Assembly: GCA_016839445.1 (NCBI GenBank)
Contig: JAEOUG010000065.1
Span: 1-37,668 of the forward strand
Source: Candidatus Thorarchaeota archaeon
Lineage (GTDB): Archaea; Asgardarchaeota; Thorarchaeia; Thorarchaeales; Thorarchaeaceae
Reading direction: 5' to 3'
DNA length: 37,668 nucleotides
In this document: positions 1 through 37,668 of the stretch, in pieces
How positions within the stretch are numbered: position 1 is the first letter of the stretch
Layout of the letters: every line of letters starts with the position of its first letter
Notes under the pieces: model-generated
The model's input: the letters and a program-made list of their open reading frames with translations, nothing else
The model's database searches: none
Told to the model about the DNA's origin: nothing
Translations under genes and position numbers: made by a program

Positions 1-3000
1 AGCTTGAACGAGTGACTTGCTGGATCATAGTCATAGAAGCCAGCGATTATCGTCACATCGTACGATGCTGGGTCGATACGAGTCCATGCTCCAGGCAGGA
101 CGCCCTCCCAATAGCCGCTAGTTGAGTTGTACAGAAGCGGAACCTGACTGCCTCGGAATCTGATGTATATCTCACCAGGAATGACCTGACTCTGCAAGAT
201 AGCATCGTTGTTGAAGGTGTCATTCAGGTAAACCTTGATCGGCAGCTCAGAACCTCTACCAATTGTCTTGACAGCTTCAGTTGGCTCTATGGCAACCATT
301 TCGGATGGGAGCGATATGATGACCAATGTCACAGTGGTCGTTGATGGGACATGATTGTCCTTTGTAGCGGTGATAATCAGAACGCGTGTTCCGGCCCCCA
401 AGGCAGTCGTGTCGATGTAAGCCTCGTAGCTCCCAGTACTGCCAATCTCGCCAATGCTGCCACCGAAAGCGCCTGACTGCCATGTGATAGATCCACCAGA
501 CAGCGGGCTTCCATGAAGATCATCAATGAAATTAATCAATACGTGAGCATCAGTGGTCCAGTTCAGCGTGAGGACAGACTCGACTGCGTTCAGGGACGTG
601 CTGATGAGCACTACTCCAAAGGAGGTCGTAAGGCTGGCAGTAGCGTATCCACTTCGAAGTGCGGTTATCCTGATCTGATGTGAACCCACAGTGCGGTCGG
701 ATGTGCTGAATGAGAGGTTGTAGACTCCCGGACTGCCGGTGACTGCAACGAATGTGTATCCGATGGGAACACTCTCGTCTGCTGTGTAGCGAACATTGAT
801 GGTGGCAGCGGTCACGCCGATCTGGGCATGGTCCAAGTCCGTGAAAGTGACCAGTAGCCAGACCACCTGAGATATCTGAGCTGTTGCTGGCTGAGGGGCT
901 CCAGCCTGAAGACTTGTCCATATCTGGTCCACCAAGCCATTCAGAGTAATCATGGTCTTGTTAGCGTAGAACGGAGAGAGCACAGGATTCCACTTGACAG
1001 TTATGTTGAATAGATACGTGCCAGTGCCTGAGCTCAGCCAGTTGGTATCGACTGTTATTGTGTATACGCCAAGGGCTTCAGCTAGCCAGTATGATTCTCC
1101 CAAGGTGAGCGTGTCGTTCCTGCAGCTGAACACTATGATTGCACCCGATACTGGAGCGTCTGTGTCAACGTCAGTAACAGTGATAGTGATGGTCAGAATA
1201 TCACCCTTCGGAGTGCGCTCGATCTGATCGGGCTCAACGAACATGGTCCTCTTCACTACAGAGAATCTGATTGTTGTGCTGTGGTCTGAGTAGTACGGAG
1301 AAGTGCCTCCATCCCAATCGACTACGAGCTCCAGCTCCAATCCTGTCTGCGGACTTGAGGTGATTAACGTAGATGGAATGGTCACTACATATGCAGAGCC
1401 ACTTGGAGTGACAGTGTATCCTCCCACAATCTGTGTTCCATTTGTGAAGTAGAGGAGTACGTTCGCCTGGGTTATGCTTGTGATCGGAGCGTCTGAATCA
1501 AGATCCGTGTAGACGAATGTGAAGACGACATTGTCTAGGTACTTCGTCTGCGAGGGAGGAACTGTGATCTCCAGTGTTGTCTCGCGTTCACGGAGATTCA
1601 CGGTTACGTCAACCGAGGCGCTGACGTAGTACGGCACTCCGCTCCAGGATGCCTGCACAAAGATGATGTGCGTCCCGAGGCCGCTGAGAATGTCAGTTTC
1701 AAGTTGAATCGAGTAGAACCCGCCTGCACTAGGAGTAAGTGTGTAGTCAACTCCCAGAGTCAACGGATTCGAGTTGTACTCAAGGTAGATTGTTGCCCCA
1801 TCAATGCCGGCATCGCCATCATCGTCATCCGTGTATTGCAACACAAAGGTGGCATCGAATCCATAGGGTGTTGTTTCCGAACTTGTATCAATGCTGAGCG
1901 TTGATTCTCTCTGACGGAATCGGAACTCGATGATGAGATCATCTGATGCGTAGAACGGCGATATGGTGTCGTAGCTCATCCTGAGCTGCATCGTGTAGAA
2001 GATGTTGACATTGTATCCTTGGTTCCATGTCTCCACTGTCAGGACATAGTAGCCAAAGGTTGGCTTCCATTCAATCGTGTAGTACCATGTGCCAGGAGTC
2101 ACTATTTCGAACGTAACGGGATAGCCTTCCGCTGATTCATTTGATATGTCCATCGAAGTGAACAAATCTTGGTAATAGAGAATTACTTCCATTGATGCAT
2201 TGTGGGGGATCCTAGAGATGGGCTCTGAGGAGAGCAAAGTTATCCTTTGCCTGACGTTGAAGTTCCTTGTCGCAGAAACGTCGAGAATATAGAACAGGCC
2301 TCTGCTCATCTCGACTCTCAATGCGTAGGTTCCAGGGGAGGCTACGAAGGTCGTGTTCAGAGTCACCTCATAGACACCGGGTGCAACTTCCATCCAGCTG
2401 TACTTGCCTCCATCGACGGGCGTTGCGCCAAGGAAGAGCTCCAGAGAGGCGCCAGTGATCCCGACGCTGGACCCACCCGTGACATCGGTCCAGGTCACAT
2501 TGAAGACAACCTCATCCAGATACTGCGTCGGTGCCGGAGCGAGGTACTCCAAGGATGTCTGTCTGGCAAGCACAGTCAGATAGACGGTCCTTCCGGTCCT
2601 GTTGGCGTAGAAGGGAACTCCATCCCACTTCACACTGAAGGTCATTGCCTTCGCCCCCAGAGAAACGAATTGGCTCGTGTCTATGTAGATAGTGAAAGTA
2701 CCGCCGGTTTCGCTGTAAGTGAACGCCACGCTCATCTCGATGATCAGATTCGGGTCATCACCGATGTAGGTTCCAGGGCCCGCAACGAGGTCCTCCCACG
2801 TGAAGGTGAATTGAGCGGTCTCGTTCCAGCTTGTTGCCGATGGCGGTGAGATTGACAGTAGTGTCTCCCTAGAGAGCACTCTGACAGTGATTGTATCTGT
2901 TCTGTTGCTGTAGAAGGGCGCTACTCCCTTAGACCAATTGACATAGACGTTCATGTAGATGTTGCCGATGCGGTCGAAAATGTTCGTGTTGAAACTGATG

Positions 3001-6000
3001 GAGTAGTTGCCAGGCTGAGTCGCAGAGAGATCTCCGATTGTGACCAATCCAAGGTCCACCGACTCGGTCGGGAACGCAACATAGACGAAAACATCGCCTG
3101 TAAGGTTAGTGATCCCCACGCCGCTATCGCTGAAGAAGAATACATAGCTCATGCCCTCTCCATAGGCTGTCGGATCTGATGCCACCAGAAGCGTGAGAGC
3201 AGACTCTCTTCCAATGACGTTGGCTGTGGTGACGAAGCTCTTGTCCTGATAGATTGCTACGACACCCGTCCAGTCGGCATATACTGTGAAGCTCTGGAGA
3301 CCGAGCCCAAACTGGTCGGCGTCAACGTAGATGAGATAGAACCCGTCGCCAGTACCATCATCGTAGGTGAAGGTCGACACAACTAGACCGGACGCATTGT
3401 GTACGTACAGGTCAACCTGCCCCGACCGGATGCCTACAGCGCTGTCCAGATCTCCGTAGTAGACGGATATCACGAAGGTGCCGATTGTGCTCACAGGCTC
3501 GATGGAACTGACCAGCCTGAAGTCTGTGCTGTGGGTTCGTATGGTCACAGTGATGGTGAAGGTTGCGGTCTTGTAGTTCGTTCCCTTAGAGAAGGTGAAG
3601 TAGTAGACCTGATTCTGGGAGATAGTGTCGGAGAGAGATGTATGGAAGGTTATCTGGTACTGCTGTGAACCAGGTAAGTACACAACAGAGAAGTTGCCCC
3701 AATCTGACACAACCTGCGTGTAAGGCGTCGTCGTGTTGTCAATGGGCACCAACCTGTCGAGGTCCGTGAAGTCCACCAGGAAGGTCGGCGAGTTGCCTAT
3801 AGGAATACTGAGAGACCCAACAGATGGTACTGCTGAGGTGTAGGCCTCTCTCACTACGATTCGGAACTCGAGTTCCTTTGACTCATGGTTGGCCTTGCTC
3901 GCTCTAAGGGTGATGTAGTAGGTGCCCTTCGCGAAGCCAGTCACATCGATCCAGACGCTATAGAGCCCTCCACCTATGTTGGTGGTGTTGATGATCCAAG
4001 AGGGGTGGTCCGGTGATGTTATTGTGGCACTATCAATCCCCGCACTGCTGTACGCTTCTGTGTAGTTCAGGATGATTTCCAGATTCAGATTGTATGGCGT
4101 AGTAACCTGCGGGAAGTTGGGCGAGGACAGGAAGGTGGCGATTTCAGTATACCTGAACCTAATCACAATCGTCGCGCCATCGTAGATGGAGCTGCTGGAT
4201 GTGAAGACGACAGTGATTTGGTAGTAGCCACCTGTGAAGTACGAGGTGTCGATGGTGAGACCATAGCGACCGATTGCCTGCTCAGTAGTATCAATGGCGA
4301 TGGCGTATCCTGCCACAGAGAACTCTCCAGATGATCGACCAATGACTGGATTGCCGTAGTTCGGTCCCTGCTCACTCACATTGAGGCGGAGGTCGATGGT
4401 GAAGTCCACCCCAATGGCGAAGTAGAGGCTGGCGGGATCGTGGTACATCATGACATCCATCGAACGTATCGTGACGACGAACTGGTGGTTAGATGGGTCC
4501 TGATAGACGGTGCTGTCAAGGTCAACAACAAGCGTGACTGTGTAGGAATTCACTCCCCAGGTGCTGGTGTCAAGAATCACGTTCAAGCTTGATAGAGAGG
4601 ACTCCACTTGCGAGCCGCTCGGGGGCCAAGTGAATGTCAGAGAAATGACATCGGTGTAGGCAACAGTGCCTCCTGTGTCAAGGTCCGTGATGACCACTGT
4701 TATTGGAGTAGTGTTGCCATAGGGTTGAGTAACGACCCCAATGACATTAACAGAAGTCCTGTGTGCCCTTATTGTGACGTCAAACTGGTAGTCGTCAGGC
4801 TGATAGTAGTCCGTGCTGGAGATCGTGACTCTGAGCGTCACCGTGTATACGCCAATATCCCATGTGTTGGTGGTCAGAGTCATATCATACGTGAAGAGGA
4901 AGCTCTTGATCTCCTGACCCTCTGAGGACGTGAAGTTGAAGGATGCAACGTCACCGATGTCGACGATAGTGCCTGTGTCGAGATCCAGCAGCACAACATG
5001 CAGAGGAACATTGTCGCCATAGGGAATTGTCATGGCGCCTGATACAGATATTGCGGTGTAGTGCTCTCTGATTACGACTGTAATGTCAACCGTCGCGGTG
5101 TTCATGTAGTCTGCAGACTTGGTTGCCTTCAGAGTGAAGACATGGTCACCGATGGACAGGCTAGCCGTATCGATGGATATGTAATATAGTCCGCCACCCT
5201 CCGAAACCACGTTGACTGGTGAGTCATCCCCGAAGGTTATGGTCGCTCCTTCTATCGGAGAGCCTGTATATGCGTCTGTGAACTCTAAGGTGGCTGTGAA
5301 GTCTTGTCCAACAGGAGTCGTTGACGCGTCGGTGTAGTCCAGATCGGTTTCATGGAAGAGATCGATCCAGAAGTGCTCTGTGGCGTCGTTGTAGTAGGTA
5401 TGAGTTGAGTCTACCTCAACTCTCCACCTCTTAGCGTCGCCAAGGTCGTTTGTGTCAAGCACTGCGCCGTATCTGCCACTTCCATAGTCGTCGAGGGTGA
5501 TGGTCGAAGGAGTGGTCCAGTTGATGGTAACAGTGGCTCCCGTGACGCCCGATGATGTGATGGAATCTCGGAGCTGATACTCAAGTATCACGGAGTCGCC
5601 AGCATTCTTGACAGTAATCCTATCGCCAATCGCATCGGTAGGCTTGTTCAGTGTCAAAGCAGAGTCATGCTTGACTATGAAGGTGCGCTCAAAGAGACCG
5701 GTCTTGTTTGTGACAAAGGTGCCTGAGTCATTGTAGTGCGCTGTGACGGTCCAGAGACCTGCTGGAGCGCTGGAGAGTGCCGTCGTTTCGACTGAGTGGT
5801 CGGGCGAGGTTGCCTGCACCTCCGAACCGGGAGCTGCAAAGGTGTCTGCGTCAGCTTGATTGTAGTACTCAGTTCGGTACCAACCTGCTGATCGACCAGA
5901 TTCAGTGGATATCCTTATCTCATCCAGTCGACCTGGGAACCATCCAGTACTACCGGGAAACTGGTCATCTGCATCTCCGCCTCCAATCCCCCAGTCAGCT

Positions 6001-9000
6001 GTGAACCCAAGGCTAGCCCATGATGCGGACCCAACAGATCCCGAGTCTGTTACGTCGTTTCCTTGGATGTAGATCTTGTTGTTAGAGGGTGTGCTGGAGT
6101 CAAGGACACAAGCAAAGTGATACCAGCCGGGGTTCCAAGAGTTGATTGTTGTCCACTTGTACATCGGATCACCGGGCCCACTCTCCACCTTGAAGACAAG
6201 TGTACCATTCGGAACAGATTGACTATAGTCCCCACCGACCAGAGCGATGTGCATGTCATAGTCGCCGCTGATGTACTTCTCCATTATGAGATAGGAGGTC
6301 GGCGACGAGGTTGAGAAGGAAGTGGCGAGCCTGAACCATCCAGATATCACCAAGTCACCATCTGGGTTCAGTGTGTCAGGAGCGAGAATCTGATCATTGA
6401 CACCGTCAAACTCCTGTCCAAAACCTGCCCTACCTGCGGCCTCCACGTTCCCGTATTGAACTGCATCATATTCGTTTCCGGAGGAGTCATAGTGTATGGC
6501 ACCAGAGGCTTCGTTCACGACGTCTTCGCCCAAGTGATAGACGGCCTCGTATCCGTTAGCCGACCAGATTGCCTCGGGATTCTCAAGGTTGTCTACGACA
6601 TCACTACCGTAGTACATTGTGATCGTGTTGACTTGACCATCGGTAAGGTTGGCTAGGACCCATGCAACAATCCGCGCTTCGGTTAACGTGTAGTCCTGAT
6701 TGAAGTACTCAATCTCATGAGGCAAAATGCCACTACCCATTGCGAACATGATATCTGAGCCGTCAGATCGTACCTTGGCAGAGTTGTGCAGATCAGTATC
6801 GGTGAAGTCCACCAACACCGGGAAGTTCTCTAGATCATCAAGTACCAGCGCGTCTGGTATTGTCAGAGTCTTGTGATACCTGAAGGCAGGGAACTTGTGA
6901 CTTGGATTGGTAGAGGTCGTGTTTGAACTCTGATACCAGATGGACCCCGTGGGGTCGGTCAGAGTGAAGCCCACAGATGCACCGAAGTACGTAGGAGTTG
7001 TTGCGAGGAACTTCATCTCGTCCCCAATGTTGAACGTGGCAGTGTCACCCAGAGCTTGCCCTGATATCCCCATTTGCAGATTCTCGACGTAGTTCTTGCT
7101 GATGAACTTGACAGTCCACATGCCCCAGAAGTCAATCGATGACCTGTTTATCGTGAGGTAGCCGCCACTGTACCACCAGTCTGTTCCAAGAGATTTGGGC
7201 TGGTTGTAGGGATTCAGCACTGCAGTGGGCTTCCACTCCGCCAAGGGATACTCAACGGTGAAGCCCATGTTGGTAACGCCTTCAGGAGGTGAAACCATCA
7301 CCTTGCCAGTCCAGTTGACGATGGTACTTCCGCTCTCGATGTAGAAGTCAGTGCCTGGATTGAAGTCGCCATCAAGAGTCTGGCCGATGCCTCCTATGTC
7401 CATGGTCACAATGACGTCCATGGTGACTGGGGAGAGTGAACTAGTAGTGAACGAAAGGCTTGTAGTACCTGCATCAGCCCAGGAGTCCACGGCGTCCCTC
7501 TGGGGGCTCACTGAATAGAAGCTTGAGGGATCATTCTGGTTGTTGTACTCAGTGTCAAACCATGATTCAGAGCGCACTAAAGGCGTAAGTCGGACTTCAT
7601 CTATCCTGCCGGCCCAGTAACGGGCATTCAGCAGGTCGTTGTTTCCTATGACGAACATGGCATCGGAATTGTAGATGGATGTACCACTAAACGCCTGATT
7701 GATTACAAGGACTCCGTCAAGATACGCCATGATTGAGCCTCTGGAGGCACTCCAAGACCATGCAATGTGATGCCAAGTGAAGTTTGAGGCGGATGCGACA
7801 CTCGTGTAGCTTCCGCCGGCGCCATTAGGGTCAGTCCAGAGCCTGGTGCACACATGATTGTAGGGATCCATTCGCATAGTCATGATGTGGTATGCAGGAT
7901 CTGTCGATGTCGATTTTGAGAATATCCTGGCATCCTTGTCCTCAGTGCGATAGACCCACGCACTCATAGTGAAGTCGGTCCAGTCATTTGTGTAGATTTG
8001 CCCAACAGAGATCAGGTCATTCGAGCCATCGAAATCCGTTGCATTACCTATCCTTCCAAAGACGAGATCTGAGGAGTCCATTCCTCCATAGGATGTACCG
8101 TCGTGGTTGTTGGACGTACTGTCATACAGGATGGAAGAGGGATCTTCATTCATGTGTTGCACAACCTCATAGTCGCTCCACACTTCGGTAGATGCGAGTG
8201 AATTCGCATATTGACTGCCATAACTCATTGTAATGGTAGTGTCCACAGAACCAGAGAGATCAGGAACCTTGACCCATGCCACGAGGTGTGAGTGCGTTCC
8301 ATTGCCTTTGAAATCGAACATCTCGATTTCGTGGTATAGTGGCTCGCCATCAATCATGAAGAGAATGTCAGATCCATCCGTCTGGACTTGCTCTCTCAGA
8401 TCCGAATCCCAAATATCAACTAGAACTGGAAAGTCGGTGAGGTCTGCCGCTACCTTTGTGTGGTCTATGATTATATCCTTCTCGAATTCGTAGAAGTTGA
8501 TGGTGTCCTCTGGTAGGGGAACCATGTATTCCACAAAGAGACGTGCAAGGTCCGCCCCATCATAACCAGCAGAGCCCTTGATGTTGACCCACCGCTGGTA
8601 GTAGTCAGCATTCGACAGATCAGCCATGAGGCAGATGTAGTTGCCCGCGTTCCAATTGTCACGGCTCACAACATTCTGAAGCAAGCCAGCGATTTCAGGA
8701 GACCTATATCGCGTGTCTGGAGACGTTATCCAGGAGTTGAGGGCCCAATTCACACTTGTCGGCACCCAACTGAAACGGTCTTCTAGAACTGGTAGGCCGG
8801 CAGTGAACGCTGAAACGTCGTCTTCGTCTGCAACGTAGAGGCGCATGGCATAGAGGCGAGTCCCCGATGCACCCTGTGCTTCCATCTCGACCCATGCACT
8901 AGTTATGATTGCGCCCTGAGGTATGTCAACAGGAAACTGAAGTCCAAGCTGGAAGAGACCATCTGTGTACCATCCACTCGAGGAGTACATCCCCACTTCA

Positions 9001-10073
9001 ATGGCGCCATCGTTGCTGTATCCATCTAAATCGATTCCAGCGCCGCTCGTCTGATCGTAGCAATCTCTGTTCGCATCGTCAGGAACGTATGGATAGATGC
9101 TGTAGGATTCAGACCCCACGATAGCAGTGCCGTTTGCCCTTAGGTCAATCTGCTCGGGGAATGGTCGAACAGTGAAGTCGACCACTATATCGTCGACTCT
9201 ACCATAGACGCTATTTGCTGACGAGGTTCCCGTCAGGTCTGTGGCAATTCCAATCTTGAATTGGGTCACATGCTCGTCGAGGTTCTCCATGGAAGAAGCG
9301 GGGATAGAGATGGAAGCACTCAGCCAGGTGTTCTGCGTGTCCCCGGACTCAAAGACGTGGAACTTGTAGTAGTAGCCGCCAATCTCAACGAAGAGATGCA
9401 ACTGGTCGTTCATGGACGTAGCTGATACTCTGTACATGAATGAGATATCGGCGGAGTAAACCTCTCTCCAAGGAAGTGACACCATCTGAGAGATGTAAAT
9501 CTCATCACCAGCAGCGTGTGACCAGCTAGAGCTATAGCTTGCATAGAAAAGCGCGCTCCGTCCGGAATACCCGGTGGAGTCGCTGTCAGCCTCGTAGACG
9601 CCATGAATTGGGTGTGGATTGTCAGATGGCACGTCCTTGATGATTGTCCAGCCATCCGGAACATCTACTGTGTCGTCGTTTTCAGAGGTGGAACCAGTAA
9701 CGACGAACTTCTCACTGTGGTAACTGTTGAGATTACCGTTGTCAAGCACATCCTCCATTGTGACACTAAGACCCTGGAGTTCCGCGGCAAGGTTCGTTCC
9801 AGTCCAGCCGTCCGTGAGTGTGACCGAACTTATGCCCGGAGTGCTCGAATCGAAGGTGAGAGTCCCATCATCAGAGAGAATCGTACCGTCCCTGACGACT
9901 CTCAGCGCAGGCCCCGTTCCAGTGCTGGGGTCACCAGCCTTTGCATAGGATTCGTATCCCTGCGGAAGCGGGGGAAGCCCCTCAGTTAGCAGACTAGGAT
10001 CTGCTTCCGGAAGAGCCACTGGCATTAGAAAGACGATAATGAATAGGACGGCTATCGGAACACTCTTTCGCAT
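1..10073 (-). CDS. Giant secreted/surface multidomain protein, C-terminus outside window
   Basis: An uninterrupted frame runs from ATG 10071-10073 to the window edge: 3,357 complete codons and no stop. A GAGGAGGA ribosome site lies 7 bases before the ATG. The N-terminus is a clear signal peptide (MRKS followed by a hydrophobic stretch to about residue 22). A beta-rich jelly-roll-like region follows at about residues 90-300. Then come two DUF2341-like domains (about 524-648 and 1064-1191), each followed by a LamG/concanavalin-like domain (about 661-848 and 1208-1408). From about 1450 to the edge there are roughly 18 Ig-like modules of 95-115 residues, linked by V-x-(I/L)-R-(E/Q/A)-x-(T/S) segments. 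Such proteins normally sit on the cell surface and bind glycans or other cells. The membrane anchor or sorting signal must lie in the missing part. The role is inferred; the frame and domain pattern are seen. Confidence 0.9.
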   Translation of the reverse strand, partial: MRKSVPIAVLFIIVFLMPVALPEADPSLLTEGLPPLPQGYESYAKAGDPSTGTGPALRVVRDGTILSDDGTLTFDSSTPGISSVTLTDGWTGTNLAAELQGLSVTMEDVLDNGNLNSYHSEKFVVTGSTSENDDTVDVPDGWTIIKDVPSDNPHPIHGVYEADSDSTGYSGRSALFYASYSSSWSHAAGDEIYISQMVSLPWREVYSADISFMYRVSATSMNDQLHLFVEIGGYYYKFHVFESGDTQNTWLSASISIPASSMENLDEHVTQFKIGIATDLTGTSSANSVYGRVDDIVVDFTVRPFPEQIDLRANGTAIVGSESYSIYPYVPDDANRDCYDQTSGAGIDLDGYSNDGAIEVGMYSSSGWYTDGLFQLGLQFPVDIPQGAIITSAWVEMEAQGASGTRLYAMRLYVADEDDVSAFTAGLPVLEDRFSWVPTSVNWALNSWITSPDTRYRSPEIAGLLQNVVSRDNWNAGNYICLMADLSNADYYQRWVNIKGSAGYDGADLARLFVEYMVPLPEDTINFYEFEKDIIIDHTKVAADLTDFPVLVDIWDSDLREQVQTDGSDILFMIDGEPLYHEIEMFDFKGNGTHSHLVAWVKVPDLSGSVDTTITMSYGSQYANSLASTEVWSDYEVVQHMNEDPSSILYDSTSNNHDGTSYGGMDSSDLVFGRIGNATDFDGSNDLISVGQIYTNDWTDFTMSAWVYRTEDKDARIFSKSTSTDPAYHIMTMRMDPYNHVCTRLWTDPNGAGGSYTSVASASNFTWHHIAWSWSASRGSIMAYLDGVLVINQAFSGTSIYNSDAMFVIGNNDLLNARYWAGRIDEVRLTPLVRSESWFDTEYNNQNDPSSFYSVSPQRDAVDSWADAGTTSLSFTTSSLSPVTMDVIVTMDIGGIGQTLDGDFNPGTDFYIESGSTIVNWTGKVMVSPPEGVTNMGFTVEYPLAEWKPTAVLNPYNQPKSLGTDWWYSGGYLTINRSSIDFWGMWTVKFISKNYVENLQMGISGQALGDTATFNIGDEMKFLATTPTYFGASVGFTLTDPTGSIWYQSSNTTSTNPSHKFPAFRYHKTLTIPDALVLDDLENFPVLVDFTDTDLHNSAKVRSDGSDIMFAMGSGILPHEIEYFNQDYTLTEARIVAWVLANLTDGQVNTITMYYGSDVVDNLENPEAIWSANGYEAVYHLGEDVVNEASGAIHYDSSGNEYDAVQYGNVEAAGRAGFGQEFDGVNDQILAPDTLNPDGDLVISGWFRLATSFSTSSPTSYLIMEKYISGDYDMHIALVGGDYSQSVPNGTLVFKVESGPGDPMYKWTTINSWNPGWYHFACVLDSSTPSNNKIYIQGNDVTDSGSVGSASWASLGFTADWGIGGGDADDQFPGSTGWFPGRLDEIRISTESGRSAGWYRTEYYNQADADTFAAPGSEVQATSPDHSVETTALSSAPAGLWTVTAHYNDSGTFVTNKTGLFERTFIVKHDSALTLNKPTDAIGDRITVKNAGDSVILEYQLRDSITSSGVTGATVTINWTTPSTITLDDYGSGRYGAVLDTNDLGDAKRWRVEVDSTHTYYNDATEHFWIDLFHETDLDYTDASTTPVGQDFTATLEFTDAYTGSPIEGATITFGDDSPVNVVSEGGGLYYISIDTASLSIGDHVFTLKATKSADYMNTATVDITVVIREHYTAISVSGAMTIPYGDNVPLHVVLLDLDTGTIVDIGDVASFNFTSSEGQEIKSFLFTYDMTLTTNTWDIGVYTVTLRVTISSTDYYQPDDYQFDVTIRAHRTSVNVIGVVTQPYGNTTPITVVITDLDTGGTVAYTDVISLTFTWPPSGSQVESSLSSLNVILDTSTWGVNSYTVTLVVDLDSTVYQDPSNHQFVVTIRSMDVMMYHDPASLYFAIGVDFTIDLRLNVSEQGPNYGNPVIGRSSGEFSVAGYAIAIDTTEQAIGRYGLTIDTSYFTGGYYQITVVFTSSSSIYDGATIVIRFRYTEIATFLSSPNFPQVTTPYNLNLEIILNYTEAYSSAGIDSATITSPDHPSWIINTTNIGGGLYSVWIDVTGFAKGTYYITLRASKANHESKELEFRIVVREAYTSAVPSVGSLSIPIGNSPTFLVDFTDLDRLVPIDNTTTPYTQVVSDWGNFSVVYLPGSQQYQITFHTSLSDTISQNQVYYFTFSKGTNYKTATFTITVTIRTHSTDFRLVSSIEPVSTIGTFVISVYYGDLDSAVGIRSGQVDLYVHNASGLVVSTFTYDDGTGDGFYLIYVDADQFGLGLQSFTVYADWTGVVAIYQDKSFVTTANVIGRESALTLLVASDPTAYGEGMSYVFFFSDSGVGITNLTGDVFVYVAFPTESVDLGLVTIGDLSATQPGNYSISFNTNIFDRIGNIYMNVYVNWSKGVAPFYSNRTDTITVRVLSRETLLSISPPSATSWNETAQFTFTWEDLVAGPGTYIGDDPNLIIEMSVAFTYSETGGTFTIYIDTSQFVSLGAKAMTFSVKWDGVPFYANRTGRTVYLTVLARQTSLEYLAPAPTQYLDEVVFNVTWTDVTGGSSVGITGASLELFLGATPVDGGKYSWMEVAPGVYEVTLNTTFVASPGTYALRVEMSRGLFYILDVSATRNFNVRQRITLLSSEPISRIPHNASMEVILYYQDLFTSMDISNESAEGYPVTFEIVTPGTWYYTIEWKPTFGYYVLTVETWNQGYNVNIFYTMQLRMSYDTISPFYASDDLIIEFRFRQRESTLSIDTSSETTPYGFDATFVLQYTDDDDGDAGIDGATIYLEYNSNPLTLGVDYTLTPSAGGFYSIQLETDILSGLGTHIIFVQASWSGVPYYVSASVDVTVNLRERETTLEITVPPSQTKYLDNVVFTFVYTDLDSDAPITSITQANVLLYFTNGTQIVGGYTVTPSGSAYVVTIPSTLITSSPQTGLELELVVDWDGGTSPYYSDHSTTIRFSVVKRTMFVEPDQIERTPKGDILTITITVTDVDTDAPVSGAIIVFSCRNDTLTLGESYWLAEALGVYTITVDTNWLSSGTGTYLFNITVKWNPVLSPFYANKTMITLNGLVDQIWTSLQAGAPQPATAQISQVVWLLVTFTDLDHAQIGVTAATINVRYTADESVPIGYTFVAVTGSPGVYNLSFSTSDRTVGSHQIRITALRSGYATASLTTSFGVVLISTSLNAVESVLTLNWTTDAHVLINFIDDLHGSPLSGGSITWQSGAFGGSIGEIGSTGSYEAYIDTTALGAGTRVLIITATKDNHVPSTTTVTLVIISLPSEMVAIEPTEAVKTIGRGSELPIKVYLNDTFNNDAILQSQVIPGEIYIRFRGSQVPLLYNSTSGYWEGVLPGAWTRIDPASYDVTIIAGFYDYDPASHSFK
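3..5700 (-). repeat. Array of about 18 degenerate Ig-like modules (protein-level repeats)
   Basis: Linker motifs recur about every 285-345 bases, near 5670, 5365, 5065, 4770, 4460, 4150, 3850, 3530, 3210, 2870, 2570, 2240, 1915, 1590, 1245, 930, 600 and 315. Typical linkers read VTIRAHRTS, VVIREHYTA, VLARQTSLE and LRERETTLE. Each module carries a (Y/F)-T-D-L-D segment and a G-x-Y near its end. The repeats are diverged at DNA level, so this is an old array and not a recent tandem expansion. Confidence 0.75.
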
Positions 10074-10182
10074 CTGGTTGTCCTCCTCAGGTCGACCACC
10101 TGATTTCCATACTACACAGTATGTTGTTCGGAGTATCCACTCTCGACTGGCCTTCCAACGCGGACACACATAAGAAGTAATT

Positions 10183-10240
10183 CGCGACAGACTACTTCTG
10201 TTGAGAAAGAAGACCTTCGATTTTTCGAAGTTGTGTCGCG
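10183..10240 (-). terminator. Nested hairpin region after the DUF2334 gene
   Basis: A perfect CTTCGA-TTTT-TCGAAG hairpin lies at 10215-10230, just past the stop of the minus-strand gene at 10253. On the minus strand a pyrimidine-rich run (GTCTTCTTTCTC) follows it. An outer pair, CGCGACA at 10183-10189 and TGTCGCG at 10234-10240, encloses it. Terminator is the simplest reading. It also lies 110-170 bases before the giant gene's start, so a role in that gene's promoter or leader is possible. Confidence 0.45.
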
Positions 10241-10252
10241 TAGCCCCTCGAA

Positions 10253-10939
10253 CTAGCAGGAGAGATAGCTGGCATAGCTCACGAACCGATATCCAAGGTT
10301 GTCTTTGAGGTCAGCCAAGAAGTCAAACATCTCGTTGCTCCTATGGTCCAGAGTGTGAATACCGACCTGAAGCGAGCCGCCGAGCTGGACCTCCAGCATG
10401 GCATCTACGGTGGGCAACCTCCGCCCGCCGTCTGATATCACCCGTGCGGCAACGCTCAGAGACCTGCCATCCAAAATCGAGTCAACGGTGTTCTCACGGA
10501 TGCAGTAAGCGAAACCGAGGTCTCTGGCCACCTTTGAGATCAGGGGTGGCGCTGCCCACTGGGGTGGCACGAATCCTTTCGGACTGATTCCGAATCCCTT
10601 TCGGATAAGGGCCCTTCCACTCTTCAGTCGTTTGAGGATCTGATCCCTCGAGAGCTTTGTGAACTCATCCTGAGACCCTGACTTGGTCGTGTGAGAGTAG
10701 CCGTGCTGTCCTATCTCCAATCCGAGCGACTGCAGGAACTGAGTGAACATCGAGTCGCGGGAGAAGGTATTCGTTCTCTTCATGAGATACATCGGCGTGA
10801 CCAGAAGGGTGTAGTCCGATATCCCTAGGTCGCAAAGGAGATCGTAGGTCTTCACTACATCATCCTCATAGACTGGTGAGATGTGGTGCACTGAGAGAAG
10901 GGCTGTTCGGTCCTCTACGATATCAACTGCCTTTCCCAA
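10253..10939 (-). CDS. DUF2334 / polysaccharide deacetylase-like protein
   Basis: The 228-residue product resembles the DUF2334 branch of the NodB-like (carbohydrate esterase 4) deacetylases. Visible motifs are SVHHISP near residue 16, QHGYSH near residue 78 (HxxxH metal site) and GFVPPQW near residue 122. Where DUF2334 proteins usually have His-Asp in the first motif, this one has His-His. There is no signal peptide, so a cytosolic enzyme acting on a soluble or nucleotide-linked substrate is as likely as a surface one. The start is TTG at 10937-10939, chosen because GAGGTGA lies 6 bases before it. It stands alone between the giant surface gene and the histone gene, all on the minus strand. 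Substrate unknown. Confidence 0.7.
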   Translation of the reverse strand: MGKAVDIVEDRTALLSVHHISPVYEDDVVKTYDLLCDLGISDYTLLVTPMYLMKRTNTFSRDSMFTQFLQSLGLEIGQHGYSHTTKSGSQDEFTKLSRDQILKRLKSGRALIRKGFGISPKGFVPPQWAAPPLISKVARDLGFAYCIRENTVDSILDGRSLSVAARVISDGGRRLPTVDAMLEVQLGGSLQVGIHTLDHRSNEMFDFLADLKDNLGYRFVSYASYLSC

Positions 10940-11013
10940 TCGGCCTCACCTCAAGTCTCTCTAGATAATGAGTGCTCATGCTCCCTGAAAAGCACTACTC
11001 AAAGGTACAGGTC

Positions 11014-11250
11014 TCAGAGAGGAGGCTTCCACTGCTTGTAGGCGAGCTCTATGTCCTTGTCTGTTATTGTCTTCCTGCCGGTGTGCTTTGTGAGGTCGAA
11101 GGCTCGCTTTGCGATTGTCTCCCCGATTTCCTCGAGGATCTTGGCTAGAGTCTCCGCACCCTTGTCACTGACTCTTCCAGCACCCGCCTTTCTGATCAGC
11201 CGGTCTATTGGCGCCACTGGAATGATTCTACCTTTTGTCGATCTAGGCAA
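11014..11250 (-). CDS. Archaeal histone (HMf family)
   Basis: The 78-residue protein has one histone fold. It opens with IPVAPIDRLIRKAG, has RVSD in loop 1, a long central helix, and TGRKTITDKDIELA at the end, all typical of HMf/HMt histones. It dimerises and wraps DNA. The start is TTG at 11248-11250, supported by GGAG with a 9-base spacer; no ATG lies at the expected N-terminus. There is no long N- or C-terminal tail. The gene has its own TATA-like box upstream and is not obviously in an operon. Confidence 0.95.
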   Translation of the reverse strand: MPRSTKGRIIPVAPIDRLIRKAGAGRVSDKGAETLAKILEEIGETIAKRAFDLTKHTGRKTITDKDIELAYKQWKPPL

Positions 11251-11310
11251 CGTTTCACACTCCGCAAATCGGAATCAGAGGCCTGATATGCTCGTTTCGA
11301 GTCCGTTTTC

Positions 11311-11318
11311 TATTTAAG
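11311..11318 (-). promoter_or_regulatory. TATA-like box of the histone gene
   Basis: On the minus strand CTTAAATA is preceded by a purine-rich stretch. It puts the transcript start near 11285-11290 and gives a leader of about 38 bases. A small inverted repeat, CTCG-TTT-CGAG (11291-11301), sits between this box and the inferred start. Confidence 0.6.
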
Positions 11319-11391
11319 AACTTTGTAATACGGGAAACGGATGAGGAGAATCGGCGGGCTTTGAAGAGAGAACCTATCCATGGTCCTAGCA

Positions 11392-12576
11392 TCACTTGGG
11401 CCATGCTCGAAGCGTCACGATTCTGGCATCACGTATCTCTTGCTTGAGGATGTCATCGGACATGTCTTTCTCTGCGGCTTCGACCTTCTCCTTGTCAGCG
11501 AACACAGATGGATACTGAGGAGCAAGAGTGCAACACGTGACGCCCTCATCTGCGAACTTGTAGGTGCCAATCGCGCGAGCAATGCGGATGATGTCCACCT
11601 TGTCATCTCCAGCCAAGGGGCGCAGGATTGGGAAGTCGGTAACGGCGCTGTCTATGGCTCGAAGGTTGGCAGTTGTCTGTGATGCCTGCTCACCAATTAT
11701 CTCTCCAGTGACGATAGCATGAGCGTCTTCAGCGATGGCGATCTCGCGGGCCAGACGTAGCATGTTCCTCTTGCAGAACAGGCAGGTCATCTTCTTCGGG
11801 CCGTGTCCTATTGCATCGTCAAGGTCAGGTCCGTGCGGCACTATGTACATCTTGACCTCATGTCCGTACACATAGGAGGCCAGAACGCGGGCTTGCTCGA
11901 CGGCGATTTCAGAACATCGCTCATCACAGTGTGGAGTGTTGTCGAAATAGACGAAGATGGGAATGCACCCCCTCTTCATCACCTTGAAGGCTGCTACCGG
12001 GCTGTCGAGTCCCGTTGATACTGTGCAGACAACCCTTCCTTGGGTCCCAGTGGGCATTCCGCCAAGTCCCTGCACGGTCTTGGTGAAGATGTAGGCCTGG
12101 CTCTCCCTGACTTCGACATAGATCTCCTGATCTGGGGCATGGAGGTCAACAGGCAGTTTCATCGGCCCCTCGAAGATTCGCTCACCAAGCTTCTCCCGGA
12201 TGTCTTGGCTTGAGTAATCATGAGTGCCGACTCGTCGGGCATCCACCTTGAAGGACCTGCCCTTCTCGAACTCGGCCAATGCTACCTCCTCACCCCCATT
12301 CAGAATCGTTCCGAAATCAGAGGATGTTACGACAACGGGGGACGTTGACACTACGCCAAAGATCCCCGCACACACCTTGGCTGCTCTTACCGCATCATTG
12401 GTTTCCACAAAGATACGTCCGTACTGACGGTCAATGGCAGAGAATGGAACGCCATGTTCCGATAGAGCAATCTCGACCTGACGAACAAGAAGGTCCGTCA
12501 TCCGGCGTCTCGTCTGCTTGGATTTGATCCCAATCTCTCCATATCGCAGAAGTACGGCCGAATGCTCAGGGGCCAT
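11392..12576 (-). CDS. thiI: tRNA 4-thiouridine synthase ThiI, archaeal type
   Basis: The 394-residue product makes 4-thiouridine at tRNA position 8. It has an N-terminal ferredoxin-like part, a THUMP region (about 60-165) that binds the tRNA, and a PP-loop ATPase domain with STGLDSP at 187-193 in place of the common SGGxDS. There is no C-terminal rhodanese domain, as usual in archaea. Instead there is Cys265-x2-Cys268 and a Cys pair at 348-349. This is the three-cysteine pattern associated with an iron-sulfur cluster in archaeal ThiI. GEIIGEQASQT at 291-301 is also typical. The ATG start has a GGATGTGAG ribosome site. The alkaline phosphatase gene ends 73 bases upstream on the same strand. 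The thiazole-synthesis role of bacterial ThiI need not apply. Confidence 0.93.
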   Translation of the reverse strand: MAPEHSAVLLRYGEIGIKSKQTRRRMTDLLVRQVEIALSEHGVPFSAIDRQYGRIFVETNDAVRAAKVCAGIFGVVSTSPVVVTSSDFGTILNGGEEVALAEFEKGRSFKVDARRVGTHDYSSQDIREKLGERIFEGPMKLPVDLHAPDQEIYVEVRESQAYIFTKTVQGLGGMPTGTQGRVVCTVSTGLDSPVAAFKVMKRGCIPIFVYFDNTPHCDERCSEIAVEQARVLASYVYGHEVKMYIVPHGPDLDDAIGHGPKKMTCLFCKRNMLRLAREIAIAEDAHAIVTGEIIGEQASQTTANLRAIDSAVTDFPILRPLAGDDKVDIIRIARAIGTYKFADEGVTCCTLAPQYPSVFADKEKVEAAEKDMSDDILKQEIRDARIVTLRAWPK

Positions 12577-12649
12577 CGACTCTCACATCCTAGGGAAACC
12601 AACTCTACCGGGTTCTCATATGAATCTACTCAACCCGAATCTGGAATAC

Positions 12650-14035
12650 TCATCTTCTCCTCAGAACGTAGACCACTGCAACGAGCACGACGATACCTAG
12701 CCCAGCTGACGCGTAGAGAATCAGATTCGGGTCTGTCGTGCCTCCATCTGTGGTGGACCCAGACGTTGTCGACGTAGTTGTGGAATCTCCCGTGGTCGAC
12801 GATGTGCTGGTCGTAGATGTCGAGACGTCGGTGACTGAGAGCGGCTCTCCAGCGTAGTAGTCAGCCATCAACGTGAAGATGTCAGTGTTGTCGATTAGCA
12901 GGTCGCCAGGGAGTGACTCGAACACTGAACCATAGCAGAAGAGCCCGACCGGGGTCGCTGTGTGGTATGTTGAACTCCAAGTAGTCGTCACGTTGGTAGC
13001 ACGTTCGACTCGAAGTGATCTTCGGTCAGATTCTTGCATGAGGCTTCCTGGTAGTACGTCATCGAGGTTGTGTCCCACAACCTTCATCCCGCCGGTTTCG
13101 TGGTCTGCTGTCACAATCAGGATAGTATCAGGATTGTCTTGTACGAATTCGAGCGCGAGAGCCACGGCCTTGTCAAACTCGATGGTTTCGAGGGCCACCC
13201 CGATTCGGTCGTTATCATGACCAGCGAAGTCGATCTGACCTCCCTCAACCATAAGGAAGAATCCATCTTCATCCTGTGAGAGGAGCTCAATTGACTTGTT
13301 CGTCATTTCCAGGATTGAGGGTGTTGCGGTGTAATCACGGTACCTCTCCTCATCCATATACGAATCCGCAAAGAGACCCAGTATCTTCCCTGACGTGAAG
13401 TCGAGCAGCGCAGTTCGATTGGTCACGAGTGTGTAGCCATTGGAGGCCATTGTGTTCAGCTGGTTTTGCGAGAAGTGCTGGAGCCCTCCACCCATTAGGA
13501 CGTCAACTCCGGCCTGTTCAACAATTTGTGAAGTGATCTCTGAATAGTCGCTCCTACTCTCGACATGAGTCATGAATGCTGCAGGTGTGGCGTGTTGAAT
13601 CATGGTCGTCGTCACCAATCCCGTAGACTTGTTCAACTTCTGAGCAATCTCCAGGATTGTCTCCAACGGCTCGCCAGATGGAGTCACGGCAATCATGTTG
13701 TTGTTGGTCTTGTTACCTGTGGCAATAGCTGTACCTGCGGCGGCGGAGTCTGTGATTTCGGCATCCAGGCTAGAAGTGATCACTGAGGCATTCCATGTCA
13801 GGGTCTCGAAACTCAGTGTGCCTGTGGCGTTATACTCAACCAGTCCGGCGAGAGACATATGCTCATATCCCATGCCATCACCAATCATCAGGATGATGCT
13901 ACGGCTCTCTGTCTGTGCGATGTTGGACTGCACAGGAAGATATCCACTTGGAGCGCCGGTGGCGACGAAGATGGGAGCTGCAAGTAGAATCACTACAAGA
14001 CACACTTGGAATCCAGAAGCACTCATGAGTCGCAT
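12650..14035 (-). CDS. phoA: Secreted, membrane-anchored alkaline phosphatase
   Basis: The 461-residue product is a PhoA-type alkaline phosphatase that releases phosphate from monoesters outside the cell. Residues 1-28 form a signal peptide. The core has IGDGMG at 51-56 (metal Asp53), TDSAAAGTA at 95-103 (nucleophile Ser97), EGGQIDFAGHDND at 264-276, TADHETGG at 309-316 and HTATP with His358. Residues about 402-435 form a Ser/Thr/Gly-rich stalk that is probably glycosylated. A final transmembrane helix (438-458) ends in RRR, so the enzyme is held on the outer face of the membrane. The start is ATG 14033-14035; an in-frame ATG three codons later is possible. It is divergent from hyuA. Confidence 0.93.
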   Translation of the reverse strand: MRLMSASGFQVCLVVILLAAPIFVATGAPSGYLPVQSNIAQTESRSIILMIGDGMGYEHMSLAGLVEYNATGTLSFETLTWNASVITSSLDAEITDSAAAGTAIATGNKTNNNMIAVTPSGEPLETILEIAQKLNKSTGLVTTTMIQHATPAAFMTHVESRSDYSEITSQIVEQAGVDVLMGGGLQHFSQNQLNTMASNGYTLVTNRTALLDFTSGKILGLFADSYMDEERYRDYTATPSILEMTNKSIELLSQDEDGFFLMVEGGQIDFAGHDNDRIGVALETIEFDKAVALALEFVQDNPDTILIVTADHETGGMKVVGHNLDDVLPGSLMQESDRRSLRVERATNVTTTWSSTYHTATPVGLFCYGSVFESLPGDLLIDNTDIFTLMADYYAGEPLSVTDVSTSTTSTSSTTGDSTTTSTTSGSTTDGGTTDPNLILYASAGLGIVVLVAVVYVLRRR

Positions 14036-14054
14036 ACGGTGGGAGAAGGCAATC

Positions 14055-14065
14055 CAAATATTAAG
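14055..14065. promoter_or_regulatory. Shared AT-rich promoter box between alkaline phosphatase and hyuA
   Basis: The stretch AAATATTAAG contains the palindrome AATATT and is the clearest AT-rich box in the 81 bases between the two divergent starts. Read on the minus strand (CTTAATATTT) it lies about 23-26 bases before the phosphatase ATG, which would make that transcript nearly leaderless. Read on the plus strand it gives hyuA a leader of about 30 bases. Confidence 0.4.
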
Positions 14066-14116
14066 TCACACCAATAGGCAAAGACTTCATATTTGGCTCA
14101 GGAAGCCAGTGCTTCG

Positions 14117-16144
14117 ATGACAGTAATCGGCGTCGATGTCGGAGGCACCTTCACCGACATCATCCTGATGAACCCGGAGACAGGGCTACAGATTGTCCAC
14201 AAGGTACCTACGACTCCGGAGAGTCAGGACAAGGCCGTAATGAGAGGCATCTCGGAACTCCTCACAGGTCAAGACCTCGAGCCTGATGATGTGGAACTCG
14301 TCGTACACGGAACCACGGTAGCCACAAATGCCATGTTAGAGAGGAAGGGTGCCAGAGTAGTACTCGTGACCACAGCAGGCCTCGAAGATGTCATCGAGAT
14401 AGGAAGACAGAACCGCGAAGAGATCTACAGCCTGGTGGCTACGCGCCCTGAACCACTGGTGAAGAGGGAGGATAGGATAGGTCTCAGGGAGCGGCTTGAC
14501 TACAAGGGTACCGTGCTAGAGAACCTATCTGAAGAAGAGATCGAGAACATTGTATCTCAGACCAAGGAGAGAAGCCCGGAATCTGTGGCCGTTTCGCTCC
14601 TCTTCTCATACGCCAACCCTTCACATGAGCAGAGAGTCCACGAGCAATTGGAGAAGTCGCTTGACGCCTATGTGGTGTCTTCCTCGAGAGTCCTACCCGA
14701 ATTCAGGGAGTTCGAGAGAACCTCGACTACAGTCCTCGAGGCATACCTCGGCCCGCTGGTTGTAGGATACCTCAAGAAACTGGATTCATCCTTAGGTAGC
14801 CTCTGCAAGAACGCAAAGCTTGCAGTGATGCAGTCCAATGGAGGGACAATCCTCGCCAGGGAGGCCAGAGGAAACGCCATAGGACTCGCAATATCTGGCC
14901 TTGCAGGAGGAGCGATAGGAGGGCATCAGATTGCGGCACAGGCGAGTCTATCCAAAGTCATCACGTTGGACATGGGCGGAACAAGCTGCGACATCAGCGC
15001 CATAGATGGAGAGGTAGTCATCAGATCAGACAACGAGGTGGGGGGCCTACCCCTTCGCACACCCAGTGTTGATGTGAAGACAATTGGTGCAGGAGGAGGT
15101 AGCATCGCGTGGCTGGACCAAGCAGGGATACTTCATGTCGGACCTCAGAGCGCTGGGGCTGTGCCGGGCCCAGCGTCATACGGGAAAGGCGGAACTTCTG
15201 CCACAGTAACTGACGCAAACCTCGTCATAGGTCGGCTCAACCCAGATTACTTCCTAGGCGGGGCAGTCAAGCTCAACTACGAACTGGCTCATGGTGCAAT
15301 CCAGAGCCTAGCAAGGACCCTCGACCTAACAGCCGAGCAGACCGCCCTAGGGGTCGTCAGGATATCTACCGCCAATATGGTTCAGGCAATACGAGAGGTA
15401 ACCATCGAGAGGGGCAAGGACCCAAGAGGGTTTGTGCTCGTCCCCTTCGGTGGAGCGGGACCAACGCAAGGCGTCGACATCGCCGAGGCATTGGGCATAG
15501 GCGAGATGCTCGTACCGCCATATCCTGGAATCACGTCTGCGTTGGGCCTCATCTGCGCTGATCTTAGAACAGACGTGATGCGCTCTCTGATTGTGCCGGC
15601 AGAACCGGAGAATGTACGTTCGGTATACAGGACCTTCGTGGAACTGAGTGATGAAGCCGCCAGGAAACTGCTCGACCAAGGAGCGAGAGTCAATGAAGTC
15701 CAACTGGAATGGACCATTGACATGAGGTATGCGGGCCAATCCCACGAGCTGAACACACCTATCAGCGGCCGGGACATCGAAGCGCTGTCAAAGACGGTTC
15801 ATGAGTTCCAGAGGATTCACGAGGGCTCTTACGGTTACTCGATGGACGGAAGATCCGTTGAGTGGGTGACAGCAAGAGTCTCAGCTCGGGCAGCACTCAG
15901 TAGATATCATTCTCAGGAACATATAGCCAGTTCGTCTGCGGAGTCCTTTGTCACTCGGAAGATAGTCCTTCCAGATGAATCCAGAGAAGAGGTCTACGTG
16001 TACAGAAGAGATACACTTGGCGCAGGATGCAATCTGGATGGGCCCTGTATCATTGAGCAGCTTGACACGACCGTCTATCTTGGGCCAAGCTGGCAAGCGA
16101 AGATGCTGGAAGATGGGTCTCTCAGGACGAGGAGGTCCAACTGA
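14117..16144 (+). CDS. hyuA: Hydantoinase/oxoprolinase family protein, subunit A
   Basis: The 675-residue product belongs to the HyuA family (N-methylhydantoinase A, 5-oxoprolinase N-terminal part, acetone carboxylase beta). These proteins use ATP to open or activate cyclic amides or ketones. GVDVGGTFTD at residues 5-14 is the phosphate-binding loop of the ASKHA fold. VHGTTVATNA, DMGGTSCDIS and TIGAGGGSIAW are further family motifs. The start is ATG 14117, with AGGAAG 11 bases before it; a TTG at 14093 is in frame but has no ribosome site and adds an atypical N-terminus. Its stop shares one base with the start of hyuB. Which substrate is used (5-oxoproline, hydantoin, a ketone) cannot be told from sequence. 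Confidence 0.9.
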   Translation: MTVIGVDVGGTFTDIILMNPETGLQIVHKVPTTPESQDKAVMRGISELLTGQDLEPDDVELVVHGTTVATNAMLERKGARVVLVTTAGLEDVIEIGRQNREEIYSLVATRPEPLVKREDRIGLRERLDYKGTVLENLSEEEIENIVSQTKERSPESVAVSLLFSYANPSHEQRVHEQLEKSLDAYVVSSSRVLPEFREFERTSTTVLEAYLGPLVVGYLKKLDSSLGSLCKNAKLAVMQSNGGTILAREARGNAIGLAISGLAGGAIGGHQIAAQASLSKVITLDMGGTSCDISAIDGEVVIRSDNEVGGLPLRTPSVDVKTIGAGGGSIAWLDQAGILHVGPQSAGAVPGPASYGKGGTSATVTDANLVIGRLNPDYFLGGAVKLNYELAHGAIQSLARTLDLTAEQTALGVVRISTANMVQAIREVTIERGKDPRGFVLVPFGGAGPTQGVDIAEALGIGEMLVPPYPGITSALGLICADLRTDVMRSLIVPAEPENVRSVYRTFVELSDEAARKLLDQGARVNEVQLEWTIDMRYAGQSHELNTPISGRDIEALSKTVHEFQRIHEGSYGYSMDGRSVEWVTARVSARAALSRYHSQEHIASSSAESFVTRKIVLPDESREEVYVYRRDTLGAGCNLDGPCIIEQLDTTVYLGPSWQAKMLEDGSLRTRRSN

Positions 16145-17721
16145 TGATTGACGACCCAATCACCTTCGAGGTCATCAAGAACTCGCTCATTTCATGTGCG
16201 AGAGAGATGAGTCAGGCCCTGCGAAGAACTGCATTCAGCCCGAACATCAAGGAGAGAAGAGACTGTAGCTGTGCTGTCTTTGATTCTCAGGGAAGACTGA
16301 TTGCCCAGTCAAAGGACATTCCAGTCCATCTAGGGGCCATGCCTCTCTCTGTGAGATCCTGTGTTGATACACTTGGAGATGAATTGACAGAGGGCTCGAT
16401 GGCCCTCGTCAATGACCCGTACTCGGGAGGCTCCCATCTGCCTGACTTGACCCTCGTTAATCCAGTCTATGAGAATGGCGAGAGGGTTGCATTCGCAGCC
16501 AACCGAGCCCATCATGCAGACATCGGTGGAGAGAGCCCAGGATCTATGCCGGGCATGTCGTTGTCCCTCGAGGAAGAGGGAATCGTCATTCCGCCGAGAA
16601 TCGTTGTCGAAGAAGGGGGTCTCAGGAAGGAGCACATATCGGATATATTACAGGCCACAAGAACACCTGACGAGAGACTTGGTGACCTATCTGCCCAAGT
16701 CGCCGCAAACCTTGTTGGTGCACGTAGACTGGCCCACGTTGCAGCGGAGCACGGATGGGAGGTGCTCTCCAGGTCCTTCGAGGAACTGAGGCTCTACTCT
16801 CAGGCAATGATGCGCTCAGCACTCGCGCAACATGTTGGCGGAACTGGCCAGTTCACCGATTACATGGATAGTGACGGCGCGGGATCATGGAGAATACCCA
16901 TCTCCACATCAATCTCACTAACAGAGAGTGGAGCAACTGTGGACTTTGAAGGGACTTCAGATCAGGTCGCAGGCAACATCAACTGCCCAATCGCGTCAAC
17001 CTTGTCCTCGGTATACTATGTCTTCATCACTCTCTTTGGTCGCGAGATACCGACGAACGAGGGGTGCTGGAGCGTGATAGATGTCAAGGTTCCACGCGGC
17101 TCGCTTCTGAATCCCGAGTATCCTGCAGCAGTATCTGCCGGAAATGTCGAAACCTCTCAGCGAATTGTGGACGTGACTTTGGGGGCGATGGCGAAGATTG
17201 TACCCGACTTGGTTCCAGCGTCCAGTCAAGGCACGATGAACAACTTGGTGATAGGTGGGATGGACCAGAGGAACGAGGCACCATTCTCCTTCTATGAGAC
17301 CATCGGAGGAGGGAGTGGAGCTGCCAAGGGGCAGCATGGATCAAGCGGAATCCATTCACATATGACGAACACCCTGAACACGCCTATTGAGGCTCTCGAG
17401 ATTGCGTATCCTCTGAGGGTTAGAAGATATGGACTACGGCGCGGAACCGGCGGCGGCGGCACCTGGAAAGGTGGCGATGGCATAGTCAGAGAGATTGAGA
17501 TTATCGGAGAGCAATGCACAATCTCAATACAATCAGAACGTCGACACTCGCAGCCCTGGGGGCTCAAAGGTGGCCACCAAGGCGAACGTGGCAGGAACAC
17601 AATCATCTACGAGGGAGAGGAAAAGCCGCTCCAAGCCAAGACCTCTGTCGTGGTCCTGGATGGAGCGACGGTGAGGATTGAAACACCTGGTGGAGGGGGA
17701 TGGGGAGAGTCCCCGGAGTGA
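16144..17721 (+). CDS. hyuB: Hydantoinase/oxoprolinase family protein, subunit B
   Basis: The 525-residue product is the HyuB partner of the preceding gene. It begins with DPITFEVIKNSL, the usual opening of the family, and has NDPYSGGSHLPD near residue 96, HHADIGG near 122, and a glycine-rich end (RRGTGGGGTWKGGDG and ETPGGGGWGE). Length is normal. The TGATG overlap with hyuA means the two are co-translated and most likely form one enzyme. The next gene is convergent and starts only 13 bases after this stop. No transporter or accessory gene for the substrate lies alongside. Confidence 0.9.
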   Translation: MIDDPITFEVIKNSLISCAREMSQALRRTAFSPNIKERRDCSCAVFDSQGRLIAQSKDIPVHLGAMPLSVRSCVDTLGDELTEGSMALVNDPYSGGSHLPDLTLVNPVYENGERVAFAANRAHHADIGGESPGSMPGMSLSLEEEGIVIPPRIVVEEGGLRKEHISDILQATRTPDERLGDLSAQVAANLVGARRLAHVAAEHGWEVLSRSFEELRLYSQAMMRSALAQHVGGTGQFTDYMDSDGAGSWRIPISTSISLTESGATVDFEGTSDQVAGNINCPIASTLSSVYYVFITLFGREIPTNEGCWSVIDVKVPRGSLLNPEYPAAVSAGNVETSQRIVDVTLGAMAKIVPDLVPASSQGTMNNLVIGGMDQRNEAPFSFYETIGGGSGAAKGQHGSSGIHSHMTNTLNTPIEALEIAYPLRVRRYGLRRGTGGGGTWKGGDGIVREIEIIGEQCTISIQSERRHSQPWGLKGGHQGERGRNTIIYEGEEKPLQAKTSVVVLDGATVRIETPGGGGWGESPE

Positions 17722-17734
17722 CACTGGGAAGCAC

Positions 17735-18484
17735 TTAGACGCCTAGAGAGACTCCGCCATCAAGGGCGTTGACCTTGATTGTCTTAGACTGCTCTCCAGC
17801 TGATGCGCTGATGTAGTAGACGGGAATGTAGAAACCATCAAGCTTCTTGAAAGTCAGATCGTGTGAGATGACTCTCTTGGCCCCTGAAGGCTTCTGGGAG
17901 GCAGCCTTCGATACTGCTTTCACAACCTTCGCAACGCTGTTGTACTTGCCAGCTCCGACACGTTGCTTCTTAATCCACGTCGGAGATGCGCTCTTCTTAC
18001 CCGGACCCTTGACTGTCTTCTCCATGACTCTCGCAGGCCCCCCAGTCTTCCCATCCAGAATCATCTGATCGCTGCGAGCGAGTTCAAACAACTCAACGAT
18101 GTCAATCTTCAAGGCGGGACCAGGAATGTCCTTCCCCTTCTTGGGAGTCATGACCTCTCCTCCCACAAGAGCGGCCTGGACCTGCTCATTCACACCGAGC
18201 TCCTGCGTTCTCAGTCGCAAGAACGAGAGCTCGAGGGCGGCCTCATAGTCACAATAGAAGTCATACTTGAGAGAAGGTCGTCCAATCTTGATTGCATCCA
18301 AGGACACCCCAAGAATGCCTGGAGCCTCCTGCTCAACGGTCTTGGCAGCCTTCTCAGGTTTGACCTTCGCAGCGAAGTAGTACGTCTTCTGCTTCTTATC
18401 ATCAACCTTCATCTTCGCGTGAGCGCCAGTAGTTTTGAAGCTGGCCTTTGACGGACCGGACTTCTTTGCCTTCTTCTTAGCCAT
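17735..18484 (-). CDS. Lysine-rich protein of unknown function
   Basis: The 249-residue product matches no family I recognise. It opens with a basic stretch (MAKKKAKKSG), followed by a mixed alpha/beta part beginning TYYFAAKVKP near residue 34, a central segment with VMTPKKGKDIPG, and a beta-rich end (SHDLTFKKLDGFYIPVYYIS). It has no cysteine cluster, transmembrane helix or signal peptide. I chose ATG 18484 because GGAG lies 8 bases before it; the frame opens 7 codons earlier. It follows the glutamyl-tRNA synthetase gene by 52 bases on the same strand and may share its transcript. The basic N-terminus could bind nucleic acid, but that is only a guess. Confidence 0.75.
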   Translation of the reverse strand: MAKKKAKKSGPSKASFKTTGAHAKMKVDDKKQKTYYFAAKVKPEKAAKTVEQEAPGILGVSLDAIKIGRPSLKYDFYCDYEAALELSFLRLRTQELGVNEQVQAALVGGEVMTPKKGKDIPGPALKIDIVELFELARSDQMILDGKTGGPARVMEKTVKGPGKKSASPTWIKKQRVGAGKYNSVAKVVKAVSKAASQKPSGAKRVISHDLTFKKLDGFYIPVYYISASAGEQSKTIKVNALDGGVSLGV

Positions 18485-18536
18485 GATAATCTCCAGTACG
18501 GCCACTGGCAGTCCTGCTATATGTTCTCTTTGGCCG

Positions 18537-20273
18537 CTACTTGTGAGCGAACGCTACTCTGATGGCCCCATCAGACTCGAAGATTCTGCCAAAGCCTACC
18601 CTCTCGAACTGCAGAAAGGTGCCCACCGGGAGCGAGGCCAGCCCAGGCTCGGCGAAGCCCTCGGTACATGACCCGTCAATCTCAATTAGCTGAACGGGGA
18701 TGCAGTCTGCTTTGGGAATCCAGTGGATGATTGGACCATTGATTCTCCGGACTTCATCAACGGGAACACTGTGAAACTCGCCTGTTGGTGGTTTCTTCTC
18801 TGTGAGTGTGAAGTTGGCGAGGTCTTTCAGACGAAAGATACTTCCCTTACTCATTCCGTCTAGGTCTCGACCCTGCAGACCGAACTCCGCGCGGCCTTCC
18901 GAAGCGCTAATGGGAATCTCGCGCATTCCTCTATCGGGAAAATCAGGGTGAACCGGCACAGAGGCGGTCTCGATTCCAGGAGGTATTCCGGTGAGCTCTG
19001 TCCATACCGGATCCCGAACGAAGAAGGCTCTAGGAGCATCAGCATCCCGAATCTTCCGATTCTCGGAGTAGACAGACTTCATGGATATGGTGATGTCGAC
19101 AACACTGAGTCCTAGGTCTAGCATTGCCTTTCGGACTGCTTCCGGATCGATGCCTCGGCGCTGAAGGGACTGAAGACTCCATGTTCTCGGGTCATCCCAC
19201 CCAGCGTATGTTCCATCCATGACCTCACGTCGAGACTTGCTCTTACTCAGTTTGGCGTCCTGAAACTTCAGCCGGCCGTAGTAGAGGAGCTCTGGATGCT
19301 TCCATCCGTACAGGCTCCAGATGTGCTGCTCAATCTTCCCTTCCTTAACAAGGTCCTTTCCTCTCACAATGTGTGACACACCAAGCTCGTGGTCATCGAT
19401 GCCCCAGGAGTATTCCAGGAGAGGCCACACACGATATTTCGAACCGACACGAGGATGTTCGGTTTCGGAGATTCGCAGAATCACATGGTCACGCATTGCA
19501 GGGTCGGGGTCCTCCATTCCGGTCTTGAGTCGGACCGCTGCTGCGCGCTCAGGATAGGTTCCATCGAGCATCTTCTCCCATCGTTCGAGGTTTTCGTCAA
19601 CTGACAGAGACCTACACGCGCAGGCCTTACCCTTGATCTTGTGCTCTTTGCGCCAGACGTTCGCGTCGCAGTCGCATACGTAGGCCTCCTGCTTTCTTAT
19701 CAGATCGACTGCGTATTTGTAGAAGAGATCAAGTCGGTCGGACTTGTAGACCGTCCTGTGATACTTGACACCAAGATAGTCCAGGCCCTCAGGAATCAAA
19801 TCAAAGGCATCAGGCTCAACGACCTTCTCGACGGATCCTATAGTGTCGTCAAACACCAAGATCAACTCACCGTTGTATCTCTTCACGTAGTAGTCATTGA
19901 GAACGACCATCCTAGCGTTACCTATGTGGAGAGGACCTGATGGGAACGGAGCAAGTCTCATCACAACCTTGTCCCACTTCTCCAGATTCGGCAACTCAGG
20001 AGGCGCCTTGTCCTCCTCCGTATCAGGCTCAGTGTCGACCTCCAGAAGCTCAGGCGCGACCCGCTTCAGCTCAGCGACCTGCTCCTCAGGGCTCATCTTG
20101 CTTATTTCGGCCACGGACGCGCTCACCAAGTCCTTGACTTCCTTTGCTCGAGACCTGAGATCAGCTCTTGAGCCAAGAAGCACGCCCATTACTGATTTGA
20201 CATCCGGGGTCCCTTCATACTTGACTGCATTCTCTAGAACAGCCTTCCGGACCACATTCTGCAAGTCGCTCAT
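18537..20273 (-). CDS. gltX: Glutamyl-tRNA synthetase, archaeal type
   Basis: The product charges tRNA(Glu) with glutamate. A helical archaeal/eukaryotic N-terminal part (about 1-90) leads into the Rossmann fold with FPSGPLHIGN (HIGH motif) near residue 110. A CDC...CAC zinc knuckle follows, then KLSKSKSRR (KMSKS motif) near residue 340 and a beta-barrel anticodon domain. This is the class that may also serve tRNA(Gln) before amidation. I chose ATG 20273 (578 residues, MSDLQNVVRK), which fits the family's N-terminus and lies after the transcript start predicted from the TATA-like box at 20309-20316. An in-frame ATG at 20294 would lie before it. Confidence 0.93.
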   Translation of the reverse strand: MSDLQNVVRKAVLENAVKYEGTPDVKSVMGVLLGSRADLRSRAKEVKDLVSASVAEISKMSPEEQVAELKRVAPELLEVDTEPDTEEDKAPPELPNLEKWDKVVMRLAPFPSGPLHIGNARMVVLNDYYVKRYNGELILVFDDTIGSVEKVVEPDAFDLIPEGLDYLGVKYHRTVYKSDRLDLFYKYAVDLIRKQEAYVCDCDANVWRKEHKIKGKACACRSLSVDENLERWEKMLDGTYPERAAAVRLKTGMEDPDPAMRDHVILRISETEHPRVGSKYRVWPLLEYSWGIDDHELGVSHIVRGKDLVKEGKIEQHIWSLYGWKHPELLYYGRLKFQDAKLSKSKSRREVMDGTYAGWDDPRTWSLQSLQRRGIDPEAVRKAMLDLGLSVVDITISMKSVYSENRKIRDADAPRAFFVRDPVWTELTGIPPGIETASVPVHPDFPDRGMREIPISASEGRAEFGLQGRDLDGMSKGSIFRLKDLANFTLTEKKPPTGEFHSVPVDEVRRINGPIIHWIPKADCIPVQLIEIDGSCTEGFAEPGLASLPVGTFLQFERVGFGRIFESDGAIRVAFAHK

Positions 20274-20308
20274 CAACAACAGCTCTCGTTCCATTCTCTT
20301 GGTGGTTC

Positions 20309-20316
20309 ATTTAACT
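20309..20316 (-). promoter_or_regulatory. TATA-like box of gltX
   Basis: On the minus strand AGTTAAAT lies about 36-43 bases before the chosen gltX start and predicts a transcript start near 20286. This favours ATG 20273 over ATG 20294. Confidence 0.45.
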
Positions 20317-20372
20317 TTGACTCACATTGCACAGTTTCAATGACGTTGAGAGGTTTGTATCTCACGGAGACG

Positions 20373-20380
20373 CTTATTTG
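20373..20380 (+). promoter_or_regulatory. TATA-like box of the acidic zinc-ribbon gene
   Basis: CTTATTTG lies about 50 bases before the GTG at 20429 and predicts a transcript start near 20402. It is divergent from the gltX promoter. Confidence 0.35.
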
Positions 20381-20428
20381 GGGAATTTGGGGAACCTAAG
20401 TAGTAAATCTCGACTCAGGTGCGAAGTA

Positions 20429-20740
20429 GTGTCCGAGCTCAAGTGTTGTAAGAGATGTGGTGCCTTCTACACCTGCACGCACAAGGGCGAATGCTGCCCT
20501 GAGTGCCAGTGGTATGATCCCTCAGACAATGTCTGTCTGGCACTGCCCGAAAAGAAGAGGTTGAAGCGCCGGGAATCAGTGGAAGAGGGTAGTCCCGAAC
20601 TCGACCCGGAGACCTTCCTCTTCGAGGACGATGATGAGGACGAAGACCTGGATGTAGCCGAAGATGCGGGCCTCTCTGATGATGATGATGACGAGGACCT
20701 GGATGAAGACTTCGACATCGATCTGGATGAGGACTGGTAG
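20429..20740 (+). CDS. Small zinc-ribbon protein with long acidic tail
   Basis: The 103-residue product has a compact cysteine cluster (LKCCKRCGAFYTCTHKGECCPEC, residues about 4-26) that should bind zinc, a basic patch (KKRLKRRES), and a tail of about 55 residues that is nearly all Asp and Glu. I chose GTG 20429 because AGGTG lies 7 bases before it; the longer frame from TTG 20327 has no ribosome site and a poor N-terminus. Acidic tails of this kind are known from histone chaperones and other binders of basic proteins, so a chromatin or ribosome partner is conceivable, but no family is recognised. Its stop lies 2 bases from the stop of the convergent YdjM-like gene. Confidence 0.75.
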   Translation: MSELKCCKRCGAFYTCTHKGECCPECQWYDPSDNVCLALPEKKRLKRRESVEEGSPELDPETFLFEDDDEDEDLDVAEDAGLSDDDDDEDLDEDFDIDLDEDW

Positions 20741-20742
20741 CT

Positions 20743-21525
20743 CTAGGTTGGGAGATTCAGGAAGTACAGCCCCAGCAGCGCAACTGCTACCCACACAAGT
20801 CCTGTAGCATGACCCACGAGCCAGTTGCGAGCCCCTTTCTTACCTATCTTGATTGGCCCAAGGGGTTTCAATCCTGCCGGTGCACTCTGATCCGGATCTA
20901 CTGCTCTCCATACTATCTCCAGCGGGTTTGCATCACTTGGGAAAATGTCCAGATAGAGATGCGAGGCATATCCAAGAAGGAAGAGGGCTGTGACATAGTA
21001 CTCGACCTCAGCACCTACTGCAAGGGGAGAGCCGGCATCCGCTATCCGAGCTGCTACACTAACGATTGTAGTCATCGTGACAAGAAGAGGCAAGATCATG
21101 CTGTGGAAAATGATGTTGCGATGACGCGAGATACCCAGGAAAGGAATGTCCCAATCGGGCATGAGTGCCCCGGTGACTGTTATCAGGGCCCCAATGAAGA
21201 TGGAGATGTTGCCATAGACCGCGACGCCAGTGGTATACTGGTAGACGAGGGTGCCACCAAGCGAGCCCAGACAGAACAATACAAAGGACATGGCGCCTAC
21301 AGCCCCCTTGTTACTCGTGGTCCGAATCTTCATGTTCTTGTGGGGTGCTTTGTAGTAGAGTATGGGGACGCAGACAATCACTGCCACCACTCCACCCGCA
21401 CCATAGTAGAACATCAGTTCAGCCAGTGAGCCGAGGTCAGACATGTACACTGAGAAAGCGTAGAGCAACGTGTACAGGCCAACGAATAGCGAGAAAGCGA
21501 ACACCATGTGCGATACTCTGTTCAT
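20743..21525 (-). CDS. YdjM/DUF457-like membrane metal-dependent hydrolase
   Basis: The 260-residue polytopic membrane protein has about seven hydrophobic segments and the metal-site pattern of the YdjM (DUF457) family: His6 in the first helix, PDWD at 123-126, HRNIIFH at 135-141 and HLYLD with His189 and Asp193. The fold resembles membrane phospholipase C-like enzymes, so it may act on lipid head groups; the substrate is unknown. The ATG has GCGGAG 9 bases upstream. It starts 47 bases after the EAP30-domain gene on the same strand and is probably in its transcript, linking a membrane enzyme to an ESCRT-II-like protein. Confidence 0.8.
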   Translation of the reverse strand: MNRVSHMVFAFSLFVGLYTLLYAFSVYMSDLGSLAELMFYYGAGGVVAVIVCVPILYYKAPHKNMKIRTTSNKGAVGAMSFVLFCLGSLGGTLVYQYTTGVAVYGNISIFIGALITVTGALMPDWDIPFLGISRHRNIIFHSMILPLLVTMTTIVSVAARIADAGSPLAVGAEVEYYVTALFLLGYASHLYLDIFPSDANPLEIVWRAVDPDQSAPAGLKPLGPIKIGKKGARNWLVGHATGLVWVAVALLGLYFLNLPT

Positions 21526-21572
21526 CGTGCCAAACTCCGCGAAGCCTAGCGAGCTCAGTGAGTACGACTATC

Positions 21573-23933
21573 TTATTTCTTTCCCCGTCGCAGGCCCGGA
21601 AACCAGTACTGTGTACTTCGTGAATAACTCCTTTGCTCCTTGGCGACTCCGGTTTCCACAAGCAGCGACAATGCCTTTCTTGCTCGCTCCTCAGTCCAGT
21701 TCAGCCCAACTACAACATCCTCGAAACTAAGATTCCCCTCCCGCTCCGCTGCGAGACCAAGTACTAGTTGAGGATCGTCAGTGAGCGCAACTGGCACGAA
21801 TTCCACAAGAAGCGCGCCTCCCTCAAGTGTTGAGAGGCCTTGGATCAGCCCTTCACCAGACATATCGTTGATAATGCTCTCAACCTCGTCACTTTCAGTT
21901 GCCCACCCGAGATTGTCAAGTCGAACAAGAAGCTCGGAAAGCAACATGATCCCTCCAGACTGCTTGGACTCCTCGGCTGTGCGGAGGATGTCCCTCCTCA
22001 AACCGTCTCTCCGGTCGTCCCTCTTCAATAGCCTTCGAACCATGCCTTGCTGCTTCTTTGCCTCTGCTATCCAGGCTTCTGGCTCGTATCCGAGCTCAGT
22101 AAGCAGCTCGGAAAGCGCGCTGCGATATGCAGGGATGGATAGGAGGGTCTGCCCCTGCGTCTCAAAGGCTTCTCCAAGTCGCTCGCGAATGACGTCGAGT
22201 CTCCTAGCGCGGTCAACGAGCTCGTCCAGGCGGGCTGCCACTTGCTCCTCGTGCGAGAGGGGTGTCAGAACGATAGGGATGGTCACATCATCAACAGCAT
22301 CAAGGACGAATTCAAAGACACGATCGGAGTGTCCTCTTGCTCTCACAGTACCCTCGTAGCGGCTCTTGGGAAGGAAGGTCTCAACGATGCCCCTTCTGTC
22401 CGACTCAAGGACCAACGCGCCAAGTTCAACCTCTGCACCCTCAACTGCTCGGCCTGACTCATCGTGTATGTGGAATCTCACCCTACAGCCTGAACCGTCA
22501 ATGGGAGAAATCGTGTGCCGCCGAGTCCGTTTTCTCAGGCGCCCCTCAGGAATCGAGGAAATCATCTTCTCGAGATCTTCGAGCATCTGAGGCTTCAGTA
22601 GACCATCAGCTACAAGGGAGCGGGCTCCATCAAGAATGATCCTTCGAGAGGACTTCAATGACAAGAGATTGTGCTGACTTGACAACTCCCGAATGCGTTT
22701 CCTGAAGGTGACATCTGTGTTGGCATAGTCCTCGAGCATGGCTCTCAGGGCGTCTATGGCGTGGGACGAGGACGTGAACGTATCAACGAAGTCCTTCCTT
22801 CGCCCTATGGCTTCGTCGGTGTCTACGAGATGAGAAGGTGGATAAACGCGAACCTGGAGAAGGCCCTTCTTCGTATAACCCACAATTACGAACGGAACAA
22901 GTAGGCTTGTGTCAGTTCCTTCAGAGTCTAGGCTGGCAGTAATGGAGATGTTTGCGATATCGCGCTCCAATCGATCGATTGCCTTCTTGGCCTGCTCAGC
23001 CTTGGCCTTCAAGTTCTCTGACTCTGATAGGATCTTCTTAGAGCTCTCTCCGATAGAGCCCGAGATGGATTCTCTGCGGCCCAGGTCTCTTTTGAGAGCG
23101 GTCTTCCGGGCATCCAGAGTCCTCATGACGTCTTCTTCCTTGGAAGAGTCTGATCCTGAGGATCGAACCCGCACTAGTTCTGCTTCAAGCCGCTCTATCT
23201 GGTCTTCGAGGGATGAGATTCGTTGCTCCAGTCTTGACAATGCAGGACCTGCATCGGCTTCGAGGACTCCGACGATGGACTCGACCTTTCTAGATATCCT
23301 AGCAGGGATTTCATCTACTAGCAGAGGGCCAGATTCCAACGACTCCATAGTGGTTCGTATCTGTTCAACTGCGGCATCAAAGTCCTGGGACTGCAGAATC
23401 CCAGGAAGTAGTATCGAATAGTCCTCTGTGTCTTGTCGAGAGGGGCGCTCTATGAAACGGGCCACACCCGGGGCAAGAAGGCCGCTCAGCAGTCCGAGGA
23501 ATGAACGGTCCTCGGACAGACTGATCTTGTCTAGCTCAGCATTCGCACGTTCGATGCAAGCAAGTACATCCTTGGAGTCTCGCGCATCCTTAAGGCAGTT
23601 CTCTATGTCCTGGCAATCTATCCGAGGGACTATTCTAAGGGACTCACTAGCTATTCCTACTTGCTCAATGAGACAGTGACGTCCTGAGCTTGAGGCAGGA
23701 ATCAGTACGACAGGAAGGTACCCCTTGAGAAGGAACTCCAGGTCCCTTCCCTCACTCTCCTCGATGGCCCTGATCGTCATCGAGGCCAGGAAGTATTCCT
23801 CTGGTACAGCCTGCTCCATAGGTTGACCGCCCGCCAGCTGCAGCTTCCTAGTGGCTGCGGCTGGAACAATGAGTCTTCGGCGGTCCATCTTCCTAAGTAT
23901 CTCCGAAGAGAGAACCAAGGCAATGCTTTTCAT
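21573..23933 (-). CDS. Coiled-coil protein with C-terminal ESCRT-II EAP30 (Vps22/Vps36-like) domain
   Basis: The 786-residue product has an unrecognised N-terminal part (1-215), a coiled coil (about 229-330), a mixed segment (343-460), a small beta-sandwich resembling carboxypeptidase-regulatory domains (482-558), and a C-terminal region (560-786) that reads like a full EAP30 domain. IPAYRSALSELLTELGYEPEA (600-620) fits the helical part before the first winged helix of SNF8/Vps22. SGGIMLLSELLVRL then starts the first winged helix, and LNWTEERARKAL with YWFPGL near the end marks the second. Eukaryotic SNF8 is about 260 residues, so this is a large fusion. The frame starts at ATG 23933; ATG 23888 fits better with the TATA-like box at 23938-23945. 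No other ESCRT gene is nearby. The domain call is strong; the cellular role is inferred. Confidence 0.8.
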   Translation of the reverse strand: MKSIALVLSSEILRKMDRRRLIVPAAATRKLQLAGGQPMEQAVPEEYFLASMTIRAIEESEGRDLEFLLKGYLPVVLIPASSSGRHCLIEQVGIASESLRIVPRIDCQDIENCLKDARDSKDVLACIERANAELDKISLSEDRSFLGLLSGLLAPGVARFIERPSRQDTEDYSILLPGILQSQDFDAAVEQIRTTMESLESGPLLVDEIPARISRKVESIVGVLEADAGPALSRLEQRISSLEDQIERLEAELVRVRSSGSDSSKEEDVMRTLDARKTALKRDLGRRESISGSIGESSKKILSESENLKAKAEQAKKAIDRLERDIANISITASLDSEGTDTSLLVPFVIVGYTKKGLLQVRVYPPSHLVDTDEAIGRRKDFVDTFTSSSHAIDALRAMLEDYANTDVTFRKRIRELSSQHNLLSLKSSRRIILDGARSLVADGLLKPQMLEDLEKMISSIPEGRLRKRTRRHTISPIDGSGCRVRFHIHDESGRAVEGAEVELGALVLESDRRGIVETFLPKSRYEGTVRARGHSDRVFEFVLDAVDDVTIPIVLTPLSHEEQVAARLDELVDRARRLDVIRERLGEAFETQGQTLLSIPAYRSALSELLTELGYEPEAWIAEAKKQQGMVRRLLKRDDRRDGLRRDILRTAEESKQSGGIMLLSELLVRLDNLGWATESDEVESIINDMSGEGLIQGLSTLEGGALLVEFVPVALTDDPQLVLGLAAEREGNLSFEDVVVGLNWTEERARKALSLLVETGVAKEQRSYSRSTQYWFPGLRRGKK

Positions 23934-23937
23934 ACTT

Positions 23938-23945
23938 TCTTATAG
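23938..23945. promoter_or_regulatory. TATA-like box between the EAP30 gene and the zinc-finger gene
   Basis: TCTTATAG on the plus strand lies about 50 bases before ATG 23993. On the minus strand CTATAAGA would place the EAP30 gene's transcript start near 23916, downstream of its first ATG (23933) but upstream of ATG 23888. Confidence 0.4.
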
Positions 23946-23992
23946 AGATTCAAGTCGCGCCCTGTGCCAACATGCCGATGGAAGGTCTCAGA

Positions 23993-24376
23993 ATGAGCGA
24001 GGAAAACCATCTCCTTCTTCCGTATTGCCCCTACTGCGGCAACTACAAGGGAGTCGGAGTATGCCCCGATAGGAATTGCCATGGACACAGCCAAGAGAAG
24101 CTCATGTCATACAGCGCCTCCAAGATCGAGACACAGCCCAAGGACCGCAGAGGAATGTGTGCAATATGCGGAGAAGTGGCTGTCAGCATCTGTGGCTCTT
24201 GCTACGGGTTCTATTGTGAGAAGCACAGCCAGGGCCGAGAAAGAGAAACGCTTGACTCTATGAACCAAAGGCTCGGCACATGCGCCGTGTGTGGAAGGCT
24301 GGTATGTGAGCATTGCTGGATTCTTGACAAGAAAGGCAAGATTATGTGTCTTCAGCATCTTGAGCATGTCCGATAG
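23993..24376 (+). CDS. Small multi-zinc-finger protein
   Basis: The 127-residue product carries three cysteine/histidine clusters: CPYCGNYKGVGVCPDRNCHGH near the start, CAICGEVAVSICGSC with a following C-x2-H near the middle, and CAVCGRLVCEHC with C-x2-H at the end. The last two resemble B-box or RING-like cross-brace zinc modules, which suggests protein binding rather than catalysis. I chose ATG 23993 because AAGGT lies about 7 bases upstream; ATG 23972 is in frame but lacks a ribosome site. It is the first gene of a plus-strand run that includes the longin-GTPase. No exact family is recognised. Confidence 0.75.
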   Translation: MSEENHLLLPYCPYCGNYKGVGVCPDRNCHGHSQEKLMSYSASKIETQPKDRRGMCAICGEVAVSICGSCYGFYCEKHSQGRERETLDSMNQRLGTCAVCGRLVCEHCWILDKKGKIMCLQHLEHVR

Positions 24377-24434
24377 CAGAGCACCATAGTCCTTCTCTAG
24401 GTCTGTGGAGCAATCTAGCTACGTAGGGGTCAAA

Positions 24435-24442
24435 CTAATATG
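24435..24442 (+). promoter_or_regulatory. TATA-like box of the longin-like/GTPase gene pair
   Basis: CTAATATG lies 33-40 bases before ATG 24475 and predicts a short leader of about 11 bases. Confidence 0.4.
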
Positions 24443-24474
24443 CCCTAGGTACATTTCCGAGGTCGGGACAGGAT

Positions 24475-25590
24475 ATGCCAGAAGCAACCTTTGTAGTCCA
24501 ACTTGATGACCTGCATGGCTTCGTAGTGAAGCATCGCCATCCCGCGAAACTCACACTGAATGAGAGGATTCTCAATCTGCTCTTCTATGAGCAGCAGAAA
24601 GCGACTCGTGAAGAGGTGAGCTACGCGGAGATAGAGGGGTTGAAATTCATCACCTACAGCTCTCCCGCATATCCTGGAATGATGGTATGCTCCATTCTCG
24701 GCCCTGACGAAACCGTGGCGGACGTTCGCAACGAAGTGTCAGGTTCCGGCAGATTGATTCTGGCCCTCATGGCCGATGATCCTGAGGCTGTAGACTTGGC
24801 CGAGATCCTCAAGAGTGGTAAGACACTCTCGGGGCTAACGGACGAGCAGAGATTCGCAGAGATCTTCTTGACACCATCATCCGCTCTTCTTCTCGAGAGG
24901 ATGCAAACAGAGGGCGTTGAGAAGTCAGCCAAGCTCTCAATCTGGTTGAAGAGCCAAACACAGAGCGACGAAGTGGACATCCGTGAGGCTATGGACCCTC
25001 TAATGAAATCAGGCGTAGTAAGGGTCGAGATGGTTGGGAAGACAGCGGAAACAGTATTCCTAGTGAAAGACCTCTTCGGATTCAGAGAACCTCCCGTCGA
25101 GTCTGTGGCAAAGGCAATAGAGATGATGCCATCAATGGCGCAGAAGTATCGCAGCTTCGTGGCCGAGTTCTTCTCTCCACCACCTCCGAACAAGGGCTAC
25201 AATCCGACGATTCCTGTGTATGACCCCAACTCCCCCATATTGGAGGACCGAGAGCACATCTCAAAGCTACTCTCAGACAGGCTTCACTTCATGGTTCTGG
25301 ACTGCCTCAGGGAGCAACCACTCACTGCGGCCCAGATCTCAGAGAAGACCGCCCTTCCAGAGGCGGCTGTCATGAAAGTCCTCTGGTCACTGGAATCAGA
25401 GAAGGTCGCGGTCAGATTCGAGGAAGAGGATGTCTGGGCCCTCCTGACGAACCCAAGAATCCAGGCGTTCATGCCCGAGTATCTATTGCCTATAGTTGCG
25501 AAGAAGCTATCAGAGAAAGAGATTTCACCGGAGGCTGCTCGCCGACATATCCAACTCCTAATAGAGAACTGGGGTGAACAGAGTGATTAG
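24475..25590 (+). CDS. Longin-like N-terminus plus winged-helix protein, GTPase partner candidate
   Basis: The 371-residue product matches no family I can name. The first 100 residues (FVVQLDDLHGFVVKHRHP, then a helix, then several strands) have the order of elements of a longin/roadblock-type fold; this is inference from the pattern. Two winged-helix-like parts follow: about 145-205 (ending VFLVKDLFGF) and about 265-325 (HFMVLDCLREQPLTAAQISE). A proline-rich linker (PPPPNKG) lies between them. The C-terminus is helical. Its last codons overlap the start of the longin-GTPase gene, so the two proteins are made together and may bind. It could be a GTPase regulator or an adaptor with ESCRT-II-like architecture. 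Confidence 0.7.
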   Translation: MPEATFVVQLDDLHGFVVKHRHPAKLTLNERILNLLFYEQQKATREEVSYAEIEGLKFITYSSPAYPGMMVCSILGPDETVADVRNEVSGSGRLILALMADDPEAVDLAEILKSGKTLSGLTDEQRFAEIFLTPSSALLLERMQTEGVEKSAKLSIWLKSQTQSDEVDIREAMDPLMKSGVVRVEMVGKTAETVFLVKDLFGFREPPVESVAKAIEMMPSMAQKYRSFVAEFFSPPPPNKGYNPTIPVYDPNSPILEDREHISKLLSDRLHFMVLDCLREQPLTAAQISEKTALPEAAVMKVLWSLESEKVAVRFEEEDVWALLTNPRIQAFMPEYLLPIVAKKLSEKEISPEAARRHIQLLIENWGEQSD

Positions 25591-26434
25591 AAGCGTCTAT
25601 GTTCTCGGCGAACAAGGGAACATGATATACTCCAAGGACTATGCCAAGAGTGAGCACAAGGATAGCCTAGTGGAGTTCCTCGTGAACCTTTCACAGTTCC
25701 TCAGGACAGTTGACCTTGAGGAGAAGACCGAGCATATGAGCGCCGCAGTTTCAAGGATATTCTACACCAAACGAAATCCGTTCACCTTCATGTTCGTGGC
25801 CGACAAGGCAGACGACGCCACACAGATAGACGAAAAGATGGGACAGATGGTTGACTTCTTCATGAAGGACTACGCCAACCTGGCCCTCGCGAACCAACCT
25901 CTTGATGGCTTCGACGAGAAGGTCGACGAGATTGCTGTCACCATGGTCAAAGTGGCAATCCTTGGCTTCGCAGGCGTTGGCAAGACAACCACCCTCCACC
26001 TCCTCCGTGGAGAGACCCTACCACTCGTACACGACCCGACGATAGGCGTTTCAATCAAGAAGTTGCCTGAGGAAGTTGAGAACGCCAACATCGTGCTCTG
26101 GGACCTAGCAGGGCAGAGCCGCTTCAGCATACTGTGGGCCAAGATGATAGCCAATGCGCAAGTAGTCATCATCGTCACAGATAGTACTCTGGAGAATGTT
26201 CTCCGTAGCAAGAAACTAGTGACGCTTGTCAAGGAGGAAGTCCCTGATGCGAAGGTCATTGGCATTGCGAACAAACAGGACCTTCCAACGGCGCTCACGC
26301 CAGAGCGAGTGGGCCAGATTCTCGGCATCCCAACCTACGAGCTTGTCGCCATCGATATCTCATACAGGGACCGCCTGATTTCAATCATCAGGAGAGCCAT
26401 TCTTGAGGGCAAGGCTGAGGCAAAGGCAGCCTAG
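25583..26434 (+). CDS. Arf/SR-beta-like small GTPase with N-terminal longin-type domain
   Basis: The product has two parts. Residues 1-118 (IRSVYVLGEQGNMIYSKDY at the start, strands ending FTFMFVADK, then helices) follow the pattern of longin domains. Residues 120-283 are a Ras-superfamily GTPase of Arf/SR-beta type: P-loop GFAGVGKTT at 128-136, switch I Thr in HDPTIG at 153, DLAGQ at 174-178 with the catalytic Gln, and NKQD at 230-233. The G5 motif is weak (AIDIS). There is no C-terminal prenylation-type cysteine; if it reaches membranes, the longin part or a partner must bring it. I chose GTG 25583, which has GGGGTG 6 bases upstream; GTG 25574 is also in frame. The start overlaps the preceding gene by 8 bases. 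Confidence 0.88.
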   Translation: MIRSVYVLGEQGNMIYSKDYAKSEHKDSLVEFLVNLSQFLRTVDLEEKTEHMSAAVSRIFYTKRNPFTFMFVADKADDATQIDEKMGQMVDFFMKDYANLALANQPLDGFDEKVDEIAVTMVKVAILGFAGVGKTTTLHLLRGETLPLVHDPTIGVSIKKLPEEVENANIVLWDLAGQSRFSILWAKMIANAQVVIIVTDSTLENVLRSKKLVTLVKEEVPDAKVIGIANKQDLPTALTPERVGQILGIPTYELVAIDISYRDRLISIIRRAILEGKAEAKAA

Positions 26435-26502
26435 AAGATTCAGTCCAGCCGCGAAACCTTAAGTCTGCTCAGAACAGAGTCATACCCGGAAGGGAGAACC
26501 TG

Positions 26503-27276
26503 GTGAGTGTCGAAGACTCTGGAGACAAGGCAGATCTCAAGTGTATATTCTGCGGGAAGACCATCTCAGCTAAGGAGGCGGTCAGATACAGCGGAGCACT
26601 CTCATGTAATGACTGTGCGATGAAGCAGGAGCCAGTTAGGCAGTTCAATGAGCGACCGTACTACATCGCGGCTGCGATTGGCTGCCTGCTCGGTGTGCTA
26701 GCTATGGCATATGCTACAGTGCATGCCGCGCTTTATGCACAAGTTGGCCTAAGCTATTACTATCCACCCCTAGATCTCTACTTCATCTCGCTGATCGTGG
26801 CAGTCCCGTTGCAGTCACTAGGACTGTATGCTCTGAATCACAGTGAACCGAAAAGGGCGTCTCTTCTATTCCCAGTTCTTGGACTATTCGCCTGCATCGT
26901 ATTCGGGCTATCTCTCGCTGATTTCCTCATTGCAGGGCCATCATACGTAACCGAGGGGCATATTGACGTCTTCGCAAAGGGATACAGCTACTATCCCTCG
27001 GTGGGGACCGTTCTGGTTCTCTTCTACCTGGGGGCAGGATGCTCCATATTGCTTGAAACAGGTCGCAGCAAGATAGAGTACAGGTCTGTCGCGGCGGGAG
27101 GGCTATACCTACTTGCCAGCGGACTTCTGCTGTTTCCACTGGCGCTTCCTCCAGTCGGGTTCATTCACTCCACCATGTACTTCACCGCTCTGTTGTTCTT
27201 TTCGACGAAGAGAGATGTCAGAGAGCCGCAGCCACTGGAGACCTTGGGATACACACCTGTGGGCTCAGAGAGCTAG
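26503..27276 (+). CDS. Zinc-ribbon polytopic membrane protein
   Basis: The 257-residue product has an N-terminal zinc ribbon (Cys14, Cys17, Cys35, Cys38; CIFC and CNDC) on what should be the cytosolic side, then five or six hydrophobic segments starting near residue 53. It ends in a short charged tail. The family is not recognised. The start is GTG 26503, with AGGGAG 6 bases before it. A TATA-like ACCTTAAG lies about 40-48 bases upstream, so it may have its own transcript even though it follows the GTPase gene by 68 bases. A membrane receptor or docking site for the neighbouring GTPase would fit, but nothing in the sequence proves it. Confidence 0.75.
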   Translation: MSVEDSGDKADLKCIFCGKTISAKEAVRYSGALSCNDCAMKQEPVRQFNERPYYIAAAIGCLLGVLAMAYATVHAALYAQVGLSYYYPPLDLYFISLIVAVPLQSLGLYALNHSEPKRASLLFPVLGLFACIVFGLSLADFLIAGPSYVTEGHIDVFAKGYSYYPSVGTVLVLFYLGAGCSILLETGRSKIEYRSVAAGGLYLLASGLLLFPLALPPVGFIHSTMYFTALLFFSTKRDVREPQPLETLGYTPVGSES

Positions 27277-27363
27277 CCTTCCACCTTGAATCCGTCAAGA
27301 CAAAGGTTAAGAATGATTCAGAGGACAATTTCCTAGAACACAGGCCACGATAGGTGTGAAACC

Positions 27364-27957
27364 ATGTCTTTTGACCTTGATGAAATCGTGAAAAAGCTCA
27401 AAGAGATTGAAGGCTTTGCTGAGAACGTAGCAGAGACCAAGATGCTTGCGGATCAACTGGCAGCGAACTTCGCCAACATGAAGATGTCGCTGACCAAGAC
27501 GATGAACGACAGCTTCACTGAGATTGCCAATCAGATAGACACTCTCCGCAAGAACATGGAGAAGATGGAGAGCGTCAAGACCGAGGCCCCAAAAACGACC
27601 CCTCCGGTTAGTGAGCCAGCACCAACTCCGGCTCCTGAACCGGAGATTACGCCAGCTCCGGAACCTGAGCCAGAGCCAGAACCCGAACCCATGGCTACTC
27701 CTGAACCAGAGCCAGCTCCCACTCCTACAATGGAACCAACCCCAGAACCTGAGCCGGCCGCAGTGGCTGCACCGGCAGAGGGCAACGACCAGCTTGACTT
27801 CCTGCTCCAGCAGAAGGACAGACTGAAGGCCCAGCTGACCGATCTCAGATTCGACTACATGCGCGGTTACATTCCAGAAGATGAGTACAAGAGCAAGGAA
27901 GCTGATCTTGATTCTCAGCTCGAGGATCTTGACAAGCAGATTGGCGCTCTGAAGTAG
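27364..27957 (+). CDS. Coiled-coil protein with Pro-Glu linker and SHOCT-like end
   Basis: The 197-residue product has an N-terminal helical coiled coil (about 1-65), a low-complexity linker of Pro-Glu and Pro-Ala pairs (about 75-140, such as PEPEPEPEP), and a C-terminal helical part (145-197; [27 protein letters not shown]) that resembles the short oligomerisation (SHOCT) motif. It has no enzyme motif. The ATG has AGGTGTG about 7 bases upstream and a TATA-like GGTTAAGA about 55 bases upstream. It is the last gene of the plus-strand run and is closed by a good hairpin terminator. A scaffold role is the natural guess. Confidence 0.75.
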
Positions 27958-27985
27958 AACAGCATCCAGAATCTATTACGGATGA

Positions 27986-28020
27986 TGCGGCTACGAAAGG
28001 AGCCGCAACCCTCTTTTCTT
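27986..28020 (+). terminator. Hairpin terminator after the coiled-coil gene
   Basis: TGCGGCT (27986-27992) and AGCCGCA (28001-28007) form a perfect 7-base stem with an 8-base loop. The pyrimidine run CCCTCTTTTCTT follows directly. It ends the plus-strand cluster 29 bases after the last stop. Confidence 0.75.
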
Positions 28021-28040
28021 GACAGACGCAATGATGATGC

Positions 28041-28067
28041 AGAAGAGAGGAGGCTAGCAGTGCCTCC
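28041..28067 (-). terminator. Hairpin terminator after the eS25 gene
   Basis: On the minus strand GGAGGC and GCCTCC form a 6-base stem with a 7-base loop (28049-28067), followed by TCTCTTCT. It lies 21 bases after the eS25 stop and back to back with the plus-strand terminator. Confidence 0.65.
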
Positions 28068-28087
28068 CACTCAGGATGGTTTGCCCA

Positions 28088-29062
28088 TCACTTCTTACCC
28101 TTTTCGTATTCAGCCATCAGTTTCTTGGCATGCTCGATGTATGATGCAGCAGTGGTTTCTGCAACGCCAGCAACCTTCTCTGAGAGCTTCTTAACATCGG
28201 CTTTGGAAAGGGCTGCAACGGTCTTGAAGCCACCATCTCGAAGTGCCTCCGCCGTTTTTGGACCCACACCGTCAACGTCAGTGAGTTCAGGCTTTGTGAC
28301 CTTGGTCTTTTCTGCAGTCTTCGGCTTCGCGTCGGCTTTCTTCTCGTCCTTCTTTGGTTTGGACTCAGCCTTCTTTGGCCTGGGTTCATCCTTCTTCGCC
28401 GGCTTCTTCTCATCCTTCTTTGGCTTGGGCTCAGCCTTCTTCGCTGGTTTCTTCTCAGCCTTCTTTGGCTTGGGCTCAGCCTTCGTGGTCGGCTTCTTGA
28501 CTGGTTTCTTAGCCGCTTTCTCTTCCTTCTTCGGAGGCGCAGGTTCTGATTCAGGCTCAGTTTCCTCTGACTCGACGAGTGGTTCTACGATCACTTCAGG
28601 CCTCTTATCGCGTCGCTCCTTCTTCTCTCCGGCTTCTCGTCGCTTCCTCGCAAGTTTGCTGGGTTTGACCGCGCCAGGTGTAGCAGCTGCGGCAAGAGCC
28701 ACATCCATCTCATCAGTAATTACTGAACTGTCGGGAACAGATGAGGCGACCTCTTCCAATGCATCCGCTAGCATCACTGGGGCACCCACTTCGCGCTTCT
28801 TTAGCTCGCCGGGAGTCGTATAGACAACAAACCCACTCTCTTTGACGTAGGGGACAACTACTCCCTCGTTCTCTTTGTCTCTGAGTATCTTCCTGGCGAC
28901 GCTCATCCTCACGTTGAACCTATTGGCAATGTCATAGCATGTGACCGACCGTGCCTTCCGAAGGTACTCATCAATTCCCTCGAGCACTTCCTTCTTCGGA
29001 ATCGCATCTCGGATTGTTCTCTCGGTCTTGGTTGCTGACTTGCCCCACTTTTTACGACTGAT
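28088..29062 (-). CDS. rps25e: Ribosomal protein eS25 with long Lys/Pro tail and C-terminal HhH domain
   Basis: The first 90 residues read as eS25 of the small ribosomal subunit: SRKKWGKS at the N-terminus (compare KKKWSKG of the family), then a winged helix with TCYDIANRFNVRMSVARKIL. Normal archaeal eS25 is about 100-110 residues. Here about 235 more follow: an Ala/Glu-rich part, a Lys/Pro/Glu tail with 15-residue repeats (about 190-235), and a helix-hairpin-helix domain (LTDVDGVGPKTAEALRDGGF) to the end. The frame is open to 29080, but has no ATG, GTG or TTG before GTG 28987, which would cut off the eS25 N-terminus. GGAGAG at 29071-29076 sits 8 bases before an ATC codon (29060-29062), used here as the start. 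The real start remains uncertain. Confidence 0.8.
   Translation of the reverse strand: MSRKKWGKSATKTERTIRDAIPKKEVLEGIDEYLRKARSVTCYDIANRFNVRMSVARKILRDKENEGVVVPYVKESGFVVYTTPGELKKREVGAPVMLADALEEVASSVPDSSVITDEMDVALAAAATPGAVKPSKLARKRREAGEKKERRDKRPEVIVEPLVESEETEPESEPAPPKKEEKAAKKPVKKPTTKAEPKPKKAEKKPAKKAEPKPKKDEKKPAKKDEPRPKKAESKPKKDEKKADAKPKTAEKTKVTKPELTDVDGVGPKTAEALRDGGFKTVAALSKADVKKLSEKVAGVAETTAASYIEHAKKLMAEYEKGKK
28356..28490 (-). repeat. Three tandem 45-base coding repeats in the eS25 tail
   Basis: Units 28356-28400, 28401-28445 and 28446-28490 align without gaps and encode 15-residue Lys/Pro/Glu/Ala blocks such as EPKPKKAEKKPAKK. A fourth, degraded copy may lie at 28311-28355. The similarity at DNA level suggests slippage or recent duplication, so copy number may vary between strains. 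Confidence 0.75.
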
Positions 29063-29074
29063 GGTGATTACTCT

Positions 29075-29094
29075 CCTAGACTAGGTTCACTAGG
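29075..29094. promoter_or_regulatory. CTAGG motif cluster in the eS25 leader
   Basis: CCTAG-A-CTAGG-TTCA-CTAGG holds an 11-base inverted repeat plus a third direct copy. On the minus strand it overlaps the GGAGAG ribosome site of eS25. It could be an operator or an autoregulatory RNA site; no known regulator is assigned. Confidence 0.3.
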
Positions 29095-29118
29095 TCACCG
29101 CGAAACGGCAGAGTTCGA

Positions 29119-29127
29119 CTTTTAAAG
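29119..29127. promoter_or_regulatory. TATA-like box shared by eS25 and the metalloprotease gene
   Basis: CTTTTAAAG is nearly palindromic. On the minus strand it predicts an eS25 transcript start near 29097 with a leader of about 35 bases. On the plus strand it predicts a start near 29149, about 24 bases before ATG 29173. Confidence 0.5.
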
Positions 29128-29172
29128 ATGCTCATTGCTCTGTATCGTGAGAGCGATTAGCGAGCCAGAAAC

Positions 29173-29838
29173 ATGGTTTCCAACGAAGAATTGGCCGGCC
29201 TTGCACATAGGCTTGTCCAGGCCGCGTATCCTGAACTAGCGGAATCGGAATACAGAGTCAGGTACGGGAAGACCTCGGCCTTCGCGTCTGTGTCATGGGA
29301 GAATCTGCACGACGGAATCGACATCGTCTGCAATTCATCTGTGAAGAAGTGGCATGAGGCTGCTTTGCTTGGACTTCTTGCGCATGAGCTGAGCCACCCT
29401 GCCCAGAGAGAAGGAACCACATCAGAAGAGGGAACGGACTCAGATGTCCTTAGACGATGCCTCGGGCTGTACCTCGCAGTAGAACGACTCCTTGCAGGCA
29501 AATACGAGGATCACATTGTCAAGAGAGGCAAGGACAGATACATGGGGTACCGGACTATCCGTGCCAATCTCTCGCAGCCCGAGCTGGTTCAACTTGACCG
29601 CCTGCTTGCTGAGCTTCGATTGATTCCAAGAAAGGCAGCCGACAGAGAACGAGGAGTCCACGACATGGCCAGAAGGACACTGCCGGACAGAACCATCCTT
29701 CTCATCGACGGTCTTCAAGTAGAACTTGAGGGCATTAGCTCTTCTGCTCAGATTGAGGCAATCGAGGTTGAATCTACACTCGTCGTTACTGTTGATGGAA
29801 TTGAGTCTCTGAGGCTTGAGCGCACTGATTCGGACTAG
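29173..29838 (+). CDS. Putative zinc metalloprotease (HExxH)
   Basis: The 221-residue product has LLAHELSHPAQ, with the zinc-binding H71-E72-x2-H75 of zincin peptidases, in a helix. It is followed by SEEGTDSDV (84-92), where Asp89 or Asp91 may be the third ligand. The rest does not match a named peptidase family I know. There is no signal peptide or membrane helix, so it acts inside the cell if active. The C-terminal 60 residues look like a small beta-rich domain. It is divergent from eS25 and shares the four bases CTAG at its stop with the convergent nucleotidyltransferase gene. Peptidase function is inferred from the motif only. Confidence 0.7.
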   Translation: MVSNEELAGLAHRLVQAAYPELAESEYRVRYGKTSAFASVSWENLHDGIDIVCNSSVKKWHEAALLGLLAHELSHPAQREGTTSEEGTDSDVLRRCLGLYLAVERLLAGKYEDHIVKRGKDRYMGYRTIRANLSQPELVQLDRLLAELRLIPRKAADRERGVHDMARRTLPDRTILLIDGLQVELEGISSSAQIEAIEVESTLVVTVDGIESLRLERTDSD

Positions 29839-31115
29839 TCCTTTCTCTTTGTGACTTTGACCTTCTGGACAGCAGTGACCTCGCTGTCCGGTGGGATATC
29901 TTCGTCAATGACGCAGCCTGCGGAGATCACAGTGTTTGAGCCAATCCGCGTAGCGGGGTAGATAGATGAGTTGACACCAATCACAACATCGTCTCCAACT
30001 ATGGCGCCGAATTTCCGTAGTGGTATCTGTATCTTCTCATCCTCACGTATGAGGTAGAGCGGTTCAGCTCCGGGTCGCCAATTCCATAGCTGAGCTCCTG
30101 CCTCAATGCAGGTGTCTGAGCCGATGATAGAGTCGGCAAGATAGGTCATTCTGCCAACGTTCACTCGCTCAAAGACCATGCAGTTCCGCATTTCCACAGC
30201 ATAGCCGATTCGAACTCCGTCACAGAGGCTGCTGTAGTCACGGACCAGTGAGTTGTTGCCGATGTAGACGCGTTTTCCAATGTACAACGGGCCTCTGAGA
30301 GTCACGTAGGGCCGGATGATGCTCCCCTCGTCGATGTACACAGATCCTTCAATCACCACACTAGGATGGACATCAGCAGACTCTGCGATGAAGCTGCCCT
30401 TACCACGTAGCAGCCGGTCCATGACTATCCGATTTGCGCTCAAGATGTCCCAGGGCCACGTGAACTCCGCCCACTCTTTCTCCCAGACGGCGGCCGAAAC
30501 CTTAGCTCCTCCCCCTATGAATTCTTCATACGCCTTCTCCATGCCCTTATGCTTCTCAAGAAGAGGCAGTATCTTGGTGCTGAAGACAGTCACACCAGCA
30601 ACTGCGTAGTTGCTGACATACCTCTCAGGACCGCCCTTCTCGACGAGCTTCTCGACAATCCCATTAGCACCCATACGAACGGTACCGTATTGCTCGGGGT
30701 TTGACACTAGAGTGACTAGCATCGCGACATCCGAGTCCATGGTTTTGTGATTGGCAAGAGTCCGGGCTACCATCTCGGGCTCCACAAGGACATCGCCATT
30801 CACCAGAAGGAATTCCTCTTCACCTTCGAGCTCGTCCTTCGCGCAGAGTATGGCATCCTCCGCACCCTTTTGCTCCATCTGAATGACATATCGAATTCGG
30901 ACATCTTGGTCCCCACCCATCTGGAAGTGATCCATGAGATCCTCTCTGCCATGGCCCACAACTATCACGATATCGTAGATGTCGTTCTCTTTGAGGCTGT
31001 CAATGATGTACTGCAGGACTGGCCGCCCTGCAATCATTAGCATGGACTTAGACCGAGCTGCCGTTAGAGGGCGGAGGCGTTTGCCCTCGCCTGCCGTTAG
31101 AACAAGCGCTTTCAT
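29835..31115 (-). CDS. Sugar-1-phosphate nucleotidyltransferase with left-handed beta-helix (GlmU-like)
   Basis: The product joins an N-terminal nucleotidyltransferase (1-230; LTAGEGKRLRPLT near residue 6, LLVNGDVLV near 100) to a C-terminal left-handed beta-helix of hexapeptide repeats (about 245-415; for example GKRVYIGNNSLVRDYS). This is the form of archaeal bifunctional enzymes that make UDP-GlcNAc or dTDP/UDP-glucose. The C-terminal half would be the acetyltransferase if it acts like GlmU. It would supply activated sugars for surface glycans. I chose ATG 31115, with GTGACGG just before it; GTG 31124 is in frame and gives 429 residues instead of 426. Its TATA-like box is at 31149-31157. 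Confidence 0.88.
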   Translation of the reverse strand: MKALVLTAGEGKRLRPLTAARSKSMLMIAGRPVLQYIIDSLKENDIYDIVIVVGHGREDLMDHFQMGGDQDVRIRYVIQMEQKGAEDAILCAKDELEGEEEFLLVNGDVLVEPEMVARTLANHKTMDSDVAMLVTLVSNPEQYGTVRMGANGIVEKLVEKGGPERYVSNYAVAGVTVFSTKILPLLEKHKGMEKAYEEFIGGGAKVSAAVWEKEWAEFTWPWDILSANRIVMDRLLRGKGSFIAESADVHPSVVIEGSVYIDEGSIIRPYVTLRGPLYIGKRVYIGNNSLVRDYSSLCDGVRIGYAVEMRNCMVFERVNVGRMTYLADSIIGSDTCIEAGAQLWNWRPGAEPLYLIREDEKIQIPLRKFGAIVGDDVVIGVNSSIYPATRIGSNTVISAGCVIDEDIPPDSEVTAVQKVKVTKRKD

Positions 31116-31148
31116 TTCCGTCACGCAAGAACTAGACTATCACATGAG

Positions 31149-31157
31149 CAATAAAAC
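31149..31157 (-). promoter_or_regulatory. TATA-like box of the nucleotidyltransferase gene
   Basis: On the minus strand GTTTTATTG lies about 34-42 bases before ATG 31115 and predicts a transcript start near 31127. Confidence 0.45.
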
Positions 31158-31176
31158 TGTTGGCTGTGGAGGAGCG

Positions 31177-31899
31177 TCACTTGATGAGGTGAAAGTAGAT
31201 GCGTCTCTTTCCAGCCCCGACGTTCTTGGACTTGCCGATTGCCAGCTCGCCAATCTCACTTGTATTCTTCACATGTGTCCCCGCACACGACGCCGCATCG
31301 TAGTCCCCAATCAGAAGGACACGGAAGCTCGTTACAGAGGATGGTACCATCTCAAGATACCTTGTTGGGTAGCCCCTGGTCTTCAGGTACTCTATGGCCT
31401 CATTTCGTTCCATGAACTCGATGGAAACCTCGAGATTCTCAGCAAGCTTCTCATTCACGCCCGCTTCGACCTTGCGCTTCATCTCATCATCGAAGGACTC
31501 AAGCGGAGAGTAATCCGCACGGCTCTCCCCGGGCTTGATCATGTTTCCCACTGTTTCTATTCCATAGTGGATACTCAAGTATCGAGAGAGCACATGTTGG
31601 GCGGTATGGAATCTCATGCACTCGTATCTGTGGTCCCAATCAATGACTCCGTGCACTTCTGCTCCAACCTCGACTGCAGGACCACTATAGAAGTGACGGA
31701 CCTCACCATCTTCCTTCCTGACCTCTGTGATGCTCAGGTTTCTCTCCCCAAGTGAGATAGTCCCCGTATCGCTTGACTGACCCCCTCCCAGTGGGTAGAA
31801 TGCAGTCCGATCGAGCACAACATACCCTTCACCAGACGCAATGACCTTTGCATCGAATTCCCTCAGGTAGTTGTCCTTCATGTGCAGTAGCTCAGTCAC
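31177..31899 (-). CDS. alaX: Alanyl-tRNA editing protein AlaX (AlaX-M type)
   Basis: The product is a free-standing editing domain related to alanyl-tRNA synthetase. It removes serine or glycine wrongly loaded on tRNA(Ala). The zinc-site pattern is complete: HTAQH (His98, His102) and CAGTH (Cys205, His209). FYPLGGGQSSDTG near residue 34 marks the medium (AlaX-M) form, which keeps the GGGQ-type segment. I chose GTG 31899 with GGGGATG 6 bases upstream; TTG 31914 and ATG 31908 are in frame. It follows the single-pass membrane protein gene almost directly and precedes the nucleotidyltransferase gene on the same strand. Confidence 0.92.
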   Translation of the reverse strand: MTELLHMKDNYLREFDAKVIASGEGYVVLDRTAFYPLGGGQSSDTGTISLGERNLSITEVRKEDGEVRHFYSGPAVEVGAEVHGVIDWDHRYECMRFHTAQHVLSRYLSIHYGIETVGNMIKPGESRADYSPLESFDDEMKRKVEAGVNEKLAENLEVSIEFMERNEAIEYLKTRGYPTRYLEMVPSSVTSFRVLLIGDYDAASCAGTHVKNTSEIGELAIGKSKNVGAGKRRIYFHLIK

Positions 31900-31914
31900 G
31901 GGACACATCCCCAA

Positions 31915-32424
31915 TCACGAGATCTTTCTCAGATTCTTCCATTCCTGCACAGCTAGGTTGCGGGCTTCCTCAAGATCCTTGGGGCCTAGGTCGAATTCGG
32001 GAGTCTCAGAAGCGGCATCAATGATGGCCCTGACATCCTCCTCGGTCTCTTCAGCCATCACCCCTTCTAGGATGGCACTAGCGATATCATCTGACACACC
32101 ACGATCTTTCAGGAACCGGGCCAAGGGTGTATATGACACGGGCACGTAGCCACTATCGGCGGCGGGCTCAAGCCCGAGGGCCTTCATCTTCGATTCAAAC
32201 ATGTTCGTGATGATCTGCTCACGCGTCTTGACGGGTGGAGCATCGGCCGGCTTCTCCTTGTCAATCTGAGCGATCATTCGCTTCATACGCTTCACTATGT
32301 TTGAGTCCCTAGGCCCTTGGGGCTTGACAGCCAAGCGAGCAATCAGGATAAGGCAGACAACTAGGACGACAAGAAGTATGAACATTGTGTCCGTTACGAG
32401 ATTGAGTATATCGATTGACTGCAT
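31915..32424 (-). CDS. Single-pass membrane protein of unknown function
   Basis: The 169-residue product has one strong transmembrane helix near the N-terminus (about residues 13-33, TMFILLVVLVVCLILIARLAV), followed by a basic juxtamembrane stretch (KRMKRM) and a soluble, mostly helical domain. The C-terminal part (SDDIASAILEGVMAEETEEDVRAII) looks like a small helical bundle. No family is recognised. The start is ATG 32424. The stop adjoins the alaX gene, so they are likely co-transcribed. It is divergent from larB. Confidence 0.7.
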   Translation of the reverse strand: MQSIDILNLVTDTMFILLVVLVVCLILIARLAVKPQGPRDSNIVKRMKRMIAQIDKEKPADAPPVKTREQIITNMFESKMKALGLEPAADSGYVPVSYTPLARFLKDRGVSDDIASAILEGVMAEETEEDVRAIIDAASETPEFDLGPKDLEEARNLAVQEWKNLRKIS

Positions 32425-32481
32425 TAGGAGCGCGCCCCGTGTACGTAGCCTCAGCGTACGTCAGTTTTCAACGCAACGTCA

Positions 32482-32489
32482 ACTTTAAG
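32482..32489 (+). promoter_or_regulatory. TATA-like box of larB
   Basis: ACTTTAAG lies 35-42 bases before GTG 32524 and predicts a transcript start near 32512. Confidence 0.5.
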
Positions 32490-32493
32490 GTTT

Positions 32494-32506
32494 GTCCTGA
32501 CAGGAC
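32494..32506. promoter_or_regulatory. Perfect palindrome between the larB TATA box and start (operator candidate)
   Basis: GTCCTG-A-CAGGAC is a perfect 6-1-6 inverted repeat. It starts 5 bases after the TATA-like box and ends about 5 bases before the predicted transcript start, a position where archaeal repressors block RNA polymerase. No regulator gene is adjacent. Confidence 0.45.
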
Positions 32507-32523
32507 TAGTCTACCCAAAGAGC

Positions 32524-33327
32524 GTGAGTTCCGTGACTGATGATAGACGAATCTTGGAAGAACTAGCGGCTGGCAAGATCACAATAGAAGAAGCAGAGAG
32601 GCGACTAAGACTTACATCAGTTGTGACGCTTGAGGGACTGGCAACACTAGATGCAAACCGTGATGCAAGAAGCGGAGTCCCGGAGGTCGTGATGGCGGAA
32701 ACGAAGACCTCGCAGGAAATCGAAAGAATAATCGCCAAGATGCTGGAGAGTCAAGGTTTCGCTCTTCTCACACGGATGGATGAACAGAAGCTCAAGCACA
32801 TCGAGTCATCCTTCAGAAGTACGAATGTTGTCCGATACGGACGTGAGCCACTGATGACAGTCCTCGTTCACAGTGAGGATTGGACTCCCAAGAAGACTGG
32901 TGCTAAGATTGCGCTTGTCACAGCAGGCACATCTGACATCCCTTATGCCGAAGAGGCGAAGGCAATTGCCTATGTGATGGGAGTGGATGCACTGGCATTC
33001 TATGATGTCGGCGTGGCAGGAATTCATAGACTCATTCAACCACTGAAGCAGATCTTGGAAAACGACGTGGAGGCCGTCGTCGTCTTCGCGGGGATGGAAG
33101 GAGCGCTCCCCACTGTAGTTGCTGCACTGGTGGATATTCCAGTCATCGGAGTTCCAGTCCCAGTTGGATATGGGCATGGTGGGGACGGCGAAACTGCGCT
33201 TGCGTCAATGCTGCAGTCATGTGCACCTGGACTCGCCGTTGTCAACATCGGCAACGGCTTTGGTGGCGGTGCAATGGCATCCATCATTGCGCTCCGAACA
33301 GCAAGAAACCGGCGTCGTCAAGACTAG
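32524..33327 (+). CDS. larB: LarB-like nickel-pincer cofactor biosynthesis carboxylase
   Basis: The 267-residue product resembles LarB, which carboxylates and hydrolyses nicotinic acid adenine dinucleotide in the first step of the nickel-pincer nucleotide cofactor used by lactate racemase and related enzymes. It has the small N-terminal helical part (LAAGKITIEEAERRLR), LDANRDARSGVPEVV at 42-56, and a C-terminal domain related to PurE with TAGTSDIPYAEEA at 133-145. SCAPGLAVVNIGNGFGGG contains Cys233, which fits the cysteine that holds the substrate in LarB. The start is GTG 32524; GTG 32533 is possible. LarC and LarE are not in the window. The stop shares CTAG with the convergent M20 peptidase gene. 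Confidence 0.85.
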   Translation: MSSVTDDRRILEELAAGKITIEEAERRLRLTSVVTLEGLATLDANRDARSGVPEVVMAETKTSQEIERIIAKMLESQGFALLTRMDEQKLKHIESSFRSTNVVRYGREPLMTVLVHSEDWTPKKTGAKIALVTAGTSDIPYAEEAKAIAYVMGVDALAFYDVGVAGIHRLIQPLKQILENDVEAVVVFAGMEGALPTVVAALVDIPVIGVPVPVGYGHGGDGETALASMLQSCAPGLAVVNIGNGFGGGAMASIIALRTARNRRRQD

Positions 33328-34451
33328 CCCGAGAAGTGGTCTGCGATTCTGCTGTATACTCCCACGGAGGAAAGGAGTTCATCGATCCGGATGAACTCGT
33401 CCGGCTGATGTGCTTGCTCAATAGAGCCGGGTCCGCATATGACATGAAGAATCCCAACCTTGGGCTGCAGCACTGAGCAGTCTGTCCCATAAGTGGCAGC
33501 ACCAAGATTCCGCCTCTCTCCTGTTGCCGATTCGACCGCATCCCAGGCTATATCCACAATCTCAGCTTCCGTGGGAGTACGCACCGCGGGCTTCCCGTGA
33601 ATGTACTCAACACGGGCACTATCGGCGAAGCCTTCTGCTTGAAGTCGTTGATTCATTATCTTCAGTATGCTCTCGGGAGTCTGGCCCTTCACGATTCTCA
33701 TGTCAAGGGTGGCCTCGCATCTATCAGGTACAACATTGACTTTGATGCCGCCGGAGATCTCTCCGATGCTCAAGGTAGGTGTTCCAAGAAGGGAATCCTC
33801 TTCGTGAGGATAGGGAACCCCTGTCAGGACTCTTATTGCATCCATGCAGATCTGTATGGCATTGACGCCTTCCTCAGGCCTAGAGCCATGTGCAGACTTG
33901 CCCTTGGCAGTCACTCTCGACCAGAACAGGCCCTTCTCACCAACGAGAACATTGAGACTAGTAGGTTCAGCGCAAACGCCGAACTTGATTCCTGTAAGCA
34001 AGCCGCTCTTGGCTACCTCTTCGGCTCCCGAGCAACCACTCTCTTCGTCCGATGTGGCTAGCATGACGAGCGGCTTCTCGTGCTTCGTCTCTGTGTACAG
34101 AATCAGGGTCTCGGCAAGAGCGGCAAGGGGACCCTTCATGTCGCAGGCTCCACGTCCATACAGGCGGCCATTGACAATCTCTGGCTCAAACGGTCGATAC
34201 GTCCAGTTCTCCAAAGGCCCGGCTGGGACTGTGTCCATATGCCCGTGAACGACAAGATCACCGACTTCTCCATCATGGCTTGAAAAGATGAGATTAGGCC
34301 GCTCTTTCGGCCCGACAGAAACGCAAGAGATGCCGTGAGACTCCAGATGGTCTCGTAGTACCTGAGCAACCTCCATCTCACGCCCAGGCGGATTCTCAGA
34401 CTTCGTGGAGATCAGTTCCTTGGTGAGCCTCAAGACCCTTGCTTCGTCCAA
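33324..34451 (-). CDS. M20 family metallopeptidase (ArgE/DapE-like)
   Basis: The 375-residue product is a di-zinc M20 deacylase/peptidase. Metal ligands are visible: GHMDTVP with His71 and Asp73, GACDMKG with Asp104 bridging, DEES with Glu136/Glu137, CAEPTS with a further Glu, and a His in the C-terminal AHQPDEF. Relatives remove acetyl or succinyl groups (ArgE, DapE) or cut dipeptides; the substrate here is not determined. The dimerisation lid domain (about 175-285) is present. The start is TTG 34449-34451, with AGGTG about 11 bases upstream. It stands apart from any arginine or lysine synthesis gene in this window. Confidence 0.88.
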   Translation of the reverse strand: MDEARVLRLTKELISTKSENPPGREMEVAQVLRDHLESHGISCVSVGPKERPNLIFSSHDGEVGDLVVHGHMDTVPAGPLENWTYRPFEPEIVNGRLYGRGACDMKGPLAALAETLILYTETKHEKPLVMLATSDEESGCSGAEEVAKSGLLTGIKFGVCAEPTSLNVLVGEKGLFWSRVTAKGKSAHGSRPEEGVNAIQICMDAIRVLTGVPYPHEEDSLLGTPTLSIGEISGGIKVNVVPDRCEATLDMRIVKGQTPESILKIMNQRLQAEGFADSARVEYIHGKPAVRTPTEAEIVDIAWDAVESATGERRNLGAATYGTDCSVLQPKVGILHVICGPGSIEQAHQPDEFIRIDELLSSVGVYSRIADHFSG

Positions 34452-34800
34452 GTTTCCAACACACCTAGCTGGAGAATCAGAGCACCCTGCTATGAAGGTT
34501 CCTCAACGGCGGACATCATGCTCTCTAGGACTCGACATCAGCCCCCTGCTTCACTCCTTGTCACACAGCAGCGAAGACACAGGCTTATCTGCACTCTATG
34601 TTTCAGAGATTCTGCGAATCGATGACGCGGATTACCCCTGGCGGAGCTAACGCGATGAAGACCTAAGAGCAAGCTGAGATTCGCACTAATGCTTCTGCGT
34701 GTAGAAGAAATCGGGTTGGGCTGAGGCCTGTGCCATCCGGGGCAGGGGTCACGGGGGAGAGAGATCTTAGGACACCCATTCGTGCGCATAGACGAATGCG
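34452..34800. other. Intergenic stretch without a supported gene
   Basis: This stretch holds the upstream region of the M20 gene and the downstream region of the small gene at 34801. The one longer frame in it (minus strand, 34538-34789) has a composition unlike a protein, with many Arg, Pro and Ser residues, and no ribosome site that I can see. I see no tRNA, clear terminator or repeat. Confidence 0.5.
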
Positions 34801-34971
34801 CTAAAGCTCATCTCGTTCGAACACGAGTTCTTTCTTCTTCAGGATAACTCCAAACCTCTGCCCTGCGTCATCAACCAAGGAAACATCCTCATCTTGAAGG
34901 AAACTCCGGACCCTCTTCCTTAGGCTCCTTGAAGGGATATCTCCCATGCGAATGACGTAGGCCTCAGCCAT
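34801..34971 (-). CDS. Small 56-residue basic/acidic protein, unknown
   Basis: ATG 34969-34971 opens a 56-codon frame ending at TAG 34801. The product (MAEAYVIRMGDIPSRSLRKR at the start, ending VILKKKELVFERDEL) has a protein-like mix of charged and hydrophobic residues. GGAG lies 9 bases before the ATG. A strong TATA-like box at 35078-35087 points toward it with a leader of about 85 bases. The order looks like helix followed by a small strand pair, as in many small nucleic-acid binding proteins, but no family is recognised. Confidence 0.55.
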   Translation of the reverse strand: MAEAYVIRMGDIPSRSLRKRVRSFLQDEDVSLVDDAGQRFGVILKKKELVFERDEL

Positions 34972-35028
34972 TGTAGGGAACTCCGACGGATGCTGTGATG
35001 ACGCGGCAGTCTAGAGGGATGCAAGACT

Positions 35029-35050
35029 ACCTCTGAGGTGCAAACACCTC
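35029..35050 (-). promoter_or_regulatory. Leader with mutually exclusive hairpins before the small gene
   Basis: Plus-strand GAGGTG (35035-35040) can pair with CACCTC (35045-35050) over a CAAA loop, or its GAGGT can pair with ACCTC (35029-35033). Both cannot form at once. The element lies at the 5' end of the predicted leader of the 56-codon gene. Confidence 0.3.
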
Positions 35051-35275
35051 GTTGGCATGAGTGTAGAGACCTCCCAACTATTTATAGAGAAAGCAGAGAT
35101 AGGCGTCCCACAGAACGCCCCCAGAGAGCGGGAGAGCTAGGAAATCGACGCCCTTGATTCACGCAGACCCACAGAGAGCTCTGAGTAGACCGGGATATTG
35201 TGAATAGTGAGATATCTAGACATGAATACTTAACAAACGGCCACTGCCTTCTTGCGACACACAACATCCAGAGGG
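35051..35275. other. Non-coding stretch with TATA-like box and possible structured RNA
   Basis: No coding frame is supported here. A TATA-like box sits at 35078-35087. GGCGTC at 35102-35107 can pair with GACGCC at 35147-35152, and GGCGT with the nearer ACGCC at 35115-35119. The rest is the downstream region of the DapA-Fae gene and shows no clear terminator. Confidence 0.35.
35078..35087 (-). promoter_or_regulatory. Strong TATA-like box upstream of the small gene
   Basis: CTATAAATAG on the minus strand is the best TATA match in this stretch. It predicts a transcript start near 35058 and a leader of about 85 bases. Read the other way (CTATTTATAG), it could also drive a plus-strand RNA from near 35110. 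Confidence 0.5.
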
Positions 35276-36769
35276 CTAGGGGTTGTAAGCGAATGGATGC
35301 CTTGCCGAGTCCTTTCTTGAGAGGATCTCCTCAGTCGACTGGCGTCCTTCGATGGCTCGCCTCAGAGCATGTCGTACTGCGATGAAGTTGTTGATGTGCA
35401 CACGCTTCGGGTTTGCCGCACTTGGGTGGACGAACACATTGACTGCAAGAATGAGATCACGAACGAGCTCTTCTGGTATGATTCGGTCTGTAATCGTTCG
35501 TCGCACTGCATCAACGACTGCTTTCTGAGCAACATCATACACCATTCTCCGATGGTCTTCCGATGTTATCGTCACAGTGGGAGCGAACACCGTTGTGAGT
35601 TCCAGGTCCTTGATTTTGGTCGATGAGTGGAAGTTCTCCGAGATCTTCCCTGCGTGCTTGACAGCTTCCTTCATTGGACCGTCCCGCAGGCCCATAACAA
35701 GATCAACGTGGGCAACCTCAGTTCCTCCGCCAAAGAGTGATTCACCATGAAGTAAGGTGAGGTCAGACACTGTATCTGGAACCTGCCCCACAGCTCTCGG
35801 ATAGTCCTCCGCGACAATCGAGCGATTGCCCATCCTGAATGTGACAGGCCCACGCTGGATCATTTGTAGGTCCTCCAGGCAAATGCGAATCTCATCAATG
35901 TCCCCGTAGCCGAGAGAGTCGCCCTCCTGGAGGGGCTTCCGAGCGTTGCCAACAGGAACTCCAAGCATGTTCAGAGCTGCCTTGACAGCCAGCCCGCCGC
36001 CACGATTGACGAAAATGCGAACGATTCTCTGGATGCTTCTCTGGGCGATGCGAGCCCCTTTGAGGTCACCCTCCTCCAGCAGAGTCATCATCCGAATGTA
36101 GCGATCCGGAAATACGTTTGCGCTAGCCAGAATAGCTCCATCGCAACCTGACGCCAAAGCTGGCAGAGCAACCTCGTCGTGTCCAACCACTACTTGGAAC
36201 TCGTCAGGCTTCCTCACAAGAATGGTCGTGAGATTGATCAAGTCGCCGCTCGAGTCCTTCATGCCTGCGATGCCATCAATCTCTCTGAGGCCATCCACGA
36301 GGGTCCAGTGAAGTGGAACCCCTGTGACCTGAGGAATGTTGTACAGGAATATGGGAATCTCTGAACTCCCTGCCACCTTCTCGAAGTGCTCATAGATCTC
36401 CTTCGCTGAGGGCTTCAGGAAGTAAGGGGTCACTACCAGTGCAGCAGAGGCACCTAGCTCGGCAGCTCTACGGGTCAGCTTGATGACGTCTCCCGTGTAT
36501 GCAGCGCCAGTGCCCGCCATGACAGGAACACGCCCCTTGGCTGCTTCGCAGGCAATCCTGATGGCCTCAACCTTCTCCTCGAAGCGCATGCTCGTGAACT
36601 CCCCGGTCGTGCCGCAAGGCACTATACCGGTGGCTCCCGCCTTGATAGTGTAGTCAATGAGATTACGATACTGCTTTTCGTTGACGCCGCCCTCAGTGAA
36701 AGGAGTAACGAGAGCAGGGTACACACCTTTGAATCTGAAATCACCGTCGTACACTGTCTTCACCCCCAC
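35276..36769 (-). CDS. DapA/NanA-type aldolase fused to formaldehyde-activating enzyme (Fae) domain
   Basis: The 497-residue product has two catalytic-type domains. Residues about 13-300 form a class I aldolase of the DHDPS/N-acetylneuraminate lyase family: CGTTGE at 52-57, LYNIP with Tyr143, and GMKDSSGD with Schiff-base Lys171. Residues about 340-476 match Fae, which joins formaldehyde to tetrahydromethanopterin: GGTEVAHVDLVMG at 348-360 with the catalytic His354, VTI at 399-401, IIPEELVRDLILAVNVFVHP at 430-449. The start is GTG 36769 or GTG 36763; the latter makes a GTGA overlap with the upstream gene, so the two are co-translated. Known Fae fusions are with hexulose-phosphate synthase; this one is with a pyruvate-type aldolase. 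A 4-hydroxy-2-oxobutanoate (pyruvate plus formaldehyde) aldolase linked to a C1 carrier is a plausible guess. Confidence 0.85.
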   Translation of the reverse strand: MGVKTVYDGDFRFKGVYPALVTPFTEGGVNEKQYRNLIDYTIKAGATGIVPCGTTGEFTSMRFEEKVEAIRIACEAAKGRVPVMAGTGAAYTGDVIKLTRRAAELGASAALVVTPYFLKPSAKEIYEHFEKVAGSSEIPIFLYNIPQVTGVPLHWTLVDGLREIDGIAGMKDSSGDLINLTTILVRKPDEFQVVVGHDEVALPALASGCDGAILASANVFPDRYIRMMTLLEEGDLKGARIAQRSIQRIVRIFVNRGGGLAVKAALNMLGVPVGNARKPLQEGDSLGYGDIDEIRICLEDLQMIQRGPVTFRMGNRSIVAEDYPRAVGQVPDTVSDLTLLHGESLFGGGTEVAHVDLVMGLRDGPMKEAVKHAGKISENFHSSTKIKDLELTTVFAPTVTITSEDHRRMVYDVAQKAVVDAVRRTITDRIIPEELVRDLILAVNVFVHPSAANPKRVHINNFIAVRHALRRAIEGRQSTEEILSRKDSARHPFAYNP

Positions 36770-37668
36770 ACATCTGCAAGAGCAGCTTCCACGGCCTCCT
36801 GCGTAGCCTCCGTCATTCGCCGCCTGTTGCGGGAGTTCAGGTTAATGTCCAGCGCCATGATTATGACCTGCTCGTCCTGCTCCGATTTGGGAATCAAGCC
36901 CCTTTCCAGATACGCAGCCACAGCCTTAGCCGCTCCTGACTGAACCGGCCCGTAGAATAATGAAGCCTGCCTCATGGACTTGATTGTCCGGATAGGAAAC
37001 ATGAGGCTGCTTGGTCGTACCGCGAGATTAGGCTCTAGAATGACACTGAGTGCCTCATGTCCAACTCTGGGTGTTGTGAGAAGCCTGACGAACGCGAAGC
37101 CGAGTGACTCTGATTTCTTGCCGACAACCAAGGCAACTGAAACAACTTCATTGGAGCTGGATCCTGTACGCAACTCGGACATGTCGGCTTTGACTCCTTG
37201 GTCTGAAAGAGCGCTCATCATGTCGATTTCGGTTTCTAGTGGAGCTGAAGACTTGGGCTTCACGAGTCCAATCTTCTCGAGCTCGACCCGAATCTCATCC
37301 TTGAGTTCTGGCGTCAGTGTGCCTCCAGTGTCAAGAGGCATCCTGCTCTTCCCGCCTTTGATACCGAGCATCTTCAAGGCTGCCTTCACTGGAGGAGCTC
37401 CGCCATTTCGAGTGACAATCCTAGCAAGGGTCTGCACTGATAGCTGAAGCTCCGCTGCTCGCTTCATGTCACCGGCCCTAACCTTCTCCATGATCTCAAG
37501 CCAGATGTGTGGTATCACGTTGCCAGAGGCAAGAATCGCAGCCTTGGCTCCCGCTGCGACAGCAGAGAGGAAGCACTCGTCATGTCCTATGATCACAGGA
37601 ATCTTACCTTCGAGCTTCTGAATCAGCTCGACCGTGTGTCCTATGTTGCCGCTGCTATCCTTGATTCC
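36760..37668 (-). CDS. Second DapA-Fae fusion, Fae active-site His replaced (5' end outside window)
   Basis: The frame enters at the window edge with GIKDSSGN, which holds the Schiff-base Lys of a DapA-type aldolase, and continues through VIIGHDECFL and a normal DapA C-terminus (AALKMLGIKGG). A Fae-like domain follows: SSSNEVVSVALVVG, LSVILEPNLAVRPSSLMFP, LFYGPVQSGAAKAVAAYLERGLIP. This is the same order as the next gene, so the two are tandem paralogues. Here the Fae His and Asp (EVAHxD) are Ser and Ala (EVVSVA), so the Fae half has probably lost catalysis and may be structural or regulatory. The stop overlaps the start of the next gene. About 24 more codons are readable upstream of the first in-frame GTG (37594-37596), so that GTG is not the start. 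Confidence 0.85.
   Translation of the reverse strand, partial: GIKDSSGNIGHTVELIQKLEGKIPVIIGHDECFLSAVAAGAKAAILASGNVIPHIWLEIMEKVRAGDMKRAAELQLSVQTLARIVTRNGGAPPVKAALKMLGIKGGKSRMPLDTGGTLTPELKDEIRVELEKIGLVKPKSSAPLETEIDMMSALSDQGVKADMSELRTGSSSNEVVSVALVVGKKSESLGFAFVRLLTTPRVGHEALSVILEPNLAVRPSSLMFPIRTIKSMRQASLFYGPVQSGAAKAVAAYLERGLIPKSEQDEQVIIMALDINLNSRNRRRMTEATQEAVEAALADVWG

Follow-up and report, generated by a model that had tools for sequence, protein, structure and literature searches.

Results

A multidomain EAP30 protein at a conserved thorarchaeal site

The window, the whole 37,668-nucleotide stretch analyzed here, belongs to contig C25 of a Candidatus Thorarchaeota genome. On its reverse strand, a reading frame at 21573-23933 is open across 786 codons. 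Orthologues share a conserved 'MD..LIVP' start that corresponds to M16 of this frame (base 23888), and because relatives begin there the true protein is probably 771 aa long rather than the full 786-codon frame. Residues of the head, hairpin, sandwich and EAP30 domain are counted from M16, and residues 560-786 of an earlier, sequence-only reading of this DNA correspond to 545-771. The features of the fusion gene and its surroundings are as follows.

21573..23888 (-): whole fusion gene from the conserved start shared by relatives, 771 aa plus stop; 34 more orthologues share 39-54% identity with it
23394..23888 (-): first (N-terminal) half of the head, residues 1-165, with both beta strands and helices; AlphaFold2 (AF2) pLDDT mostly 76-96 per ten-residue block
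22947..23390 (-): antiparallel coiled-coil hairpin inserted in the head, residues 167-314; AF2 model and coiled-coil sequence matches
22551..22946 (-): second (C-terminal) half of the head, with a beta hairpin at 327-349 and a helical domain at 374-446; AF2 model
22263..22493 (-): transthyretin-like/CarboxypepD_reg beta-sandwich, residues 466-542; Pfam PF13620 and Foldseek
21585..22256 (-): complete EAP30 domain, residues 545-768; sequence and fold matches, conservation
20743..21525 (-): YdjM-type membrane protein, downstream on the same strand as the fusion; flanks the site where the fusion is missing
23972..24376 (+): 134-aa cysteine-rich protein, divergent neighbor, Cys/His pairs identified by eye; detected in 18 of the 30 loci with orthologues
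24475..25590 (+): 371-aa winged-helix protein, conserved neighbor; retained where the fusion gene is missing
25574..26434 (+): Arf/Ras-type small GTPase with an N-terminal domain, conserved neighbor; retained where the fusion is missing

Loci with orthologues were retrieved by an alignment query of contigs, a single-protein query having given no match; 29 of the 30 are labelled Ca. Thorarchaeota and one Lokiarchaeota. Matches over most of the protein place the fusion gene in 35 of the 47 genomes of the window's family; the 181 other Asgard genomes gave none, and a profile of the N-terminal part reached nothing better than 0.002 outside the family. The gene order is GTPase, 371-aa winged-helix protein, in some loci the cysteine-rich protein, fusion, YdjM-like protein, acidic protein and GluRS, with the fusion at one conserved site in every locus checked. 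Five genomes (G184, G187, G189, G218 and G219) keep the main flanking genes and lack the fusion at this site. In a quick phylogeny of the flanking proteins, this absence amounts to four changes, most simply accounted for by four losses from one old site. The clean absence in these five genomes makes the fusion gene accessory, and the persistence of the neighbors where it has been lost means that they do not need it. The cysteine-rich neighbor was considered as a functional partner and rejected, as it is undetected in several loci that retain the fusion.

Three other genes of the window deserve mention in their own right. A small protein (20327-20740, +) with a cysteine cluster, a very acidic tail and a weak FYDLN_acid match is conserved beside GluRS. 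A giant protein of at least 3389 aa (3-10169, -) reaches the contig end, and its sole match is DUF2341. The frame at 35276-36769 (-) joins a dihydrodipicolinate-synthase family domain to a formaldehyde-activating enzyme (Fae) domain.

The EAP30 domain is complete and of Vps22 type

The sequence-only reading had described the C-terminal part as a complete SNF8/Vps22-type EAP30 domain, and this holds: residues 545-768 are a full-length, genuine EAP30 domain, comprising a helical domain (545-640) and two winged helices, WH1 (641-698) and WH2 (703-768). Using phmmer against solved structures, human SNF8 was matched at 2.9e-9 over residues 567-781 (numbering of the 786-codon frame), and an alignment-based profile improved this match to 1.6e-11. 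A profile made from canonical Asgard Vps22 alone gave 146.5 bits over positions 25-244 of its 247, the best of 500 shuffled controls reaching 5.1 bits. The Pfam EAP30 model (PF04157) behaved less uniformly, scoring the fusion protein alone at 18.8 bits, under the curated cut-off of 26.8, but matching 16/16 aligned orthologues (best 4.2e-7). Profile searches thus return EAP30/Vps22, and placement in an unrelated winged-helix family, which would have undone the earlier assignment, was not borne out.

The comparison with SNF8 and Vps36 that the sequence-only reading proposed came out in favor of the former. The top Foldseek match of the AF2 model is SNF8 (1.5e-6), followed by beta-sandwich domains, yeast Vps22 (1e-4) and VPS36 (1.5e-4). 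EAP30 sequence scores were 55.8 bits for SNF8, 29.2 for yeast Vps22 and 0.7 for a piece of VPS36; with the alignment profile, SNF8 is present and VPS36 absent among the matches listed at E<=1. Judged by sequence, the EAP30 domain of the fusion is of Vps22 rather than Vps36 type. It is also the best-conserved part of the protein, the majority residue accounting for 73-80% compared with 45-63% in the remainder, and the WH2 core residues W731, R735 and FPG 763-765 are invariant in 27 orthologues; the W, R and FP are also retained in aligned Asgard Vps22. Canonical Vps22 is a stand-alone protein of about 250 aa with an N-terminal lead helix. In the alignment, other domains of the fusion occupy the place of that helix, and we therefore call it a Vps22-type EAP30-domain protein and do not class it as Vps22 itself.

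Head, coiled-coil hairpin and beta-sandwich

An AF2 model built from 27 sequences has a mean pLDDT of 83, the relative placement of its domains being uncertain (pTM 0.54); a prediction from the single sequence reached a pLDDT of only 44 and was set aside as poor. In the AF2 layout, two halves of a head (1-165 and 315-446) enclose the hairpin and are followed by the sandwich (466-542) and the C-terminal EAP30 domain. The model thus contains the coiled coil and small beta-sandwich that the sequence-only reading had described as fused to EAP30; that reading had missed the N-terminal head, the position of the start codon and the genome's other EAP30 gene, described below.

The hairpin spans about 150 residues and consists of two helices in the AF2 model, 167-244 (78 residues) and 248-314 (67 residues). 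Its sequence matches are mainly coiled-coil families, and those to KIF21A, paralemmin and similar proteins were discounted as coiled-coil matches. For the sandwich, Pfam PF13620 reaches 2.8e-5 at best among relatives' domains, and Foldseek aligns it to 5aq0 with a TM score of 0.85 of the target.

Among the best 50 Foldseek matches there is no solved relative of the N-terminal half of the head, whose profile gives confident E-values only within the thorarchaeal family. The helical part of the head (365-444) is homologous to uncharacterized proteins of about 545 aa from other Asgards (L203, L205-L208 and L210; hhalign probability 93%, E 2.9e-7), which share with the fusion this helical domain and a coiled coil. 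A 697-aa protein, L204, shares the helical domain, the N-terminal part of the head and a coiled coil between them; both halves of the head align weakly with it, residues 1-165 matching its residues 195-374. Unlike the fusion, the three of these proteins that were scanned have neither an EAP30 domain nor a CarboxypepD_reg match. Because the head has these relatives, the thorarchaeal fusion resembles an Asgard head and coiled-coil protein that has gained a sandwich and EAP30, the order of events being our inference. The L204 gene (L204:2-2092, +) encodes a weak longin match ahead of its fusion-like head and coiled-coil module.

ESCRT genes elsewhere in the genome

ESCRT genes of the genome were sought family by family. 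An ordinary ESCRT cluster lies on contig C104 and encodes Snf7, Vps4 with MIT and Vps4_C domains, Vps25 and an EAP30 protein. The fusion gene, on C25, is unlinked to it and lacks the canonical Asgard setting beside Vps25, Vps4 and ESCRT-III genes; as the sequence-only reading had noted, the window holds no Vps4, Snf7 or Vps25 homologue, all of these being on C104. In total the genome has one Vps25, two Snf7 and one MIT-bearing Vps4-like ATPase, the other Vps4_C match being a 729-aa frame on C18. The Snf7-family (ESCRT-III) gene outside the cluster is at C68:30327-30812 (-) of genome G000. A weak EAP30 match on C20 was rejected: it covers a winged helix only, in a reading frame that on visual inspection looks like an MCM helicase.

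The genome-wide search for another Vps22/36-like gene thus yielded one, in the cluster (L034:3469-4260, -; orthologues in L095-L106). Residues 18-95 of its product match VPS28-type proteins of other Asgards and residues 108-253 match the SNF8 tandem winged helices; it is without the EAP30 helical domain, which the fusion protein retains. Many other Asgard lineages encode a VPS28-type protein and a full-length EAP30 protein in two separate, neighboring genes. The thorarchaeal cluster protein is probably of the SB-Vps22 kind (cog.002769) of Makarova et al. (2024; PMC10936438). It is also found in genomes without the fusion, and five checked genomes keep the ESCRT cluster in the absence of the fusion. 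The fusion is a second EAP30 protein beside this cluster-encoded VPS28-like/SNF8 fusion. The suggestion of a second, specialized ESCRT-II-like system goes too far: the single Vps25 (a count to be read with an assembly about 90% complete in mind) and single MIT-bearing Vps4, both in the ordinary cluster together with another EAP30 gene, make a second full system unlikely.

A first search for ubiquitin was positive in 0/14 control genomes and was repeated with Asgard positive controls. The repeated search found ubiquitin in 0/47 genomes of the family and in 14/15 other Asgard genomes, in agreement with Hatano et al. (2022; PMC9192718).

Descent and other second EAP30 proteins of Asgards

A tree was built on the tandem winged helices alone, leaving out a UEV-bearing EAP30 protein as a long branch; a tree with human SNF8 met long branches and was for that reason not used to place SNF8. 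The fusion clade (100/99) is separate from the thorarchaeal cluster clade (100/100), which is placed among the cluster-encoded Vps22 of other Asgards. The fusion groups with off-cluster second EAP30 proteins of other Asgards (L112, L119, L125, L127, L129, L133, L135 and L138) at 94/94, short of decisive. An origin by recent duplication from the thorarchaeal cluster gene is at odds with the position of the fusion in the best tree but is not rejected by the AU test (p 0.153).

Two of the off-cluster genes, L135:9888-10679 (-) and L138:9848-10723 (-), encode a zinc ribbon joined to EAP30 and are additional to the canonical Vps22 of those genomes. The UEV-bearing protein (L153:771-1616, +; 282 aa) joins a UEV-like (E2 variant) domain to an EAP30 tandem winged helix, that is, Vps23-type and Vps22-type modules. 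Since such zinc-ribbon and UEV proteins exist, a second EAP30 protein with a variable N terminus may be a feature found more widely among Asgards. Diverse ESCRT-II architectures have been described by Makarova et al. (2024; PMC10936438); the text of that paper does not mention the combination of head, coiled coil, sandwich and EAP30, which its figures or tables may list.

Discussion

Our analysis places the fusion protein among, and apart from, known EAP30 proteins. Like eukaryotic and Asgard Vps22/SNF8, it has the helical domain and tandem winged helices at full length with common motifs, and SNF8 is its closest solved relative in sequence and fold. Unlike Asgard Vps22, it lacks the lead helix (MGLREIEKK) and has in its place some 540 residues comprising head, coiled coil and sandwich, and it is encoded outside the ESCRT cluster. 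Like Vps36, it has an N-terminal part before the EAP30 core and is the second EAP30 protein of the cell, but its sequence scarcely matches Vps36, it has no Pfam match to GLUE or PH, and none is among the Foldseek matches listed, where the head is without a solved match. With the thorarchaeal cluster protein it shares a genome and SNF8-type tandem winged helices, the cluster protein differing by the VPS28-like part that replaces the EAP30 helical domain. With the off-cluster EAP30 proteins of other Asgards it shares the position of a second EAP30 gene away from the canonical one; those proteins are 227-386 aa long with zinc-ribbon or plain helical N termini, and no head, hairpin or sandwich was seen in them.

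We lean, by a little, towards the fusion being an ESCRT-II adaptor whose EAP30 core docks onto the machinery and whose N-terminal modules bind cargo or membrane, a Vps36-like role without ubiquitin. Its tandem winged helices would bind the cell's single Vps25, as those of Vps22 and Vps36 do, and thereby reach ESCRT-III; its EAP30 partner may be itself, in a homodimer, the cluster EAP30 protein, or neither. The head, hairpin arm and sandwich would bind cargo, membrane or a small GTPase, bringing ESCRT-III and Vps4 to a particular place. We favor this reading because EAP30 homology spans the full domain in both sequence and fold, because the WH2 core is invariant and one Vps25 and one MIT-bearing Vps4 are available for sharing, because ubiquitin was not found in the 47 family genomes, and because some second EAP30 proteins of other Asgards carry an N-terminal zinc ribbon or UEV module. 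The higher conservation of EAP30 is what one would expect if this domain has to match an unchanging partner and the targeting part is free to vary. Against this reading we count the five genomes with the cluster but without the fusion, the lack of linkage to the cluster, a sequence nearer to Vps22 than to Vps36 and the uncertain domain placement in the model. The fusion is probably an extra, dispensable ESCRT-II subunit sharing the existing machinery, not a separate system.

The fusion could instead pair with itself and bind Vps25 as a homodimer, substituting for the cluster EAP30 protein and giving two alternative ESCRT-II complexes at different sites. It has retained the EAP30 helical domain missing from the cluster protein, Asgard Vps22 homodimers have been found (Hatano et al., 2022; PMC9192718), and thorarchaeal Vps22 interacts with itself in yeast two-hybrid; a single Vps25, however, is equally compatible with a homodimer or a mixed dimer, and we regard separate homodimeric complexes as rather unlikely. 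A lower probability still attaches to the fusion having left ESCRT, its EAP30 domain now serving as a scaffold or a nucleic-acid-binding winged-helix module, for example in a process of the neighboring GTPase and winged-helix protein. The location outside the ESCRT cluster, the conservation of these two neighbors and the existence in another Asgard of a relative of the head and coiled coil that also carries a weak longin match speak for such a departure, but EAP30 is full length with its signature motifs intact, and the neighbors persist after loss of the fusion. Chance similarity of an unrelated winged-helix protein is scarcely credible: the window's own sequence does fall below the Pfam cut-off, but the gap between the Asgard Vps22 score and the best shuffle, the first rank of SNF8 in sequence and fold and the matches of all aligned orthologues refute it.

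A mixed ESCRT-II in Thorarchaeia is a tentative proposal, to our mind on the doubtful side. Here the fusion would partner the VPS28-Vps22 fusion as the second EAP30 subunit and would be a counterpart of Vps36 assembled independently, recognizing cargo or membrane without ubiquitin through its head and coiled-coil arm. If so, ESCRT-II arrangements with two EAP30 proteins would be older than the eukaryotic Vps22/Vps36 pair or would have originated independently of it. Hatano et al. (2022; PMC9192718) described one Vps22/36-like gene per Asgard genome and no Vps36. Most genomes of this thorarchaeal family hold two EAP30 proteins, and several other Asgard lineages have an off-cluster second one. 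The origin of the eukaryotic Vps22/Vps36 pair, and ESCRT recognition in Asgards that lack ubiquitin, thereby become testable with two or three expressible proteins.
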